The translations under genes were made by a program, and so were the position numbers. From Aurantiacibacter sediminis (GTDB lineage: Bacteria; Pseudomonadota; Alphaproteobacteria; Sphingomonadales; Sphingomonadaceae), in assembly GCF_016019885.1 (NCBI RefSeq), contig NZ_JAEANY010000001.1, positions 124,001 to 188,000 on the forward strand: a stretch of DNA of 64,000 nucleotides. Reading direction: 5' to 3'. Positions 1-64,000 of this stretch are shown in pieces; position 1 is the first letter of the stretch, and the number at the start of each line of letters is the position of its first letter. Under the pieces are notes generated by a model. That model was not told where the DNA came from, made no database searches, and worked only from the letters and a program-made list of their open reading frames with translations.

Positions 1-35
1 CCGAAGCTGTCTTCGACGTCCTGCAAGCGAACTGA
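1..35 (+). CDS. C-terminal end of an unidentified protein (cut by window edge)
   Basis: An open frame enters from the left edge and ends in TGA at 33-35, giving the last residues EAVFDVLQAN. No stop precedes it in the visible part. Ten residues are too few to identify a family. It is listed only because it explains these bases and lies tail-to-tail with the tRNA-Leu gene. Confidence 0.35.
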   Translation, partial: EAVFDVLQAN

Positions 36-85
36 GCCGTAACGCTTGCCGAGCGGTCGGCGCTTTTGCTGATTTTCCGAAAAAA

Positions 86-172
<87 letters not shown>

Positions 173-405
173 ACACATCGTAGGGCGAAGCGTGGCTCCG
201 CCGTGTGGTAGGAGCGCGCCTCTAAGGCAGGCTTGTGGCTGAGTCAACGCGGCTTTTGCTTGGCGTGTGCGCTTTTTGGCTGCGATCGAGGCGGCTCGGC
301 GGAACGGGCTATGGCAATCACGCGTTATTGAAGCATTGCCCGCCGCCTGCTGCCTGTGCATAGGGCGGTGCGACACACCTAATCTGCTCGAAGGACCTGC
401 CTCCC

Positions 406-1353
406 ATGGCCAAATCATCTCCGCTCCAAGGCAAGCTTGTCACCCTGATCGGGGGCAGCGGATTTATCGGATCGCATGTGGCGCAAGACCTGCTCGAGCG
501 CGGCGCGCGCGTGCGTATAGCTGCGCGTGAGCCGGAGAAGGCCTTCAAGCTGAAGCCGCTCGCCAACCTCGGGCAGATCCAGTTTGCCCGCTGCAATGCG
601 GCCGACAAGGCCAGCGTCGAGGCCTGCGTGCGTGGATCGGATGCGGTGGTTTACCTGATCGGCACATTCGAGGGCAATCAGCAAAAGCTGCAGGCAGACA
701 GCGCCGGGCACGCGGCGAAAATCGCCGCCGAACAAGGCGCGATGGGTTTCGTTTATATCTCCGCGATTGGCGCCGATCCGGAGAAGGAAACCGGCTATTA
801 TCGCACCAAAGGCGATGGCGAGCGCCAGGTGCTGGAAGCGTTTCCCAAGGCGACCGTGATCCGCCCATCCGTCGTGTTTGGCGAGGACGCCGGACTCGTC
901 CCGATGTTTGCCGACATGGTGCAGATGATGCCGGTGATGCCGGTGTTTGGAGCCGACTCCAAATTCCAGGTCGTGTGGGTGGACGATGTCGCGGCAGCCG
1001 TGGCAGTGGCGCTCGAGAATGTCGGCAAACACGGCGGCAAGACTTACGAAGCTGCGGGCCCCGAAGAGCTTTCCATGATGCAAATTCATGAGATGATCGC
1101 CGACGGGCAGAACCGCGAGCGTGTGTTCTTCCCCATGCCCACTCCGCTGGCAAAAGGCTTTGCCGCACTGCCGCTTACGCCGATCAATTCGGATCAGCTG
1201 GCGATGCTGGAAGAAGGCAGCACGGCGACTAAAGGCGTAGCGCAGCTCGACAAGCTCGGCATCGATCCCAAGCCGCTGTCGCTATTCCTCGATCGCTGGA
1301 TGGTCCGCTATCGCAAGCACGGGCGTTTTGGCAGCAAGCGCAAGGCCGGCTGA
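406..1353 (+). CDS. NDUFA9-like complex I-associated NAD(P)-binding protein
   Basis: A 315-residue protein of the atypical short-chain dehydrogenase/NDUFA9 family. The N-terminal Rossmann motif is VTLIGGSGFIGSHVAQDLLE (about residues 12-31). It is followed by VVYLIGTF and by FVYISAIGA with a downstream YYRTK (Y-x3-K-like). In mitochondria and alphaproteobacteria such proteins associate with respiratory complex I and bind NADPH structurally. ATG 406 is preceded by AAGGA at a spacing of 10. It stands alone between tRNA-Leu and the fsa gene, both separated by intergenic DNA. Membership of the extended-SDR group is clear. The complex I role comes from family knowledge and is not shown here. Confidence 0.85.
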   Translation: MAKSSPLQGKLVTLIGGSGFIGSHVAQDLLERGARVRIAAREPEKAFKLKPLANLGQIQFARCNAADKASVEACVRGSDAVVYLIGTFEGNQQKLQADSAGHAAKIAAEQGAMGFVYISAIGADPEKETGYYRTKGDGERQVLEAFPKATVIRPSVVFGEDAGLVPMFADMVQMMPVMPVFGADSKFQVVWVDDVAAAVAVALENVGKHGGKTYEAAGPEELSMMQIHEMIADGQNRERVFFPMPTPLAKGFAALPLTPINSDQLAMLEEGSTATKGVAQLDKLGIDPKPLSLFLDRWMVRYRKHGRFGSKRKAG

Positions 1354-1482
1354 GCGCGGCCAACAGTCAGCCAAGTGAGGAAATCCTGCGCGCATCGGTA
1401 GCGCGCCGGGCTTTGCCACGCCTATAGTCGCGCCAACGAATCGCACCTTGCAGACAGCGCCAACTTTGGGAAAGCCCACGCC

Positions 1483-2136
1483 ATGAAATTCTTCGCAGAC
1501 ACCGCCGAACTCGATGACATCCGCGAATTGGCGGCCACCGGCCTGCTGGACGGCGTCACCACCAATCCCTCGCTAATCGCAAAGTCGGGCCGGGATTTCA
1601 TGGAAGTGACCAAGGAAATCTGCAGCATCACCGATGGCCCGGTGAGCGCCGAAGTCGTCGCTCTCGATCACGAGACGATGATGAAAGAGGCGGAAAAACT
1701 GCGCAAGATTGCCGACAATGTCTGCATTAAGGTGCCGCTGACCGTCGATGGCCTGAAGACCTGCAAGGCGCTGACCGATGATGGCACGATGGTGAATGTC
1801 ACTCTGTGCTTCTCGGCCAATCAGGCATTGCTGGCGGCCAAAGCTGGCGCGACTTTCGTGTCACCTTTCGTCGGCCGGCATGATGACAATGGAACGGATG
1901 GCATGGACCTGATCCGCGACATCCGCCTCATCTACGACAATTACGACTTCCACACGGAAATTCTCGTCGCCAGCGTGCGCCATGTCGTCCACGTGCTCGA
2001 AAGCGCGCGCATTGGTGCAGATGTGATGACTGCGCCGCCGAAGGTGATCCACGCGCTGTTCAAGCATGTGCTGACGGACAAGGGTATCGAAGGCTTCCTG
2101 AAGGATTGGGAAACCACCGGGCAGTCCATTCTGTAA
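1483..2136 (+). CDS. fsa: Transaldolase / fructose-6-phosphate aldolase family
   Basis: A 217-residue small-type transaldolase. The start [17 protein letters not shown], the motif [11 protein letters not shown] and the Schiff-base lysine region [13 protein letters not shown] are diagnostic. [25 protein letters not shown] and VASVRH follow in the family order. Length matches the 210-220 residue TalC/Fsa group, not the 310-residue TalB group. It works in the non-oxidative pentose phosphate pathway, or as an aldolase; sequence alone does not separate the two activities. It is convergent with the acyl-CoA synthetase gene, with a GC-rich hairpin between them. Confidence 0.92.
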
Positions 2137-2137
2137 A

Positions 2138-2171
2138 GGGTGGTGGGCCCCGCCAGCGCGGGGCCGCACCC
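2138..2171. terminator. GC-rich hairpin between convergent genes
   Basis: GGGTG (2138-2142) and GGCCCCGC (2146-2153) pair with GCGGGGCC (2158-2165) and CACCC (2167-2171) around loop CAGC. It lies in the 43-bp gap between the convergent fsa and acyl-CoA synthetase genes, so it could end transcription from both sides. No clear T-run follows on either strand, so efficiency is uncertain. Confidence 0.55.
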
Positions 2172-2179
2172 TCCCCTGA

Positions 2180-3808
2180 TTAGCCGCCGAGCACGCCTTC
2201 GGCTTTTTCGTTCACATTCTTCGCAATCCACCGATCGCGCAGTTTGAACTTCTGGATCTTGCCGGAGCCGGTAAGCGGCCACTCCTGCACCTCTTCCCAA
2301 TAGGCGGGGCATTTCTGTGGCGCGATCTGGGAGCGGCAATAGGCGCGCAATTCTTCCGGATCGAAATTGTGGCCGTCTTCCATCCGCACGCAGGCGGCGA
2401 CGGCTTCACCCAGCACTTCGTCCGGCACGCCGAACACCGCGCATTCGGCGACGCCGTCATGTTCGGCAAGGACATTCTCGATTTCTGCGGGAAAGAGGTT
2501 TTCACCTCCGCGAATGATCATTTCCTTCACCCGCCCGGTGATGCGGACAAAGCCGCGATCATCCATCGTGCCGAGGTCGCCTGTGTGCAGCCAGCCATCG
2601 GCATCGATCGCTTCGGCGGTGGCTTCCGGGTTCTCGTGGTAGCCGAGCATGGTTGCGTAGCTGCGTGAGCGAATTTCGCCCACTACGCCGCAATCGACAA
2701 TTTCATTCGTCGCGGGATCGAAAATACCCACTTCGCAGCCCAGCGCCGGGCGACCGATGCTGGTGGTGATGTCCTCTACCGCATCTGAGGGCCGCGCGCT
2801 GGTGATGACGGGGGAGCTTTCGGTCTGGCCATAGGCGACCAAGGCCTTGGACCCCAACACGGCCTCTGCTGCGCGAGCGAGTTCGGGCGCAACCATCGCG
2901 CCGCCCATGCCGATCAGCTTGAGCGAGGAAAGATCGCGCGGATTGGCCTTCTGGGTCGCGATCATCGCAACGCCCATTGTGGGCACGGCGAGTGTCCAGG
3001 TCACTTTCTCCGCTTCGATAATATCGAGCGCCGCATTGGGCTCGAAGAAGGGCAGCGGCACGTATTTTGCGGCAGTTTGCAGCGAGCCCAGCACGCCCAT
3101 CGAGCAGCCCATGGTGTGGAACAGCGGCGTCAGGCCGATGGTCGATTGCCGATCTTCCAGATTGCCCGTTTTGGTGAAGAGCCGGGCATTATTGGTGATG
3201 TTGCGATGCGAGAGGACCACGCCTTTCGGAAAGCCTGTTGTGCCTGACGTATACTGGATCTGCGCCGCATCGTTGGTATCGACTTCGGGCAAAGTGCCGC
3301 TGGGATCGGTAAACATCGCCGCTTCGTCATGCATGTCCACGACTTCGCGGAGGGCGGGAATATCGTCGGCCACGGCTCGGCCGATTTCGGCCATCGGATT
3401 GCCGCGCACTTCCTTGATCAGGAACAGCGCAACACTGCCGGATTGGCGCAGCACATAATCGAGCTCGCGCTTCTGGTAGGCAGGGTTGACGGTAACGAGA
3501 GTGAGACCGGCAAGCGCGCACGCATATTCGACGAGCACCCATTCGGGAATGTTCGGGCCCCACACGGCGATGCGTTCACCCGGCTGGAAGCGCGCGGCAA
3601 GGCCCTTGGCCATCCGCTCCGCATCGGCGAGCAATTCGGCATAGGTCCAGCGGCGACCGGTAGTGCCATCCATCTTGCCTTCGACCAGCGCATCGGCATC
3701 GCCGTTTCGCTCCGCCTGCTCTCGCAGCAAGCCGCCTATCGTGCTGTCGAGGATTTCCTCATCGGCGTACCAGTCGCAATGAGCCTTTTCGAGGCGCTGC
3801 TCGGCCAT
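2180..3808 (-). CDS. AMP-dependent acyl-CoA synthetase (fatty-acid CoA ligase family)
   Basis: A 542-residue adenylate-forming enzyme. It has the AMP-binding loop YTSGTTGFPKGVV, the GQTESSPV motif, the TGDLGTMDDRGFVRITGR hinge region and the C-terminal catalytic lysine region GSGKIQKFKL. It activates a carboxylic acid with ATP and joins it to CoA. The chain length or aromatic preference cannot be told from sequence. ATG 3808 is chosen because GGAGAG sits 7-9 nt upstream; the frame stays open farther upstream but without family similarity. It is transcribed alone on the minus strand. Confidence 0.9.
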   Translation of the reverse strand: MAEQRLEKAHCDWYADEEILDSTIGGLLREQAERNGDADALVEGKMDGTTGRRWTYAELLADAERMAKGLAARFQPGERIAVWGPNIPEWVLVEYACALAGLTLVTVNPAYQKRELDYVLRQSGSVALFLIKEVRGNPMAEIGRAVADDIPALREVVDMHDEAAMFTDPSGTLPEVDTNDAAQIQYTSGTTGFPKGVVLSHRNITNNARLFTKTGNLEDRQSTIGLTPLFHTMGCSMGVLGSLQTAAKYVPLPFFEPNAALDIIEAEKVTWTLAVPTMGVAMIATQKANPRDLSSLKLIGMGGAMVAPELARAAEAVLGSKALVAYGQTESSPVITSARPSDAVEDITTSIGRPALGCEVGIFDPATNEIVDCGVVGEIRSRSYATMLGYHENPEATAEAIDADGWLHTGDLGTMDDRGFVRITGRVKEMIIRGGENLFPAEIENVLAEHDGVAECAVFGVPDEVLGEAVAACVRMEDGHNFDPEELRAYCRSQIAPQKCPAYWEEVQEWPLTGSGKIQKFKLRDRWIAKNVNEKAEGVLGG

Positions 3809-3927
3809 AACATTCTCTCCATCTTCATGTCGGTCATTCGCGCCGACTTTTATCGAATCCATATAGGTATGGGCCGGTCCCGACCAAGAGGCAGTGAAGC
3901 AATGTTTTTCGGGCGTGGAAAGCCCAT

Positions 3928-3963
3928 AAAAATGGCCCCGCCAGCGAATGGATGGCGGGGCCA
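3928..3963 (-). terminator. Intrinsic terminator downstream of the DUF4168 gene
   Basis: On the minus strand a perfect 10-bp stem TGGCCCCGCC/GGCGGGGCCA (3954-3963 with 3933-3942) is followed at once by TTTTT (3932-3928). It lies about 85 nt past the stop of the DUF4168-like gene and ahead of the acyl-CoA synthetase start. This separates the two transcription units. Confidence 0.85.
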
Positions 3964-4046
3964 GGGCTCGGATGTGCAGGCATGGACCGGGCCTGCTTTC
4001 GTAGTGGCCGTTCGTCACGTCCGGCCACGCCGGCTTTGCCGCCGGT

Positions 4047-4460
4047 CTATTGCTCAGGAGTTTCGTTCACCTCGTCCATCATAGCGTCCGCGGCCTGCCG
4101 GATCCGCATGGCGATGGCTGGATCGGCCTGCGCCGCGCGAGCGATCGCACTATAGCGCGCGGGATCGAGGCCTTCTTCCGCAACAATGCTCTCTGCCTGC
4201 GCGAGGCGCGCATCATCCGTCATGTCCGGATCGCGCTCTTCACGCAGACGAACGGTTGCTGCGGCGAAGCTGGCGATTTCGGCATCGGTAATGTCTTCGC
4301 CTGTCAGCTCCATTTCAGTTTCAGGATCGGATGGAGGAATGGGAATGTCCTGCATCGGCTCCGGCGTTTGCACCGGCGGTATGGGCGAAATGTCCTGCGC
4401 AGCCGCGCCTGCGCTGACGAGCAGTGCCGATGCCGCCGCGCTGATTATCCAAGATTTCAT
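4047..4460 (-). CDS. DUF4168-like secreted protein
   Basis: A 137-residue protein starting with a clear Sec signal peptide (MKSWIISAAASALLVSAGAAAQ, cleavage near residue 22). A Pro-rich linker follows, then a helical domain with IASFAAATVRLREE and ARYSAIARAAQADPAIAMRI, which matches the DUF4168 pattern as I recall it. ATG 4460 has AAGGA 8-9 nt upstream. Function is unknown; it is probably periplasmic. It is followed by a strong intrinsic terminator. Confidence 0.8.
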   Translation of the reverse strand: MKSWIISAAASALLVSAGAAAQDISPIPPVQTPEPMQDIPIPPSDPETEMELTGEDITDAEIASFAAATVRLREERDPDMTDDARLAQAESIVAEEGLDPARYSAIARAAQADPAIAMRIRQAADAMMDEVNETPEQ

Positions 4461-4688
4461 GTGCTTGTCCTTGCGTTTGTCACGCCCCCGCAAGTGAAGG
4501 CTGCGCGCGCCCACGCGGCGGCACAATCGCACACGCGCCGGAAAGCGCGCGAAAGCCGATTATCGGTGAAAACTGTTTCCTGGCCGCGATGAGCCGTTGG
4601 CGCGAAACATGAAGCGGCTCAGCGGCATGTCTCGCTTCGCCGTTTGTTGGGCTCCTCCGGTCGAAGCGCCCGCCGAATCAGCTTCGCC

Positions 4689-5558
4689 TCAAAGCGTCCG
4701 GGAGAACAGCGCGAGGAGATTATTCCACGCGCGCTCTGCCGGATCGCGGGCATAGGCGGGGCTATCCAGCACGGTCCAGCCGTGATCTCCGTCATAAAGC
4801 TCAACGGAGACATCGGCGCTGGCAGCTGCTGCGGCGGCTTCCAATTCTTCCTTCATGCCTTCGCTGCTCGCATTGTCATCGCGCGCGATGCCGATGTGGA
4901 CGCCGCTATCAGCAGGAAGATCGCCGAGCAGGTTGACAGGCGCCATATCCTCGCCCCGGGTCAGGCCGCCGCTATGGAAGCTGGCCGCCGCCTTGATCCG
5001 ATCGGGCACGGCATGGGCACAATAGATGGTCCAGCTGCCCGTCATGCAATGGCCGAGATTGCCGATGCCCTTGTTTGTATCCACCGCGTCCTGATCATCG
5101 AGCCAGCTCGCGACACTGCGCGCAGTAGCCATGATGGCCTGAGGCGTGTTCACTTCGCGCCACGGCGTCACGCGCTCCCACCCGTCATTGTTGCGCCAAT
5201 CGCTGAAATCTTCGAATTGCTGCCCGGCAACCGAGCGATAATAAGGGTTTGGCACCAGCACGCTGTAACCGGACTCCGCAAGCCGTCGCCCCATTTGGAT
5301 CTTCGCAGGACGCAGGCCTGCAATATCGGGCCATAGGATCGCTGCAGGGGCAGAGCGGCTAGCTGAATGGATGAATACGCCATCCATCGTTCCGCCATCG
5401 GCAGCGAAGTTGACCTGCCGCTCGACGAGGCCGATCGCTTCTGTGTCCATCGGCTCCATCGGGGCGCAGGCGGCAACGGCGCCTGCTGCGCCCAAGGCTC
5501 CGAATTGGCGGCGACTGACGGGTCGATTGATCGCGGAAAACTGATCGCGTTCGCACAT
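4689..5558 (-). CDS. Dienelactone hydrolase family protein with Tat-type lipoprotein signal
   Basis: A 289-residue alpha/beta hydrolase. The nucleophile elbow GHCMTG places Cys at about residue 171, with Asp near 227 (ARDDNA) and His near 259 (YDGDHGW) completing a dienelactone-hydrolase-type triad. The N-terminus carries SRRQFG (residues 15-20), a hydrophobic stretch and AAC at 31. This suggests Tat export followed by lipid attachment, though most dienelactone hydrolases are cytoplasmic. ATG 5558 has GAGGAG upstream; a TTG 18 bp farther up is less likely. It is divergent from the TM2-domain gene. The substrate is unknown. Confidence 0.85.
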   Translation of the reverse strand: MCERDQFSAINRPVSRRQFGALGAAGAVAACAPMEPMDTEAIGLVERQVNFAADGGTMDGVFIHSASRSAPAAILWPDIAGLRPAKIQMGRRLAESGYSVLVPNPYYRSVAGQQFEDFSDWRNNDGWERVTPWREVNTPQAIMATARSVASWLDDQDAVDTNKGIGNLGHCMTGSWTIYCAHAVPDRIKAAASFHSGGLTRGEDMAPVNLLGDLPADSGVHIGIARDDNASSEGMKEELEAAAAAASADVSVELYDGDHGWTVLDSPAYARDPAERAWNNLLALFSRTL

Positions 5559-5729
5559 GGCAGATACTCTCCTCAATTCCCGTCCGCGAGGGGACTAGCA
5601 CTGTCAGCGAGCTGTGCAAACCGAGCCGTGGCAGAGCGCACCGCTTGGCCGATTTGCCCTTCGTCCAATGCAAATGTCGCTTGTCGATCATTTCCTTGAT
5701 TCTTTCGTGGCAATCGGCATTTTGGTTTC

Positions 5730-6206
5730 ATGGACAAGAGGGCGGAAGAAATTCGGAAAATGAGCCAGAAGGGTCCGATCCAGCTGGATCGTGGCTCCTA
5801 TGATGGCGGAAACCTGCCACGCGCAGAAATTACGCGTCCGGCAAATATCGCGGAGCGGGACGGGCGCATCAATTGCCCGGTGTGCGACGAGGACATCTCG
5901 GCACGGGCCAAGAAATGCCGCCACTGCGGCGAAGTGCTCGATCCCGATATGCGCCGCGAGAAAATGTCCGAGCGCCGAGCGGCTACCGGCCGTGCCTATA
6001 CGCGCAACAAGAACAAGGTGGCCGCTGCCATCTTTGCGATCCTGCTCGGCTGGATCGGTGTGCACAAATATTACCTTGGCCGCGTGGGCCAAGGCATTCT
6101 CTACACGCTGTTCTTCTGGACCGGCATTCCCGGCCTGCTCGGCCTGATCGAAGGCATCATCTACCTGACCATGGATGATGAGAGGTTCTGGGAAAAATAC
6201 GGCTGA
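5730..6206 (+). CDS. Zinc-ribbon plus TM2 domain membrane protein
   Basis: Up to 158 residues. A zinc ribbon with two CxxC pairs (CPVCDEDISARAKKCRHCG, about residues 49-67) is followed by a basic stretch and a TM2 domain: AAIFAILLGWIGVHKYYLGR, then a second helix ending in YLTMDDERFWEKYG. TM2 proteins are small two-helix membrane proteins of poorly known role. The start is uncertain. ATG 5730 has no visible ribosome site, while ATG 5760 (MSQKG) has GGAAG 11 nt upstream and would give 148 residues. Confidence 0.82.
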   Translation: MDKRAEEIRKMSQKGPIQLDRGSYDGGNLPRAEITRPANIAERDGRINCPVCDEDISARAKKCRHCGEVLDPDMRREKMSERRAATGRAYTRNKNKVAAAIFAILLGWIGVHKYYLGRVGQGILYTLFFWTGIPGLLGLIEGIIYLTMDDERFWEKYG

Positions 6207-6224
6207 GCCGAATTCAAGCCCCGT

Positions 6225-7247
6225 TTAGGCTGCGCGTGAAGGGCGCTTTAAAGCGGCCTCGCTCTGCTCCATCAGCTTGGCAATGATTTCTGCCGCGGGT
6301 TCCTCTTCGGTGACCAGGCTGACCGACTGACCAGCCATCAGCGAACCATTTTCGATATCGCCATCCACTACGGCGCGGCGCAGAGCGCCTGCCCAATAAT
6401 GTTCGATTTGCAATTGCGCCTCGGCCATCTCGATCTCGCCTGAATCAAGGATCTTGGCGACTTCCCGCTGCTTATCAGAGAAAGCGTCAGTGCCTTTGTT
6501 TTTCAACGCGCGCACGGGGATGACCGGCAGGCGCGGATCGATCTGGACACTCATTTCCGCATCGCGAGCTTTGGCGCGGAAGAAGGCTTTCTTGAAATCG
6601 GAGTGCGCGATGCTTTCGGTGGCGCAGGCAAAACGCGTGCCGAGCTGCACGCCGCTTGCGCCCATTTCCAGATAGGCGGCCATCATGTCGCCCGTGCCAA
6701 TGCCGCCGGCGACGAAAACGATGAAATCTTTTGCCAGTTCAGGCAGGAATTCCTGCGCCAGCACGCTGGTGGAAACAGGGCCAATATGGCCACCTGCCTC
6801 ACTGCCTTCGATCACCAGCGCATCCGCGCCTGATCGTAGCAGCTTCTTTGCAAGCGCCAGGGTGGGCGCGAATACGATGACTTTTGCGCCGTGCTGCTTG
6901 ATCGCCTCCACACTGCCTTTGGGCGGGATGCCGCCTGCAAGCACGACATGGCTGACCCGATGCTTCCCGCAAATATCGATTAGCTCGAAAATGTCGGGAT
7001 GCATGGTGATGAGGTTCACGCCGAAGTGCTTGTCCGTCATCTCCTTCGTCGCGGCGATTTCGGCATCGAGCAGGTCGGGCGTCATCGCCCCGCAGGCGAC
7101 CACGCCGAAGCCGCCGCCATTGCTGATCGCGGACACAAGATTCCGCTCCGAAACCCAGCTCATGGCGCCGCACATGATCGCATGCTCGGTGCCGAGGAAT
7201 TCGCAGCCACGCGCCATGAGCGCGCTCGTCTTTGGATATTCAGTCAT
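6225..7247 (-). CDS. Nitronate monooxygenase (NMO family flavoprotein)
   Basis: A 340-residue NMO-type FMN enzyme. AIMCGAMSWVSERNLVSAISNGGGFG at the N-terminus, VVLAGGIPPKGSVEAIKQHGAKV, SEAGGHIG and FVAGGIGTGDMMAAYLEMGASGVQLGTRFACATES are the FMN- and phosphate-binding segments of this family. Members oxidise nitronates or act as enoyl-reductase-like flavoproteins; the substrate here is unknown. It is the last gene of a minus-strand run lysC, purT, nmo with 19 bp between purT and this gene. No strong ribosome site is visible, which suggests translation helped by the upstream gene. Confidence 0.9.
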   Translation of the reverse strand: MTEYPKTSALMARGCEFLGTEHAIMCGAMSWVSERNLVSAISNGGGFGVVACGAMTPDLLDAEIAATKEMTDKHFGVNLITMHPDIFELIDICGKHRVSHVVLAGGIPPKGSVEAIKQHGAKVIVFAPTLALAKKLLRSGADALVIEGSEAGGHIGPVSTSVLAQEFLPELAKDFIVFVAGGIGTGDMMAAYLEMGASGVQLGTRFACATESIAHSDFKKAFFRAKARDAEMSVQIDPRLPVIPVRALKNKGTDAFSDKQREVAKILDSGEIEMAEAQLQIEHYWAGALRRAVVDGDIENGSLMAGQSVSLVTEEEPAAEIIAKLMEQSEAALKRPSRAA

Positions 7248-7266
7248 GGCGAGGCGATTAAAGCGA

Positions 7267-8445
7267 TCAGTCGCGATAGTCTATCCGCACTTTGCCCGCA
7301 GCCTCCGCCGCGAGCGCACGGGCATCGTCGGTTGTCTCACCCACCGCTAGCGCAACGCCCATGCGGCGGTAGGGCCGCGTCGTGGGTTTGCCGAAGATGC
7401 GGACATCGACATCGGGGCCAAGACCAAGCGCATCTGCCACGCCTTCGAACCCGAAGTCGCTGCTGTCACGATCAGCGAGGATAACGGCGGAGGCGGCGGG
7501 CACGGCGGGCTCATCGGCGAAGATCGGCAGGCCCATCACTGCGCGCGCGTGCAGGTCGAATTCGGACAGCCCCTGCGAGATCAGCGTGACCATCCCGGTA
7601 TCGTGCGGGCGCGGGCTAAGTTCGGAAAAGATCACCTCCTCACCCTTTACGAAGAATTCGACGCCGTAGAGACCCCAGCCGCGGCCCTCGCCTTCCAGCG
7701 CTGTCACGACTTTTTCGGCCATATCCTGCGCTTTGGCGAGAGCGGCATCGCTCATCGCGGCGGGCTGCCAGCTTTCCTGGTAATCGCCGCGTTCCTGCCG
7801 GTGGCCGATGGGCTCGCAAAAAGTAAAGCCGCCCGAATGACGCACGGTGAGCAGGGTGATTTCGTAATCGAAAGCTATAAACTGCTCGACGATGACGCGC
7901 TTGCGATCGCCACGCATATTCTCGACCGCGTGGTTCCAAGCGGACTCCAGATCAGCCGCGCTGCCGACCTTGCTCTGACCTTTGCCGGAGGACGACATGA
8001 CCGGCTTGATGACGAGCGGAAAACCCGTGTGATCCGCCCCCGCCTGCACTTCGGTGAGGCTTTCCGCATAGCGATAGCGCGACGTCGTCAGGCCCAATTC
8101 CTGCGCTGCCAGCTCTCGGATTGCATCGCGGTTCATCGTCAGCTGCGTGGCGCGCGCGGAGGGAACGACGGTGAAGCCATCCTCTTCCAGTTCGGCGAGC
8201 ACTTCGGTGCGGATCGCCTCAATCTCTGGCACGATATAGTCGGGCTGGTGCCTCTCGACCACTTCGCGCAAGGCACTGCCGTCGAGCATCGAAAAGACTT
8301 CCCGCGCATCTGCCAGCTGCATGGCAGGCGCATTGTCATAGGCATCGCAAGCCACGACATAAGCGCCCAGCCGCTTGGCGGAAATCACGAATTCGCGACC
8401 GAGTTCGCCTGAACCAAGCAACAGGATTTTTGCGGTGTGGCTCAT
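7267..8445 (-). CDS. purT: Formate-dependent phosphoribosylglycinamide formyltransferase PurT
   Basis: A 392-residue ATP-grasp enzyme that makes formyl-GAR from GAR, formate and ATP in purine synthesis. It opens with ILLLGSGELGREFVISAKRLG and VVACDAYDNAPAMQLAD. It contains the ATP-grasp segments PLVIKPVMSSSGKGQS and VEQFIAFDYEITLLTVRH and the PurT-specific SPRPHDTGMVTLISQ. Length fits the family. It starts 3 bp after the lysC stop, so the two are probably cotranscribed. Together with guaA farther right, the window holds two purine steps, not linked to each other. Confidence 0.96.
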   Translation of the reverse strand: MSHTAKILLLGSGELGREFVISAKRLGAYVVACDAYDNAPAMQLADAREVFSMLDGSALREVVERHQPDYIVPEIEAIRTEVLAELEEDGFTVVPSARATQLTMNRDAIRELAAQELGLTTSRYRYAESLTEVQAGADHTGFPLVIKPVMSSSGKGQSKVGSAADLESAWNHAVENMRGDRKRVIVEQFIAFDYEITLLTVRHSGGFTFCEPIGHRQERGDYQESWQPAAMSDAALAKAQDMAEKVVTALEGEGRGWGLYGVEFFVKGEEVIFSELSPRPHDTGMVTLISQGLSEFDLHARAVMGLPIFADEPAVPAASAVILADRDSSDFGFEGVADALGLGPDVDVRIFGKPTTRPYRRMGVALAVGETTDDARALAAEAAGKVRIDYRD

Positions 8446-8448
8446 GCC

Positions 8449-9729
8449 TCAGGCCGCATCGTCTTCGGCGTCGAGACCGTAGGCCGTGTGCAGGACGCGG
8501 ACCGCGAGCTCGGTCTCATCTTCGTCAATCAGCACGCTGACCTTGATTTCGGACGTCGAGATTGCCTGCACATTAATTCCGCGATCGGCCAATGCCTTGA
8601 ACATAGTTGCAGCCACGCCCGCGTGGCTCTTCATGCCCATGCCGACAACGCTGATCTTGGCGACTTTGCTGTCGGTAATCAGGCGATTGAAACCCAGAGC
8701 CTCCTGGCGATCCTCCAGCATCGCCTGCGCGCGGGCCAGCTCGGCCTGCGGGACGGTGAAAGTCACATCGGTCTCACCCTTGTCGCGGCCGACGTTCTGG
8801 ATGATCATGTCGACATTGATCCCCGCCTCACCCAGCGGGGTGAAGATATCGGCGACGGCGCCCGGCTTGTCCGGCACGCGGGTGAGCACCACGCGCGCTT
8901 CATTCTTGTCATGCGCGATTCCCGTTACGGATTGGCGTTCCACTTTGCCTTCCTCCAGAAGTTTTCCCATCTCCGTTTCGGAGACGATCATGGTACCGGG
9001 CAGACTGTCTGCCGAAGGCGAATTTTCATCCACGAAGGATGAGAGCACCTGCACCCGGACATTGTATTTCATCGCCATGCTGACGCTGCGGGTTTGCAGT
9101 ACTTTTGCGCCGACAGAAGCCAGCTCCAGCATTTCTTCAAAGGCGATATGCTTGATCTTGCGCGCACGCGCCACGATGCGCGGATCGGTAGTATAGACCC
9201 CGTCCACATCGGTGTAGATATCGCAGCGATCAGCCTCGATTGCGGCAGCCACCGCAACAGCCGAAGTATCCGATCCGCCGCGACCCATGGTGGTGATGCG
9301 GCCATTATCGGAAACGCCCTGAAAGCCCGGGATGATGGCGATTTCGCCGCCCTGCATCGCTTCGATCATGGGTTCGGCTTCGATAGCGCCGACACGGGCA
9401 TTGGCGTGGCTGGCGAAAGTCCGCACCGGCACTTGCCAGCCGAGCCAGCTGCGCGCCTTGCGCCCCATGCTTTGTAAGGTCAGCGCGAGGAGGCCACTCG
9501 TCACCTGTTCGCCGCTGGCGACAACAACATCATATTCCGCCGGATCATAGAGCGGGTTCGCCTCGCGGCAGAAATTTACCAGTCGATCGGTCTCACCCGC
9601 CATGGCGGAAACGACCACCGCAACTTCATTTCCCGCAGCGGCCTGCGCGCGCACGATATTGGCGACACGGCGGATGCGCTCGGTCCCTGCGACCGATGTC
9701 CCCCCGAATTTCATCACAATGCGCGCCAC
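8449..9729 (-). CDS. lysC: Aspartate kinase
   Basis: A 426-residue enzyme catalysing phosphorylation of aspartate, the first step to lysine, threonine, methionine and diaminopimelate. The kinase signature [13 protein letters not shown] is at residues 8-20, with [16 protein letters not shown] near the middle. Two ACT domains fill the C-terminal third ([20 protein letters not shown] and [18 protein letters not shown]), the sites where amino acids give feedback control. The start is GTG with GAG about 8 nt upstream. It is divergent from ubiG with about 50 bp between. Confidence 0.96.
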
Positions 9730-9781
9730 GGTAACTCTCGTCGGTATGGTTGAATGCCCCCGGGGCTGTTAAGGGCAGAGC

Positions 9782-10549
9782 ATGACCGACGCAACTGTCA
9801 CATCTGAAACCGGTTCCGATCAGGGACATCAGACCATCCGTCCGGAAGAGGCGGCGCATTTCGGCAAGCTGGCGCGAGAGTGGTGGGATCCGAAGGGATC
9901 ATCCGCCATGCTGCACAAGCTCAACCCGGTGCGCCTCGGCTTCATCCGTGAAGCGATCGACATGCATTGGGCTGGCGATGTGGAAAGCGTGAAGCCGCTG
10001 GCTGGCAAGAGCGCGCTCGATGTCGGTTGCGGTGCTGGGCTGCTTTGCGAGCCGCTGGCGCGCATGGGAGCGGAGGTGACGGGTGTCGATGCCGCGCCGG
10101 AAAATACGCAAGTCGCCGCGCTGCACGCTGAAGGTGCGGGCTTGGATATTCGCTATGTGCCGGGGGAGCTGGGCTCGCTTGGTCTCGGCAAGTTTGATCT
10201 CGTTACCTGCATGGAAGTGATCGAGCATGTCGCGGACAAATCAGCCTTCCTTGGACAGCTTGCCGGGCATCTGGCGCCGGACGGGTTGCTCATCATGTCC
10301 TGCCCCAACCGGACGCTGTTGAGCAAAGCCTTCCTAGTCGAGGGCGCAGAGGCGCTGGGCGCTGTGCCGAAGGGCACACATCACTGGGAAGATTTCGTCA
10401 CGCCCGAAGAGCTTGAAGATCTGCTTAGCGCGGAAGGCCTGAAGGTGACACGGACAAAAGGCATCGCTTTCTCTCCGTTGAAAGGCCTGCACATCAGTGA
10501 TGATATGTCGCTGAATTATATTCTTACCGTGCGGAGACCGGTGGAGTAA
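9782..10549 (+). CDS. ubiG: Bifunctional 3-demethylubiquinol / 2-polyprenyl-6-hydroxyphenol methyltransferase
   Basis: A 255-residue SAM-dependent O-methyltransferase of ubiquinone synthesis. The family entry HFGKLAREWWDPKGSSAMLH, the SAM motif LDVGCGAGLLCEPLARMG and VTCMEVIEHV are all present, followed by THHWEDFVTPEEL. ATG 9782 has AAGG at a spacing of 7. The 3-prime end overlaps the convergent glycerophosphodiesterase gene by 26 bp. Confidence 0.96.
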   Translation: MTDATVTSETGSDQGHQTIRPEEAAHFGKLAREWWDPKGSSAMLHKLNPVRLGFIREAIDMHWAGDVESVKPLAGKSALDVGCGAGLLCEPLARMGAEVTGVDAAPENTQVAALHAEGAGLDIRYVPGELGSLGLGKFDLVTCMEVIEHVADKSAFLGQLAGHLAPDGLLIMSCPNRTLLSKAFLVEGAEALGAVPKGTHHWEDFVTPEELEDLLSAEGLKVTRTKGIAFSPLKGLHISDDMSLNYILTVRRPVE

Positions 10550-11645
10550 GCTGGGTGAAGCACCGCGGCAGGCCCGCCAAATTGCGCCGTTCGGCGACCA
10601 TGCCCGGCTGATCTGCAAATACGCCATCGACACGCGCTGCGGCCAACATGTTGAACAGCATCTCCGCACAGCCGTGGCTTGCCGGATTGTCGCCCCGCTG
10701 CAGGGAGGGCGGCAGGAAAGCGTTTTCCCGACGCAACGTCCATGCGTGCACCAACAAGCCGCGCTCCTGTGCCGCTTCGGTCAATCCGGTGCTCGCACCC
10801 TCGGCATTCAGAACAAGGGGGATCGCGACGCCTATACCATTGGCATAGCTGGCTATGTCGTCGAGGCCGGACGGGGTCACCATATCGGCATAGCTGACTG
10901 AGAGATCGTCGGCCGGGCCTCCTTCGGCGGACATGAGCTGCACCAGCCGGATTTCGGTCATGCCATCCAGCCGCCGCAGTGGCTCGACATCGAAGCTCTG
11001 AATGAACACGGGTGCGTCCATGCCTGCGTAGTCAGCCGCGTGCAACTGCTCGACCAGCATCGCGGCGAGATCGAAGCCCTCAGCCATGAAATAGGTCGGA
11101 TGCTTGATCTCCGGATAGATGCCGATCGTGCGACCGCTTTCTGCTTCACGCGCGCGGACGAGGCGGATGATCTCGTCTAGTGTCGGTATTTGATACAGCC
11201 CGTCATAGGCGGTGTTCTGCGGACGAATATCAGGCAGCCGCTCGCGGGCGCGCAGAGTGCGCAGTTCGTCGAGCGTAAAGTCCTCGGTGAACCAGCCGGT
11301 CAGCTCTTCACCGTCAATCACTTTAGTGGTGCGGCGGTCGGCAAATTCAGGGCGGTCAGCGACATCCGTGGTGCCGGAGATTTCGTTCTCATGTCGCGCG
11401 ACCAGCACGCCGTCCATGGTCGGCACAAGGTCTGGCTCGATATAATCTGCGCCCTGGGTGATCGCGAGATCGTATGCCGCCAGAGTATGCTCCGGTCGGT
11501 CTCCGCTCGCTCCGCGATGGGCTATAATCAGCATTCCAGCTTCCCCTTCTCGCTGCGCCCAGGCAGGCGAAAATGCTGCACCCAATGCTGCGCAGCAAAA
11601 TATTGTAAACGCTAGAAAACGTATCAGCAAAGCGCGTTCTCCCAT
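10524..11645 (-). CDS. glpQ: Periplasmic glycerophosphodiester phosphodiesterase
   Basis: A 373-residue protein with an N-terminal Sec signal (hydrophobic stretch about residues 6-29, ending AWAQ). The GDPD domain begins LIIAHRGASGDRPEHTLAAY. Its catalytic pattern HRG, EPDL and DGVLVARHE is intact, and the GDPD insertion and IYPEIKHPTYF are present. It cleaves glycerophosphodiesters to glycerol-3-phosphate and alcohols, here in the periplasm. The first codons overlap the end of the ArsC-like gene by 22 bp. The last 26 bp overlap ubiG tail-to-tail. Confidence 0.9.
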   Translation of the reverse strand: MGERALLIRFLAFTIFCCAALGAAFSPAWAQREGEAGMLIIAHRGASGDRPEHTLAAYDLAITQGADYIEPDLVPTMDGVLVARHENEISGTTDVADRPEFADRRTTKVIDGEELTGWFTEDFTLDELRTLRARERLPDIRPQNTAYDGLYQIPTLDEIIRLVRAREAESGRTIGIYPEIKHPTYFMAEGFDLAAMLVEQLHAADYAGMDAPVFIQSFDVEPLRRLDGMTEIRLVQLMSAEGGPADDLSVSYADMVTPSGLDDIASYANGIGVAIPLVLNAEGASTGLTEAAQERGLLVHAWTLRRENAFLPPSLQRGDNPASHGCAEMLFNMLAAARVDGVFADQPGMVAERRNLAGLPRCFTQLTPPVSAR

Positions 11646-11977
11646 TCGCTCTCTGCAAAGCCGACCAGCACGTGCTCGTCGCCTTCGCGCTCCATGACCG
11701 GTCGCTTGATCATGCTGGGATGTTCGACCATCAGCGCGATCGCCTTTTCACGAGTCATGTCGGCCTTCTGCTCGTCGTCCAGTTTGCGAAATGTCGTGCC
11801 GCGGCGATTAAGCAGGACTGCCCAACCGCAGCGATCCGCCCAGCGGGACAGATCCTTTTCGGAGACGCCTTCCTTCTTGTAGTCATGGAATGTGTAATCG
11901 AGGCCCTGGGCATCCATCCATTTGCGCGCTTTCTTGACTGTGTCGCAATTGGGAATGCCGTAGATGTGGATGGTCAT
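11624..11977 (-). CDS. ArsC/Spx-family reductase-like protein
   Basis: A 117-residue thioredoxin-fold protein of the ArsC/YffB type. The N-terminus MTIHIYGIPNCDTVKKARKW has the single catalytic Cys of NCDT. The middle has NRRGTTFRKL and the C-terminus has HPSMIKRPVMEREGD. The R-P motif near the C-terminus is typical of glutathione-dependent ArsC relatives (YffB); true arsenate reduction is not implied. ATG 11977 has GGAGAG 5 nt upstream, which favours it over a start 27 bp earlier. It probably forms an operon with the downstream, overlapping glpQ-like gene. Confidence 0.85.
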   Translation of the reverse strand: MTIHIYGIPNCDTVKKARKWMDAQGLDYTFHDYKKEGVSEKDLSRWADRCGWAVLLNRRGTTFRKLDDEQKADMTREKAIALMVEHPSMIKRPVMEREGDEHVLVGFAESEWENALC

Positions 11978-12034
11978 AGTCTCTCCGATATAGATGGCGT
12001 CCATGACATCTGGACGACGCCGATTGCGCTTGTT

Positions 12035-12499
12035 CTATCTCAGATTTGCGTCAGCGATAGCAACCGCAAGCGCGTCTGCGGCATCCGCGCCCGCAAGCTG
12101 CACTCCGGGCAAAAGCACCTTCAGCATCGCCTGCACTTGCGCTTTCTCCGCGCCACCGGTTCCCACGACAGCCTTCTTGACCAGCCGCGCCGCGTGCTCG
12201 CGTACTTCGAGACCCGCCCCGCCGCATGCTGCAATCACGGCACCGCGCGCCTGTGCCAGCTTGATCGTCGATTGCGCGTTTTTATTGGCAAAGATTTCTT
12301 CCGCCGCCGCGCGATCCGGCGCGTGGCTCGCAATGACGGCTTCGATTTCCGCGTGCAGTTGCGTGAGCCGCGCCGCGATTGGCGCTTTGGAGTCCGTTTT
12401 TACTTGCCCATTCGCAACGTGCGCAATGCGGCTGCCCTCGGCCCGTATTACGCCCCAGCCGGTGCAGCTAAGCGAGGGATCGAGGCCGAGAATTATCAC
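12035..12499 (-). CDS. ruvC: Holliday junction resolvase RuvC
   Basis: A 154-residue endonuclease resolving four-way junctions with RuvAB. The RNase H-like fold starts MIILGLDPSLSCTGWGV. The acidic catalytic set is visible as Asp7, Glu67/68 (AAAEEIFANKN), Asp139 and Asp142 (GADAADALAVAI). The start codon is GTG with a weak ribosome site. It follows yebC and a tiny membrane ORF on the same strand, so translation may be coupled. ruvA and ruvB are not next to it in this window. Confidence 0.95.
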   Translation of the reverse strand: MIILGLDPSLSCTGWGVIRAEGSRIAHVANGQVKTDSKAPIAARLTQLHAEIEAVIASHAPDRAAAEEIFANKNAQSTIKLAQARGAVIAACGGAGLEVREHAARLVKKAVVGTGGAEKAQVQAMLKVLLPGVQLAGADAADALAVAIADANLR

Positions 12500-12509
12500 G
12501 CTGGCAGGC

Positions 12510-12608
12510 TCAGCCCAGCCCTACGCGCCAGCCGAGCCGCCATGCGAGCGCGAGCAGGAAGATGAAGCACAACAGGGCAACGAAAAATCCGCCCACCCAA
12601 GCCTTCAC
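12510..12608 (-). CDS. Small membrane protein (32 aa) between yebC and ruvC
   Basis: A 32-codon frame starts with GTG at 12608, which overlaps the yebC stop as GTGA, and ends 10 bp before ruvC. The product [20 protein letters not shown] continues [12 protein letters not shown]. It has one strongly hydrophobic helix (about residues 5-23) followed by three Arg residues, a plausible single-pass protein with a cytoplasmic C-terminus. The 4-bp overlap and tight fit argue for a coupled gene. No family is recognised; conservation in relatives would decide whether it is real. Confidence 0.6.
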
Positions 12609-13351
12609 GCTTCCAGCTTCTCCATAACCTCGTCGGAGATTTCGTAATTGCCCCAAACGGTCTGCACGTCATCGTCATCGTCCAGTGCATCGACCAGCTT
12701 CAACAGCGTACCCGCAGCCTTTTCGTCCATATCGACGGTAATGTTGGGCTTCCACGCGAGCTTCACCTTCTCTGCTTCGCCCAAAGCCTTTTCCATGTCG
12801 GTGGCGACCTGGTGGAGCGATTCGGGCTCGGTCCAGATGGTGTGGCCGTCATCGGAGCTTTCGATATCGTCCGCGCCGGCTTCCATCGCTGCCATCAGCA
12901 CCTTTTCTTCGTCTCCGGCGCTTGCCGGATATTCGATCAGGCCGCGGCGCTCGAACCCGTGCTGCACGCTGCCTTCGGTGCCGAGATTGCCGCCATTCTT
13001 GCTGAACGCGGTGCGCACGGCAGTGGCGGTGCGGTTGCGATTGTCGGTCAGCGCCTCGACGATGATCGCGCTGCCGCCCGGGCCATAGCCTTCGTAGCGG
13101 ACTTCTTCGTAGTTCTCGCCATCTGCCGCGCTCGCCTTGTCGATCGCGCGCTGGATATTGTCCTTGGGCATGGACTGCGCCTTGGCGGTATTCACCGCGA
13201 GGCGAAGGCGCGGGTTCATGTCCGGATCGGGCGTTCCCATCTTTGCCGCCACGGTGATTTCGCGGCTCAGCTTGGAAAAGAGGTTGGAACGCTTCTTATC
13301 CTGCGCACCCTTGCGGTGCATGATGTTCTTGAATTTGGAATGGCCTGCCAT
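12605..13351 (-). CDS. yebC: YebC/PmpR family DNA-binding translation/transcription regulator
   Basis: A 248-residue member of the YebC/PmpR family. The signature start [21 protein letters not shown] is complete. [49 protein letters not shown] and TEPESLHQV follow in the usual order. Family members are linked to DNA binding and more recently to relief of ribosome stalling. It lies upstream of the small membrane ORF and ruvC, the common yebC-ruvC order in proteobacteria. Confidence 0.95.
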
Positions 13352-13461
13352 GGGAATATCTTACGTCAATGATTGGGAATGATGCGGCTTTACTCCGATG
13401 CCGAAGTCTGACGCAAGCGCTAGTCTCCCGGCCTGACGTTCAACTGACGAGCGAACCGCCC

Positions 13462-14532
13462 TTACTCGGACAGTATATCCGAATTGATCGTGACCTCGCG
13501 CCCCTCACCCCAGGTCTGGCGCGACGACGTGACGCGATTGTCGTTCAGCAATTCGAGCACGCGCTCCGGGCTCGGCAAGCGATCCTGTGTGACAAAGGAC
13601 ACATCTCCCGCCGCGCGGTAAAGCGTGATGGAAAAGGCCTCATCGTCATTATCGCGATCATTGATCCCTTCGATGTGCAGTTGCGGGCTGACACGCACGG
13701 CATTGCCGTTGTCACCCAGCGCCAGAAGATAGCTCGTTTCACTTTCATTGGCGCGGTACACCGCCTGGCCCAAATGCAGCTGTGAATCCCGGCACCAAGT
13801 GACGGGTCCAGCCTCTTCCTGCTGTTCCTCGACCAGGCCCTGCAGCAGACCGCCAAGCAGGCTGTTCACGACATTGTCCGCCGCATCGCCGCGAACATCG
13901 CGCGAGCGGCCGCGGAAGCGCAGCTCGTCTTCGCAATCGCCAATAGGAGCAACCGCGACCGCATCGTGGTCAGGCAGTTGCAGCTCCGCCAGTGCGCCTT
14001 CCATCCAGTGCAGCAGGCCATCGCTCGTCCGCGTTGCAGAGCTGGCGCGCATCTTCACATACCATTCGCCGACGGCGAACATGGCGACGCCAGTACTGCG
14101 CATGCCGTTGCGCGGGCCGGGTTCGAATATCGTTATCAGCCCTGACTGGGCCTCAGCGCCGGATAAGGCAAAGCTGCGTGGGCCGAGCACCCGCTCCGGA
14201 TTGTCGTAATTGGGGCTCATGGCGATCACCGATTCTGCCTGAGCGAACCATACCGGCAGAGCGCCATTGGTGTTGCGGAAGACGTAGAAGCTCAGAATTT
14301 GGCTGCGATCAGCGCTTTCGAAATTCATTCCGATATCGAGCTGATCCTCGGCATAGGCCGCCGCATCCGTGCGCGGCAAACCGCCCAGCATCGCGGGTAC
14401 CGCAATGTCGCTATGCGGGTGCTCATAAGCCTCGCCCTCCGCGAGCGAAATGGCCTCTTGGGCCGCCGTAGGCGAGACAAGCATCGCGCCCGAAAGTGCG
14501 AGCGCCGCCGCCATACAAATACGCGAAATCAT
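13462..14532 (-). CDS. Secreted hypothetical protein
   Basis: A 356-residue protein with a Sec signal peptide (about residues 1-24, MISRICMAAALALSGAMLVS then PTAAQEA). The mature part has no motif I recognise. It carries LPRTDAAAYAEDQLDIGMNF, an Asp/Glu-rich centre and EEQQEEAGPVTWC. ATG 14532 has GGGGATAGGG just upstream. It stands alone on the minus strand between gapR and yebC. A periplasmic or surface role is likely; nothing more can be said. Confidence 0.75.
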   Translation of the reverse strand: MISRICMAAALALSGAMLVSPTAAQEAISLAEGEAYEHPHSDIAVPAMLGGLPRTDAAAYAEDQLDIGMNFESADRSQILSFYVFRNTNGALPVWFAQAESVIAMSPNYDNPERVLGPRSFALSGAEAQSGLITIFEPGPRNGMRSTGVAMFAVGEWYVKMRASSATRTSDGLLHWMEGALAELQLPDHDAVAVAPIGDCEDELRFRGRSRDVRGDAADNVVNSLLGGLLQGLVEEQQEEAGPVTWCRDSQLHLGQAVYRANESETSYLLALGDNGNAVRVSPQLHIEGINDRDNDDEAFSITLYRAAGDVSFVTQDRLPSPERVLELLNDNRVTSSRQTWGEGREVTINSDILSE

Positions 14533-14595
14533 GACCCTATCCCCTTCACCACAAAGGCTGGCACATCACCGGCGAAGGGGCAAGACAAAGGGCGA

Positions 14596-14832
14596 TCAGC
14601 CCATGCCGAGCGCGGCCTTGTAAGTGTCCAGGATCATTTCCATTTCGCTGCGGTCATTAGTGTCCATTTTCCGCAGGCGCACGATCTGGCGCATGATCTT
14701 CACATCGTAACCGACTGCCTTGGCTTCCGCGTAGACATCGCGAATGTCGTCGGCGATGCCCTTCTTTTCCTCTTCGAGGCGCTCGATACGTTCGATCAGC
14801 AGGCGCAGGCGGTCGTCAGTGGCTTCAGCCAT
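14596..14832 (-). CDS. gapR: GapR-type nucleoid-associated protein (DUF2312)
   Basis: A 78-residue DUF2312 protein. The sequence [20 protein letters not shown] (residues 9-28) forms the first coiled-coil helix. [20 protein letters not shown] and [20 protein letters not shown] complete the family pattern. In Caulobacter, GapR clamps overtwisted DNA ahead of forks and RNA polymerase and is essential for growth. Length and sequence fit closely. ATG 14832 has GGAG at a spacing of 9. It is transcribed alone, with a palindromic repeat upstream between it and the DUF1244 gene. Confidence 0.93.
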
Positions 14833-14920
14833 GTTGGGTAACTCCGGTTGGAATGAGAATCAGTTGCCGCGCTGGTTAGCCGCGCATCCCGGCGCGGTGA
14901 AGGTGTAATTACAGAATTTC

Positions 14921-15035
14921 TCCCCTCCCGCCTGCGGGAGGGGCAGAGAGACTTGGCAGCTTGTCTGCCTCGTCGCAACGGGGTGGGCCGTTCCGGCCCA
15001 TGCCCACCCCCAACCCCTCCCGCGAGCGGGAGGGG
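14921..15035. repeat. Palindromic intergenic repeat, copy A
   Basis: A hairpin CCCCTCCCGC/GCGGGAGGGG (14922-14943) is followed by GAGACTTGGCAGCTTGTCTGCC with its own stem GGCAG/CTGCC, then a GGGGTGGGC end. A mirror half begins GCCCACCCC and ends in another CCCTCCCGC/GCGGGAGGG hairpin (to 15035). It belongs to the same family as the elements around 28.2-28.95 kb. It fills the gap between the gapR and DUF1244 genes, where it may also act as a transcription barrier. Confidence 0.85.
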
Positions 15036-15045
15036 AGTGGCGCGA

Positions 15046-15363
15046 TCACCGAAGGTCTGCCGCGTTTTTGGCGATGCTGGCCTGCATTCGCGCGATCTGC
15101 TCCTCGCTCGCCTCGCTCTGGCGCGTGGCTTTCCATTCGTCCATGGGCATTCCGTGGATGAGCGCGCGTGCTTCGGCCTTGTCGCCTTCATATCCGGCAT
15201 CGCGAATCCAGTCGGCGAGGCAATTGCGGCAGAAGCCAGCCAGCCCCATCAGCTCGATATTCTGCGCGTCGTGGCGATGGCGCAGATGGCGCACCAAGCG
15301 GCGAAACGCGGCGGCTGCCACGTCATCGGGAAGCGCATCCAGCGGGTCAGTCGTGTCATGCAT
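15046..15363 (-). CDS. DUF1244 family protein
   Basis: A 105-residue protein. FRRLVRHLRHRHDAQNIELM and GLAGFCRNCLADWIRDAG (with a CxxC) are the conserved core of DUF1244, a small all-helical family common in alphaproteobacteria. MPMDEWKATRQSEASEEQ is also conserved. Function is unknown. ATG 15363 has GAGG at a spacing of 7. It is divergent from pyk by about 60 bp. Confidence 0.88.
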   Translation of the reverse strand: MHDTTDPLDALPDDVAAAAFRRLVRHLRHRHDAQNIELMGLAGFCRNCLADWIRDAGYEGDKAEARALIHGMPMDEWKATRQSEASEEQIARMQASIAKNAADLR

Positions 15364-15423
15364 AGCAATGCCTCATCTAAAGTGCTCTTGTCTTGTCACA
15401 TTAGCCTGCCATAGGCTGGGCAT

Positions 15424-16914
15424 ATGGCAAACGAAACACGCGCAAAGCTCGACCCTCGCGGCCGCAAGGTCAAGATCCTCGCCACCACCGGCCCTTCCAC
15501 CGCAGACCCGGACGTGCTGCGCAGCTTGTTCAAGGCCGGGGCCGACGCCTTTCGCGTGAATATGAGCCACGGCGAGCATGAGATGCACGCCAGGACCATC
15601 GCCAATATCCGCGCGTTGGAAAAGGAATTCCACCGCCCCATCGCTATCCTGGCAGACTTGCAGGGGCCGAAGCTGCGCGTGGGCAAATTCGCCGATGGCA
15701 AAGCGACCATTGCGCACGGAGCGAAGTTCACTTTCGACCGGTCGAGCGAGCCGGGCGATGCCACCCGCGTCGAATTACCGCATCCCGAAATCTTCGCCGT
15801 GATCGAAGAAGGCCAGCGCCTGCTGGTCAATGATGGCAAGATGCGTTTCCGCGTCCTGTCGGCGAGCGAAAATGCCATCACCTGCAAGGCCGAAGTCGGC
15901 GGCGTAATTTCGGATCGCAAGGGCGTGAACGTGCCCGATGCCGAAATTCCGATCCCCGCGCTGACCGAGAAGGATCGCAAGGATCTCGCCTTTGCCATGG
16001 ATCAGGGTGCGGACTGGATCGGCCTGTCTTTCGTCCAGCGACCCGATGACCTTGCCGAAGCCCGCCGCCTGATGCGCGGCCCCAATGGCGAACCGCGCGG
16101 TGCGCTTTGTGCCAAGATCGAGAAGCCTTCAGCGGTGCGTCGCCTCGATGAAATCATCGAACAGTCGGACGCGATCATGGTGGCGCGCGGCGATCTGGGC
16201 GTGGAGCTCAATCCCGAAGAAGTGCCGCCGCTGCAGAAGAAGATCGTCAATAAAACGCGCCTGACCGGCAAGCCGGTGATCGTGGCAACGCAAATGCTCG
16301 AAAGCATGATCGAAAGCCCAGCGCCGACGCGCGCCGAAGTTTCTGACGTTGCCAATGCCGTTTATGATGGCGCGGATTGCGTGATGCTTTCGGCCGAGAC
16401 TGCTGCGGGCGACTGGCCCGAGGAGGCCGTGCTGATGATGGCGAGCATCGCGCGCCAGGTTGAGAATGACGAGGCCTATAAGGACCGCGTCCGCATGCTC
16501 GATACGCCGCCCGATCCCACCACAGCCGATGCAATGGCACATGCCTGCATGACGATCGGCGATACGGTAAAGCTCGGGGCGATCGGCGTGTTCACCTCAT
16601 CGGGCAGCAGCGCCCGGCGCGTTGCCCGTGAGCGTCCCGCTGTGCCCGTTATGGTCCTAACCCCCAGCATGGCTGTTGCCCGCCGCGTGGCTCTCCTGTG
16701 GGGCGCGCATCCGGTGGCAACCAAGGACATCGGCAGCTTTGAAGAAATGGTCGCCAAGGGCAAACGGATGGCCCTGCGCCATGGCTTTGCCGAAAGCGGC
16801 TCCCGCCTCGCCGTCATGGCCGGCGTGCCTTTCGGCCAGTCCGGCGCGACGAACATCGTGCATGTGGTGACGGTACAGGGCGACGAGTTGGAAGGTTATT
16901 CCGGCGAAGGCTGA
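15424..16914 (+). CDS. pyk: Pyruvate kinase
   Basis: A 496-residue enzyme converting phosphoenolpyruvate and ADP to pyruvate and ATP. KILATTGPSTADPDVLRSLF, FRVNMSHGEHEMH and ILADLQGPKLRVG open it. The catalytic lysine segment ALCAKIEKPSAVRRLDEI is followed by MVARGDLGVELNPEEVPPLQ and the signature VIVATQMLESMIESPAPTRA. The C-terminal allosteric domain is present. Its last 19 bp overlap the convergent secreted-protein gene. Confidence 0.97.
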   Translation: MANETRAKLDPRGRKVKILATTGPSTADPDVLRSLFKAGADAFRVNMSHGEHEMHARTIANIRALEKEFHRPIAILADLQGPKLRVGKFADGKATIAHGAKFTFDRSSEPGDATRVELPHPEIFAVIEEGQRLLVNDGKMRFRVLSASENAITCKAEVGGVISDRKGVNVPDAEIPIPALTEKDRKDLAFAMDQGADWIGLSFVQRPDDLAEARRLMRGPNGEPRGALCAKIEKPSAVRRLDEIIEQSDAIMVARGDLGVELNPEEVPPLQKKIVNKTRLTGKPVIVATQMLESMIESPAPTRAEVSDVANAVYDGADCVMLSAETAAGDWPEEAVLMMASIARQVENDEAYKDRVRMLDTPPDPTTADAMAHACMTIGDTVKLGAIGVFTSSGSSARRVARERPAVPVMVLTPSMAVARRVALLWGAHPVATKDIGSFEEMVAKGKRMALRHGFAESGSRLAVMAGVPFGQSGATNIVHVVTVQGDELEGYSGEG

Positions 16915-17429
16915 TCGCCATCGCCATGCAGCGGCGCGTCGTCTGACCAGCATTCTTCAAGGGTAGCCAGGCTGCCCTCCACCCAGTTGGCGAGCGGCGT
17001 GTCCACATTGGATGTGAAATAGAGGTCGTTGCCGCCGTAGCTGTCATAATGCGCGCTGCTGCGCAGGCTGTATTCGACGCCATCCAGGCTCAGGATCACC
17101 GATCCATCGGGGCGCACGGGTATGCCGGGCACCAGCACGCGCGGCGGGGCGATCTGGGTGGAAGCGACTACCGCATCGCGCGCGGCGGGGCAGCGCTGTG
17201 TGTCGGTCCATTGGATGGTGCTGGTCCGTTCATCCTGCGCAATGGTTATCCGGCGAAACCAGAATTGCAGCCGCCCCTCCCCGCGCAATACGCCGACTTC
17301 CACCGTTACATCGTCACCCATTTGCGATGGATTGCGCGTGAAAGTCATGAAGGGCGCGTAATCGCGCGGGACAAAATCCTGCGGCGGCGCGGCGGCAAGC
17401 AGGGTCAGGGAAGCAAGCGAGATCAGCAT
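16896..17429 (-). CDS. Secreted hypothetical protein
   Basis: A 177-residue protein with a short signal peptide (MLISLASLTLLAAAPPQ). The mature part has WTDTQRCPAARDAV, VLVPGIPVRPDGSVILSLDG and a late single Cys (LEECW). I recognise no family; similar small secreted proteins are common in Erythrobacteraceae. It lies between tRNA-Gly and pyk and overlaps pyk tail-to-tail by 19 bp. The overlap and intact signal peptide support a real gene. Confidence 0.7.
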   Translation of the reverse strand: MLISLASLTLLAAAPPQDFVPRDYAPFMTFTRNPSQMGDDVTVEVGVLRGEGRLQFWFRRITIAQDERTSTIQWTDTQRCPAARDAVVASTQIAPPRVLVPGIPVRPDGSVILSLDGVEYSLRSSAHYDSYGGNDLYFTSNVDTPLANWVEGSLATLEECWSDDAPLHGDGDQPSPE

Positions 17430-17486
17430 CGCGCAAGGCTACATCACCCGGAGCCGGGTGGCCATAATGATGTAATAGAAAGAGAA

Positions 17487-17561
17487 TGGAGCGGGCGAGG
17501 CGATTCGAACGCCCGACCCCAACCTTGGCAAGGTTGTGCTCTACCCCTGAGCTACGCCCGC
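17487..17561 (-). tRNA. tRNA-Gly (anticodon GCC)
   Basis: On the minus strand GCGGGCG pairs with CGCCCGC and CCA is encoded. The D-arm is GCTCAGGGGTAGAGC. The anticodon stem CAACC/GGTTG encloses TTGCCAA, so the anticodon is GCC. The T-arm is CGGGCGTTCGAATCGCCTCG-like and complete. The gene is 75 nt including CCA, followed by a pyrimidine-rich tract that may end the transcript. Confidence 0.97.
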
Positions 17562-17753
17562 TCACTGACGCTCTACCCGAAGACACGCTCCGGATGGGGA
17601 GCGGCGCAGTTAGCAACGGTTATCACGCCCTGCAAGAGGGAATCTTGCGCATTTGCGAAAAGTCGGCTCGCCTGCGCCCTGCCCCCTTCACAAAGCGCAC
17701 AGAAACGCCACATTGCATGCTTACGCGATCACAAGACCTACAGGAGCATCACC

Positions 17754-18704
17754 TTGGCAAGCATGGGCCTCAATATGGACGAACAAAAGGCAGTCGACCG
17801 CTTTCGCAAGCAGGTTGTCGAGCCGAGCCAGACCAAGCTTGTTATCCTCGATTTCTGGGCGGAATGGTGCGGACCGTGCAAGGCAATCGCCCCGATGCTG
17901 GAGAAAGTCGCGGCAGAATATGCCGACAAGGGCGTCGTGCTGGCCAAAGTCGACGTCGATGAAGAGAAGTTCATCGCCAGTCAGTTCCAGGTCCAGTCGA
18001 TCCCCACCATCTATGCCATGTTCCAAGGCCAGCCGGTTGCCGATCTGACGCCGATGCGCAGCGAATCGCAGCTGAAGCAGGCGCTCGACCAGCTGCTCGA
18101 GCAATTGCCGGTGCAGGCAGGCGCGCATGATGGCGAAGGTGCCGATCAGATGGCGCAGATGGAAGCGCAGGTCGCACAGATGATCGAAGCGGGGGAAGCG
18201 ATGCTGGCCGGCGAAGAGAAGGATCAGGCGCTGGAGCTGTTCACCCAGCTTGCAACGCAGGCGCCGCCGCCAATCGCGCAACGGCCCGATGTCCAGTCCG
18301 GATACATCCGCGCGCTGGTCGCCAATGATCAGGCTGATGCCGCGAAAGCGGCGCATGACGCGCTGCCGGAAGAGGTTCAAAACGATGCAGCAGTGAAGCA
18401 GGCCTATTCAGCGATCGAGCTTGCCGGGCAGCAGGTCGATGATAGCGAGTTGAAGAACTTGCGTGCGGCGGCTGCAGAGCGCCCCGCCGATACAGACGCG
18501 CAGCTGGCCTTTGCCGAAGCCGCATTCGCCGCTGGCGAGCGCGATGAGGCGGCCGAAGTGCTGCTGCGCGCCATCGAAGGTGGCGGCGAGGAAGGCAACG
18601 AAGCGGCCAAGGCCAAGCTCCTGCAGATTTTCGAAGCGGTGGGGCTGGAAGATCCTTGGGTCTCTGCCCAGCGCCGCAAGCTGTCGTTGATCCTGTTCGG
18701 ATGA
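17754..18704 (+). CDS. Thioredoxin-domain protein with C-terminal tetratricopeptide region (YbbN/CnoX-like)
   Basis: A 316-residue protein. The thioredoxin fold occupies about residues 10-120 with an intact active site WCGPC (Cys39, Cys42) and the cis-Pro region VQSIPTIYAMF. The remaining 190 residues are helical repeats (GEEKDQALELFTQLA, ADTDAQLAFAEAAFAAGERD). This layout is that of CnoX/YbbN chaperedoxins, which work with GroEL and DnaK. The start is taken as TTG 17754 because AGGAG lies exactly 7 nt upstream; ATG 17763 would be 16 nt from it. Its stop overlaps the next gene as ATGA. Confidence 0.88.
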   Translation: MASMGLNMDEQKAVDRFRKQVVEPSQTKLVILDFWAEWCGPCKAIAPMLEKVAAEYADKGVVLAKVDVDEEKFIASQFQVQSIPTIYAMFQGQPVADLTPMRSESQLKQALDQLLEQLPVQAGAHDGEGADQMAQMEAQVAQMIEAGEAMLAGEEKDQALELFTQLATQAPPPIAQRPDVQSGYIRALVANDQADAAKAAHDALPEEVQNDAAVKQAYSAIELAGQQVDDSELKNLRAAAAERPADTDAQLAFAEAAFAAGERDEAAEVLLRAIEGGGEEGNEAAKAKLLQIFEAVGLEDPWVSAQRRKLSLILFG

Positions 18705-19318
18705 GTGAGACCAAACGCCTTTCGATCTTCCCGCTGACCGGGGCGATCCTGTTCCCCGGGCTGCAATTGCCGCTGCACATTTTCGAGCCGCGATACCGCG
18801 CCATGGTGGGCGATGCCCTGGCTCGCGATCGCCGTATTGCAATGATCCAGCCGACCGAACCCGTCGAAGATGCGCCGCTCTATTCCGTCGGCTGCGTTGG
18901 AAAGATCGAAGATGTCGAGACGAGCGAGGATGGCCGCTATAATGTCATCCTTCTCGGCGAAACCCGCTTCCGCATCAAGCACGAGCTGGAAGTGGCAACG
19001 CCCTTCCGCCAGGTCGAGGCAGAATTGATCGAAGAGCCTGAGGAGGAATACCTTTCGCTCGGCGAGCGAGCCAGCCTCGAATATGAAGCGCGCAAATTCG
19101 CCGACAGTCAGGGCTACGCCATCGATTGGGACTCGGTCGCCAAGCTGGACGATGTGACCATGGTCAACGGCATTTCCCAAATCGCGCCTTTCGACGCCGC
19201 CGCAAAACAGGGACTGCTCGAAGCCCCGAACCTGCGAGAAAGATGCGACTTGCTTGCAAGCCTGCTGGAATTCTTCGGCAAAGGCGATCCTGATGAAAGC
19301 AGTGTGACGTTGCAGTAG
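18701..19318 (+). CDS. LON peptidase N-terminal (substrate-binding) domain protein
   Basis: A 205-residue stand-alone LON N-domain protein without the ATPase or protease parts. It begins LSIFPLTGAILFPGLQLPLH and HIFEPRYRAMVGDALARDR, the LON substrate-binding signature, and has GRYNVILLGETRFRI. Such proteins are found next to thioredoxin-like genes in many alphaproteobacteria. ATG 18701 overlaps the previous stop by 4 bp (ATGA), so translation is coupled. The pairing hints at a protein quality-control role, by inference only. Confidence 0.9.
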   Translation: MSETKRLSIFPLTGAILFPGLQLPLHIFEPRYRAMVGDALARDRRIAMIQPTEPVEDAPLYSVGCVGKIEDVETSEDGRYNVILLGETRFRIKHELEVATPFRQVEAELIEEPEEEYLSLGERASLEYEARKFADSQGYAIDWDSVAKLDDVTMVNGISQIAPFDAAAKQGLLEAPNLRERCDLLASLLEFFGKGDPDESSVTLQ

Positions 19319-19319
19319 A

Positions 19320-19476
19320 GCCTTCTCCCTTGACGGGAGAGGGATAGGGTAGCTTTATCGCGCAGCGATCTAGCGAAGCTTGGGTGAGGGTGTCAGATGC
19401 CACCCACCCTCTTCCAACTCCGCCTAGCGATTAAAATCGCAAGTCTTCGTATCCTTCTCCCGTCGAGGGAGAAGGA
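19320..19476. repeat. Composite palindromic repeat (second family)
   Basis: Two half-elements face each other. The left half has a CTCCC/GGGAG hairpin (near 19325-19341) and a stem ATCGC/GCGAT, and ends TTGGGTGAGGGTG. The right half begins CCACCCACCCTC, contains GCGATTAAAATCGC, and closes with CCTTCTCCC/GGGAGAAGG ending beside the marC stop. The layout (GC hairpin, variable hairpin, G-rich end) mirrors the repeats at 14.9 and 28 kb with different sequence. It lies between convergent genes. Confidence 0.75.
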
Positions 19477-20112
19477 TTAGATTCCAAAACTCCCGCGCAG
19501 CCCGTCGATCACATATTGCGCCGCGAGAGCTGCCAAGAGCACACCGAGCAGGCGGGTAATCACGGCTTCGACCTTGTCGCCCAGCAGGCGGATCAGGGGG
19601 CCGGCGGCAATCAACGCGAGCATCGTGATGAAAAGCACGCTCACCAGTGCGCCCAGAACGACGAGGCTTCCTTCAAGCCCCTCCGCCTCATTCTGCAAAA
19701 GCATGATCGCGGCGATCGCGCCGGGGCCGGCGAGCATGGGCATCGCCATCGGGAAAACGGAGACATCCTCCACCTGCGGAGTGGCGGCGACCTTTTCGGC
19801 ACGCTCCTCGCGGCGCTGGGTGCGTTTTTCGAATACCATTTCCCACGCGATCCAGAACAGCATCAGCCCGCCCGCAATGCGGAAAGCGTCGAGTTCAATA
19901 TGCAGCGCGCCAAGCAGGTCCTGCCCGAAAAGCGCGAACACCAGCAGGATGATCAGCGCGATAAAACAGGCGCGGATCGCCATATTGCGCGCCTGCGCAG
20001 CGGTGGCGGCTTTCGTGAGTCCGGCATAGATCGGCGCGCAGCCGGGTGGGTCGATCACCACGAATAGTGTGATGAAAGCCGACAGGAAAAGCTCGGTCAT
20101 GGCTGGCGTCAC
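19477..20112 (-). CDS. MarC family integral membrane protein
   Basis: A 211-residue protein with six predicted membrane helices. SAFITLFVVIDPPGCAPIYA near the N-terminus is the MarC/UPF0056 signature, and MAMPMLAGPGAIAAIMLLQ repeats the same half-motif, as expected of the family's internal duplication. Role unknown; the old multidrug-resistance name is not supported experimentally. GTG 20112 is preferred to ATG 20100 because GGAGG sits exactly 7 nt upstream. The gene directly follows the lipoprotein gene, 2 bp past its stop. Confidence 0.88.
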   Translation of the reverse strand: MTPAMTELFLSAFITLFVVIDPPGCAPIYAGLTKAATAAQARNMAIRACFIALIILLVFALFGQDLLGALHIELDAFRIAGGLMLFWIAWEMVFEKRTQRREERAEKVAATPQVEDVSVFPMAMPMLAGPGAIAAIMLLQNEAEGLEGSLVVLGALVSVLFITMLALIAAGPLIRLLGDKVEAVITRLLGVLLAALAAQYVIDGLRGSFGI

Positions 20113-20114
20113 GC

Positions 20115-20888
20115 CTAATCCTCCAGTGCCGGGGGCGCGGTCCAGAACAGGGCGCGCTGCACTTCGCCGTCCCTTACCCAGTTCACGATCACGCTGCGCT
20201 CTCCGCTGGCCGTGTGGAACCAATCCCAGCGCAATGTGCGATCAGCAGAGAAGCGCCCGCCGCTTTCGGCCATCGGCATAAGTTGTACAGCGATCTCAGG
20301 CTGCGCCTCACCGACGCGCGGGCAATCCGCCACCATGCCATTGATCGCAGTCAGGCCCGGCACGATGATGGCATCTTCAGGAATATCAGGCTCTTCAATT
20401 GGTGTGGGCTGCGGATTGTCCTGCGCGCCGATATCGTAAATCCATTTATAGCTGCCGTCGCTTTGCAGCTCCCAGGCGGTGACATAATTGCCGACCAGCC
20501 CCTCAGTGTCCTGAAACCGGCCGAAGGTCACGGCAAGCGTGCCATCACAGCTCGACCAGACGGTGTTCGGCCCCCAGACAACCGACTCCTCCGGATCATC
20601 CAGCGCGGCGAGCCACGGTGCGGCTTCGATCGGTCCATTCTCGCCGTGGATCAGCGCGCCGGGTGCAGCAGTGGCGGCGAAGGCGGTCCACTGGCCCTCT
20701 TCTCGCGCCATTCGTGCGAATGCGAAGTCGGCAGCGGCGACACTGCCCGGATCGCCGACCGAGCCGAGGCGCTCCAGCGTGCGCTCTGCCGCGCGGGATT
20801 GGCGGTTGAGCGCCTGTTCGCGCGGAGAGGTACAGGCCCCCACCATGGCGAAAAGCGCGACAGCCGAAATCAGGATTTTCGCGTTCAT
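20115..20888 (-). CDS. Lipoprotein of unknown function
   Basis: A 257-residue protein with a lipoprotein signal: hydrophobic stretch then lipobox VGAC (Cys19). Residues 45-150 contain FARMAREEGQWTAFAATAAP and ALIHGENGPIEAAPWLAALD, a pattern like SnoaL/NTF2-type folds. The C-terminal part has conserved Trp residues (RWDWFHTASGERSVIV). No enzyme motif is seen. It is upstream of marC on the same strand, with only 2 bp between them. Confidence 0.75.
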   Translation of the reverse strand: MNAKILISAVALFAMVGACTSPREQALNRQSRAAERTLERLGSVGDPGSVAAADFAFARMAREEGQWTAFAATAAPGALIHGENGPIEAAPWLAALDDPEESVVWGPNTVWSSCDGTLAVTFGRFQDTEGLVGNYVTAWELQSDGSYKWIYDIGAQDNPQPTPIEEPDIPEDAIIVPGLTAINGMVADCPRVGEAQPEIAVQLMPMAESGGRFSADRTLRWDWFHTASGERSVIVNWVRDGEVQRALFWTAPPALED

Positions 20889-20929
20889 AATTCGCCCCTG
20901 CGCGGACGAGTGGAATTTGTCAAAGCCCC

Positions 20930-21205
20930 TTAGGCGAGGCTGCGAATGATAGTGTCGAGAATCTGCAGGCCGATGATCAGGACCAGCGGCGAGAAATCGA
21001 TTGCTCCGGTGTCAGGCAGGATGCGCCGGATCGGCCGCAGGATCGGATCGAGCAGGGCATTGATCGAATTATATACCTGCATGAGAAATTGATTGCTGGG
21101 GCTCACCACATTGAATGCAAACAGGAGGCCGATAATGAATTGCACAATGATCAGCATGATCACTGCGCTGAAGATAATTCCGAAAATTTCGATGAGAGGC
21201 GCCAT
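20930..21205 (-). CDS. YggT family membrane protein
   Basis: A 91-residue protein with two hydrophobic segments. VSPSNQFLMQVYNSINALLD followed by PILRPIRRILPDTGAIDFSP and LVLIIGLQIL is the YggT signature. Members are linked to osmotic tolerance and cell-division-associated membrane functions. ATG 21205 has AGGAA at a spacing of 6-7. It stands between argB and the lipoprotein gene, all on the minus strand, about 90 bp downstream of argB. Confidence 0.92.
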   Translation of the reverse strand: MAPLIEIFGIIFSAVIMLIIVQFIIGLLFAFNVVSPSNQFLMQVYNSINALLDPILRPIRRILPDTGAIDFSPLVLIIGLQILDTIIRSLA

Positions 21206-21298
21206 GAGTTTCCTGTTTCGACCTGAGGGGCACGGTCGCTCGATGCGCCGCCCGGATTACGTCCCTGTTCTTCTATTTAGGGATCACGAGGGGAAGGC

Positions 21299-22198
21299 TC
21301 AACCCGCGCTGACGAGAGTTCCTGCACCGCGGCTGGTGAAGAATTCGAGCAGCATGGCGTGCGGCACGCGTCCATCGAGGACGACAGCAGCTTCACAGCC
21401 CGCCTCCACCGCATCGACGCAGGTCTGTAATTTGGGAATCATGCCGCCGCTGATAGTGCCGTCTTCGTGTAGGCGGCCAATCTGGGCAGGTGTCAGATCG
21501 CTCATCAGCGCGCCCTTCGCATCAAGCACGCCCGGCACATCGGTGAGCAGGAACAGCCGTGCTGCACCCAATGCCGCCGCGAGCGCACCCGCCATCGTAT
21601 CGGCATTGATATTGTAAGTCTGGCCCTCGCCATCGCTGGCGATGGGGGCGACGATGGGGATCATGCCCGCATCGCTCGCTGTCTTGAGGATGGTGGTATC
21701 GACATGCTTCGGCTCCCCGACAAAGCCGAGGTCCACTGCCTGCTCAATCTGGCTGTCGGGATCCTTCACCGTCCTATTGACCTTTTCGGCGCGGACCATC
21801 TTGCCATCCTTGCCGCTAAGGCCGATCGCCTTGCCGCCCGCCTGGTTCACCCAGCCGACCAATTCCTTGTTGATGGCGCCCGACAGAACCATTTCTGCCA
21901 CTTCGGCAGTCGCCTTGTCCGTCACACGCAGGCCATCGACGAATGTGCTTTCGACGCCCAGTTTTTTCAGCATAGCCCCGATTTGCGGCCCGCCGCCATG
22001 GACCACGACAGGGTTGATGCCGACAGCTTTCAACAACACGATGTCTCGCGCGAAATCCTCCGCCGCGGCGGGATCGCCCATGGCGTGGCCACCATATTTG
22101 ACCACGAAGCTGCGCCCGGCATAGCGCTGGAAATAGGGCAGCGCCTCAATCAGCGTTTCGGCTTTGGCCAGCATCGGATCGGGTAAAGTTTCGCTCAT
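21299..22198 (-). CDS. argB: Acetylglutamate kinase
   Basis: A 299-residue amino-acid kinase for the second step of arginine synthesis. [59 protein letters not shown] and [20 protein letters not shown] are all in place. The C-terminal [19 protein letters not shown] is also typical. ATG 22198 fits the family start; ATG 22210 would add four residues. It probably precedes the YggT gene in a transcription unit. Confidence 0.95.
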
Positions 22199-22359
22199 CG
22201 CCCTTGGCATAAGCCGCTCTTCCGAAGAGGGCCAGCTTTTCCGCCGAAGAGGCTTCCTGTGGATTTTAACGGTATACTAACCCTCTCCTGCGAAATTCCC
22301 CTGAGGCAAGCGTGCCACTGCGCCTGCCACACCTTTCAAGCGACGCCGAGGGGGGCAGC

Positions 22360-22512
22360 ATGAACGAACCGAAAGAAAAGCGCGGCGACCGCCGTGAAAG
22401 CGGAGATCGGCGCAAGGCGCAGCTTCCATTCGACGGGCCTGACCGCCGCAAAGGCGGTGATCGGCGCAGCGGCGAAGATCGCCGTGCAACGCCGCGCGTT
22501 TATTCGTGCTGA
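22360..22512 (+). CDS. Small DRR-repeat protein (50 aa)
   Basis: A 50-residue, highly charged protein with five spaced DRR units (GDRRESGDRRK, PDRRKGGDRRSGEDRRA) and a C-terminal YSC. ATG 22360 is preceded by GAGGGGGG at a good distance, which supports translation. No membrane or signal segment. Similar DRR-rich short sequences occur in several proteobacterial proteins, but I cannot name a family. It lies 58 bp upstream of the polyphosphate kinase gene on the same strand, so they may share a transcript. Confidence 0.65.
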   Translation: MNEPKEKRGDRRESGDRRKAQLPFDGPDRRKGGDRRSGEDRRATPRVYSC

Positions 22513-22570
22513 TTGATCTGGGCGCTTATTCATCTGGTCAAGGCCGCCAAGCTGCGGCAGGTTGGCCGGC

Positions 22571-23344
22571 ATGAAACGCAAACTCTACAATTCGCTGCTC
22601 GAACCGCTCGAACATGAGCTAGTGCGCATGGCGCGCTGGGCGAAAGCCAATGGCGAGCGCATATGTGTGCTATTGGAAGGCCGCGATACGGCGGGCAAAG
22701 GCGGCACGATCAAGGCCATTTCCGCGCGGCTCAATCCGCGCCAGTGCCGCGTCGTCGCCCTGCCCAAGCCGAGCGATGTCGAGCGCACACAGTGGTACTT
22801 CCAGCGCTATGTCCCGCACCTGCCCGCCGCTGGCGAGATCGTCTTGTTCGATCGCAGCTGGTATAATCGCGCAGGCGTTGAAAAGGTGATGGGCTTTGCC
22901 GATGAGCGGCAGGTCGCCAATTTCCTGCGTAATGCGCCTGTTTTCGAAAAACTTCTGGTCGACGATGGCATCCGCCTGTTCAAATACTGGCTCTCCGCCG
23001 ATCAGGAACATCAGGAGGAACGCTTCGCCGAGCGGCGGGAAGATCCGCTCAAGCGGTGGAAGCTGTCACCCATCGATGTGGCATCGCGCACCAAATTCGC
23101 CGAATATACTGTCGCGCGCGAAAAGATGTTTGCCGCCACCCATACCGAGCATGCCCCGTGGACAGTCGTCGATTACAACGACCAGAGGCACGGGCGGCTG
23201 ACACTGATCCGCAATCTGCTCGACAGGCTGCCCGATACGCATGTGCCGGACGAGGAGCTGGCGTGGCCCGAACTCGGCCATGAACCTCTCGGCGAAGAGC
23301 ATGGCCAGCTTCACCCCATCGCTCCCTTCCCGCTGGAGGATTAA
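22571..23344 (+). CDS. ppk2: Polyphosphate kinase 2 family protein
   Basis: A 257-residue one-domain PPK2. The Walker A loop EGRDTAGKGGT is at residues 36-46, with the lid/Walker B region VLFDRSWYNRAGVEKVMGF and the conserved FKYWLSADQEHQEERFAERR. RWKLSPIDVASRTKFAEYT is also family-typical. It transfers phosphate between polyphosphate and nucleotides; class cannot be fixed from sequence. ATG 22571 has AGG 9 nt upstream. The stop is in frame with the following nuclease gene, only three bases before its probable CTG start. Confidence 0.93.
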   Translation: MKRKLYNSLLEPLEHELVRMARWAKANGERICVLLEGRDTAGKGGTIKAISARLNPRQCRVVALPKPSDVERTQWYFQRYVPHLPAAGEIVLFDRSWYNRAGVEKVMGFADERQVANFLRNAPVFEKLLVDDGIRLFKYWLSADQEHQEERFAERREDPLKRWKLSPIDVASRTKFAEYTVAREKMFAATHTEHAPWTVVDYNDQRHGRLTLIRNLLDRLPDTHVPDEELAWPELGHEPLGEEHGQLHPIAPFPLED

Positions 23345-23347
23345 GCG

Positions 23348-23872
23348 CTGTTCCGCAAGGCGGGCACACCACCGCGCTTCGACGCCAAATGGCAGGATCG
23401 GCGGCGCAGGAAACGGTCTTGGCGGCGGCTGCGCTGGCCATTGCTTATCGTGATCATAATTGCCGCAGCTTGGGCCTATGAGCGGTTTGGGTACCGTTCG
23501 GCGGAATGGGACATGGTGGATTACGATTGGATCGAATGCGGCACTGGGAGCGGAGCCGCCTGCGTCATCGATGGCGATACTCTGGTGATCGGCCACAGGC
23601 GCATTCGCCTGACAGGTTTCGACACGCCAGAACGCGACGGTGCCTGCGAAGCCGAACGGCGGCTGGCATCCGTCGCACGCTATGAGCTGACGCGCTGGCT
23701 CAATCGCGGCTCGTTTGAAATGGACGGCGGAGCAGAGCCGCCACGCGATCAATATGGCCGCGAATTGCGGAGCGCGCGACGCGCAGGGGAACAAGTGGCC
23801 GACTACATGGTGGCCCGCAATCTCGCCCGCCGCAGCGGTTTCGACCAAGATTGGTGCGCCGGTGAAGGCTAG
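23348..23872 (+). CDS. Membrane-anchored thermonuclease-like protein, probable CTG start
   Basis: The frame runs on from the ppk2 stop with no ATG. CTG 23348 has GGAGG exactly 8 nt upstream and gives 174 residues: a basic N-terminus (about residues 18-32, many Arg), one membrane helix (LLIVIIIAAAWAY) and a nuclease domain. VIDGDTLVIGHRRIRLTGFD followed by TPER and DQYGRELR matches the staphylococcal-nuclease Asp/Arg/Glu set. The next start, TTG 23441, lies inside the helix and has no ribosome site. The domain would face the periplasm. The end overlaps nhaA tail-to-tail through a shared CTAG. Confidence 0.75.
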   Translation: MFRKAGTPPRFDAKWQDRRRRKRSWRRLRWPLLIVIIIAAAWAYERFGYRSAEWDMVDYDWIECGTGSGAACVIDGDTLVIGHRRIRLTGFDTPERDGACEAERRLASVARYELTRWLNRGSFEMDGGAEPPRDQYGRELRSARRAGEQVADYMVARNLARRSGFDQDWCAGEG

Positions 23873-25080
23873 CCCGCAGCGCTGACTCGCGCGTTTTCTT
23901 CCTCATCAGCCGGTGCTTTCGGGAGCGTCGCCTTGAGGAGCAGGAAGCCTGTAATGGCCGCGATGAGCGATCCGGACAGGACTCCGATTTTAACCGCGTC
24001 AATCTGCGCCGGGTCTTCAAAGGCAAGGTTGCCGATAAACAGGCTCATGGTGAAGCCGATTGCAGCGAGCAGCGAGACGGCATGCACCTGCTTCCACCCG
24101 ACATTCTCGGGCAGAGTTGCGATGCCGGACTTCACAGCGGCCCATGCAAAGCCGACGATGCCGATCTGCTTGCCGATCAGCAGGCCGAGCGCAATGCCCA
24201 GCGGCAGCGGAGCAAGCAGCGTATCCAGGCCCACACCCGTCAACGAAACACCGGCGTTGGCAAATCCGAAAATCGGGATCACGAGAAACGCCACATAGGG
24301 GTGCAGAGCATGCTCCATCCGCTCGAGCGGGCGTGAACCGTCTTTCGCCTGCACCGGCACACACATGGCGGCGGCCACACCTGCAAGGGTCGCATGGACG
24401 CCGGACTTGAGCACGAAAACCCACAGGACGATGCCGAGAATGACGTACGGTATGCTGGAGCCTGTCTTCGCGCGGCCGAACGCAGCCAGCACAACCAGCG
24501 TTACCGCCCCTGCGAGCAGCATCGTGATGTCGGTTTCCGCGGTATAAAAGAGCGCGATAATCGTGATCGCGCCGATATCGTCGATCACCGCAATCGCCAA
24601 CAACAGGGCCTTCAGCGCGACAGGCACGCGCGGGCCGAGCAGCGAGAGGATACCCAACGCAAAGGCAATATCAGTTGCGGCGGGAATCGCCCAGCCGCTG
24701 ATGTTCTCAGGCGAGTTCCAATTCAGCGCAAGAAACACCGCAGCGGGGATCGCCATGCCGCCGACAGCAGCAGCGAGCGGAAGGCTCGCCTTGTTCCAAC
24801 TATTGAGCTGGCCGATCAGCGCTTCACGCTTCACTTCCAGACCAACGAGGAAGAAGAAGATCGCCATCAATCCATCGTTGATCCACAGCAGCAATGGCTT
24901 GTCGATCATAGCTGAGCCGATGCCCGCGACCACGGGTATTTGCAGCGCGCTGAAATAGCCCTCCGCCAAGGGCGAGTTGGCAATTATCAGAGCAAGCGCT
25001 GCAGAAGCGATCAGTACAATACCGCCGGCGCTTTCCTTCTTCAGAAAATCGGTGAGCATGGGAGCGACTTTGCTAATCAT
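23869..25080 (-). CDS. nhaA: Na+/H+ antiporter NhaA
   Basis: A 403-residue membrane antiporter with about 12 helices that uses the proton gradient to expel Na+. NDGLMAIFFFLVGLEVKREAL and WAIPAATDIAFALGILSLLG contain the transport Asp pair (DIAFALG and AIAVIDDIGAI). ALKALLLAIAVIDDIGAITI is diagnostic. The end has GFTMSLFIGNLAF. ATG 25080 has a GAAGAGACG upstream. It is transcribed alone. Confidence 0.96.
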   Translation of the reverse strand: MISKVAPMLTDFLKKESAGGIVLIASAALALIIANSPLAEGYFSALQIPVVAGIGSAMIDKPLLLWINDGLMAIFFFLVGLEVKREALIGQLNSWNKASLPLAAAVGGMAIPAAVFLALNWNSPENISGWAIPAATDIAFALGILSLLGPRVPVALKALLLAIAVIDDIGAITIIALFYTAETDITMLLAGAVTLVVLAAFGRAKTGSSIPYVILGIVLWVFVLKSGVHATLAGVAAAMCVPVQAKDGSRPLERMEHALHPYVAFLVIPIFGFANAGVSLTGVGLDTLLAPLPLGIALGLLIGKQIGIVGFAWAAVKSGIATLPENVGWKQVHAVSLLAAIGFTMSLFIGNLAFEDPAQIDAVKIGVLSGSLIAAITGFLLLKATLPKAPADEEENARVSAAG

Positions 25081-25211
25081 AGTTTCGTCTCTTCAGCGGA
25101 TCGGGGCAGGCGGTAAGAGGATTTCCAAAAAAGCGAGGGGCGGACCGGCCGCGACATTTGGGGGGGGAAGGGAAGTGGACTTGCCGCTTCCGCCCCGCCC
25201 CTCGCCGAGGC

Positions 25212-25397
25212 TTAGCCTCGAGAGGTGGCCAGCACGTGGCTGGGTGTCAGGCGGACCAGATGCTCCTTGACGCGCAGTTTGCGGCGCTTGAGAGCCATGA
25301 CTTTCAACTGATCGGGCAGCCGCCGCATGCTTTCCATGCGCAGCGCTGCGTCCAGCTTCTGATGAAGCTCGGTGAGTTTATAGAAACGGGCCGACAT
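25212..25397 (-). CDS. DUF465 (YdcH-like) protein
   Basis: A 61-residue DUF465 protein. FYKLTELHQKLDAALRMESM and LKVMALKRRKLRVKEHLVRL give the expected two-helix coiled hairpin with a basic second helix. ATG 25397 has GGGAG at a spacing of 7. It is preceded by a conserved 160-nt leader shared with the 46-residue protein at 27.8 kb. Function unknown. Confidence 0.85.
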   Translation of the reverse strand: MSARFYKLTELHQKLDAALRMESMRRLPDQLKVMALKRRKLRVKEHLVRLTPSHVLATSRG

Positions 25398-25558
25398 CCA
25401 AAATCTCCCAAAACACGGGTTGAAGATGATCGGTCAGCTTTTGCTGTGTTTTGTGGGGAGAAGCGTCCGGCTCTCCGTTCAAACACGCATCGGCTGTCCG
25501 ATGCGGTCCGACATCACAAGCGCAAATGAGACGCTTGCCAGAGGGGCCCGGTCCGCAT
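25398..25558 (-). ncRNA. Conserved structured 5-prime leader, copy 1
   Basis: This leader of the DUF465 gene resembles 27957-28117 over most of its length. Shared blocks include ATGCGGACCGGGCCCCTCTGG, GATGTCGGACCGCATCGGAC and a later CTGxCCGATC...CAACCC. It holds an 8-bp hairpin CGCATCGG-ACAG-CCGATGCG (25486-25505). A competing long pairing joins ATGCGGaCCG (25558-25549) to CGGaCCGCAT (25510-25501). A 12-codon frame MSDRIGQPMRV (25479-25514) lies across the hairpin. A TATACAT -10-like sequence precedes it. It looks like a regulatory RNA element; the ligand or trigger is unknown. Confidence 0.55.
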
Positions 25559-25696
25559 TCATGTAAATGTATAACATCGGATTTGGTTTCAAGCAGAAGC
25601 GATTTTTTGCATCACCTCCCGTTTTCAATGGGCCTTTCCTATCAGTGCCGCGCCGCCTAGGCTTACGCAAAACATCTTCTCTCGGAAGGGGATATC

Positions 25697-26155
25697 ATGG
25701 ACGAAGCTTCACAACCGCAAACGGCCAGCGCGCCGCGAGACAATTCGCTCAGCATGCAGCGGCCGGTGATCATTTCGATCCTGTATCTTGCGAATTTCGT
25801 GCTGGGCGTTTCCGTCTTCATCGGCGTAATCCTCGCCTATGTCTGGCGCGGGGAAGAGCGGACGAGCCAGTGGGAGCAGACCCATTTCACCTATCTCATC
25901 CGCACTTTCTGGATTGGACTGGCGATCTCACTTGTTTTCGCGCTTGGGTGGTTTGGCCTGATTTTCGGCACGATGGCTACCTTCGATGCAGGACCGAGCA
26001 CTTCGGGCCCTCCCGGTGGTTTCTTCGTCATCATGTTCGGCGGCATGCTGGTTTTCGTCCTGTGCGCTGCATGGTTCGCCATCCGCAGCATTCTCTCACT
26101 GGTTAAGGCAGGCGAGCGCCGCCCGATGCCCAACCCCAAGGCCCTGTTGTTCTGA
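25697..26155 (+). CDS. DUF4870-like membrane protein
   Basis: A 152-residue protein with three to four membrane helices: about 24-47, 70-95 and 112-135. The sequence VWRGEERTSQWEQTHFTYLIRTFWIGL is similar to the DUF4870 pattern seen across proteobacteria. AAGGGG lies about 5 nt upstream of ATG 25697. Its stop overlaps the start of the following lipoprotein (TGATG), so they are translated together. Function unknown. Confidence 0.78.
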   Translation: MDEASQPQTASAPRDNSLSMQRPVIISILYLANFVLGVSVFIGVILAYVWRGEERTSQWEQTHFTYLIRTFWIGLAISLVFALGWFGLIFGTMATFDAGPSTSGPPGGFFVIMFGGMLVFVLCAAWFAIRSILSLVKAGERRPMPNPKALLF

Positions 26156-26790
26156 TGCGCACCTATGCACTCCTCCTCGCCCCCGCCGCGCTTGCGCTAA
26201 GCAGCTGTGCGAGCACTTCCGATGCCCCCGCCCTTCCCGCTTCGCAGGAGGCGTTCTGGGATGCGCTCTCCAGCCATTGTGGGAATGCCTATGCGGGCGA
26301 GCTCACCAGCTCGGACGAGCGCGATGCCGACTGGCAAGGCAAGATCATGATCGCGCATTGGACCGAGTGTTCCGACACGCGCATCGCCATTGCCTTCCAT
26401 GTGGAGGACGATACCTATCCCGGCGGCTGGAACCGCAGCCGCACCTGGCTCGTCACCCGTACTGAGGATGGTCTGCGTCTCAAGCACGACCACCGGCATG
26501 AGGACGGCAGCGAGGATGTGCTGACCCAATATGGCGGCGACACGCTGTCCACCGGCACGGCGCGGGTGCAGGACTTCCCGGTGGATGCCTACTCCATCGC
26601 CCTGTTCGAGCGCGAAGGCCTCACCGCCTCGCTCACCAATGTCTGGCGGATGGAGGTGGATGATGTCGACGCGCCCGGCGCCCGCTTCACTTACCAGCTC
26701 ACCCGCCGCAACGATCCCACCCGCCTGTTCCGCGTGGAGTTCGATGCGAGCGACCCGATAGAGCCGCCCCCGCCAGCCTGGGGCTGGTAG
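26155..26790 (+). CDS. Lipoprotein of unknown function
   Basis: A 211-residue protein with lipobox SSC (Cys18) after a hydrophobic signal. The mature part contains FWDALSSHCGNAYAGELTSS, MIAHWTECSDTRIAIAFHVE and WLVTRTEDGLRLKHDHRHED, a beta-rich pattern with repeated His. I recognise no named family, but this type recurs in sphingomonads. It is translationally coupled to the upstream DUF4870-like gene by one shared base and followed 6 bp later by a membrane-protein gene. Confidence 0.75.
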   Translation: MRTYALLLAPAALALSSCASTSDAPALPASQEAFWDALSSHCGNAYAGELTSSDERDADWQGKIMIAHWTECSDTRIAIAFHVEDDTYPGGWNRSRTWLVTRTEDGLRLKHDHRHEDGSEDVLTQYGGDTLSTGTARVQDFPVDAYSIALFEREGLTASLTNVWRMEVDDVDAPGARFTYQLTRRNDPTRLFRVEFDASDPIEPPPPAWGW

Positions 26791-26796
26791 GCCGCC

Positions 26797-27183
26797 ATGC
26801 GGCTCGCCGCGCCGGTCCTCGCCTATTGGGCGGTGACTTTCACGCTGGGCTTCGTGCTCGGCACAATGCGCGTGCTCTGGGGCGCAGAGGCGCTGGGGGA
26901 GACCGCCTTCGTGGCCATCGAGATTCCCATCATGCTCGGCGCCAGCTGGCTTGCGGCGCGCTGGCTGCTGCGGCGCTTCGCTATTGCCACTGCGCGCGAG
27001 GCGCTTGTCATGGGCGGTGCGGCATTCGCGCTGTTGATGGCGGCCGAACTGGTGCTGGCCAGCGTGATCGGCGAAGGCGCGCGCGGCTGGCTTGCCTCGC
27101 TCACCCGGGCACCCGGCCTCTATGGCTTTCTCGGCCAGATCGGTTTCGCGCTGATGCCGCGGCTCGCCATCGGGCGGCGCTGA
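26797..27183 (+). CDS. Four-helix membrane protein of unknown function
   Basis: A 128-residue hydrophobic protein. Likely helices are LAYWAVTFTLGFVLGTMRVL, TAFVAIEIPIMLGASWLAAR, a third around ALVMGGAAFALLMAAELVLA and a short fourth near LYGFLGQIGFALM. No family recognised. It sits 6 bp after the lipoprotein gene and is the third gene of the plus-strand operon beginning at 25697. The operon ends before the minus-strand accessory genes. Confidence 0.7.
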   Translation: MRLAAPVLAYWAVTFTLGFVLGTMRVLWGAEALGETAFVAIEIPIMLGASWLAARWLLRRFAIATAREALVMGGAAFALLMAAELVLASVIGEGARGWLASLTRAPGLYGFLGQIGFALMPRLAIGRR

Positions 27184-27247
27184 TGTGGGCGCCCCTGATA
27201 TGAGCACAAGAGTGGAACACTCCCTGAAGGTGTAAGACACGCGCTCC

Positions 27248-27784
27248 TCAGCCATAATGCACCCCCGGCCTGTCGCATTGGGCGAGCAATTGCAGCATCG
27301 CATTATCGTCATTCTTGCGCAGAATTCTGCGATATTTCCCGCGCCGCATCACCACCTGCACCAGCCCTGTGTGGAAGCGATAGGCGGCCGAGAGACCGGT
27401 GGACTTTGCCGAGGCGCGATTGATACGGCTCACCCGCCTGCCCAGCGCCACATCCCAGGCATTGGCGAACCCCGCCGCACCTGCCCGCCGCCGCAAGCGA
27501 TAGGCGCTGGTCACATCCATCCCGACACACCGCGCGGCCTCCGCCACGCAGAGCGTCTGCGCAAGATAACCGATAAACGCACCCTGCCGCTCAGGCGTCC
27601 ACCCGTCCTTGCGTGCGCGCACGGGAACGGGGTGGAACGCCGGAATGCGGCGGCGCGGCTTGGGATGACCGGCTTGGGGATGGCGAGATGGTGTGGCGCT
27701 GCTCATGCGCCGGAGGGTGAGAGCGGGTGCGGGCTGTAGGAAAGCGCAAAAGGGGCCGCCCAAGGAAAGAGGCGAGGCAGCCAT
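27248..27784 (-). CDS. Sphingomonad-type helix-turn-helix protein of unknown function
   Basis: A protein of 178 residues from ATG 27784, which has GAGG 6 nt upstream; ATG 27706 would give 152. After a basic Pro-rich N-terminus comes DGWTPERQGAFIGYLAQTLC, then VAEAARCVGMDVTSAYRLRR, a clear helix-turn-helix. RAGAAGFANAWDVAL follows. I recall many sphingomonad proteins with this WTPERQ-AAxxVGM-AYRLRRR pattern, none with known function; phage-terminase-small-subunit-like DNA binding is one possibility. It lies 31 bp after the 46-residue basic protein. Confidence 0.7.
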   Translation of the reverse strand: MAASPLSLGGPFCAFLQPAPALTLRRMSSATPSRHPQAGHPKPRRRIPAFHPVPVRARKDGWTPERQGAFIGYLAQTLCVAEAARCVGMDVTSAYRLRRRAGAAGFANAWDVALGRRVSRINRASAKSTGLSAAYRFHTGLVQVVMRRGKYRRILRKNDDNAMLQLLAQCDRPGVHYG

Positions 27785-27815
27785 AAGCTCCCTCGCCTCT
27801 CCTAATTGGCGCGGG

Positions 27816-27956
27816 TCATCCGCGCAGCAGCCCGGGCGCAAACGCCCTGGGCATGAGCCTGCCAAACAGGCTCTTGGCGCGCGGCCGGCGGCGTCCGCGC
27901 ATTTTCGCCTTCAGCACCGAGGGTGCACATGCGAGGGTTTTGAAACGGGCCTTCAT
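27816..27956 (-). CDS. Small basic protein (46 aa) behind the conserved leader
   Basis: A 46-residue, strongly basic protein, MKARFKTLACAPSVLKAKMR then GRRRPRAKSLFGRLMPRAFA. ATG 27956 has AAGGAG at a spacing of 7, a very good ribosome site. The first codons (M-x-A-R-F) and the whole upstream leader match those of the DUF465 gene at 25.2-25.4 kb, although the bodies differ. It may be an RNA- or DNA-binding peptide. No family recognised. Confidence 0.6.
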   Translation of the reverse strand: MKARFKTLACAPSVLKAKMRGRRRPRAKSLFGRLMPRAFAPGLLRG

Positions 27957-28117
27957 CTTCAGTCTCCTTGATTGGAGGGTTGGAGAGATCGGCCAGCCGC
28001 TGCTCGTTTCGGTGTTTTCCGGGAGGCTTGGGCCACCGTCAAACACGCACCGGCTGTCCGATGCGGTCCGACATCACGAGAGGCTTTCGCCGCCCGCCAG
28101 AGGGGCCCGGTCCGCAT
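27957..28117 (-). ncRNA. Conserved structured 5-prime leader, copy 2
   Basis: Second copy of the leader at 25398-25558, upstream of the 46-residue basic protein. The hairpin is CGCATCGG-ACAG-CCGGTGCG (28065-28046). One stem base differs from copy 1, changing an A-U pair to a G-U pair, so pairing is kept. The ATGCGGaCCG/CGGaCCGCAT long-range pair is identical. The overlapping short frame reads MSDRIGQPVRV (28039-28074). The start side carries CATTGTATC where copy 1 has TATACAT. Confidence 0.55.
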
Positions 28118-28184
28118 TGATACAATGTTTCATTGGCGGGGTGGTTCCCGGAGGGAGGGCGATTTTTGGTGGTAGCTGAGAAAG

Positions 28185-28303
28185 GCCCACCCCTAGCCCC
28201 TCCCGCAGGCGGGAGGGGAACATGTCGCGCGCAATCCAACCCTCCCGCTTGCGGGAGGGTCGCGAGACTTACCAGCTTGCTGGTTAGTCGCAGCGGGGTG
28301 GGC
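28185..28303. repeat. Palindromic intergenic repeat, copy B (complete)
   Basis: A 119-bp element with perfect 9-bp terminal inverted repeats GCCCACCCC (28185-28193) and GGGGTGGGC (28295-28303). Inside are two CCCTCCCGC/GCGGGAGGG-type hairpins and the variable hairpin ACCAGC-TT-GCTGGT framed by GACT/AGTC. It ends 30 bp before the DUF559 start. It is the best preserved copy in the window and defines the family. Confidence 0.85.
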
Positions 28304-28333
28304 AAACCCAAACGTTTAAGGCAAACCCACCTC

Positions 28334-28696
28334 ATGCCCGAGTGGAACCCCCGAAACACCAACCGCGCCCGCACCCTGCGCAACGCCGCTCCACCGGCAG
28401 AACGCACCCTCTGGCAGCACCTCTCCCGCAAACAGCTCGGCGTAAAGTTCAGCCGCCAAATGCCCGTCGGCCCCTATTTCGCCGATTTCCTGTGCCGCGA
28501 TCTCAAACTGGTCGTCGAATGCGATGGCGAGAGCCACGATCTGCGCCCCGATCACGACGCGCGGCGCGATGCTTTCATGCAGGCCGAAGGCTACACCGTA
28601 CTCCGCTTTGCGAACGAGGATGTGCGGCACAACACCGAAGGCGTGCTCCACATGATCCGCGAAGAAGTCGAACGCCTAAAGCCAAAGCCCAAATAA
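28334..28696 (+). CDS. DUF559 endonuclease-like protein
   Basis: A 120-residue protein of the DUF559 family, related to VSR and other PD-(D/E)xK nucleases. The N-terminus ARTLRNAAPPAERTLWQHLS and the core FSRQMPVGPYFADFLCRDLK then LVVECDGESHD are typical. Candidate catalytic residues are Asp51, Glu62 and Asp64. EGYTVLRFANEDVRHN follows. It is immediately preceded by repeat B and followed, 2 bp after its stop, by repeat C. The intact frame and tight bracketing suggest the gene travels with or depends on these repeats. Confidence 0.85.
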   Translation: MPEWNPRNTNRARTLRNAAPPAERTLWQHLSRKQLGVKFSRQMPVGPYFADFLCRDLKLVVECDGESHDLRPDHDARRDAFMQAEGYTVLRFANEDVRHNTEGVLHMIREEVERLKPKPK

Positions 28697-28698
28697 AT

Positions 28699-28763
28699 CC
28701 CTCCCGCCCGCGGGAGGGAAGCGAGACTTGGCGGCTATGCCGCCTAGTCGCAGCAGGGTGGGC
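28699..28763. repeat. Palindromic intergenic repeat, copy C (half element)
   Basis: CCCTCCCGC/GCGGGAGGG hairpin (28699-28718), then GCGAGACTT, the variable hairpin GGCGGC-TAT-GCCGCC, AGTCGCAGC and the end AGGGTGGGC (to 28763). It starts 2 bp after the DUF559 stop and may serve as its terminator. Confidence 0.85.
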
Positions 28764-28800
28764 AATTCCGAGCACCGATCGCCAGACAACACCTCCCCAA

Positions 28801-28864
28801 CCCTCCCGCCTGCGGGAGGGTCGCGAGACTTATCAGCTTGCTGATTAGTCGCAGCGGGGCGGGC
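28801..28864. repeat. Palindromic intergenic repeat, copy D (half element)
   Basis: Same architecture as copy C: CCCTCCCGC/GCGGGAGGG, TCGCGAGACTT, variable hairpin ATCAGC-TT-GCTGAT, AGTCGCAGCGGGGCGGGC. Compared with copies B and C the stem changes in both arms together. Confidence 0.85.
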
Positions 28865-28913
28865 AAAATCCCCCCGCCGCTTGCCAGAGAAGAGTGGGGC
28901 CTCCCGGCCCCAT

Positions 28914-28950
28914 GCCCACCCCTAACCCCTCCCGCAGGCAGGAGGGGGAG
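28914..28950. repeat. Palindromic intergenic repeat, copy E (fragment)
   Basis: GCCCACCCC terminal sequence followed by CCCTCCCGC/GCAGGAGGG, an imperfect hairpin. It resembles the left end of copy B and lies between repeat D and the stop of the HEPN-like gene, closing the repeat cluster. Confidence 0.7.
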
Positions 28951-28964
28951 AGGCGAATGTAATT

Positions 28965-29933
28965 CTAGTCACCCACCGTCAGCTCTTCATAGGGCTTTCG
29001 ATCGACTTCTCTTAGGTTTTTGCGCAATTCACTCGGATAAACTACTTGAATATGGCCCACACCTTCAATTTCATGCTTGGCTATACGATACTCTGTAGAG
29101 CCATGGTTCTCATAGAAAACCAAAACCGCCGAAGTGAGACCATCCTCTACCATTTTGCTTTTGACCCAAGCGAATGAAACTTCGACACTGCACATATGCA
29201 AATACCGCACTTCCAATGGACATACATATTCACCAAGGAAAGCTAGGCTATTCCAAGGAAAGTCTTCTTCTTCGTCCTCATCTGGATCAAGATTAAATTG
29301 AGTTTCAATACCCGCTCCATTGAGCGCGCCATCAAGAAATAATCGTGTCCGGGTTCTGTCGGATGCTTCAAACTCAGGCGACTCGCCCAACTTTTTGCGC
29401 ACGAATTCCGCTACGAAAACGCCAAACTGCTCCACAGATTTAATTGTTGTCTTCGAAACTTTCTTTGAGCTGGATTTGCCGGCATCGAAAGCGATTTTAC
29501 CTGCAATCTGATTCACCAATAGCTTTGTGAAAGCTGAAACAGAAACTATTGCTAGCAGAGCTTCATCAGCGTCGAAGTCGAGCTTGTAATCGTGAGTTGA
29601 CGGGTTCCTGTAGTCCTCGCGGTAACGCGTAAGCTGTTTAAGGGCGCGCGGCCTTATCAGCTTTTCTTTCTCCAAATATTCTTCGATCTTAAAGGGAGTG
29701 AGCTTAGACGGATCCTTTCCCGCAAGAACCCTATAAGCTTCTTTCAACCCCCCTTCAAAGGCTTGATTACAACGGTAAATAGCATCAGTGCACGAATCTA
29801 GTTCACCATCGTCCTCTCGCTCAAAGTGCTTTATCGCTACAGCGATGTGGCGCTGAATTGATCGAAGACCTGGCATAAAATCGCCAGCTGGCAAATCCTC
29901 GATTGCACCATGAATAATCTCGGTCAGATCCAT
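28965..29933 (-). CDS. HEPN-like putative RNase / defence protein
   Basis: A 322-residue protein. The N-terminal 145 residues are helical and contain YRNPSTHDY, an R-N-x3-H motif (Arg109, His114) followed by DADEALLAIVSVSAFTKLLV. This is the layout of HEPN ribonuclease domains found in toxins and phage defence. The C-terminal half has an acidic stretch (LDPDEDEEEDFPW) and LTSAVLVFYENHG; I recognise no domain there. The gene is visibly AT-richer than its neighbours with codons rare elsewhere here, a sign of recent transfer. It lies 8 bp downstream of nrdB. A defence role is inference from motif and context. Confidence 0.6.
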   Translation of the reverse strand: MDLTEIIHGAIEDLPAGDFMPGLRSIQRHIAVAIKHFEREDDGELDSCTDAIYRCNQAFEGGLKEAYRVLAGKDPSKLTPFKIEEYLEKEKLIRPRALKQLTRYREDYRNPSTHDYKLDFDADEALLAIVSVSAFTKLLVNQIAGKIAFDAGKSSSKKVSKTTIKSVEQFGVFVAEFVRKKLGESPEFEASDRTRTRLFLDGALNGAGIETQFNLDPDEDEEEDFPWNSLAFLGEYVCPLEVRYLHMCSVEVSFAWVKSKMVEDGLTSAVLVFYENHGSTEYRIAKHEIEGVGHIQVVYPSELRKNLREVDRKPYEELTVGD

Positions 29934-29941
29934 ACCGGGAC

Positions 29942-31003
29942 CTACTCCGCAGCAACACCCTTAGCGCTGGTCTCGCCGAACATATCAGGGCCTTCGTCCG
30001 CGACTTCTTCTTCGTTCGCGGCTTTGGCGGTGCGGCGTTTGTCGAAGCTACTCCACACATCCTGCCAATTGCCCGTCGTCGCGCCCTTGGAATATTCGGT
30101 GGCGCGGGTTTCGAAGAAGTTGGCGTGCTCCACGCCGTTCAGCAGCGGGGCGAGCCAGGGCAGCGGGTGGTCTTCGACCATATAGATGGTCGGCAGGCCG
30201 AGCTGCTGCAGGCGCCAGTCCGCAATGTAGCGGATATACTTCTTGATTTCCTTCGCCGTCATGCCGGGCACGGGGCCATCTTCGAAAGCGAGATCGATGA
30301 AGGCATCTTCCAGGCGCACCGTTTTCTGGCACATGTCCATGATGTCTTCCTTCACCGCCTTGGTCAGGCAGTCCCGCTCCTGACAGAAGGCATGGAAGAG
30401 GCGGGTGATGCCTTCGCAGTGCAGGCTTTCATCGCGCACCGACCAGCTGACGATCTGGCCCATGCCCTTCATCTTGTTGAAGCGCGGGAAGTTCATCAGC
30501 ATGGCGAAGCTGGCGAAGAGCTGCAGCCCTTCGGTAAAGCCGCCGAACATCGCCAGCGTGCGGGCGATATCCTCATCATTATCGACGCCGAATTCCTGAA
30601 GGTAGTCGTGCTTGTCCTTCATTTCCTCATATTCGAGGAACATGCCGTATTCGCTTTCGGGCATGCCGATCGTGTCGAGCAGGTGGGAATAGGCCGCGAT
30701 ATGCACCGTCTCCATATTGGAGAAGGCGGCGAGCATCATCTTGACCTCGGTCGGCTTGAACACGCGGCCGTATTTCTCGTGGTAGCAATCCTGCACCTCG
30801 ACATCGGCCTGGGTGAAGAAACGGAAGATCTGCGTGAGCAGGTTCCGCTCATGATCCGACAGGTTCTGCGCCCAGTCGCGGCAGTCCTCACCCAGGGGCA
30901 CTTCTTCCGGCATCCAGTGGACCTGCTGCTGCCGTTTCCAGAACTCATAGGCCCACGGATATTCAAAGGGCTTGTAGGTCTTGCGGGCTTCGAGCAACGA
31001 CAT
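29942..31003 (-). CDS. nrdB: Ribonucleoside-diphosphate reductase beta subunit
   Basis: A 353-residue class I radical-generating subunit. Metal ligands appear in order: TQADVEVQDCY (Asp), FSNMETVHIAAYSHLLD (Glu, His and the tyrosyl-radical Tyr) and SVRDESLHCEGITRLFH (Glu, His). The Tyr is present, so a tyrosyl radical of the class Ia type is expected. The N-terminus begins directly with the beta fold and has no ATP-cone. ATG 31003 has GGAGA 7 nt upstream. It lies on the same strand as nrdA but 2.9 kb away, with small genes between. Confidence 0.95.
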   Translation of the reverse strand: MSLLEARKTYKPFEYPWAYEFWKRQQQVHWMPEEVPLGEDCRDWAQNLSDHERNLLTQIFRFFTQADVEVQDCYHEKYGRVFKPTEVKMMLAAFSNMETVHIAAYSHLLDTIGMPESEYGMFLEYEEMKDKHDYLQEFGVDNDEDIARTLAMFGGFTEGLQLFASFAMLMNFPRFNKMKGMGQIVSWSVRDESLHCEGITRLFHAFCQERDCLTKAVKEDIMDMCQKTVRLEDAFIDLAFEDGPVPGMTAKEIKKYIRYIADWRLQQLGLPTIYMVEDHPLPWLAPLLNGVEHANFFETRATEYSKGATTGNWQDVWSSFDKRRTAKAANEEEVADEGPDMFGETSAKGVAAE

Positions 31004-31032
31004 GTGGTGGTCTCCGGTGTTTGTGCGAATAA

Positions 31033-31060
31033 CCTATATAGGGAATCACAGGCGTGATTC
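31033..31060 (-). promoter_or_regulatory. nrdB control region: NrdR-like palindrome and GANTC inverted repeat
   Basis: Thirty bases upstream of nrdB lies CCTATATAGG (31033-31042), a perfect palindrome resembling the core of NrdR boxes. It is followed by GAATCAC-AGGC-GTGATTC (31043-31060), a perfect inverted repeat with a GANTC methylation site in each arm. Both suggest control of nrdB, by NrdR and by CcrM/GcrA-type regulation. Neither is proven, and a second NrdR box at the usual spacing is not clear. Confidence 0.45.
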
Positions 31061-31197
31061 GATAGCAAGCATGGTCTTTGTGTCGGGGATAATTTGGGGA
31101 TTGCGGTGCATGCTTTAGGCTATGTTTCGGAACATGCGGCCTCGCGCGTGGATTGATGGGTTACGAACCCGCACTGAAAATCAGGAGCAAGCCCCCC

Positions 31198-31452
31198 ATG
31201 TCCGACAGCAAAACGAAGTCCGCCTATAATGAGACCGACGGCACCAGCACTGGCAACACCTATGATTACGAGCCCGGAGACAGCCGCGCCGTCACTCATC
31301 AGGAAGAGCCTGATGGTGCAGGCCTGACCGCCACCGGCGTGCGCGAAGACGAGGCGCGGATGCGTGCCAAGGGTGAGCGCCCCGCTCTAAAGGATAATCC
31401 CGACAACGATATAATCGAACGCGCGATCGAGCGCGGCCTTAAAGACAGCTAA
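31198..31452 (+). CDS. Small hydrophilic protein (84 aa)
   Basis: An 84-residue acidic, probably disordered protein: YNETDGTSTGNTYDYEPGDS, then EEPDGAGLTATGVREDEARM and NPDNDIIERAIERGL. No signal or membrane segment. ATG 31198 has AGGAG about 10 nt upstream, better than the ATG 45 bp earlier. A strong terminator follows. Similar hydrophilic small proteins are often part of the general stress response in sphingomonads, but no good EcfG site is seen here. Function unknown. Confidence 0.65.
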   Translation: MSDSKTKSAYNETDGTSTGNTYDYEPGDSRAVTHQEEPDGAGLTATGVREDEARMRAKGERPALKDNPDNDIIERAIERGLKDS

Positions 31453-31477
31453 GGCGTAGTAATCGGTTGTTTTTAAA

Positions 31478-31503
31478 GGGGCGGGCTTCGGCTCGCCTCT
31501 TTG
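31478..31503 (+). terminator. Intrinsic terminator after the 84-aa gene
   Basis: GGGGCGGGC (31478-31486) pairs with GCTCGCCTC (31491-31499), with two G-U pairs, around the stable TTCG tetraloop. TTTG follows. It sits 26 bp past the stop of the small hydrophilic gene. Confidence 0.8.
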
Positions 31504-31537
31504 CGTTTGGCCCGACGGGTTTTTGCGACGAGCCGTT

Positions 31538-31563
31538 GGAACGCAAATCCGCGATACAATGTT
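31538..31563 (+). promoter_or_regulatory. Possible EcfG-type promoter
   Basis: GGAAC (31538-31542) is followed after 17 bases by TGTT (31560-31563). This is one base longer and one base different from the GGAAC-N16-CGTT consensus of alphaproteobacterial general stress promoters. It lies 42 bp upstream of the 73-aa gene at 31605. Confidence 0.4.
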
Positions 31564-31604
31564 TCATTTACGCGTAGCCAATTCCGGCGCGTTGGAGAGA
31601 GAGA

Positions 31605-31826
31605 ATGACCACCACATCACGTGCGGGAAAGACCGGCTGGAATACACTGCCCCCGCCGGCCCAGCAGGACGACCCGTCGCCCAAAGTCTCGCAATCGCTC
31701 GACCGGATGCGCCAGATGGGCGTGCTGACCGAGGAGAGGCCGCAATTCCATCATGGCCCGCAGCAAAAACAGACCACACGCGCGCGCCACGCGGACGGTT
31801 CTCTCGCTGGTGGCTTTGCCAAGTAG
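31605..31826 (+). CDS. Small hypothetical protein (73 aa)
   Basis: A 73-residue polar protein, MTTTSRAGKTGWNTLPPPAQ then SPKVSQSLDRMRQMGVLTEE, ending with a basic tail. GGAGAGAGAG precedes ATG 31605. A possible EcfG promoter lies upstream. No domain recognised; a DNA-binding or stress-associated role would be a guess. It is convergent with the next minus-strand membrane gene, 17 bp apart. Confidence 0.6.
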   Translation: MTTTSRAGKTGWNTLPPPAQQDDPSPKVSQSLDRMRQMGVLTEERPQFHHGPQQKQTTRARHADGSLAGGFAK

Positions 31827-31843
31827 CGGCGATTGGCGCGCGC

Positions 31844-32146
31844 TCAGCGCTCCTGCTTGTTGATGCGGCGCGAAATCTCGAGACCGATCAGGATCGGCGT
31901 CGCCCACAGCCAGGTGAGCAGCCCTGCCTCTCTCCAGCCGCCATTTTCAGGCAGCCGCATCGAGCAGCCATAGATTTCCAGCAGGTTTTCGGGCTGGCAA
32001 GTCGAGGGCCAATAGGCATCGGCATAGAGGTAAATGCCCAGCCCGAACCACGCCACTTGCGCGACGTAGAGGACGAGAAACCGCGACACACCGATTTCGC
32101 CATATCCGTGATGCGTCGGAAAGCGTTTGTTGGCTCTGCTACCCAT
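31844..32146 (-). CDS. Two-helix membrane protein of unknown function
   Basis: A 100-residue protein with hydrophobic segments at about 20-42 (VSRFLVLYVAQVAWFGLGIY) and 75-90 (AGLLTWLWATPILIGLE). The loop between has two Cys (STCQPENLLEIYGCS), which may form a disulfide if periplasmic. The C-terminus RRINKQER is basic, consistent with a cytoplasmic end. The ribosome site before ATG 32146 is weak. No family recognised. Confidence 0.6.
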   Translation of the reverse strand: MGSRANKRFPTHHGYGEIGVSRFLVLYVAQVAWFGLGIYLYADAYWPSTCQPENLLEIYGCSMRLPENGGWREAGLLTWLWATPILIGLEISRRINKQER

Positions 32147-32220
32147 GCGTCTTGCATACGCGCAGAATGGTTAGGAAAGCCTTACCAAAAATGAGCCGTG
32201 CATCATCGGCGATGAAATGA

Positions 32221-32245
32221 GGAACGTGTGCCCCGCCCTTCCGTT
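32221..32245 (+). promoter_or_regulatory. EcfG-type general stress promoter upstream of DUF2171 gene
   Basis: GGAAC (32221-32225), 16 bases, then CGTT (32242-32245): an exact match to the GGAAC-N16-CGTT consensus of EcfG sigma factors. It is 38 bp upstream of the DUF2171 start, a good distance for a short leader. This suggests general-stress induction. Confidence 0.7.
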
Positions 32246-32283
32246 GATTAAGTAAGACGCTAATTTGAAAGGCAAATTACTTT

Positions 32284-32526
32284 ATGTTTGAGAAGCTACG
32301 CATCAGTGAACACATGGAAGTCACCAATTCGGAAGGCGAGCATATCGGCACCGTGGATGCGGTGGAGAATGACAATATTAAGCTGACCAAGTCGGACAGC
32401 ATGGATGATATGCACCACTTCCTCAGCATGAACGATGTCGACCGCGTGAAAGATAATCGCGTGTACCTCAAGAAGGATGCACGGATTCCGGCGGGTCTGG
32501 GCAACAAGGCCCAAGCCACCGTCTGA
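32284..32526 (+). CDS. DUF2171 (PRC-barrel-like) protein
   Basis: An 80-residue protein. ISEHMEVTNSEGEHIGTVDA, NDNIKLTKSD and MNDVDRVKDNRVYLKKDA form the small beta-barrel pattern of DUF2171, a relative of PRC-barrel domains. Such genes are frequent in stress regulons of sphingomonads. An exact EcfG promoter lies upstream and a long hairpin downstream. Function unknown. Confidence 0.82.
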   Translation: MFEKLRISEHMEVTNSEGEHIGTVDAVENDNIKLTKSDSMDDMHHFLSMNDVDRVKDNRVYLKKDARIPAGLGNKAQATV

Positions 32527-32564
32527 TTGAAAACGAGTTTCTGTCCGCCCGTGAGGGTGGCAGC

Positions 32565-32617
32565 AAAAGGAGCCTGGCGCTCGCAAAGCCTCAAGGAGGC
32601 TGGCGAGGCCGGGCTCC
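32565..32617. terminator. Long bidirectional hairpin
   Basis: GGAGCC, GGC, CTCGC and AGCCT (32569-32596) pair in turn with AGGCT, GCGAG, GCC and GGCTCC (to 32617), with small internal loops. On the minus strand TTTT follows at once (32568-32565), so it ends the lipoprotein gene. On the plus strand GCGTTTCTGG follows, so it may also end the DUF2171 transcript. Confidence 0.8.
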
Positions 32618-32629
32618 GCGTTTCTGGCC

Positions 32630-32911
32630 TCAGCCCCGGCTTTTCGACCCGAAGAAACTGCCCCCGCCAAGCACGGTGATGCCGAGGAAGAAGCCGAAAT
32701 CATACCAGCCGCCCGAATTGGGCACGGCGTAGACCGCAATGTTCGGATCGAAGAGCGATCCGATCCAAGCGAAGGGGAAGACGAAGCCATGCCATAGGCC
32801 CCACCAGAAACCGGGTGCGGATGCCTCGGCTGAGACACCCGCATCGATCTGGTTCGCACAGGCCGACAGCAGCACGGCCAACCCTACAGTGATGGCAATT
32901 CTCTGGAACAT
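32630..32911 (-). CDS. Small lipoprotein
   Basis: A 93-residue lipoprotein: signal MFQRIAITVGLAVLLSACAN with lipobox LSAC. The mature part has WWGLWHGFVFPFAWIGSLFD and GWYDFGFFLGITVLGG, two aromatic hydrophobic stretches that may lie in or on a membrane. GGAGGAG precedes ATG 32911. It is the last of three small minus-strand membrane-associated genes ending at a strong terminator. No family recognised. Confidence 0.7.
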   Translation of the reverse strand: MFQRIAITVGLAVLLSACANQIDAGVSAEASAPGFWWGLWHGFVFPFAWIGSLFDPNIAVYAVPNSGGWYDFGFFLGITVLGGGSFFGSKSRG

Positions 32912-32934
32912 GGCGGAATTCTCCTCCCCGCAAA

Positions 32935-33120
32935 TCATCCCACTGGCCTGATATAGATCGCGAAGGCCACCATGAACAACATGGTCAATCCCATGATAAA
33001 GAACTTGCGCGCACCCGCCACATCGCCGCCGCGCATCAACACCGATCCGCGCCACGCGTTGAGAATGGCCAGAACGCCGACCACGACGATGGCGGAGACA
33101 AACAGCGCGTCATTATCCAT
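32935..33120 (-). CDS. Small two-helix membrane protein
   Basis: A 61-residue protein with two helices, FVSAIVVVGVLAILNAWRGS and FFIMGLTMLFMVAFAIYI. A short basic loop between them (RGSVLMRGGDVAGARK) places the loop in the cytoplasm. GGGAAGG precedes ATG 33120. It resembles the neighbouring 63-residue protein in size and layout. Function unknown. Confidence 0.65.
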   Translation of the reverse strand: MDNDALFVSAIVVVGVLAILNAWRGSVLMRGGDVAGARKFFIMGLTMLFMVAFAIYIRPVG

Positions 33121-33132
33121 GATTGCCTTCCC

Positions 33133-33324
33133 TTATGCTGCGGTGAGCAGATTATTGATGATCCACCAGATCATCGGCACGAAAATGACTGCAAGCACCA
33201 TATGCGCGCAGCCCAACGCGGCGCCCGACCGCCCCGATTTGCGCATCCGCCAGCCATTCACAAACACCAGCACCGCAAGCACCGTGCCTACGATCCCGAC
33301 AATCATCGGTATATTCCCGTCCAC
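33133..33324 (-). CDS. Small two-helix membrane protein
   Basis: A 63-residue protein from GTG 33324 with AAGGGG 6 nt upstream. Helices are IVGIVGTVLAVLVFVNGWR and AHMVLAVIFVPMIWWIINNL, joined by a basic loop MRKSGRSGAALG. It shares the helix-AWR/GWR-basic loop-helix plan with the next gene 12 bp downstream. The two may form a membrane complex or be old duplicates. First gene of a three-gene run. Confidence 0.65.
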   Translation of the reverse strand: MDGNIPMIVGIVGTVLAVLVFVNGWRMRKSGRSGAALGCAHMVLAVIFVPMIWWIINNLLTAA

Positions 33325-33420
33325 GCGCGTCCCCTTATCCCCGCCAGCTTGAACGACAGAGCCTAACCGTGATTGCTGGCGCGGGGAAGCTCTGCCTCAC
33401 CGCCTACGACCAATTCATCA

Positions 33421-33461
33421 CAAAACAAATCGCCCTCCCGGGCCGAAGCTCGGGAGGGCGA
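33421..33461 (-). terminator. Intrinsic terminator after the DUF3892 gene
   Basis: An 11-bp perfect stem TCGCCCTCCCG/CGGGAGGGCGA (33430-33440 with 33451-33461). On the minus strand it is followed by TTTGTTTTG (33429-33421). It lies 45-85 nt past the DUF3892 stop. A smaller GCGCCA/TGGCGC hairpin sits between. Confidence 0.88.
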
Positions 33462-33505
33462 TGCGATAAGCCAGTGAAAGGCTTCGCGCCAACTGGCGCG
33501 CTAAT

Positions 33506-33715
33506 TCAGCCAAGATTGTTGTTGCGAGTACCGTCCGGGTTCGAAGCCGGAGTCTTCACTCCGTTAACATCACGTACGTGGTAATTTGGATATTCCCCAT
33601 TTTCGATAGCCCGGACGAACTGTGCACGTGTCATCTCGTCACCCGTGAAATTATCACGAAAACCAGCGTTCCGACCGCTATCGGTTTCTCTGGTCACTTT
33701 TACTCTTTTCGGCAT
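33506..33715 (-). CDS. DUF3892-like small protein
   Basis: A 69-residue protein, MPKRVKVTRETDSGRNAGFR then MTRAQFVRAIENGEYPNYHV and VNGVKTPASNPDGTRNN. The V-x-G-V-K-T-P ending and the AIENG segment fit the DUF3892 pattern (small beta proteins, unknown function). AAGGA is at a spacing of 7 from ATG 33715. It has its own terminator and a 176-bp gap to nrdA, so it is its own transcription unit. GC and codon use look lower than the neighbours. Confidence 0.7.
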   Translation of the reverse strand: MPKRVKVTRETDSGRNAGFRDNFTGDEMTRAQFVRAIENGEYPNYHVRDVNGVKTPASNPDGTRNNNLG

Positions 33716-33813
33716 AGTTCAATCCTTCTCAGGTTTCCCCAAGGGATTGACTGCCTCACTCTGTTCACACATTGTGAGCACGCAACTTCAATCACCCTTG
33801 GGTGTTGATGTTA

Positions 33814-33847
33814 GAGACCCGGAGCAGTTGCCGCTGCTTCGGGTCTC
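33814..33847. terminator. Hairpin downstream of nrdA
   Basis: GAGACCCG and AGCAG (33814-33827) pair with CTGCT and CGGGTCTC (33834-33847), with one mismatch, around a six-base loop. It is 45 bp beyond the nrdA stop. On the plus strand GGCTTTT follows; on the minus strand no T-run is seen. A second small stem TTTCCGA/TCGGAAA lies closer to nrdA. Confidence 0.5.
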
Positions 33848-33891
33848 GGCTTTTCCGACTTCGATATCGGAAACTTGTCAAAGTTCGCTCG

Positions 33892-35934
33892 TCACTGACA
33901 AGCCAGACATTCCTCATAGTCGGTCTGCTCGGCAGCCAGTTCGAACTTCTGCGCATCGGCGGTGTTGTCCGCTTCCACGCCGCCTGCGAAACCGGCGCGC
34001 TGCACGCTCTTCGAACGCAGGTAATAGAGCGACTTGATGCCCTTTTCCCACGCTTGGAAGTGCAGCATCATCAGGTCCCACTTGTCGACATCGGCGGGGA
34101 TGAAGAGGTTGAGACTCTGCGCCTGATCGATGAAAGGCGCGCGGTCGGCGGCGAATTCGAGCAGCCAGCGCTGATCGATTTCGAAGCTGGTCTTGAACGC
34201 GGCCTTTTCCTCATCCGTCAGGAAGTCGAGATGCTGGACGCTGCCGTTTTTCTCGAGGATGGAATTCCACACATTGGTCGAGTTCTTCGATTTCTTGTCG
34301 AGGATCTTTTCCAGATGCGGGTTCTTCACCACGAAGCTGCCCGAGAGGGTCTTGTGCGTGTAGATGTTCGCCGGGATCGGCTCGATACAGGCGCTGGTGC
34401 CGCCGCAGATGATGGAGATCGACGCAGTCGGCGCGATTGCCATCTTGCAGCTGAAGCGTTCCATTGCGCCCATTTCTTCCGCATCGGGGCAAGGGCCGCG
34501 TTCCTTCGCGAGCATCATCGATGCTTCGTTCGCCTTGGCATTGATGTGCTTGAACATTTTCAGGTTCCACACCTTCGCCATCGGGCTTTCGAAGCCGATT
34601 TGCTTGGCTTGCAGGAAGGAATGGAAGCCCATGACGCCGAGGCCGACCGAACGCTCACGCGCGGCGGAATATTTGGCGCGGGCCATCTCGTCCGGCGCGC
34701 GGTCGATATAGTCCTGCAGGACATTGTCGAGGAAGCGCATCACGTCCTCGATGAACTGCTTGTCGCCATTCCACTCTTCCCACTTTTCGAGGTTGAGCGA
34801 GGACAGGCAGCACACCGCCGTGCGATCATTGCCAAGGTGATCAACACCTGTCGGCAGGGTGATTTCCGAACACAGGTTCGAGGTCGAGACCTTGAGGCCG
34901 AGATCGCGGTGATGCTTTGGCATCATGCGGTTCACAGTGTCGGCGAAGACGATGTAGGGCTCACCTGTGGCGAGACGCGTTTCGACCAGCTTCTGGAACA
35001 GCGAGCGGGCATCCACCGTCTTGCGGACGCTGCCATCCTTGGGCGAGACGAGATCGTAGCTTTCGCCAGCGCGCACGGCTTCCATGAAGTCGTCCGTCAC
35101 CAGCACGCCGTGGTGCAGGTTCAGAGCCTTGCGGTTGAAATCGCCCGAGGGTTTACGGATTTCGAGGAATTCCTCGATTTCCGGGTGGTGGATGTCGATG
35201 TAGCAGGCAGCCGAGCCGCGGCGCAGCGAGCCCTGCGAAATCGCCAGCGTCAGCGAATCCATCACGCGCACGAAAGGAATGATGCCGCTGGTCTTGCCGT
35301 TGAGGCCAACCGGCTCACCAATGCCGCGCACATTGCCCCAATAGGTGCCGATGCCGCCGCCCTTCGAAGCGAGCCAGACATTCTCGTTCCACGTGCCGAC
35401 GATGCCATCGAGGCTGTCCGACACGGAGTTCAGATAGCAGCTGATCGGCAGGCCGCGCGTGGTGCCGCCATTCGAGAGAACGGGCGTTGCGGGCATGAAC
35501 CACAGGTTGGAAATGTAGTCATACAGGCGCTGCGCATGCTCGGCATCGTCCGCATAATAATCGGCGACGCGGGCGAACAGGTCCTGATATTTCTCACCCG
35601 GGAGCAGGTAGCGATCGGTGAGCGTTTCCTTGCCGAATTCGGTCAGGTTCGCATCGCGCGTCTCGTCGATCTTCACGTCGAAACGGCGCGGCAGGATGCT
35701 CTTGGAATCGCTTTTGGACTTGGCGGCTTCCGACATGGCAGCCTTGGTGGCTTCCGCCATCGCGCCTGCGGCAGCTTCTGCCACCAGCTCTTCGCTTCCG
35801 GCGTCTTTCTTATCCATGCTCACTGCCTTTGCCTTTTTCGGAGCTTTCTTTTCAGAAGCGGGCTTTTCAGGGGCATCGGTCGTCATGTTTTCGTCCAGTC
35901 CCATCGCCGCATCGTCTCCGTTTCGAAATTCCAT
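33892..35934 (-). CDS. nrdA: Ribonucleoside-diphosphate reductase alpha subunit
   Basis: A 680-residue catalytic subunit making deoxynucleotides. The active-site triad appears as GLPISCYLNSV (redox Cys), SNLCSEITLP (Asn, thiyl Cys, Glu) and AVCCLSSLNL (partner Cys). The radical-transfer tyrosines are in KSLYYLRSKS and the C-terminal CLAC tail reloads the disulfide. The first 75 residues are Ala/Lys-rich and low in complexity; no N-terminal ATP-cone is visible. ATG 35934 (MEFRNGDD) is chosen, and a GTG at 35958 is possible; neither has a strong ribosome site. A long control region lies upstream. Confidence 0.94.
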   Translation of the reverse strand: MEFRNGDDAAMGLDENMTTDAPEKPASEKKAPKKAKAVSMDKKDAGSEELVAEAAAGAMAEATKAAMSEAAKSKSDSKSILPRRFDVKIDETRDANLTEFGKETLTDRYLLPGEKYQDLFARVADYYADDAEHAQRLYDYISNLWFMPATPVLSNGGTTRGLPISCYLNSVSDSLDGIVGTWNENVWLASKGGGIGTYWGNVRGIGEPVGLNGKTSGIIPFVRVMDSLTLAISQGSLRRGSAACYIDIHHPEIEEFLEIRKPSGDFNRKALNLHHGVLVTDDFMEAVRAGESYDLVSPKDGSVRKTVDARSLFQKLVETRLATGEPYIVFADTVNRMMPKHHRDLGLKVSTSNLCSEITLPTGVDHLGNDRTAVCCLSSLNLEKWEEWNGDKQFIEDVMRFLDNVLQDYIDRAPDEMARAKYSAARERSVGLGVMGFHSFLQAKQIGFESPMAKVWNLKMFKHINAKANEASMMLAKERGPCPDAEEMGAMERFSCKMAIAPTASISIICGGTSACIEPIPANIYTHKTLSGSFVVKNPHLEKILDKKSKNSTNVWNSILEKNGSVQHLDFLTDEEKAAFKTSFEIDQRWLLEFAADRAPFIDQAQSLNLFIPADVDKWDLMMLHFQAWEKGIKSLYYLRSKSVQRAGFAGGVEADNTADAQKFELAAEQTDYEECLACQ

Positions 35935-36022
35935 TGGCCCCGTTTCCCGTTTCTGCACGGCGCGGGGATGAACCCGGCCGAATGCGTTTTTGTTCCGCTT
36001 GTGTTCGACTCGGGGCTGTCAC

Positions 36023-36447
36023 CCCTATGTAGTCATTCACAACGCTTTTTCACATGGATGGGCGCGGAATCTTTATCCCCCGCCCATCATCAGATCACCC
36101 ACTGCATGGTCCACAAGGCCCCCTGTTCTTTACGCCGGAATTCGCCGAATCCGGGCCCCTCGTGCGAATCAGCACGCAAGGCGTGAAAACAAGGTCTAGT
36201 GGGTAGCCCCGCAGCCGTGACCACAACCCCTTGTGAATCGGCAGCGGGTGAGACGCAAGAGGGTTAAAGGCGATTTACCGTCAATTTGTGTCGCGAATTA
36301 GCGGTGTGTTATGCTCACAAAGCACCGCGACGCGTGGAAAGTCCACGGCTCGCGGGTCACGCAAGGGGTAAAATCAATCTGCGGAAAAAAATCTGTGCAG
36401 TTTCACAAATGCGATTCAAAATGAGCGATCCGTGAATCAATCGAATC
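36023..36447. promoter_or_regulatory. GANTC-rich control region upstream of nrdA
   Basis: This stretch has no protein gene and holds seven GANTC sites (36067, 36147, 36166, 36235, 36413, 36434, 36443). It also holds a CCCTATGTAGT sequence (36023-36033) like the palindrome before nrdB, a possible NrdR box. TTGTGAA-like words occur at 36035 (minus), 36231 (plus) and 36401 (minus). The density is far above what a GC-rich genome should give by chance. It suggests cell-cycle-linked (CcrM/GcrA/DnaA-type) control of nrdA, by inference. Confidence 0.5.
36325..36355. other. Strong hairpin of unknown role
   Basis: CCGCGA (36325-36330) and CGTGGA (36333-36338) pair with TCCACG (36342-36347) and TCGCGG (36350-36355), separated by a 2x2 internal loop and closed by a three-base loop. 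A promoter-like TTGTGT-N17-TTATGC lies just upstream on the plus strand. It could belong to a small RNA or to the leader of the 73-residue membrane protein. No T-run follows. Confidence 0.4.
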
Positions 36448-36559
36448 CGGGCGTGAAATTTTCGTTCGATTTGTCCACCGCAGTTGGCGCGACTCTGGAC
36501 GCTGTGCGCGAAGCCGCTAAGCATTGCGCAACCATTTTCAGTCAGGAGCCAGCCTTGTC

Positions 36560-36781
36560 ATGATCGCCTTTCTGAAAGCCATACCGTTTGGCGCATTGCT
36601 CGCCGTGATAATTGCCTTGTTCATGGGATCAGGCGGCGCGACGGGCGGCATGCTGAACATTTTCCAGGTCGATGTGAACTTTCCCGAATATGGAATTAAT
36701 TTCGATTTCTACTGGAGCTGGATGCTGTTCCTTGGCGGAACGTTCCTCGCCTTTGTTTTCATACTCATGATGGACGATTGA
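36560..36781 (+). CDS. Small two-helix membrane protein (73 aa)
   Basis: A 73-residue protein with helices at about 5-27 (LKAIPFGALLAVIIALFMGS) and 48-68 (WSWMLFLGGTFLAFVFILMM). The loop has GGMLNIFQVDVNFPEYGINF, which may face the periplasm. AGGAG is 11 nt before ATG 36560. It is convergent with the following lipoprotein gene, 7 bp apart. No family recognised. Confidence 0.65.
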   Translation: MIAFLKAIPFGALLAVIIALFMGSGGATGGMLNIFQVDVNFPEYGINFDFYWSWMLFLGGTFLAFVFILMMDD

Positions 36782-36788
36782 GGGCTTC

Positions 36789-37244
36789 TCAGTCTTCGCA
36801 AGAGCTAGGACGTCCGCTATCAAAGCGGACATCCACAGCCTCGCGGTCCTCATTGAGGCAAAATGCGCGGCGTCCACTCCGCGGATATTCCCCGAGATTG
36901 TCAAAACGCAGTTCGTAAGGCGTGTTTTCGCGGAGATATTCCGGCGGAACGCTTTGCATGAAGCCCGTGGGCACCTCGCCGTAGCGAATATCGGCAATCG
37001 TTTTGCATTTTGGCGCTTCATCTGTGCTTTCGATCGGCACAAATATCTCCCAGACGATACGTTCGTTCTGGTGCATGCTGACACGCGTCGCGCAGACAGG
37101 CTCCGGATTTGAGCCGATGAAACGCCCGAGATTGGTGAAGGTGAACTGCGGCTGCGATGTCCCTGCTTCGATTCTCGCGCTGCGATCCCAACTGCAGCCC
37201 GCGAGTGGTAAGCACATTAGGATGAGGAAGAAAACGAAGCGCAT
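36789..37244 (-). CDS. Lipoprotein of unknown function
   Basis: A 151-residue protein with signal MRFVFFLILMCLPLAGCSWD and lipobox LAGC. The mature part has TFTNLGRFIGSNPEPVCATR, a Cys pair region (VCATR, PKCKT) and a C-terminal FCLNEDREAV and SSCED. The even number of Cys suggests disulfides. GAGGAG lies about 11 nt before ATG 37244. It is 32 bp downstream of nadB on the same strand. No family recognised. Confidence 0.7.
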   Translation of the reverse strand: MRFVFFLILMCLPLAGCSWDRSARIEAGTSQPQFTFTNLGRFIGSNPEPVCATRVSMHQNERIVWEIFVPIESTDEAPKCKTIADIRYGEVPTGFMQSVPPEYLRENTPYELRFDNLGEYPRSGRRAFCLNEDREAVDVRFDSGRPSSCED

Positions 37245-37276
37245 ATGTCGGGTCTTCTCCTCGCTCCGGTAAACGA

Positions 37277-38866
37277 TCACGGCACCAGCACCGTGTCTTC
37301 GACCACCTCCGCCGTCTCCGGATAATCGAGCGTATAGTGCAGCCCGCGGCTTTCGTGGCGTTTGAGGGCGCTCTTCACGATCAGGTCGGCGCATTGGTGG
37401 AGGTTGCGCAACTCGATGAGGTCGGTCGTCACGCGGAAGTGGCCGTAATAGTCGCGGATTTCCTCGCCCAGCAGATCGATCCGGTTGCCCGCGCGTTCGA
37501 GCCGCTTGGTGGTGCGCACAATGCCGACATAGTTCCACATCATGCGGCGGATCTCGGTCCAGTTCTGCTTGATGACGACTTCTTCGTCGGAATCGGTGAC
37601 GCGGCTTTCATCCCACTCGCGGATGGCTGGCGGCGCGTCGAACCCGTCCCAATTTGCCAAGATATGCTTGCCCGCCGCCTCCCCGAACACGAAGCATTCG
37701 AGGAGGGAGTTGGACGCGAGGCGATTGGCGCCGTGCAGGCCGCTTTCGGTGACTTCGCCCGCGGCATAGAGGCCGGGCAGATCGGTGCGACCGTTGAGGT
37801 CAATCACCACCCCGCCGCAGGTGTAATGTTGCGCGGGTACGACCGGGATCGGGCCCTTTGTCATGTCGATCCCCAGCCCCATTAGCTTTTCATGGATGGT
37901 CGGGAAATGATGCGTCACGAAATCGGCGGGCATGTGGCTGATGTCGAGATGCACGTAATCGAGGCCGTAGCGCTTGATCTGGTCGTCGATCGCGCGGGCA
38001 ACCACATCGCGCGGGGCAAGCTCCATCCGCTCGGCGTCGTAATCCTCCATGAAGCGGTGGCCGGTTTCGGGATGGAACAGCCGCCCGCCCTCGCCGCGCA
38101 CCGCCTCTGTAATGAGGAAATTCTTGACCTCCAGATTGTAGAGACAAGTCGGGTGGAACTGCATCATTTCCATGTTGGAAACGCGCGCGCCTGCGCGCCA
38201 GGCCATCGCAATCCCGTCTCCCGTCGCTCCGCGCGGAGCGGTCGAAAACTGGTAGACGCGGCCTGCGCCGCCCGCTGCAAGGATCGTCGCCCTGGCTGTG
38301 TAAGTCTCCACCTTGCCGGTCGTCACATCGAGCGCATAGGCGCCCCACACGCGGCCCGATCCTGAGTATTTCTCGGCATTGCGCCCGGTGATAAGATCGA
38401 CGCAGGTGCGATCCGGGAGCAGGGTGATGTTGGGATGCTCTTCCGCCGCCTTGAGCAATGCCGCTTGAACTGCCCAGCCGGTCGCATCGTCGACATGGAC
38501 GATGCGGCGATGCGAATGCCCGCCCTCGCGCGTCAGGTGCAGATCGCCGCTCTCGCGATTGAACGGCACGCCCAGCTCGCACAGGCGATCGATCGCAGCA
38601 GGCGCCCCCTCGATGACGAATTCGACAGTCTCGCGATCATTCAGCCCCGCGCCCGCGACCATGGTATCGCAAATGTGATCTTCAAAAGTGTCGCCCGCAT
38701 CGAGCACTGCCGCAATGCCGCCCTGCGCCCAAGCGGTGGAACCGCTGCGCAGCGTACCTTTGGCGAGGACCAGGACTTTGCATTTCTCCGCCAGCGTCAG
38801 CGCAGCCGTAAGCCCCGCCGCGCCCGAACCGATGATAAGGACGTCGTGTTGATCAGCAATCGTCAT
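37277..38866 (-). CDS. nadB: L-aspartate oxidase
   Basis: A 529-residue FAD enzyme for the first step of NAD synthesis, making iminoaspartate. The FAD motif VLIIGSGAAGLTAALTLAEK is at the N-terminus. GSTAWAQGGIAAVLDAGDTF, THREGGHS-type LTREGGHSHRRIVH, and MEMMQFHPTCL follow. GLYAAGEVTESGLHGANRLA is the family signature. Its start overlaps the stop of the upstream antiporter gene by one base (TGATG). nadA and nadC are not in the window. Confidence 0.96.
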   Translation of the reverse strand: MTIADQHDVLIIGSGAAGLTAALTLAEKCKVLVLAKGTLRSGSTAWAQGGIAAVLDAGDTFEDHICDTMVAGAGLNDRETVEFVIEGAPAAIDRLCELGVPFNRESGDLHLTREGGHSHRRIVHVDDATGWAVQAALLKAAEEHPNITLLPDRTCVDLITGRNAEKYSGSGRVWGAYALDVTTGKVETYTARATILAAGGAGRVYQFSTAPRGATGDGIAMAWRAGARVSNMEMMQFHPTCLYNLEVKNFLITEAVRGEGGRLFHPETGHRFMEDYDAERMELAPRDVVARAIDDQIKRYGLDYVHLDISHMPADFVTHHFPTIHEKLMGLGIDMTKGPIPVVPAQHYTCGGVVIDLNGRTDLPGLYAAGEVTESGLHGANRLASNSLLECFVFGEAAGKHILANWDGFDAPPAIREWDESRVTDSDEEVVIKQNWTEIRRMMWNYVGIVRTTKRLERAGNRIDLLGEEIRDYYGHFRVTTDLIELRNLHQCADLIVKSALKRHESRGLHYTLDYPETAEVVEDTVLVP

Positions 38867-39981
38867 CAGGGAACCATCGTCGTAAAAAGATAAGTGGCGA
38901 AGATCACGAGACAGACAGTCCCGTGCAGGACGGTTACGCGCCCGCGACTCATCCCGACAGCGGCGACAAACAGCGTCAACGCAAGAAGCGTCATGTCGCG
39001 CGGGCTGACACCGAGAGTCAGCGGCAGGTCAAATAGGATTGAGACGAAAGCGACTGCCGGGATTGTCAGCCCTACCGCAGCAAGTGCCGATCCAACGGAG
39101 AGATTGATGCCGGATTGCAGATCGTCTCGCTGCGCGGCGCGAACGGCTGCAAGCCCTTCCGGTGCAAGGACCATTCCAGCGATTAGGATAGGCATAAGCG
39201 CAAGCGGCAAGCTGGCCGCAATCAGCGCACCTTCAATTGTCGGCGATAGCCCCTTGGCCAGCAAAATGACCGCGCCGAGAGAAACCAGCAACATGGCCAA
39301 CGCGCTCCACGCGAGACGGGCGGTCGGCTCGTCTACAGAGGTTTTCTCAGCTGCCGGGGTCGCCGGAAGGAAATAGGCGACGTGTCGCACGGTCTGGACA
39401 AGCACGAACGTCAGATAAAGGACAAGCGACACAATGCCGACAAATATAAGCTGCGAAGGCGAATAAGACGCCTCTGAGCCGTTTGCCGTAAAGTTCGGCA
39501 GAATGAGGACGAGGACAGCCAATGCGGCAAGGGTGCTTATTCCAGCCATAGCCCCTTCCCTCGTAAAGTGCTGCTCGCGAAACTTGATACCGCCCACAAG
39601 GAAACAAGCGCCAAGCATCCCTGCCATGATGATCATTATGGCAGCGACCAGCGTGTCGCGCGCCAGTGTTTCGGCATTCGCGACCTGCGAAATCATCAAA
39701 GAGACAATCAACGAGACTTCGATGACGGTAACCGCCACGGCAAGAACAAGCGTGCCAAAAGGTTCTCCGACCTTGTGTGCGATCACCTCCGCGTGATGGA
39801 CTGCGGCGAGGACCGCCCCGATTAGGATACCGCCCAAGAGCGGCGTCCAGAATCCGCCCAGTTTGGGAAGGCCCAAAGCACCCGCAAGCAATCCAGCAAT
39901 CGGAAAAAGTATTGTCCACCACGGCAAACCTATCTTGATTTTACCCGAAGCGGCTTCCTCAGCCTGAGCGGTCATAGCCAT
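38866..39981 (-). CDS. CaCA-family cation/proton antiporter (ChaA-like)
   Basis: A 371-residue membrane protein with about 11 helices. The first alpha repeat GEPFGTLVLAVAVTVIEVSL holds the conserved Gly-x-Pro and acidic Glu of CAX/ChaA exchangers. The second repeat is around NLSVGSALAAVGLTIPAVAF, in place of the usual GNAVEH. It probably exports Ca2+ or Na+/K+ for H+. ATG 39981 has GAGGAG at a spacing of 7. It lies 4 bp downstream of the ABC ATPase gene and overlaps nadB by one base, so the three likely share a transcript. Confidence 0.85.
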   Translation of the reverse strand: MAMTAQAEEAASGKIKIGLPWWTILFPIAGLLAGALGLPKLGGFWTPLLGGILIGAVLAAVHHAEVIAHKVGEPFGTLVLAVAVTVIEVSLIVSLMISQVANAETLARDTLVAAIMIIMAGMLGACFLVGGIKFREQHFTREGAMAGISTLAALAVLVLILPNFTANGSEASYSPSQLIFVGIVSLVLYLTFVLVQTVRHVAYFLPATPAAEKTSVDEPTARLAWSALAMLLVSLGAVILLAKGLSPTIEGALIAASLPLALMPILIAGMVLAPEGLAAVRAAQRDDLQSGINLSVGSALAAVGLTIPAVAFVSILFDLPLTLGVSPRDMTLLALTLFVAAVGMSRGRVTVLHGTVCLVIFATYLFTTMVP

Positions 39982-39985
39982 CACT

Positions 39986-40930
39986 TCACTCCTCGCTTGT
40001 CAGCTGGACAAACACATCCTCCAGATCCGCCTCGCGCGTTGTCACATCCTCGATCGCGTAGCCATGCTCCTGCACCTTGGCGAGGACTTGCCCGGCGGTC
40101 GTTTCGGATTTGTCATAGGTGACTTCGAGGACGCGGTCCTCCACCACCTCAGCCTTGATGAAAGCTTCTTCCATGATCGGGCCGCCAAGGTCCTTGTCCA
40201 CCTGCACGCGGACAATCTTTTCGCCCATCATTCCGATCAGCTCGCGCGTCGGCTTGTTGGCGATCAGCTCGCCATGATTGATGATGGCGACGCGCTCGCA
40301 TAACTCTTCGGCCTCTTCGAGATAATGTGTGGTGAGCACCACGGTCACACCCTCTGCATTTAGCTCGCCGACCAGGTCCCACAGCTGTTTGCGCAGTTCC
40401 ACATCGACGCCAGCGGTGGGTTCATCGAGCACGAGGATGGGCGGCGAATGCACCATGGCCTTGGCAATCAGCAGCCGCCGCTTCATCCCGCCCGACAGCG
40501 TGCGGGCATAGGCATCGCGCTTGTCTTCCAGCCGCACGGCTTTGAGCAATTCTTCCGAACGACGCAGCGCCTTGGCCACGCCATACATGCCGCTCTGGTT
40601 TTCCAAGACTTCATAGGGCGTGAAGAACGGATCAAAGACGATTTCCTGCGGCACGATGCCGATGTTGAGCTTTGCATTGCGGTGGTCCCGATCAATGTCG
40701 TGACCCCAGATTTTCACGCTGCCGCCAGTCTTGTTCACCAGCCCGGCCATGATGTTGATCAGCGTCGACTTACCCGCGCCATTGGGGCCAAGCAGGCCGA
40801 AGACCTGCCCTTCCGGCACATCGAAGCTGACGCCTTTCAGCGCTTCTTTCGGGCCGGATTTTTTCGTCCCGGCATAAACCTTTTTCAGGTCGCGGATTTC
40901 GATTGCGGCGGATGGCTGATCGTTTGACAT
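39986..40930 (-). CDS. ABC transporter ATP-binding protein (ABC-2 type exporter ATPase)
   Basis: A 314-residue ATPase: Walker [16 protein letters not shown] (about 45-60), signature [16 protein letters not shown], Walker [15 protein letters not shown] and the switch HYLEEAEEL. The C-terminal 80 residues resemble the regulatory tail of ABC-2 drug or NatA-like ATPases. ATG 40930 has AGAG 7 nt upstream. No permease gene is beside it: downstream is a CaCA antiporter, upstream a divergent zinc-finger gene. The partner must be encoded elsewhere. Confidence 0.9.
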
Positions 40931-40985
40931 TGCCGCGCTCTTTGGGGCTTTTCCGCAGCGGCGTAAAGCGATAGAGGCTGAGGCC

Positions 40986-41267
40986 ATGAGCAACTCTTCG
41001 ATCCCTGCCCCTGAAACCACCCTTGTCGATTCCGCCCGCGTCTGGTGCGATGGCGCCGGCGATATTCGCGGCGGCGAGAACTATCTGCCCGCCAGCCTTG
41101 GCCATCCGCGCGTGTGGATGCAGATCGATGAAAAGGGCTATGTCGATTGCGGCTATTGCGATCGGCGTTTCGTGCTGAAAGGCGGCCCGGCCGATGATGG
41201 CAATGTGCCCGACGTGTCCGCCACCGGCGCAGATGCCAAAACCGCGCGCAAGAACCCGGCATATTGA
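40986..41267 (+). CDS. Small zinc-finger protein (NDUFS6-like)
   Basis: A 93-residue protein with VWCDGAG and [20 protein letters not shown] followed by CDRRFVLKG. The Cys/His spacing (Cys, His, CxxC) is that of the zinc-finger family related to complex I subunit NDUFS6. The alphaproteobacterial member is thought to help complex I assembly. It is divergent from the ABC ATPase, 55 bp apart, and its stop overlaps the TTG start of the next gene (TTGA). Confidence 0.88.
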
Positions 41268-41764
41268 GCTCTTCGGCAATCCTGCTTGGCGCCGCCCTGG
41301 CCTCGGCTTCGCAACCATCCTGTAATCTGATCAACGTTATACTTGATCCGCAAGCGCAGGCATACGAGCGGATCTCGATCGTTGTTCGCCCCGAAAGGCA
41401 TGTAAGCGTGGCGCTGGACGGCGTGGCGGCAATCCCGTTTGGCGCAGACACCTGTAATCTCGATCTTGGCCCGACCGAAGACGAGATGAGCGTCCATTGC
41501 TCCCATCATATGCAAAGCTTCGATCAAGCGGCGGAGGAATTCGCGAGGCTGCACAGCTATTTTCAGGCCTGTTTGCCCAGGCCGTTGGAATTGAGCGATG
41601 AGGGCAACACACGGGGCGGCCCACAGGTCTGGAGTGCGGACAGCTGGTTTGAAGCGGAAGACGGCGAAATCACAGGGGGTTGGCGTGTACAGATCGAGCA
41701 TTACGATCTGTCGGGAACCCCGAGGCCTAACCAGCGGGTGACGCTGGAAATCACGCGGCATTAG
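41264..41764 (+). CDS. Hypothetical secreted protein, TTG start
   Basis: A 166-residue protein starting at TTG 41264, which overlaps the previous stop as TTGA. The first 18 residues ([20 protein letters not shown]) look like a short signal or lipoprotein signal. The body has [36 protein letters not shown] and several Cys. No family recognised. Its tight coupling to the zinc-finger gene suggests cotranscription rather than shared function. Confidence 0.65.
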
Positions 41765-41846
41765 CGCGCAGGCCGGAACCCGAGGGCCGGCTGACAGCTT
41801 CTATTCAGTGAAACTGTGTTACATCCGCGCTCCTAGGAGAAATGCC

Positions 41847-42269
41847 ATGACCAAGCTATTTGCAACCGCAGCCGCTGGCGTCGCCCTTGCCATCTCGGCT
41901 CCGGCACTGGCGCAAGACCGCGACGAACGCATGCAGCAGCGCTCCGACGAAGCTTTTGCCGAATTGGTTGAAGACCGCGAGCGCTCCGGCGAAGCACAGA
42001 CCTGCATCAGCATTTTCAATTCCAATCGCCTGCAAGTGGTGGAGCATGTCGGCCTCGCCTATCGCAGGGGCGATACGCTGTGGGTTGCCCGCACAACCGA
42101 ACCCGATGCCATTGGGCCGTGGGATGTTCCCATTATCGAGCGGTATGGCAGCCAGCTTTGCCGCAACGATGTGACGCGCCTGATCGATCGTTCGAGCGGT
42201 GTTTTTTCCGGCGTGGTATTCTTTGAAGATTGGGTGCCTTACACCGAAGTGGATAGCGCAGAAGGCTGA
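41847..42269 (+). CDS. Periplasmic hypothetical protein
   Basis: A 140-residue protein with a clear Sec signal (MTKLFATAAAGVALAISAPA, cleavage after LAQ). The mature part has TCISIFNSNRLQVVEHVGLA, YRRGDTLWVART and a second Cys (SQLCRNDV), probably a disulfide-linked small beta domain. AGGAG is 7 nt before ATG 41847. No family recognised, though short proteins of this type are common in Erythrobacteraceae. Confidence 0.72.
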   Translation: MTKLFATAAAGVALAISAPALAQDRDERMQQRSDEAFAELVEDRERSGEAQTCISIFNSNRLQVVEHVGLAYRRGDTLWVARTTEPDAIGPWDVPIIERYGSQLCRNDVTRLIDRSSGVFSGVVFFEDWVPYTEVDSAEG

Positions 42270-42286
42270 GCCACGGCGCGCGTCCG

Positions 42287-42841
42287 ATGGCACTCGCACA
42301 GAGGCGTTGGGCCGCGAACCTGCTTTATTTCTGGTTTCACGAGCTTTCGCCTGCCGATTGGTGGGGCGGATCGCAAGAGGTGGATCGGGAATGTGAAAAG
42401 CGCTTCCGGCCAGAGCTGGAGGCGCTTTCGTCTTTGCGGCCTGAAAACTTCGTAGCCGATCCGCAAGTGGCGCTTGCCGCGGTGCTGCTATTCGACCAGA
42501 TGCCGCGCAACATCTATCGCGGCACGGCCAGGGCGTTCGCTTTCGATCCTCTGGCCCGCGATATAACGCATTACGCGCTCGACTTCGGCTGTGACCTCCT
42601 ATTGCCGCCGCGCCGCGCACAATTCCTCGCCATGCCCCTGATGCATAGTGAGGACATTGCGGACCAATTGCGCTCGCTGGAGGCTTTCCGGCGGATCAGG
42701 GATGGGAGCAATCTCAGCTTTGCGCGGAGCCACTACCGCATGATTGCGCGCTTCGGGCGTTTCCCGCATCGCAACGATATTTTAGAGCGGAAAACCACAC
42801 CTGCGGAACAGCGCGCTATCGATGCAGGGTTTAGCTGGTAG
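42287..42841 (+). CDS. DUF924 family protein
   Basis: A 184-residue DUF924 protein. LLYFWFHELSPADWWGGSQE at the N-terminus, VLLFDQMPRNIYRGTARAFA in the middle and FPHRNDILERKTTPAEQ near the end are the three conserved blocks. The family is all-helical with a TPR-like fold, sometimes related to purine or lipid functions, but no activity is established. It starts 17 bp after the previous gene and ends next to a convergent gene. Confidence 0.9.
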   Translation: MALAQRRWAANLLYFWFHELSPADWWGGSQEVDRECEKRFRPELEALSSLRPENFVADPQVALAAVLLFDQMPRNIYRGTARAFAFDPLARDITHYALDFGCDLLLPPRRAQFLAMPLMHSEDIADQLRSLEAFRRIRDGSNLSFARSHYRMIARFGRFPHRNDILERKTTPAEQRAIDAGFSW

Positions 42842-42842
42842 C

Positions 42843-43631
42843 TCAGCCTTTCGGCTTCACCAGTTTTTCCGGGCGCATGCGTTTCGCTTCTTCGAAGAGG
42901 CCGTATGTCTTGTTCACATAGTTCGACACATCGGTGATCGAATTGACGTAGCTTTCCAGCTCTTCGGTCATTTCCTGCTCGACCAGCCGAACGCGTGCCG
43001 AGGGATTTTCCGTTTCGAAGGAGACGTAGAACCAAGGCTCACCTCGCTTCAGCACGAGCGGTTTGGAAATGTCATACCACTCGAATGCCCATGCGAGCGG
43101 GCGCGGCCAGATATGGATGGGAAAACGTCCACCCATCTGCACTCCCGGGCGCGGGGTGGGAAACCAATGCAGATAAGGAGCGGTCTGGACCACATAGCAG
43201 GGCTGGTCCGCCACGAAGACGTAAGGCGCGGTGAACTGTACGATGGGCCGATTTGGATCGCGCCATTCATTGGGCGGCTGGACGATAAACAGGTTCGCGC
43301 GCCCTTGCGGGCGCATTCCCGATTTCTCGCCATCGGCATCGTTGAGCTGGATCTGCCCCTGTGCATTCTTCTCGAATTTCAGAGTGAGGTCGACCGGGCA
43401 GGGAATTACGAAATGGCGGCGATCGAAGTCGATGGCAGCGGGGCAGGCCTGGATGCTTTTGGCAGAAGCGGCCTTGGGATCGGAGCGGCTGAATGTCTTA
43501 GGCGGCGCCCAGATGGCATCACCATTGCCCGGCCAGCGCACTGTCCAGCCGACGGTCACCGTGCGCGGTTTGCCACGTGCCTCTGCCTCATCCGCACCGG
43601 CATCCTCGGCAAAGTAATCATCCCAACTCAT
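42843..43631 (-). CDS. Hypothetical protein (262 aa)
   Basis: A 262-residue cytoplasmic protein with no signal or membrane helix. It has VGWTVRWPGNGDAIWAPPKT, HFVIPCPVDLTLKFEKNAQG, QFTAPYVFVADQPCYVVQTA and WYDISKPLVLKRGEPWFYVS, a Trp/Pro-rich beta pattern, and an acidic-basic C-terminal helix. I do not recognise it. Similar long proteins in marine alphaproteobacteria and their phages come to mind, but I cannot confirm that. It is 9 bp from nth on the same strand and convergent with DUF924. Confidence 0.65.
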   Translation of the reverse strand: MSWDDYFAEDAGADEAEARGKPRTVTVGWTVRWPGNGDAIWAPPKTFSRSDPKAASAKSIQACPAAIDFDRRHFVIPCPVDLTLKFEKNAQGQIQLNDADGEKSGMRPQGRANLFIVQPPNEWRDPNRPIVQFTAPYVFVADQPCYVVQTAPYLHWFPTPRPGVQMGGRFPIHIWPRPLAWAFEWYDISKPLVLKRGEPWFYVSFETENPSARVRLVEQEMTEELESYVNSITDVSNYVNKTYGLFEEAKRMRPEKLVKPKG

Positions 43632-43640
43632 GCATTCCCC

Positions 43641-44288
43641 TCAGGTCGTTTCGGCATAAAACTCGCATAGGTCGCTCACCGGGCATTCCCCGCATTTGGG
43701 GCTGCGCGATAGGCAGATGCGCTTGCCGAACTGGATGAGCCAGAAGTGCCCATCGCGCAAGGCCCACTCCGGCGTTCTGTCTTCCAGCTGCTCCGCGGTC
43801 TTCTCGGCGGTTTTCGCATCGGTCAGCCCGATGCGGTTGCACACCCGGTGGACATGCGTGTCGACCGCGATCACGTCCTCATCGAAGACAAAGCTCATCA
43901 CGATATCGGCGCATTTCCGGCCAATGCCCGGCAGGCCGAGCAGTCCCTCCCGTGTGCGCGGCACGACACCATCGTGGTCGGCAAGCAGCGCGGTGCAGAA
44001 CTTGCGGATGTTGCGCGCCTTGTTGTTGTAGAGCCCACACGGCTTGATCGCTGCGGCGACCTCCTCATCGCTCAGCGCGAGCATCTGCTGCGGCGTGCGC
44101 GCAAGGGCGAACAGCGCCTTGCTGGCCTTCGCCGTATTACTGTCCAGCGACTGGGCAGAGAGCATGCACGAAATGCAGCTGCGGAACGGATCGGGTTGCC
44201 CCTTGGGCCCTTTAGCGTCCTTTGTCCGCCCGGGCATGGCCTTGGCCAGGCGGCGATAGACCTCTTCAACTTGCTGCGTCGAAATCAC
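43641..44288 (-). CDS. nth: Endonuclease III
   Basis: A 215-residue DNA glycosylase/AP lyase for oxidised pyrimidines. The helix-hairpin-helix GLLGLPGIGRKCADIVMSFV contains the catalytic Lys, and VIAVDTHVHRVCNRIGLTD the catalytic Asp. The C-terminal Cys cluster CLSRSPKCGECPVSDLC binds [4Fe-4S]. The start is GTG 44288, overlapping the stop of the ene-reductase gene as GTGA. A second Nth-type gene lies on the other side of that gene. Confidence 0.94.
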   Translation of the reverse strand: MISTQQVEEVYRRLAKAMPGRTKDAKGPKGQPDPFRSCISCMLSAQSLDSNTAKASKALFALARTPQQMLALSDEEVAAAIKPCGLYNNKARNIRKFCTALLADHDGVVPRTREGLLGLPGIGRKCADIVMSFVFDEDVIAVDTHVHRVCNRIGLTDAKTAEKTAEQLEDRTPEWALRDGHFWLIQFGKRICLSRSPKCGECPVSDLCEFYAETT

Positions 44289-45442
44289 GCGGGTAGCGGA
44301 TCGTCGACTTTTTCCAGCGTCGGATAGTCGGTGTAGCCCTCCGCGCCGCCGCCATAGAAAGTGTCCTCATCGGGATCGTTATATGGGCCGCCCTGGGCAA
44401 TACGCTCAGGCAAATCGGGGTTGGCGAGAAACAGGCGACCGAACGTAATGCCATCGGCGCGGTCATCGCTGATCCACTGTGCGGCCTCATCCGGTTCAAA
44501 ATTGCCGTTGGCGATGAAGAACCCGTCGAATGCTTCACGCATGGACTTCATAATGCGATCGCTCTTCTCACCCTCTTCGCCGCCTGTGTGCGAATTGGGG
44601 CGGATGACATGCAGATAGGCCAGCCCGCGTCCGGAAAGTATTTTCGCCGCCTCGGGATAGGTTTCTTCAGGCTTCGCGTCGGAAGTACCGCCCGGCCCGC
44701 CCATCGGCGAGAGACGCACACCCACCCGCTCCGGCGAAAGCTCGTCGCAGACTGCGGCGACAACCTCTTCCATCAGGCGGAGGCGGTTTTGAAGCGACCC
44801 GCCATAGTCGTCATCGCGGTGATTGGTTTCGGAGCGGATGAACTGATCGATTAGATAATTGTTGGCGCAGTGCACTTCGACACCATCAAACCCCGCCTTT
44901 GCCGCGCAGCGGGCAGCATGGCGGTAATCTTCGATCAGTCCGGGAATTTCATCGGTACGCAGCGCGCGTGCTTGCTCGAAGGAAACTTGCGGGCCATCTT
45001 GATGATGATCACCAACAAAAGCCTTACCTTCCGGGGTCCATGCACTTGCCGACACAGGCTGTCCGCCATCGGGCTGGAAAACCGGATGCGAGATCGCACC
45101 GACATGCCACAGCTGGCAGAAAATCCGCCCCCCGGCGTTGTGCACAGCATCGGTTACCAGCTTCCAGCTTTCGACCTGTTCGTCAGTGTAGATGCCCGGT
45201 GTCCAGGCATAGCCCTGCCCCTGCTGGCTGATCTGGGTGGCTTCCGAAACGATCACGCCCGCACTGGCGCGCTGCGCGTAATAGAGCGCGTGCAGCGCGG
45301 TTTGGGTGTTGTCGTCCGCTTCGGACCGGCTGCGCGTCAGCGGTGCCATGAAAATCCGGTTATCGGTGGTGAGCGCGCCGACATGGCCCGGCTTGAAAAG
45401 CGCGGAAAGGCTTCGATCGGATGGCATAACGGTGTCGGGCAT
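44285..45442 (-). CDS. Old yellow enzyme family alkene reductase (NemA-like)
   Basis: A 385-residue FMN oxidoreductase. LFKPGHVGALTTDNRIFMAP and LTRSRSEADDNTQTALHALYYAQRAS open it. QLWHVGAISHPVFQPDGGQP, the active-site region GFDGVEVHCANNYLIDQFIR, SETNHRDDDYGGSLQNR and ITFGRLFLANPDLPER follow. The pattern is His-x-x-Asn (HCANNYL) as in classical OYE. It reduces activated C=C bonds; the natural substrate is unknown. ATG 45442 has GGAG 7 nt upstream. Coupled to nth by overlap. Confidence 0.9.
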   Translation of the reverse strand: MPDTVMPSDRSLSALFKPGHVGALTTDNRIFMAPLTRSRSEADDNTQTALHALYYAQRASAGVIVSEATQISQQGQGYAWTPGIYTDEQVESWKLVTDAVHNAGGRIFCQLWHVGAISHPVFQPDGGQPVSASAWTPEGKAFVGDHHQDGPQVSFEQARALRTDEIPGLIEDYRHAARCAAKAGFDGVEVHCANNYLIDQFIRSETNHRDDDYGGSLQNRLRLMEEVVAAVCDELSPERVGVRLSPMGGPGGTSDAKPEETYPEAAKILSGRGLAYLHVIRPNSHTGGEEGEKSDRIMKSMREAFDGFFIANGNFEPDEAAQWISDDRADGITFGRLFLANPDLPERIAQGGPYNDPDEDTFYGGGAEGYTDYPTLEKVDDPLPA

Positions 45443-45525
45443 TGGCGGGCTCCATAGGCAAAGCGATAAAAACCGATTTGCTTTGCGAACGGCGCACGGG
45501 CCGCGACGGTTCCCCTGAACCGCGC

Positions 45526-46239
45526 TCAGCGCGTTGGAATGAGCGCCGAGCCGGTTTCGCAATCGCCAAGGATCGGACAAGCTTCGCAATGCGCGTTTCG
45601 CGGCCTGCAATGGACCTGACCAAGGCGTTTCACCAGCAGGTGATGCTCATCGATATCCTCCGCGCTCCACTCCTGCGGCAAGAGCGGCATCAGCGCATCG
45701 TAGGCGCGCGCGGTGTCCGCCTTGGGCGGGATAAGCCCGGTGCGCTGCATCACCCGGCGATGGTGCCCGTCGATTACCAGCGCACGGCGGCAAAAGATAC
45801 TGGTGTTCATGACGCCTGCAGCAATCTTGCGACCCACGCCGGGCAGGTCCTCCAGCCATTGCATGGCCACATCATCGGGCAGGTTAGAGAGGTGGCGCAA
45901 ATCCACTGCCCCGCGTTCATCACGGATCTTGCGAAAGCTGGCGCGCAGCCGCTCTGCCGCGACCGAAGGGAAAGTCTGGCCCTGCAACAGCTCTTCCAGC
46001 TCACCGAGATCGGCATCGGCCACCGCATCCCAGCTGCCATAGCGCGCCTTGATCGCATCGGTGGAGGCGTTTGAAATCGCGGTCTTGCTCTGCGCGCCGA
46101 TTACCCCCTGCACCAGCACCCACACCGGATCGCGGCGCTTGTCATCGGGACGAATGATCCGCCCGAACGCCCGGATCAGCGTCGCCTGAATGCGCTCCAG
46201 CGTATCAGTGCGCGGATCGGGGCCGAAGGGGAGTTGCAT
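45526..46239 (-). CDS. Second Nth-type HhH-GPD base-excision DNA glycosylase
   Basis: A 237-residue protein with the same plan as Nth but clearly different sequence. It has VWVLVQGVIGAQSKTAISNA, helix-hairpin-helix LEDLPGVGRKIAAGVMN (Lys present), LVIDGHHRRVMQRTGL (Asp present) and a [4Fe-4S] cluster CRPRNAHCEACPILGDC. It probably removes damaged bases, but the specificity may differ from Nth. It lies 28 bp after guaA on the same strand, with the ene-reductase gene next. Confidence 0.88.
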   Translation of the reverse strand: MQLPFGPDPRTDTLERIQATLIRAFGRIIRPDDKRRDPVWVLVQGVIGAQSKTAISNASTDAIKARYGSWDAVADADLGELEELLQGQTFPSVAAERLRASFRKIRDERGAVDLRHLSNLPDDVAMQWLEDLPGVGRKIAAGVMNTSIFCRRALVIDGHHRRVMQRTGLIPPKADTARAYDALMPLLPQEWSAEDIDEHHLLVKRLGQVHCRPRNAHCEACPILGDCETGSALIPTR

Positions 46240-46267
46240 GAAGTCGAAATGCCGACGCTGGAGTGTA

Positions 46268-47842
46268 TCATTCCCACTCGATCGTGCCGGGCGGCTTGCT
46301 CGTATAGTCGTAGACCACGCGGTTGATGCCCTGCACTTCGTTCACGATGCGGGTCGCACACTGCGTTAGGAAGCTCGCATCGAAGGGGTACACGTCGGCG
46401 GTCATGCCGTCGGTGCTGGTTACGGCGCGAAGGCCGCAGACACTGTCATAGGTGCGGTGGTCGCCCATCACGCCGACCGTGCGGACGGGGAGCAGGACTG
46501 CGAAGGCCTGCCAGATTGCGTCATACAATCCGGCATTGCGGATTTCCTCGAGATAGATCGCGTCCGCCTTGCGCAGGATATCGCAGCGTTCTTTCGTGAC
46601 TTCGCCCGGAATGCGGATCGCGAGGCCGGGGCCGGGGAACGGGTGGCGGCCGACGAATATGTCCGGCAGGCCGAGCTCGCGGCCGAGTTCGCGTACTTCG
46701 TCCTTGAACAGTTCGCGCAAGGGCTCGACCAGTTTCATATTCATGCGTTCGGGCAGGCCGCCGACATTGTGGTGGCTCTTGATGGTCACCGAAGGTCCAC
46801 CGGTGAAGCTGACGCTTTCGATCACGTCGGGATAGAGCGTGCCTTGCGCGAGGAAATCGGCGCCGCCGATCTTTTTCGCCTCTTCCTCGAACACATTGAT
46901 GAATTCGCCACCGATGAATTTGCGCTTCCTTTCGGGATCGGTCTCGCCTGCGAGGCCTTTCATGAAGCGTTCTTCCGCATCCACCACGACGAGCGGTATA
47001 TTGTAATGATCGCGGAACATGGTTTCGACCTGTTCGCGCTCATTCAAACGCAACAGACCGTGATCGACGAAGACGCAAGTCAGCTGGTCGCCGATGGCCT
47101 CGTGGATCAGGATTGCCGCGACGGAAGAATCGACCCCGCCCGACAGGCCGCAGATCACGCGCCCGTCGCCCACCTGCTCGCGGATTTCGGCGACTTTGGT
47201 CTCGCGATAGGCAGCCATGGTCCAGTCGCCGGCGAGGCCGCATACCTTGTGCACGAAATTGGCTAGCAGCTTGCCGCCATCGGGCGTGTGAACGACTTCA
47301 GGGTGGAACTGCGTGCCGTAATATTTACGGGCTTCATCGGCGATCACCGCGAAAGGTGCGCCATCGCTGGTGGCGACGATTTCGAAGCCGGGCGCAAATT
47401 TGGTGACCTTGTCGCCGTGGCTCATCCAGACCTGATGTCGCTCGCCTTCCTGCCAGAGTCCGTCGAACAGCGCGCAGTCCTTCGTCACCGTCAAGAAAGC
47501 CCGGCCGAATTCGCCGCCCTCGCCCGTCTCATGCCCGGGGCGAACTTCGCCGCCCAATTGGTGGCTCATCACCTGCTGGCCGTAGCAAATGCCAAGGATC
47601 GGGAGGCCGCTATCGAACAGCACTTGCGGCGCGCGCGGAGAGCCATCGTCAGGCACGCTGGCGGGCGATCCGGAAAGGATAATCCCCTTGGGCTTCATCC
47701 GATGAAACGCCTCTTCGGCCATGCTGAAGGGCGCGATTTCGGAATAGACGCCTGCCTCGCGCACGCGGCGTGCAATCAGCTGGGTAACCTGGCTGCCGAA
47801 ATCGACGATAAGGATGGAATCAGGGAGATGGTCGTGCTGCAT
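46268..47842 (-). CDS. guaA: GMP synthase (glutamine-hydrolysing)
   Basis: A 524-residue enzyme converting XMP to GMP. The N-terminal class I amidotransferase has the nucleophile in [20 protein letters not shown]. The synthase part has the PP-loop [20 protein letters not shown]. The C-terminal dimer domain ends [18 protein letters not shown], the universal GuaA ending. Length is standard. It lies upstream of the second nth-type gene, with a 60-bp gap from the PAS-protein gene. Confidence 0.97.
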
Positions 47843-47903
47843 TGCGGCGGGTTAAGGCGCGCCGCGCCGACTGGCAAGCGTGCAGGCCCGGCGAGGTGCC
47901 GCA

Positions 47904-48452
47904 TTATTCCTGCTGTGAAGAAATGTGATCCCCTGTCGCCGGCGCGTTGTCGCTCGCACCGTCGGCGCTGGTAGCAGTGCCGGTTTCAATGAAAATGCCG
48001 AAGACGGCGATGACTGTGCCGGTAACATTCGTCTGGCACATGCCGCGCGACACGACGCGTTTCTCTTCGCCATCGTCGCAAATAATCCGGGCGCTGAATT
48101 CATAATCATCGCCGCGCGCCAGCGCCCTATCGACCGATCGCTGCACCATTTCGCGATCCGATGGGTGGTAATAGGAAATGGCCGCATCCATGGCCGGTGC
48201 GCCTTTGGCCGGATCGCGCCGATGAATGTCGAACACCCGTTTCGACCAGAAGATCTCACGCGTTTGCAGGTCGATCGACCACGTTCCTATGCCTCCAAGA
48301 CGCTCGGCAGCGAGCAGCGTGGTCTTGGTCCGCTCACAAGACCGGCGGAGATTGGCAAGCTCGGACGGCAAACGCCCCAGCGCGATAAGCACGATGATCG
48401 CGAGGACACTGAGTGTCACGCCAAGGATTAGAATGAAGACGCCACTTTCCAT
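47904..48452 (-). CDS. Membrane-anchored PAS-domain protein
   Basis: A 182-residue protein with one N-terminal membrane helix (FILILGVTLSVLAIIVLIAL) and a coiled segment, followed by a PAS_3-type domain. ERLGGIGTWSIDLQTREIFW, the SYYHPSDREMVQRSVDRALA segment and YEFSARIICDDGEEKRVVSR are typical. No kinase, GGDEF or other output domain follows, so it is a sensor without its own output. ATG 48452 is favoured by GAGGA 6 nt upstream; the frame extends farther up. It may pass a signal to another protein. Confidence 0.78.
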   Translation of the reverse strand: MESGVFILILGVTLSVLAIIVLIALGRLPSELANLRRSCERTKTTLLAAERLGGIGTWSIDLQTREIFWSKRVFDIHRRDPAKGAPAMDAAISYYHPSDREMVQRSVDRALARGDDYEFSARIICDDGEEKRVVSRGMCQTNVTGTVIAVFGIFIETGTATSADGASDNAPATGDHISSQQE

Positions 48453-48747
48453 AACAGTCCTCATGGAAAAGCTGCGGCAACCGCCGATAGCGGCCGCCAT
48501 TGCGATAATTAAAGAGGCATAGCGCACAAACGTAGAATTTTCATCCTGCTTGTCACAGGAGCACAAACAGCCGCCCGAACAGGATATTGCAAAACATGCA
48601 ACACATGTCGCTTATTTCGCATTTGAACAATATTGTTGCGCGGCCTATTTGGCGGTCATCAGACGCGCCAAGGGTAAGCGGCGCGTCGGACCAGAACCCC
48701 GATCCGGAAGGCCTCTCTCCCCCCTTCCCGTTTTCCGGATCGAAGCG
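48453..48747. other. Intergenic region with AT-rich palindromes
   Basis: No gene is seen here. An AT-rich part (48580-48650) contains ACATG-CAACA-CATGT (48594-48608) and the perfect 12-bp palindrome AACAATATTGTT (48626-48637). These are possible operator or promoter sites for the minus-strand PAS gene, or a nucleoid-protein site. The rest is ordinary GC-rich DNA, with a CCGGA/TCCGG inverted repeat near 48700-48740. Confidence 0.45.
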
Positions 48748-48784
48748 AGAATGGCCATTCCCATCCACTTGGGGTGGCCATTCT
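48748..48784. terminator. Hairpin terminator downstream of the TPR lipoprotein gene
   Basis: A perfect 10-bp stem AGAATGGCCA/TGGCCATTCT (48748-48757, 48775-48784) with an inner CCCA/TGGG stem. TGCTTT follows on the plus strand. For the minus-strand TPR gene it lies 38 nt past the stop, without a clear T-run on that side. Confidence 0.65.
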
Positions 48785-48821
48785 TGCTTTGGGGGCATTC
48801 AAAAAGCGAAAGTTTCGCGGG

Positions 48822-50444
48822 TCAGATCCGCTCGAGCAGGGCATCCATCGCGGCACGCTGGTCTGATGTCGCAAATTCGCGAATGCCGCGAATGATAGTG
48901 CGCGCCTCGGCATTGCGGCCATTGGCGACCAGCGCATTGGCATAGTGCCAGCGGATCTGCAGATTGCCCGGCGCCCCTTCGATCGCAGCGGAGAGATGCT
49001 CCAGACCAGCAGCGGCCTGACCGTTCTCCAGCAAGACCCAGCCCAAGGTATCGCGCACACGCGGATCGCGCGGAGCGAGCGCATGGGCGGCACGGGCGCG
49101 CTGCAGTGCCTCAGCATTGCGGCCCGCCTCTAGCGCTGCCAGCGCGCCATTGTTCATGATGACAGCGATCCGCTCCCCGCCATCTTCGATCAGCGAGGAA
49201 TAGAGCCGATCCGCCTCTTCATCATTCCCGGCATTGAGCGCCCTTTGCGCTGCCGACGCGCGATCGGCGAAATCATCGGGGAGGTCGCCGGGCGCAAGAC
49301 GCGCTGCAAAGCGATCCTCCTCGCCGCGTTCCTGCACCAAAGTCGATGCCAGCGCCAAAAGCTGCGGCGTGGCTGTCGCGCTATCTGCCAGCGGAACCGC
49401 TATGGCCCAAGCCTCCTCCATCTCGCCTTCTTCCATCAAAGCGCTGGCGAGCAGCGTGCTGGCATGCTGGTGCCCCGGCATCTGGCCGAGAAAATCCTGC
49501 AAATGTGCGATTGCCAGCGAGGGGAAGCCGCGCAGATAGGCAATTTCGCCCATCAGCAGGCGGCCCTGCGGAATTGCGCCAATCTCTGCCTCGGCGCTCT
49601 GGATGATGTCGTTCGCATCGTCGAGATCGCCCTGCGCAAATGCCAAGCGTGCCTGCAGCAGCAGAGCGAGAGGATGGCTTGGCGAAATGTCCAGGATCGC
49701 TTGCAAATGCGCATCGGCAGCATCGAAATCGCCCAGATCCGCTTCCACAGCAGCAATCGCAAAGCGCGCGCGCATGCTGGAGGGATGCTCTGTTGCGGCG
49801 CGCTCGTAAAACTCCTGCGCGGCGCCGTAATCGCTGCGCATAAGGCGCAATTGCCCCGCCAGCAGAAGCCCTTCGAGGCTTTCTGCGTCACTGGCGAGCG
49901 CGCGATCTGCCATTTCCTTGGCAAGGGCAGGCTGGCGCTGGGAAAGCGCCATCGCTCCGCGCAGGGCGAGCAAGCGTGCATCATCGGGATGCGCTTCAGT
50001 CGCGCTATCAGCCAAGGCCAATGCTTCATCGAAGCGGTCCGATTGGCCGAGCGCCTGTATTGCCACCCAGTGTGCCAGCGCCGTGTCGCCCGCCGTTTCT
50101 GCCAGCTCAAGCGCGGCATCGAAGTCATTCTGCAACAGGGCAGCATGCGCCTGCAGCGCGGCAAGATCGGCAGGCGGATCGGCGCGCTCTTCCAGCATTG
50201 CCAAGATACGCTCTGCCGATCTGCCATCGCCCAGTTCCAGCAGAGTGCGGGCATAAAACTCGGCCGCACGCGGATCGGCATTTTCGGCATTCATCGCATT
50301 GGCAAGCGAAATGCGCGCCGTCTGGTAATCGCGCTCCTCATAGGCGGAGAGGCCAGTTTCAAGCGGATCGGCATCGTCCAGCACGCCGCAGGCCGAGACC
50401 GTTACAGCGAGCGCAGAGGCGAGGAGAAAGGAGCGGATTTTCAT
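48822..50444 (-). CDS. TPR-repeat lipoprotein (PEP-CTERM-system-like)
   Basis: A 540-residue lipoprotein: signal MKIRSFLLASALAVTVSACG with lipobox VSAC, then about twelve tetratricopeptide repeats. Examples are SLANAMNAENADPRAAEFYA, AHLQAILDISPSHPLALLLQ and GWVLLENGQAAAGLEHLSAA. It resembles PrsT-type TPR lipoproteins of exosortase/PEP-CTERM loci, though those are often longer. The gene next to it encodes a PEP-CTERM protein. It may act as a docking scaffold for export or surface polysaccharide; no exosortase is in the window. Confidence 0.8.
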   Translation of the reverse strand: MKIRSFLLASALAVTVSACGVLDDADPLETGLSAYEERDYQTARISLANAMNAENADPRAAEFYARTLLELGDGRSAERILAMLEERADPPADLAALQAHAALLQNDFDAALELAETAGDTALAHWVAIQALGQSDRFDEALALADSATEAHPDDARLLALRGAMALSQRQPALAKEMADRALASDAESLEGLLLAGQLRLMRSDYGAAQEFYERAATEHPSSMRARFAIAAVEADLGDFDAADAHLQAILDISPSHPLALLLQARLAFAQGDLDDANDIIQSAEAEIGAIPQGRLLMGEIAYLRGFPSLAIAHLQDFLGQMPGHQHASTLLASALMEEGEMEEAWAIAVPLADSATATPQLLALASTLVQERGEEDRFAARLAPGDLPDDFADRASAAQRALNAGNDEEADRLYSSLIEDGGERIAVIMNNGALAALEAGRNAEALQRARAAHALAPRDPRVRDTLGWVLLENGQAAAGLEHLSAAIEGAPGNLQIRWHYANALVANGRNAEARTIIRGIREFATSDQRAAMDALLERI

Positions 50445-50500
50445 GGCTCGACAATAGCTTCCCGGTCTTAAAAAGCCGCTAAAAGCGGGGACGCCTCAAA

Positions 50501-50536
50501 CAAAAGCGGCGGCAGCTCTTTCGAGCCACCGCCGCC
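50501..50536 (-). terminator. Intrinsic terminator after the PEP-CTERM gene
   Basis: On the minus strand GCGGCGG pairs with CCGCCGC, followed by a small internal loop and GCTC/GAGC closed by GAAA (50535-50506). TTTTGTTTG comes next (50505 down). It begins 25 bp after the stop of the PEP-CTERM gene. Confidence 0.85.
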
Positions 50537-50560
50537 TTTCACGTTTCGCTTTTGGTGAGC

Positions 50561-51235
50561 TTAGGCAGCAGCAAGCTGCTTGCGGCGACGGATGCCCCAT
50601 GCACCGGCAATGCCCAGACCGAAGAGCAACAGACCCGCAGGAGCCGGAACCGGAGTGCCCGGAACGTGGGTAAGATCGAAATTGATATCGAAATGCGGGA
50701 TGCTGTTGAGGTGCGGATCAAGCATGTTCAGCCATGACGAACCGCCGAAATCCATCGTCTTGTCATTCGCGCCGATGCCGAACTGGAAAACGGTATCGCC
50801 AGCGAAGGGATCGCTCGGGTTCAGCGTGTAGGTGATCCCTGCCACGGTGATCGTGCCCATGGCGCTGGTGAAATAGTCCTGAACCGAAGGATCGTAAGGA
50901 CCACCGCGAGCCTTATAGTCGAAGCCGGTGCCGTCGAGCGTATCGATCAGGCCGCTGAGCGACAGGTCCAGCGTGGCGACTTCGCCCTGCGCGTTGATGG
51001 CCGTGCCGCTAAACGTGCCCGTGCCAGCGTGGGTGTCGACCGAGAAGGTGACATCGTCCTGGAAGGAGAACCGGCGATCGCAGCCGCTACGCAGCGAATT
51101 GACCCACAGGCCGTGCGAGCAGCCCGTCTGGTTCGTCGCATTGCTCACATCGTAATCGAGGACATCGGCATGGGCCGGTGTCGCGATCGTTGCCAGCGCC
51201 AATGCTGCGCTGGAAAGTGCGAGTTTGAGTTTCAT
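50561..51235 (-). CDS. PEP-CTERM sorting-signal protein
   Basis: A 224-residue exported protein. A Sec signal (MKLKLALSSAALALATIATP, cleavage at AHA) opens it. The C-terminus VPAPAGLLLFGLGIAGAWGI followed by RRRKQ is a PEP-CTERM-type tripartite signal: motif, membrane helix, Arg cluster. The body is Gly/Asp/Ser/Thr-rich and beta-like (VTFSVDTHAGTGTFSGTAIN) with two Cys near the N-terminus. Exosortase would cut it and pass it to the surface. ATG 51235 has GGGGG upstream. It is divergent from gyrB. Confidence 0.85.
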   Translation of the reverse strand: MKLKLALSSAALALATIATPAHADVLDYDVSNATNQTGCSHGLWVNSLRSGCDRRFSFQDDVTFSVDTHAGTGTFSGTAINAQGEVATLDLSLSGLIDTLDGTGFDYKARGGPYDPSVQDYFTSAMGTITVAGITYTLNPSDPFAGDTVFQFGIGANDKTMDFGGSSWLNMLDPHLNSIPHFDINFDLTHVPGTPVPAPAGLLLFGLGIAGAWGIRRRKQLAAA

Positions 51236-51342
51236 ATTCTTGCCCCCATTGGACGTGATTCCATTTGGCTGATGCTTGGGTGGCCGATGACGGTTTGCGA
51301 AGCCATCGCGCAAATCCGGGCGTATCAAAACGGAGCAAGTAG

Positions 51343-54000
<2,658 letters not shown>

Positions 54001-54012
54001 GCGGAGCGCTCG

Positions 54013-55113
54013 GTGAATACAGCAGGCAGTCGCGAGAACCTCGAAACAGGCGGCTACCTGCTGTTCCTTCTGCTGGTGACCGCAGGCTTCCTGTTCGTTT
54101 CCTGGCCTTTCGCTTCCCCGCTGCTTTTCGCGACGCTGGCTGCGATCATGTTCCAGCCCATGTATCAGTGGTTCCTGAAAAAGATGGGCGGCGGCGCAAA
54201 CCGTGCAGCGATCGCGACGCTGCTGGTCATCACCTTTGCGGTGATCCTGCCTGCGCTTTTCATCGGCAGTGTGGTCGTGGAGCAGGCGACCGCAGTGGTT
54301 CTCGCCTTTCAGCGCGGAGAGATTGATCTCATCGGCTGGTTCAATGCGGTTCAGGCCGCGTTGCCGGAGGTCGTGCGCGAAAATTTGGACGGCGAGGGAC
54401 TGGGCACAGCCGAACTGGTCCAGCAGCGCGTGCAGGAATTGGCGCTCGAGTCATCAGGCCTGATCGCGCGGGAAGCGCTCGCCATCACCGGCAGCGCCGT
54501 CGGCTTTGTGCTCTCCTTCGGCGTTGGCCTCTATGTCGTCTATTTCCTGCTGCGCGATGGCAAGGAAATCGGCGAGCGTGTTCTCGCCCACCTGCCCCTC
54601 GCCAGCAATGTTGCCGAGCGTCTGGCGCATCGTTTTCTTTCCATTGTGCGTGCGACGATCAAAGGGTCGGTCGTGGTGGGGCTGGTGCAGGGCCTGCTCG
54701 GCTCAATCACCTATTGGATTGCGGGAATGCCTTCGGTCGTGCTGCTCGGCCTGCTGACCGCGCTCTTCTCGCTCGTGCCCGCTATCGGCCCCGCCATCGT
54801 CTGGGTGCCTGTGGCCGCATATTTACTGGCGATGGGCGATATCTGGCAGGGCGTAGTCGTGCTGATTTCAGGTGTCGCGATCATCGGGATGGTCGACAAT
54901 GTATTGCGCCCAATTCTTGTAGGCCGCGATACGGGCATTCCCGACTGGATGATCCTGATCACGACGCTGGGCGGCATTGCGGCGATGGGCATTGCCGGGA
55001 TCGTGGTGGGCCCGATGGCCGCTGGCCTGTTTCTCGCCGGATGGGGCATTTTGCTCGAAATGCGCACAGAGGAAGCCTATCGCGCTGGTGGGGCACCTGA
55101 GGCCACTTCGTAG
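54013..55113 (+). CDS. AI-2E family transporter
   Basis: A 366-residue membrane protein of the AI-2E (PerM/YdiK) family with seven to eight helices. FVSWPFASPLLFATLAAIMF, GVGLYVVYFLLRDGKEIGER, and the signature TYWIAGMPSVVLLGLLTALF with SLVPAIGPAIVWVPVAAYLL are clear. Members export small molecules or ions; autoinducer export is not implied. GTG 54013 has GGAG 7 nt upstream. It probably forms an operon with gyrB, which is 12 bp upstream, and continues toward the M50 gene. Confidence 0.9.
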   Translation: MNTAGSRENLETGGYLLFLLLVTAGFLFVSWPFASPLLFATLAAIMFQPMYQWFLKKMGGGANRAAIATLLVITFAVILPALFIGSVVVEQATAVVLAFQRGEIDLIGWFNAVQAALPEVVRENLDGEGLGTAELVQQRVQELALESSGLIAREALAITGSAVGFVLSFGVGLYVVYFLLRDGKEIGERVLAHLPLASNVAERLAHRFLSIVRATIKGSVVVGLVQGLLGSITYWIAGMPSVVLLGLLTALFSLVPAIGPAIVWVPVAAYLLAMGDIWQGVVVLISGVAIIGMVDNVLRPILVGRDTGIPDWMILITTLGGIAAMGIAGIVVGPMAAGLFLAGWGILLEMRTEEAYRAGGAPEATS

Positions 55114-55157
55114 ATTGGGGCTTGCACCTTTACAGGTGCGATCCCGATATAGCGCCC

Positions 55158-55880
55158 ATGAATTACGGCGTTCGAAAAGGCAGTCAGGAAGAACAGGTCG
55201 GCAGACTGGTGCTTACTGGAGTTTTGGTGATCGCCCTGCCGGCGCTGCCATTCGGCAATTACCTGCTTTTCCCCTTCACCATCCTGACCACTTGGTTTCA
55301 TGAAATGGGCCACGGTCTGACGGCGATGCTGCTCGGCCTCGATTTCGAGAGATTGGTGCTCCTGCCGAATGGATCGGGCTATGCCGAAAGCACATCGAGC
55401 GGTCCGCTCTCCGCCCCATCGCGAGCCCTGATTGCGGCTGGAGGCCCGATCGGCCCGAGCGTCTTTGGCGCAGGCCTAATCATAGCCAGCAGTCGGCGCG
55501 AGTGGTGGAAGCCCGCTTTGCTGGGCCTTGCGGCAATCATCGCGCTATCCGTCGTGATCTGGGTGCGCAGCCTGACGGGGCTCATTGTCCTGCCATTGCT
55601 CGCGGCTGGCCTGATCTGGATCGCTCTTAAGGGCAAAGCGTGGGCACAGCGCTTCACGCTCCAATTCCTCGGCGTGCTGGCCGCGCTCAGCATGTTTCGC
55701 GATTGGGATTATCTGTTTTCCGAAGGCGGATTGATCGGCGGGCGCGCCATGCCGTCCGACACTGCGATCATGGAGCAGGCGCTGTTCCTGCCGCACTGGC
55801 TTTGGGCTGGCCTGATCATCGCCATTTCAGGCGCGCTGATTGGTTTCAGCCTGAAATACGCGCTCAATCGGCAGGGCTGA
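55158..55880 (+). CDS. M50 family membrane metallopeptidase
   Basis: A 240-residue integral membrane protein. The zinc motif HEMGH is at residues 48-52 inside a membrane segment (TILTTWFHEMGHGLTAMLLG). Five or six further helices follow. PSRALIAAGGPIGPSVFGAG may hold the second conserved region. It belongs to the short M50B-like group; whether it cleaves proteins is unproven. ATG 55158 has a weak ribosome site, and an upstream TTG would add 12 residues. The end overlaps the convergent EEP gene by 17 bp. Confidence 0.8.
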   Translation: MNYGVRKGSQEEQVGRLVLTGVLVIALPALPFGNYLLFPFTILTTWFHEMGHGLTAMLLGLDFERLVLLPNGSGYAESTSSGPLSAPSRALIAAGGPIGPSVFGAGLIIASSRREWWKPALLGLAAIIALSVVIWVRSLTGLIVLPLLAAGLIWIALKGKAWAQRFTLQFLGVLAALSMFRDWDYLFSEGGLIGGRAMPSDTAIMEQALFLPHWLWAGLIIAISGALIGFSLKYALNRQG

Positions 55881-56997
55881 ACGCTTCATCCTCATCGCCA
55901 TCAGGCAAAGTAAGGTTTTCCGCATCGGGCCCTTCGCCGCCTTGTGAGGCTGCTTCCAGCTCTTCGCGCGCATCTTCAATCGCCTCTTCGGTCAGTTCGG
56001 GTGCTTCCTGCTGGCCGGAAAAGCGCGCGCTTTGCTGGCACAATTCGACTTCGAGCGGAAAATGATCCGACCCGACATCCGGGCCGACATCGAAGCGGAT
56101 CACACCGAAATCATCGGTGTGAAAAACATGGTCAAGCGGCCACCGCATCAGCGGATTTCGGGCATTGAAAGTGGCGTGGAAACCGCGACCGATGCGCGGA
56201 TCGACCACTTGTCCGATGCGCTGAAACGTCTCGGTCACGCGCGACCATCCGACATCGTTGAAATCGCCGATCACGATCGTCGGGCGACCGGATTCGCGCA
56301 CAAGATCGGCGAGCAGGACAAGCTCGGCATCACGCTGCCCGCTATCTTGCCCGGGCTTGGGCGGACGCGGATGGACCGCAAACAGCGTTGGCAAGCTGCC
56401 ATCCTCCCGGCGAAGGCGTGTGCGGATCGACGGGGTGCCGCCTCCCGCCAGCTGGTTGCGCTCCGCATCCACCAACTCAAACCGAGACCACAGCGCCATG
56501 CCATAGGTATTGTCGAGCGGGATTTTCACCGAATGCGGATAGCGTTCATCAAGCGCTTCGGAGAGCGCGTCGGTCCACGCCTGGTCGTTCTCCATGGCGA
56601 GGAAAATGTCCGGATCAGCGCTAAGCACATAGTCGATGGTGCGCTGGTAATCGGTATTGCTCTGCAGGACATTGAGCGCAACCATCGACAGCGCGTTTAC
56701 TGGTTCGCACTGCTCGGCATCGACGGCCTGCTTGGAGGCAAGCGGGCTGTAGGGGAATATCTGATAAACCTGAAACGCCATTGCGAGCACGCCGAGGCCG
56801 CTCCAGATCACCAGCCGCTTCGCGCGCAACACGAACAGCGTGGCGAGCGCCAACACCAGCAGCACCACAATCTGTAGGCGCGGGAAATCGAAGCTGCGAA
56901 TCCACCATTTGTCCGCTGCAACAAACGCGACGATCGTCGCGATTACGCCGACTATAATCAGCAGGCGAGCAAAGCGGGCGATCCATACTTTCATCAC
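55864..56997 (-). CDS. Endonuclease/exonuclease/phosphatase-family membrane protein
   Basis: A 377-residue protein with three N-terminal helices (LLIIVGVIATIVAFVAADKW, IVVLLVLALATLFVLRAKRL, WSGLGVLAMAFQVYQIFPYS). An EEP hydrolase domain follows: MVALNVLQSNTDY, ADPDIFLAMENDQ, VIGDFNDVGWS and SDHFPLEVELC carry the Asn, Glu, Asp and His of the DNase I-like site. The C-terminal 40 residues are acidic. The catalytic domain would be periplasmic. The substrate (nucleic acid or phospholipid) is unknown. Confidence 0.85.
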   Translation of the reverse strand: MMKVWIARFARLLIIVGVIATIVAFVAADKWWIRSFDFPRLQIVVLLVLALATLFVLRAKRLVIWSGLGVLAMAFQVYQIFPYSPLASKQAVDAEQCEPVNALSMVALNVLQSNTDYQRTIDYVLSADPDIFLAMENDQAWTDALSEALDERYPHSVKIPLDNTYGMALWSRFELVDAERNQLAGGGTPSIRTRLRREDGSLPTLFAVHPRPPKPGQDSGQRDAELVLLADLVRESGRPTIVIGDFNDVGWSRVTETFQRIGQVVDPRIGRGFHATFNARNPLMRWPLDHVFHTDDFGVIRFDVGPDVGSDHFPLEVELCQQSARFSGQQEAPELTEEAIEDAREELEAASQGGEGPDAENLTLPDGDEDEAFSPAD

Positions 56998-57036
56998 GGC
57001 TGCTCATCACACAGCCCATGGCGAAAGTCACGCGGC

Positions 57037-58470
57037 TTACTGTGTCAGTTCTTCATCCTTGGCGAAGAAGAAAACCGTTGCCGCAGAAACAATTGCGAGC
57101 GCCGCGCACACCCATGCGGTGGTGGCAAAGCCGCTGACGAGCAGGCTTGGGTTAGCCGAGCCCCCGGTCAGGACAAAACCCAGCAGTGCCGTTGCGATCA
57201 GGCCCGCCGTGCGCGAGATGGCGTTGTTGATGCCGGATGCGACGCCGGTAAAGCGTTGCTCCACGGCATTCATCACGGCGGTCGTCAGGGGCGCGACGCT
57301 GGCCGCCATACCGAGCGCCATCACGATGAGGCCGGGAAGAATGCCGGTCCAATAGCTCATATCGGGCCCCACGCTGATCGCCATCAGTGCAAAACCAGCT
57401 GCGACCAGCAAAGGGCCGGCGGTTAGCATGAGGCGCATGCCCACTTTACTCGACAGCCCTCCGATTTGGCGAGAAAGAGCGCCCATGATGAGCGGAAACG
57501 GCAGCATCGCCGCGCCGGCAGCCGTCGCGCCATAGTCGAACGCATTAATGAGCATGAAAGGCAGCAACACCAGCAGCGCGCCCAGCGCCGCGTAAAGCAG
57601 AAGTGTCAGTATCGAGATGGCGCTGAACGATGCGCTGCCGAAAACGCCCATCGGCATCATCGCATCCTGACCCAGCCGATTTTCATTCCAGAAGAAGGCC
57701 GCCAGCGCGATGAGACCCACGGCAAGCGGCCCAACGGCTCCGGCCGAAAATCCTCCATCAGGCAAAGCCGTGAGGCCGTAGACCGTCCCACCGAGGCCGA
57801 GTGTCACGAGTCCAGCGCCGATAAAATCCAGCGGCGGCCTCTCGCCCTCCTCTTCGCGGCTTTCGCCGATTGCTCGCCAGCCGATCACTGCCGCGCCCAG
57901 CGCAAGCGGCAGGACGACGGCAAAGGCCCAGCGCCAATTCAGCCAATCGACCAGCACGCCGCCTGCCAAAGGTGCAGCAGCCCCCGCGATGGCCCCGGCT
58001 GCGGCCCAAGTCCCGATGGCCTTGCCGCGCGCTTTCCCGGTGAAGGCATCGGCGAGGATCGCCAGACTGTTCGGCGCAAGGATCGCCGCACCCACACCCT
58101 GCACCACCCGTGCGCCCAGCAGAATTTCGAGCGTGGGTGAGACAATGCAAGCCAGCGTCGCGGCGGAATACAATGCGAGGCCGAGCAGGAAGAGGCGTTT
58201 GCGACCGAAGCGGTCTCCCAACGCGCCTGCCACCAGCACCAAAGCCGAAAGCGGCAGCAGGTAGGAGTTGACGATCCACTGCACGCCGGCCGCATCCGTG
58301 CCGAAATCAGCTTGCATCTGCGGCAGCGCGACGTTGATGATTGCGCCCATGACGAAAGCGAGGCTCGATCCCAGCACCGTCGCGATCAGCGTGCCCGTTT
58401 GCGAAGGACAGGTGCCGCTGCCCTCGCGCCCGGCTGTTTCATCACATGGCGGGGCGAATGCGATGGCCAT
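57037..58470 (-). CDS. MFS transporter of the DHA2 (EmrB/QacA-like) group
   Basis: A 477-residue transporter with about 14 helices. LIATVLGSSLAFVMGAIINV and ALPQMQADFGTDAAGVQWIV NSYLL-type opening, LVLVAGALGDRFGRKRLFLL (motif A) and LGARVVQGVGAAILAPNSLA (motif C region) mark the DHA2 family, which exports drugs and other compounds by proton exchange. The substrate is unknown. No membrane fusion protein gene is adjacent. It is followed by a DUF1295 gene, 3 bp away. Confidence 0.9.
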   Translation of the reverse strand: MAIAFAPPCDETAGREGSGTCPSQTGTLIATVLGSSLAFVMGAIINVALPQMQADFGTDAAGVQWIVNSYLLPLSALVLVAGALGDRFGRKRLFLLGLALYSAATLACIVSPTLEILLGARVVQGVGAAILAPNSLAILADAFTGKARGKAIGTWAAAGAIAGAAAPLAGGVLVDWLNWRWAFAVVLPLALGAAVIGWRAIGESREEEGERPPLDFIGAGLVTLGLGGTVYGLTALPDGGFSAGAVGPLAVGLIALAAFFWNENRLGQDAMMPMGVFGSASFSAISILTLLLYAALGALLVLLPFMLINAFDYGATAAGAAMLPFPLIMGALSRQIGGLSSKVGMRLMLTAGPLLVAAGFALMAISVGPDMSYWTGILPGLIVMALGMAASVAPLTTAVMNAVEQRFTGVASGINNAISRTAGLIATALLGFVLTGGSANPSLLVSGFATTAWVCAALAIVSAATVFFFAKDEELTQ

Positions 58471-58473
58471 GGG

Positions 58474-59271
58474 TCAGCTGCCTTTGCTGGGCGGCATGGG
58501 AATGAAGGCGGAAGTCCGCTCGACATAGCGCTTGAATTCGTCGCCATATTTGTCGCGCATGCCGTCTTCCGTCATCGCTGCACCCGACCATTTGACGAGC
58601 GTGAAGGTGAGGAAGACAGGCCCGGCCACGGTCCATAGCGCGGTGGTGAAATCCACGCCTGCCACGACCAGCCATATGCCCCACCAGACGCATGCATCGC
58701 CGAAGTAATTGGGATGGCGGGTGTAGCGCCACAGGCCCTGATTCATGACTTCGCCGTCATTCGCCGGATCGGCCTTGAACCGGGCGAGCTGCCAATCGCC
58801 CACCCATTCGAAGAAAAGCCCGACCAGATACAGCATCAGCCCGGCGATCATCAAAAGACCGATTGAGGCCTCAGCCCCGGCGCGCAGAATGCCGAGCTGC
58901 GCAGGGCTGCTGACCAGCATGATGAGTACAGCCTGCAGCAGCCATACCTTCCACAGCGCCGTCAGCGCATATTTCACACGGTTATCCGGGTCAGGCAGGA
59001 TCTTGCGATAGCGGCTATCCTCTCCGCCGCCCAGAAATCGGCGCAATAGGTGAATGCCGAGGCGGACGCCCCATAGCACCGTCATGCCGCACAGCAGGAA
59101 TGCCACCGTCCCCGGCTCATCCGCGCGCCATAGCGAGAGGGCGGCGAGCGTTGCCATGGAAAAGCCCCAAACGGAATCGACGAAACTGACTTTGCCAAGG
59201 CCAATCGAGATCACCCAAAGCACCGCCATCGCTGCGAGCAGCGCCAGCGCATTGGGGATCAGCTCAGCCAC
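58474..59271 (-). CDS. DUF1295 membrane protein (steroid 5-alpha-reductase / isoprenylcysteine methyltransferase-like)
   Basis: A 265-residue protein with six to seven helices. VSFVDSVWGFSMATLAALSL and the C-terminal LWRYTRHPNYFGDACVWWGI identify DUF1295. The RHPNYFG motif is the NAD(P)H- or SAM-binding region shared with steroid reductases and ICMT-type methyltransferases. GTG 59271 overlaps the end of the acyltransferase gene by 8 bp, so they are coupled. The substrate is unknown; a lipid or fatty-acid role is likely from neighbours. Confidence 0.88.
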   Translation of the reverse strand: MAELIPNALALLAAMAVLWVISIGLGKVSFVDSVWGFSMATLAALSLWRADEPGTVAFLLCGMTVLWGVRLGIHLLRRFLGGGEDSRYRKILPDPDNRVKYALTALWKVWLLQAVLIMLVSSPAQLGILRAGAEASIGLLMIAGLMLYLVGLFFEWVGDWQLARFKADPANDGEVMNQGLWRYTRHPNYFGDACVWWGIWLVVAGVDFTTALWTVAGPVFLTFTLVKWSGAAMTEDGMRDKYGDEFKRYVERTSAFIPMPPSKGS

Positions 59272-59905
59272 GTTGCCTGCCCGGCCCTTCAACCTCGCCG
59301 CGCGCCTGGGCTTCCAGCAGTTTGAAGCGATCGAAATCGGGCAAGTTGGCGCGGTAAAATGCGGCGATCTTGGCAAGATCATCCTCAAAACTCTCACCCG
59401 GCATGATCGGCTCACCTATCGCGCCGTAGCGTTTCTCATAGTCGAACCAGACGGGCACAAATGGCACCCCGGCCGCCTTTGCGATATGCCAGAAGCCGCT
59501 GCGCCAGCGACCGTCGGATGAGCGGCTTCCTTCAGGCGCAATCACCAATGCGAGGCGATCCCGGCGCGCGAATTCAGCGGCCACCGCCTGCACATATCCG
59601 CCTTTGCGCGATCGATCGATCGGCATGCCGCCCATATCTTTCATGAAGCGCGTCATCGGCCATTTGAACAGCGTGTGCTTGCCGATGAAACTGGGCGCGA
59701 CGCCCATTTCGCGCACCGCTCCTGCAAAATAGACGAAATCCCAATTGGTGGTGTGCGGCGCGCCGAGCAGGATGAATTTGTTGAGCGGCGGCGGTGAGCC
59801 GAGTATCCGAAAGCCTTTGAGCCGATAGAGCCCGCGCAGGATGCGCCAGACAATGCGGGACAGCAGGCTTGGTGCGTGATCGGTGCGGTCTGGCGATTGC
59901 GGCAT
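59264..59905 (-). CDS. Lysophospholipid acyltransferase family protein (PlsC-like)
   Basis: A 213-residue acyltransferase. FILLGAPHTTNWDFVYFAGA contains H-T-T-N-W-D, the HX4D catalytic motif. GGMPIDRSRKGG and VIAPEGSRSSDGRWRSGF contain the second and third family motifs (EGSRS for EGTRS). It probably adds an acyl chain to a glycerolipid or sphingolipid. ATG 59905 has AGGAGA 4-6 nt upstream and is preferred to the longer frame. It is coupled to the DUF1295 gene. Confidence 0.9.
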   Translation of the reverse strand: MPQSPDRTDHAPSLLSRIVWRILRGLYRLKGFRILGSPPPLNKFILLGAPHTTNWDFVYFAGAVREMGVAPSFIGKHTLFKWPMTRFMKDMGGMPIDRSRKGGYVQAVAAEFARRDRLALVIAPEGSRSSDGRWRSGFWHIAKAAGVPFVPVWFDYEKRYGAIGEPIMPGESFEDDLAKIAAFYRANLPDFDRFKLLEAQARGEVEGPGRQRG

Positions 59906-59969
59906 TGTCTCTCCTGCAACCGGCCTAGCAGCCGCACGGGAGATTGCCAGTGGCTTGGCGAAAAGCGGG

Positions 59970-60275
59970 TCAGCTATTGCGCAGCGGGAAGCCGTGCCTT
60001 TCACGCAGCGCTGCGAGCAGCGCATCCTGCGTATTCACGAAACCGCCTTCCGCAAAAGCGAGCGCGGGGCAATTCTGATTGCTTTGACCCAGCGCCTCGA
60101 CCACCGCCGCGCGCGGCTTCGGCCAAGGGACGCGGACCACGTCCAGCTTCTCCGCCAGCTCCGGGAACAGCGCCAGCAGCCCGTCGACCTCGACACAATC
60201 GCGGCAGAAATACTCGCCGCCATCTTCGGAAGCGTAGGAGCGTTCGAGGATGAAGAGAGTGTCTTTGGTCACCAT
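59970..60275 (-). CDS. DUF3088 thioredoxin-like protein
   Basis: A 101-residue protein. DTLFILERSYASEDGGEYFC and RDCVEVDGLLALFPELAEKL are typical of DUF3088. It has YFCRDC (a CxxC-type pair) and WPKPRAAVVEALGQSNQNCP. A thioredoxin-like fold is likely. ATG 60275 overlaps the stop of the carboxyltransferase gene (TGATG), so it is the last member of the leucine-degradation-like operon. Its role there is unknown. Confidence 0.85.
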   Translation of the reverse strand: MVTKDTLFILERSYASEDGGEYFCRDCVEVDGLLALFPELAEKLDVVRVPWPKPRAAVVEALGQSNQNCPALAFAEGGFVNTQDALLAALRERHGFPLRNS

Positions 60276-61876
60276 CACATCCGGAACACGCCAAACTGCG
60301 GTCGCTGCGGTATCGGCGCTTCCAGACAGGCCGCGAGGCTCAGGCCCAGAACGTCGCGCGTTTGGACAGGGTCGATGACGCCGTCATCCCATAGGCGCGC
60401 GGTGGCGTAATAGGGGTTGCCTTCGTCCTCGTACTTCTGGCGGATCGGGGCCTTAAATTCCTCGGCCTGATCGTCGGTCCAGCTGTCGGCATCGCGGTGG
60501 ACGGTGGCGAGCACCGATGCGGCCTGTTCGCCGCCCATCACCGAGATGCGCGCATTGGGCCAGGTGAACATGAAGCGCGGGGAATAGGCGCGGCCGCACA
60601 TGCCGTAATTGCCCGCGCCGAAGCTGCCTCCGATCACCACGGTGATCTTGGGCACCTGCGCGGTGGCGACCGCGGTTACCAGTTTCGCGCCGTGCTTGGC
60701 GATGCCTTCCGCCTCATATTTGCCGCCGACCATGAAGCCGGAGATGTTCTGCAGGAACAGCAGCGGGATGCCGCGCTGGCAGGCAAGCTCGATAAAATGC
60801 GCGCCCTTCTGCGCGCTTTCGGAAAAAAGCACGCCATTATTTGCGAGGATCGCCACCGGCATGCCCCAGATATGCGCAAAGCCGCACACCAGAGTGGAGC
60901 CGTACTCGCGCTTGAATTCGTGAAATTCGCTGCCGTCCACGATGCGCGCGATCACTTCGTGCACATCGTATGGTGCGCGCACATCTTCGGGCACGATGGC
61001 GTAGAGATCTTCGGCATCGAATTTGGGCGAGCGCGGCTCTCGAATATCGAGCTTCGCGCCTTCATTGTGACCGAGATGGCTGACGATATCGCGCACGACG
61101 GTGAGCGCGTGCTCGTCATTCTCGGCCAAGTGATCGACCACGCCCGATTTCTTTGCATGCAGCGCGCCGCCGCCCAGATCCTCGGCGCTGATCTCTTCGC
61201 CCGTCGCGGCTTTCACAAGCGGCGGTCCGGCAAGGAAGATCGTCCCCTGTTCTTTCACGATGACGCTTTCGTCCGACATCGCGGGCACATAGGCCCCGCC
61301 CGCGGTACACGAGCCCATCACGCAGGCGATCTGCGGAATGCCCATGCTGCTCATCTGCGCCTGATTGTAGAAAATGCGCCCGAAATGGTCGCGGTCGGGG
61401 AAGACTTCGGCCTGGAACGGCAGGTTCGCCCCGCCGCTATCGACCAGATACACGCAAGGCAGCCGGTTCGCTTGCGCGATTTCCTGCGCGCGCAAGTGCT
61501 TCTTCACCGTCATCGGGTAATAGGAGCCGCCCTTCACGGTCGGATCATTCGCGGCGATCATCACCTGCCGACCGGAAACGCGCCCGATCCCGGCAATCAT
61601 CGACGCGCCGTTAACATCCCCGCCATACATGCCGTGCGCCGCCAGCTGGCCGATCTCAAGGAAAGGCGAGCCCGGATCGAGTAATCGCTCAACCCGCTCA
61701 CGCGGCAACAGCTTACCGCGCGAAACATGCTTCTCCCGATGCCGCTCGGGCCCGCCGAGCGCGGCTTCTGCCACCTTGGCGCGCAGCTCTTCGGCGAGAG
61801 CCTTGTTATGATCGAAGCGCGCCTTTGCATCGGGCGCTTCGCGGTCGAGAGTAGTCGTGAGAATGGGTGCTGTCAT
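60275..61876 (-). CDS. mccB: Methylcrotonoyl-CoA carboxylase carboxyltransferase (beta) subunit
   Basis: A 533-residue biotin-dependent carboxyltransferase. It has [60 protein letters not shown], and [20 protein letters not shown], which hold the two oxyanion-hole Gly segments. The pairing with isovaleryl-CoA dehydrogenase points to MCC rather than propionyl-CoA carboxylase. It acts on 3-methylcrotonyl-CoA in leucine breakdown. ATG 61876 has AAGGA 10 nt upstream. The biotin-carrying alpha subunit is not next to it. Confidence 0.9.
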
Positions 61877-61897
61877 ATGCGGCAAATCCTTGCGGCT

Positions 61898-62197
61898 TTA
61901 TGCGTGTGGGGGCAAGCCCTCAACTATGATAACCTGACCCTCGCTGGCGTTCAGGCGATCCTTGGCGATGGCGCGATATTCGGGTGATGTGATCCATGCC
62001 TTGGCGGCGGCTTTATCCGGAAATTCGATAAGGACCGAGCGGGTGTAGTCCCAATCGCCTTCGAGGACTTCGGGCGCTTCGTCGACGCTCAGCAGCTTGC
62101 CCTGGAACTTGGAGAAAACACGCATGAATGCGGCTTCATACCTGTCATAGCTCTCGCGATCATGAATGCGGAAACGGGCGATGATGTAGGCGGGCAT
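61898..62197 (-). CDS. DUF1330 family protein
   Basis: A 99-residue ferredoxin-like alpha/beta protein. MPAYIIARFRIHDRESYDRY and LEGDWDYTRSVLIEFPDKAA AKAWITSPEYRAIA mark DUF1330. Members form small dimers of unknown catalytic role. Start and stop overlap the ivd stop by one base (TAATG). It lies between ivd and mccB, a less common insertion in the leucine-degradation operon. Confidence 0.9.
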   Translation of the reverse strand: MPAYIIARFRIHDRESYDRYEAAFMRVFSKFQGKLLSVDEAPEVLEGDWDYTRSVLIEFPDKAAAKAWITSPEYRAIAKDRLNASEGQVIIVEGLPPHA

Positions 62198-63360
62198 TAC
62201 GCCGCCCCGATCAATTCCCGCCCGATCAGCATGCGCCGGATTTCATTCGTGCCCGCGCCGATATCTAGCAATTTCGCATCGCGCAGATAGCGCTCGACCG
62301 GCCAGTCCGTTGTATAGCCCGCGCCGCCCAGCGCTTGGATCGCCTCGCCCGCCACGCGGAAGGCGTTTTCGCTGGAAAGCAGGATCGTGCCTGCCGCATC
62401 GAAGCGTGTCGTCTTGCCATTGTCGCACGCCTTGGCGACGGCGTAGGTATAGGCGCGCGCCGATTGCAGCGCGACATACATGTCCGCGACCTTCGCCTGG
62501 ATCAGCTGAAAATCGCCGATGCGCTTACCGAACTGGTTGCGCTCCCGGACGTAGGGGATGACGGTGTCGAGGCAGGCCTGCATGATGCCGAGCTGAACGC
62601 CGGAAAGCACGACACGCTCATAGTCGAGGCCGCTCATCAGCACCTGCACGCCGCGGCCCACCTCGCCAAGCACGTTCTCTTCCGGAACATGGCAGTCTTC
62701 GAACACCAACTCGCTGGTGGGCGAGCCTTTCATGCCGAGCTTTTCGATTTTCTGGCCCACAGAAAAACCAGCCATATCCTTCTCGATCAGGAAAGCAGTG
62801 ATGCCCTTGGAGCCGCCCCCCGCATCGGTCTTGGCATAAACCACCAGCGTTTCGGCGTAATGGCCGTTGGTGATCCAGAATTTGGTGCCGTTGAGTAAAT
62901 AGCCGCCCTGCACCGCGTCCGCCTTCAGCTTCATGCTGACCACGTCCGACCCGGCGGCAGGTTCGCTCATCGCCAATGATCCAACATGTTCGCCTGAGAT
63001 CAGGCCTGGAAGGTATTTCGCTTTCTGATCGGCTTTTCCCCACCGCGCGATCTGGTTGACACAGAGATTGGAATGCGCGCCGTAAGACAGGCCGACCGAC
63101 GCGCTCGCACGGCTGATTTCCTCGATGGCGATGGTGTGTTCGAGATAGCCGAGGCCCGTGCCGCCGTCGTCCTCGCTCACGGTCATGCCGTGCAGGCCAA
63201 GCTCGCCCATTTCGGGCCAAAGCTCTTCGGGGAACCGGTCCTGCGCATCGATTTCGGCGGCCATCGGCGCGATGCGTTCATCGGCAAAGCGGGCGACTGT
63301 TTCGCGAATCATCTGGGCTTCGTCTGTCAGGCCGAAATCGAAATCGGGAGTAGCACGCAT
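62197..63360 (-). CDS. ivd: Isovaleryl-CoA dehydrogenase
   Basis: A 387-residue acyl-CoA dehydrogenase: LAMSEPAAGSDVVSMKLKAD, LNGTKFWITNGHYAETLVVY and the FAD/ETF segments through FQLIQAKVADMYVALQSARA and QALGGAGYTTDWPVERYLRD. IVD-type features are SVGLSYGAHSNLCVNQIARW and catalytic Glu in SGLDYERVVLSGVQLGIM. It converts isovaleryl-CoA to 3-methylcrotonyl-CoA, the substrate of the downstream mccB. ATG 63360 has AGGA 7 nt upstream. First gene of the operon, divergent from the GAF-domain gene. Confidence 0.93.
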   Translation of the reverse strand: MRATPDFDFGLTDEAQMIRETVARFADERIAPMAAEIDAQDRFPEELWPEMGELGLHGMTVSEDDGGTGLGYLEHTIAIEEISRASASVGLSYGAHSNLCVNQIARWGKADQKAKYLPGLISGEHVGSLAMSEPAAGSDVVSMKLKADAVQGGYLLNGTKFWITNGHYAETLVVYAKTDAGGGSKGITAFLIEKDMAGFSVGQKIEKLGMKGSPTSELVFEDCHVPEENVLGEVGRGVQVLMSGLDYERVVLSGVQLGIMQACLDTVIPYVRERNQFGKRIGDFQLIQAKVADMYVALQSARAYTYAVAKACDNGKTTRFDAAGTILLSSENAFRVAGEAIQALGGAGYTTDWPVERYLRDAKLLDIGAGTNEIRRMLIGRELIGAA

Positions 63361-63492
63361 TCTCAGTTCCTTTATCTGTGCGCCGCCCATAGCAAGGGCA
63401 GTGGCAAAGGGAAACTGGTTGCAGGCGAAACTGCATCGCGCTGCAATTGCATTTTCGTAAAGGCACGCTAAGTCCGCTGCCAGGACAAGCTA

Positions 63493-64000
63493 TTGACTTT
63501 GAACGATACGCCCGACGACCGGCTGATGCCGGAACCCGATCCGCGATTCGTGGATGACGCTGCGCGTTTGGCTATCCTTGAAAGTTTCCAGCCCGATGCG
63601 CTGGAGGAAGACCCGGAACTGGCAGCGATTGTCCAGTTTGCCGCGCGACTTTGCAATGTGCCGATCGCGCAGGTCAGCCTGGTCGAAGAAACGCGGCAGC
63701 ATTTCCTCGCAGGCGAAGGGCTGGATGTTACATCCACGCCGCGGCGCTCTTCCTTCTGCAAGCATGCGATGAAGACGCCGGGCCTGATGGAAGTTCGCGA
63801 CGCGACGAAGGATGAGCGCTTCGCTGATAACGATCTAGTCACTGGCAAACCACACATTCGCTTTTACGGCGGGCAGCCGCTCATTTCAGATGAAGGCGCA
63901 CCGCTGGGTGCACTTTGCGTCATCGATACCGAGCCGCGGCCCGAAGGGTTGAGCGACTTGCAGCGCGAAGGCATGGCCGTTCTCGCCCAAGCGGTAATGC
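63493..64000 (+). CDS. GAF-domain sensor protein, N-terminal part (cut by window edge)
   Basis: An open frame of 169 codons runs off the right edge. After LNDTPDDRLMPEPDPRF the sequence forms a GAF domain: ALEEDPELAAIVQFAARLCN, PIAQVSLVEETRQHFLAGEG, SFCKHAMKTPGLMEVRDATK and GAPLGALCVIDTEPRPEGL. This type usually precedes a histidine kinase or GGDEF/EAL output, which would lie beyond the window. TTG 63493 is taken as start because AGGA is 7 nt upstream and no nearer ATG has a ribosome site. Divergent from ivd. Confidence 0.85.
   Translation, partial: MTLNDTPDDRLMPEPDPRFVDDAARLAILESFQPDALEEDPELAAIVQFAARLCNVPIAQVSLVEETRQHFLAGEGLDVTSTPRRSSFCKHAMKTPGLMEVRDATKDERFADNDLVTGKPHIRFYGGQPLISDEGAPLGALCVIDTEPRPEGLSDLQREGMAVLAQAVM

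Follow-up and report, generated by a model that had tools for sequence, protein, structure and literature searches.

The window, by which we mean the whole 64,000-nucleotide stretch of the Aurantiacibacter sediminis genome that was analysed, carries two similar leaders on its minus strand (Table 1), copy 1 upstream of a gene for a DUF465 protein and copy 2 upstream of a 46-aa basic ORF only. The sequence-only reading had identified the DUF465 gene correctly, and nhaA follows it; the long blocks that it saw in common between the leaders are also present, as a 42-nt repeat (25479-25520 / 28039-28080, 95% identity), a 31-nt repeat (25532-25562 / 28091-28121, 90%) and a 35-nt repeat spanning the start codon and its SD (25374-25408 / 27933-27967, 71%); a single register, with an offset of 2559-2560, holds for all three.

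Table 1. Features of the two leaders and of the genes behind them
Feature	Position	Strand	Remarks
NhaA Na+/H+ antiporter, second gene after copy 1	23869..25080	-	PF06965, 480.4 bits
DUF465 small protein, 61 aa	25212..25397	-	PF04325, 31.6 bits, cut-off 25
Ribosome-binding site GGGAG, copy 1	25405..25409	-	By eye
Element C, copy 1	25429..25439	-	Candidate P3 3' strand, with 25502-25492; one A-A mismatch and an unpaired end
Hairpin A, copy 1	25486..25505	-	CGCATCGG-ACAG-CCGATGCG; outside the Rfam model
terC RNA core, copy 1	25499..25559	-	RF03067, 65.3 bits, model 1-59/59
P1 3' strand, copy 1	25502..25510	-	From sequence; shares bases with the hairpin A 5' arm
P1 5' strand, copy 1	25549..25557	-	Pairs with 25510-25502; internal A-A mismatch
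Promoter-like CTTGAAA / CATTTA, 17-nt spacer	25564..25593	-	By eye, copy 1; adjoins P1 upstream
46-aa basic ORF behind copy 2	27816..27956	-	No Pfam match; no conserved homologue found
Element C, copy 2	27988..27998	-	From sequence; candidate P3 with 28062-28052, one A-G mismatch
Hairpin A, copy 2	28046..28065	-	From sequence; CGCATCGG-ACAG-CCGGTGCG
terC RNA core, copy 2	28059..28118	-	RF03067, 58.6 bits, model 1-59/59
P1 5' strand, copy 2	28108..28116	-	From sequence; pairs with 28070-28062

Both leaders matched the covariance model of Rfam family RF03067 (terC RNA) above its gathering cut-off of 39.9 bits (E-values of 4e-09 for copy 1 and 1.3e-07 for copy 2), with the full model covered and no broken pairs marked in either alignment. 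Since one covariance model fits both copies, their likeness is not due to chance, and the match above gathering rules out the earlier view of the leaders as an undescribed RNA. terC RNA is a catalogued bacterial family of unknown function, an orphan riboswitch-like class, and our literature search found no paper giving it a ligand or function. The expectation of further copies was borne out: the source genome holds four, and the RNA occurs in 35 of 40 genomes of the genus and 52 of 385 genomes of the class.

The RF03067 consensus alignment places stems P1 and P2, with the conserved internal-loop strands, in both copies. The competing pairing between ATGCGGaCCG and CGGaCCGCAT that had been noted as switch-like exists in both copies and is the basal stem P1 of the family, already in Rfam. 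Hairpin A, which begins where the RF03067 model ends, was also correctly described as present in both copies with a single change that turns A-U into G-U. Across 25 leaders, 98.5% of its cells are paired with no double changes, and all 6 pairs are kept in 70 of 75 elements of the window's sequence type (shuffled mean 1.67, maximum 6); as judged from these comparisons, hairpin A is conserved beyond the Rfam model. P1 is similarly constant (7 of its 8 pairs are invariant among the 25 leaders), and neither P1 nor hairpin A showed covariation within the genus, where their sequences are nearly invariant. In other sequence types (97 elements), the P1 duplex was stronger between a leader's own strands than between permuted ones (-11.9 vs -9.2, sd 0.27).

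A segment of hairpin A is also complementary to element C. This element precedes the ribosome-binding site, at a distance of some 30 nt from the start codon, and the two would form a long-range helix, P3. In the 25 leaders 89.5% of P3 cells are paired and two pairs carry double changes, while covariation within the genus is weak (23/500 on cells paired). The pairing is specific to each leader: over 47 distinct segments the own duplex scored -21.75 compared with -15.53 after permutation (sd 0.46, 0/2000 permutations), and over 30 segments without the palindromic 3' arm -11.72 compared with -8.53 (sd 0.35, 0/5000). P3 was absent from other sequence types (284/2000 permutations). A TGTTT/AAACA pair that the sequence-only reading described as kept is indeed found in both copies, where it lies inside a longer helix in P1-forced folds, but by eye it is missing in some relatives (L010 and L013). 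For the P3 sets and the 97-element P1/anti-SD set, repeats of one segment were removed, and the 177-element anti-SD, P3 and SD-openness sets left out elements that lacked an assigned gene or whose start-codon distance fell outside the limits.

These comparisons lend support to the proposal of a cis-regulatory RNA with mutually exclusive helices, to which the RF03067 match also contributes. P1 and P2 form a conserved core; hairpin A uses the P1 3' strand as well, and part of hairpin A is complementary to element C, so that the leader can hold either P1, which is compatible with P3, or hairpin A, but not both. Minimum free energy folds of nine leaders were divided equally among P1 plus P3, hairpin A, and P3 without P1 (three each). 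A signal sensed by the core would stabilize one of the two states and thereby adjust how the gene behind it is translated; P1 plus P3 is a weakly supported candidate for the ON state of copy 1. Forcing P1 in 186 leaders left SD openness unchanged (0.394 vs 0.411, p=0.33), and a single ON direction for the whole family is not supported by this set. Among DUF465 leaders the SD became more open in 16 of 40 and less open in 9 of 40 (p=0.084); the opposite tendency was seen among beta-CA leaders, where openness rose in two and fell in seven of nine, and among DUF4112 leaders, where it rose in one and fell in four of nine.

Other routes of control were considered as well. An intrinsic-terminator attenuator was rejected because no site with a G+C stem and T run was found on the minus strand of the leader, the four sites detected all being on the plus strand. 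A C-rich loop of the Rho type, in the stretch from hairpin A to element C, is at most a weak candidate: the base skew there is only mild (40% C and 23% G vs 32% and 32%), and in 14 of 39 leaders it lies under 5% of the control windows. A general anti-SD role for the P1 3' strand was discarded since the excess over the 97 distinct other-type elements is small: 27 vs 17.6 at -9 kcal or better (15/2000), 32 vs 25.8 at -8 (135/2000) and 11 vs 6.8 at -11 (124/2000), with 246/2000 for all 177 elements and 237/2000 for the window's type. Good anti-SD pairing of this strand was seen in the single leaders L115, L056, L243, L069 and L043. Upstream of the core, CTTG, TTGA or TTGC occurs at a distance of 36-52 nt in 193 of 250 elements, compared with 29 of 250 controls; a scan for the E. 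coli sigma-70 consensus gave no match.

A search of 41 genomes for the 46-aa ORF returned its own genome and one weak match (E 0.0014, 33 aa, with an in-frame TGA), which at this depth rules it out as a conserved gene, and copy 2 remains homologous to DUF465 leaders only as far as about 13 nt into the ORF. The 46-aa gene therefore resembles an orphan ORF that has come to lie behind a duplicate of the leader, which was presumably copied together with its start codon and placed before an unrelated short ORF. We slightly favor the view that copy 2 and its ORF are a relic, in which the duplicated leader no longer serves a real gene; the lack of a conserved homologue and the end of homology within the ORF are consistent with this, as is a terC RNA in another genome (L018) that also has no conserved gene behind it, although the core, hairpin A, element C (with one mismatch), SD and start codon of copy 2 are all intact.

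Examination of the genes behind terC RNAs indicated a recurrent set. Of the 65 terC RNAs in the 40 genus genomes, 58 are followed on the same strand, at no more than 4.5 kb, by nhaA, terC or a gene from one of three carbonic-anhydrase families, against a roughly estimated chance expectation of about 0.3% each, and these counts are not independent because the loci are orthologous. Viewed from the genes, 25 of 65 NhaA, 8 of 12 alpha-CA and 10 of 54 beta-CA genes lie downstream of a terC RNA, as do 19 of the 29 strongest TerC matches (at least 165 bits; those of 69.4 bits or less were left out) and 8 of 9 iota-CA matches, which score 72-132 bits (47 for the fragment L004), below the model cut-off of 350. 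The gene order NhaA, TerC, alpha-CA occurs in two genomes and alpha-CA, TerC in three, including the source genome. Over 250 unique elements (reduced from 256 pattern matches), the first gene belongs to the TerC/DUF475 cluster in 117 and is DUF465 in 42, the latter followed by NhaA in 22 cases and by TerC in 9, with other genes making up the rest; an Mrp-like operon lies behind the terC RNA at locus L108. The window copies differ from the family's namesake arrangement in preceding DUF465-nhaA and an orphan ORF rather than terC, and what our comparisons appear to add to the Rfam model, of which hairpin A and P3 are not part, is this hairpin A/P3 architecture and a genus-level regulon.

This gene content (NhaA, the Mrp-like operon, TerC-family proteins, carbonic anhydrases and DUF465) suggests a response in pH and cation homeostasis, and the signal may be alkaline pH or an ion that accompanies it. 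Related genes respond to base in E. coli: according to PMC1626474, alx (TerC) and yccA (BI-1 family) belong to the core set induced by base, chaA is raised at high pH, and nhaA and ydcH, the latter a DUF465 gene, are base-up with aeration and respond oppositely without oxygen, these five matches having been chosen post hoc from long lists. We judge it somewhat better than an even chance that both leaders are terC RNA switches for alkaline-pH or cation/ion stress, acting via P1, hairpin A and P3.

One of the closest known systems is yybP-ykoY (RF00080), including the E. coli alx leader, which shares with terC RNA the TerC-family genes and a link to alkaline pH (PMC9603457) but is a separate family; its model found no match in the window or the source genome. 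terC RNA could be the alphaproteobacterial counterpart of yybP-ykoY, a sensor of Mn2+ or another divalent ion, with carbonic anhydrases included because TerC proteins load exported metalloenzymes. The predominance of TerC/DUF475 as first gene, the operons shared by TerC with alpha-CA and beta-CA, and the rarity of RF00080 in the genus (4 of 40 genomes) fit such a role, as do reports that TerC proteins metalate exported enzymes (PMC10550928) and that Mn2+ and alkaline pH both act on yybP-ykoY RNAs (PMC9603457). Metal alone fits poorly with NhaA, with the Mrp-like operon and with a family of carbonic anhydrases whose name marks it as metal-independent, and we consider this sensor role unlikely. 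A riboswitch for Na+ or Li+ is still less probable. DUF465-NhaA is the commonest genus locus, the Mrp-like operon would suit such an input, and elsewhere nhaA is controlled by riboswitches for Li+ (nhaA-I, nhaA-II) and Na+ (DUF1646), likewise structured leaders ahead of the gene (PMC9646797); however, none of these three families matched the window at gathering, or 25200-28400 at E<=1, and carbonic anhydrases, TerB, DUF4112 and lipid-kinase genes are poorly explained by such a riboswitch.

Extending the alkaline-pH reading beyond the window, we tentatively suggest, at somewhat less than even odds, that terC RNA senses alkaline pH, or a carbonate- or sodium-system ion that accompanies it, and controls a regulon for pH homeostasis across the Alphaproteobacteria. 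TerC proteins, Na+/H+ antiporters and three families of carbonic anhydrase unrelated to one another would have been recruited separately under the same leader, and Sphingomonadales-type leaders would act via P1, hairpin A and P3. The antiporters, TerC proteins and three carbonic-anhydrase families together provide a short list of candidate signals. A pH or bicarbonate signal, if confirmed, would be unusual for an RNA switch and would connect DUF465, DUF4112 and TerC-family proteins with pH homeostasis in a large class of bacteria.

The minus-strand leaders of a DUF465 gene followed by nhaA (copy 1) and of a 46-aa ORF with no Pfam match (copy 2) have three blocks in common, all in one register, which are 95%, 90% and 71% identical. 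Both match the Rfam family RF03067 (terC RNA; gathering score 39.9) over the complete 59-position model, with 65.3 bits for copy 1 and 58.6 bits for copy 2. Thus, the two related structured leaders proposed by the sequence-only reading are real, but the RNA it considered undescribed is already catalogued and reportedly comes from a survey of 2017 that covered 224 candidate RNAs. Likewise, the competing pairing it described exists, but as the basal stem (P1) of this known family, whereas its 8-bp hairpin (hairpin A) begins in the six unpaired positions that close the model and extends past it. Its guess that the genome holds further copies was correct: there are four terC RNAs in total, the other two preceding an alpha-type carbonic anhydrase (CA) gene followed by TerC and an iota-type CA gene. 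At the DNA level, copy 2 stays homologous to DUF465 leaders up to ~13 nt past the start codon and no further, and a search of 41 genomes found no other match to the 46-aa product save a weak one that is interrupted by an in-frame stop; from these comparisons, we take copy 2 to be a duplicated leader ahead of an orphan ORF.

Coordinates of the leaders and of features near them or near other terC RNAs (window positions unless a genome and contig are given)
Feature	Position	Strand	Remark
Copy 1, core	25499-25559	-	
Copy 2, core	28059-28118	-	
GGCCCG at codons 2-4, copy 1	25395-25386	-	
GGCCCG at codons 2-4, copy 2	27956-27947	-	
152-aa ORF	25697-26155	+	divergent from copy 1; no Pfam match
DUF559 endonuclease-like ORF	28133-28696	+	120.5 bits
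71-nt repeat	28236-28306		inside DUF559 ORF; G+C-rich hairpin; copies 94% alike
71-nt repeat	28797-28867		just after DUF559 ORF; G+C-rich hairpin
terC RNA pair	G099:C2:1489503-1489712	opposite	head to head, ~100-150 bp apart
terC RNA pair	G187:C157:2785-3024	opposite	as above
terC RNA pair	G188:C9:125403-125616	opposite	as above
Second NhaA paralogue	G000:C9:206082-207203		no upstream terC RNA

RF03067 was found in 32 of 61 relatives, all 32 from the genus of the window, and in none of the 24 other genomes of the same order in that sample. It was also detected in 35 of 40 genomes of the genus and 52 of 385 drawn from the class, and scanning named genomes with a sequence pattern gave at least 119 stretches, among the matches listed mostly from Alphaproteobacteria, with some from Pseudomonas and one from an Arenimonas MAG.

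The 40 genus genomes contain 65 terC RNAs. For 58 of them, the next 4.5 kb downstream hold, in the same orientation, NhaA, a CA or a strong match to TerC, compared with a rough chance expectation of ~0.3% per RNA (3-Mb genomes assumed); these counts are not independent because the loci are orthologous between genomes, yet they represent several separate locus kinds. Conversely, a terC RNA precedes 8 of 9 iota-CA, 8 of 12 alpha-CA, 10 of 54 beta-CA and 25 of 65 NhaA genes, and 19 of the 29 highest-scoring TerC rows. The order NhaA, TerC, alpha-CA occurs in two genomes and alpha-CA, TerC in three, including that of the window. The seven exceptions are copy 2, two RNAs before Na/Ca exchangers (L201, L202), one each before a zinc-ribbon protein (L181) and a DUF465 gene (L032), both assigned by cluster, one before a universal-stress protein (L180) and one without a conserved gene behind it (L018). 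Among 250 unique elements forming the comparison set, the first gene (clustered by BLAST, with family names checked on representatives) belongs to the TerC/DUF475 cluster in 117 cases, followed by DUF465 (42), iota-CA (10), DUF4112 (10), beta-CA (9), YegS-like lipid kinase (7), zinc ribbon (7), TerB (6), alpha-CA (5), an unnamed 100-aa family (5), Na/Ca exchanger (3), Bax-inhibitor-1 (2), Tim44 (2), NhaA (1) and other or none (24). The iota-CA name is provisional since the matches (72-132 bits, 47 for a fragment) fall under the model's cut-off of 350. By eye, the N-termini of the three CA families look like export signals. The RNA L108 (Tateyamaria) lies ahead of ORFs that look like an operon for an Mrp Na+/H+ antiporter; those for subunits E and D matched Mrp-type models under the curated cut-offs. 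In two of the head-to-head terC RNA arrangements (L044 and L053), TerC flanks one side and a gene of the DUF4112 cluster the opposite side.

A significant hairpin (p<=0.02) begins within 11 nt past the core in 64 of 247 elements (4.9 expected), comprising 49 of the 73 with the window's ACCGCATCG sequence and 15 of the 174 others. Within the window's sequence type (CCGCATC), all six pairs of hairpin A are kept in 70 of 75 elements (shuffled mean 1.67, maximum 6 in 200), and the sixth pair, in the 72 elements with at least five pairs, is G-C in 54, A-U in 10, G-U in 7 and unpaired in 1. In addition, an element upstream of the ribosome-binding site (SD), element C, is complementary to hairpin A from its 5' arm through the loop, and the two would form a long-range helix (P3). 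Across 47 distinct window-type segments, P3 duplexes gave -21.75 kcal/mol with their own partner and -15.53 (sd 0.46) with permuted partners, and none of 2000 permutations reached the energy of the true pairings. Since hairpin A comes close to a palindrome, the test was rerun without its 3' arm; 30 segments gave -11.72 versus -8.53 (sd 0.35; 0 of 5000 permutations), and ungapped pairing of at least 7/11 occurred in 17 of 30 (null mean 6.4, maximum 12). P3 was not seen in elements of other sequence types (284 of 2000 permutations). In an alignment of 25 close leaders, seven of eight P1 pairs are invariant, hairpin A is 98.5% paired and shows no double changes, and P3 is 89.5% paired with two pairs doubly changed; therefore, it is the comparison beyond the genus that carries the case for P3.

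P1 and hairpin A are mutually exclusive because they have bases in common, and the overlap of P1 with P3 amounts to about two bases. Minimum-energy folds of nine leaders gave P1 with P3 in three (L028, L163, L033), hairpin A in three (L001, L014, L023) and P3 without P1 in three (L002, L010, L031), and forcing P1 cost 5 kcal/mol in copy 1 and 2.1 in copy 2 relative to the best fold. Over 186 folded leaders, P1 had no detectable effect on SD openness (0.394 forced versus 0.411 forbidden, p=0.33). By class, forced P1 leaned ON for DUF465 leaders (16 up, 9 down, n=40, p=0.084) and iota-CA leaders (6 up, 1 down, n=10, p=0.037), and the opposite way for beta-CA (2 up, 7 down, n=9, p=0.098) and DUF4112 (1 up, 4 down, n=9, p=0.055). 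In some other leaders (e.g., L115, L056, L243) the P1 3' strand runs on into an anti-SD, in small excess over permutation. GGCCCG occupies codons 2-4 in 25 of 25 aligned leaders and is kept even ahead of the 46-aa ORF, which is unrelated. A pairing of this motif with the core's CGGGCC is possible and occurs in the best folds of L001, L002, L014 and L031. In 193 of 250 elements, CTTG, TTGA or TTGC is found 36-52 nt upstream of the core, versus 29 of 250 in a control stretch, a promoter-like placement that would set the transcription start close to P1; a scan of the region with the E. coli promoter consensus found none.

Literature searches found no paper on terC RNA function; among the matches listed for the family name, all concern telomerase or TERC/TERT biology, and terC is absent from the accessible main text of a review devoted to former orphan riboswitches (PMC7266159). 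According to the accessible part of an E. coli pH study, alx (a terC homologue) and yccA are induced by base with and without oxygen, chaA is up at high pH, and nhaA and ydcH are base-induced with aeration and acid-induced without oxygen; no CA is named there among the pH genes (PMC1626474). E. coli ydcH is annotated DUF465, and the Bax-inhibitor-1 representative matches the YccA model weakly (31.8 bits). This comparison with the terC RNA gene set is post hoc and circumstantial. A metal signal remains the main rival, because the alx and mntP leaders respond to both Mn2+ and alkaline pH (PMC9603457). The association of terC RNAs with TerC, NhaA, Mrp, Na/Ca exchange and CA suggests a function in pH and cation homeostasis.
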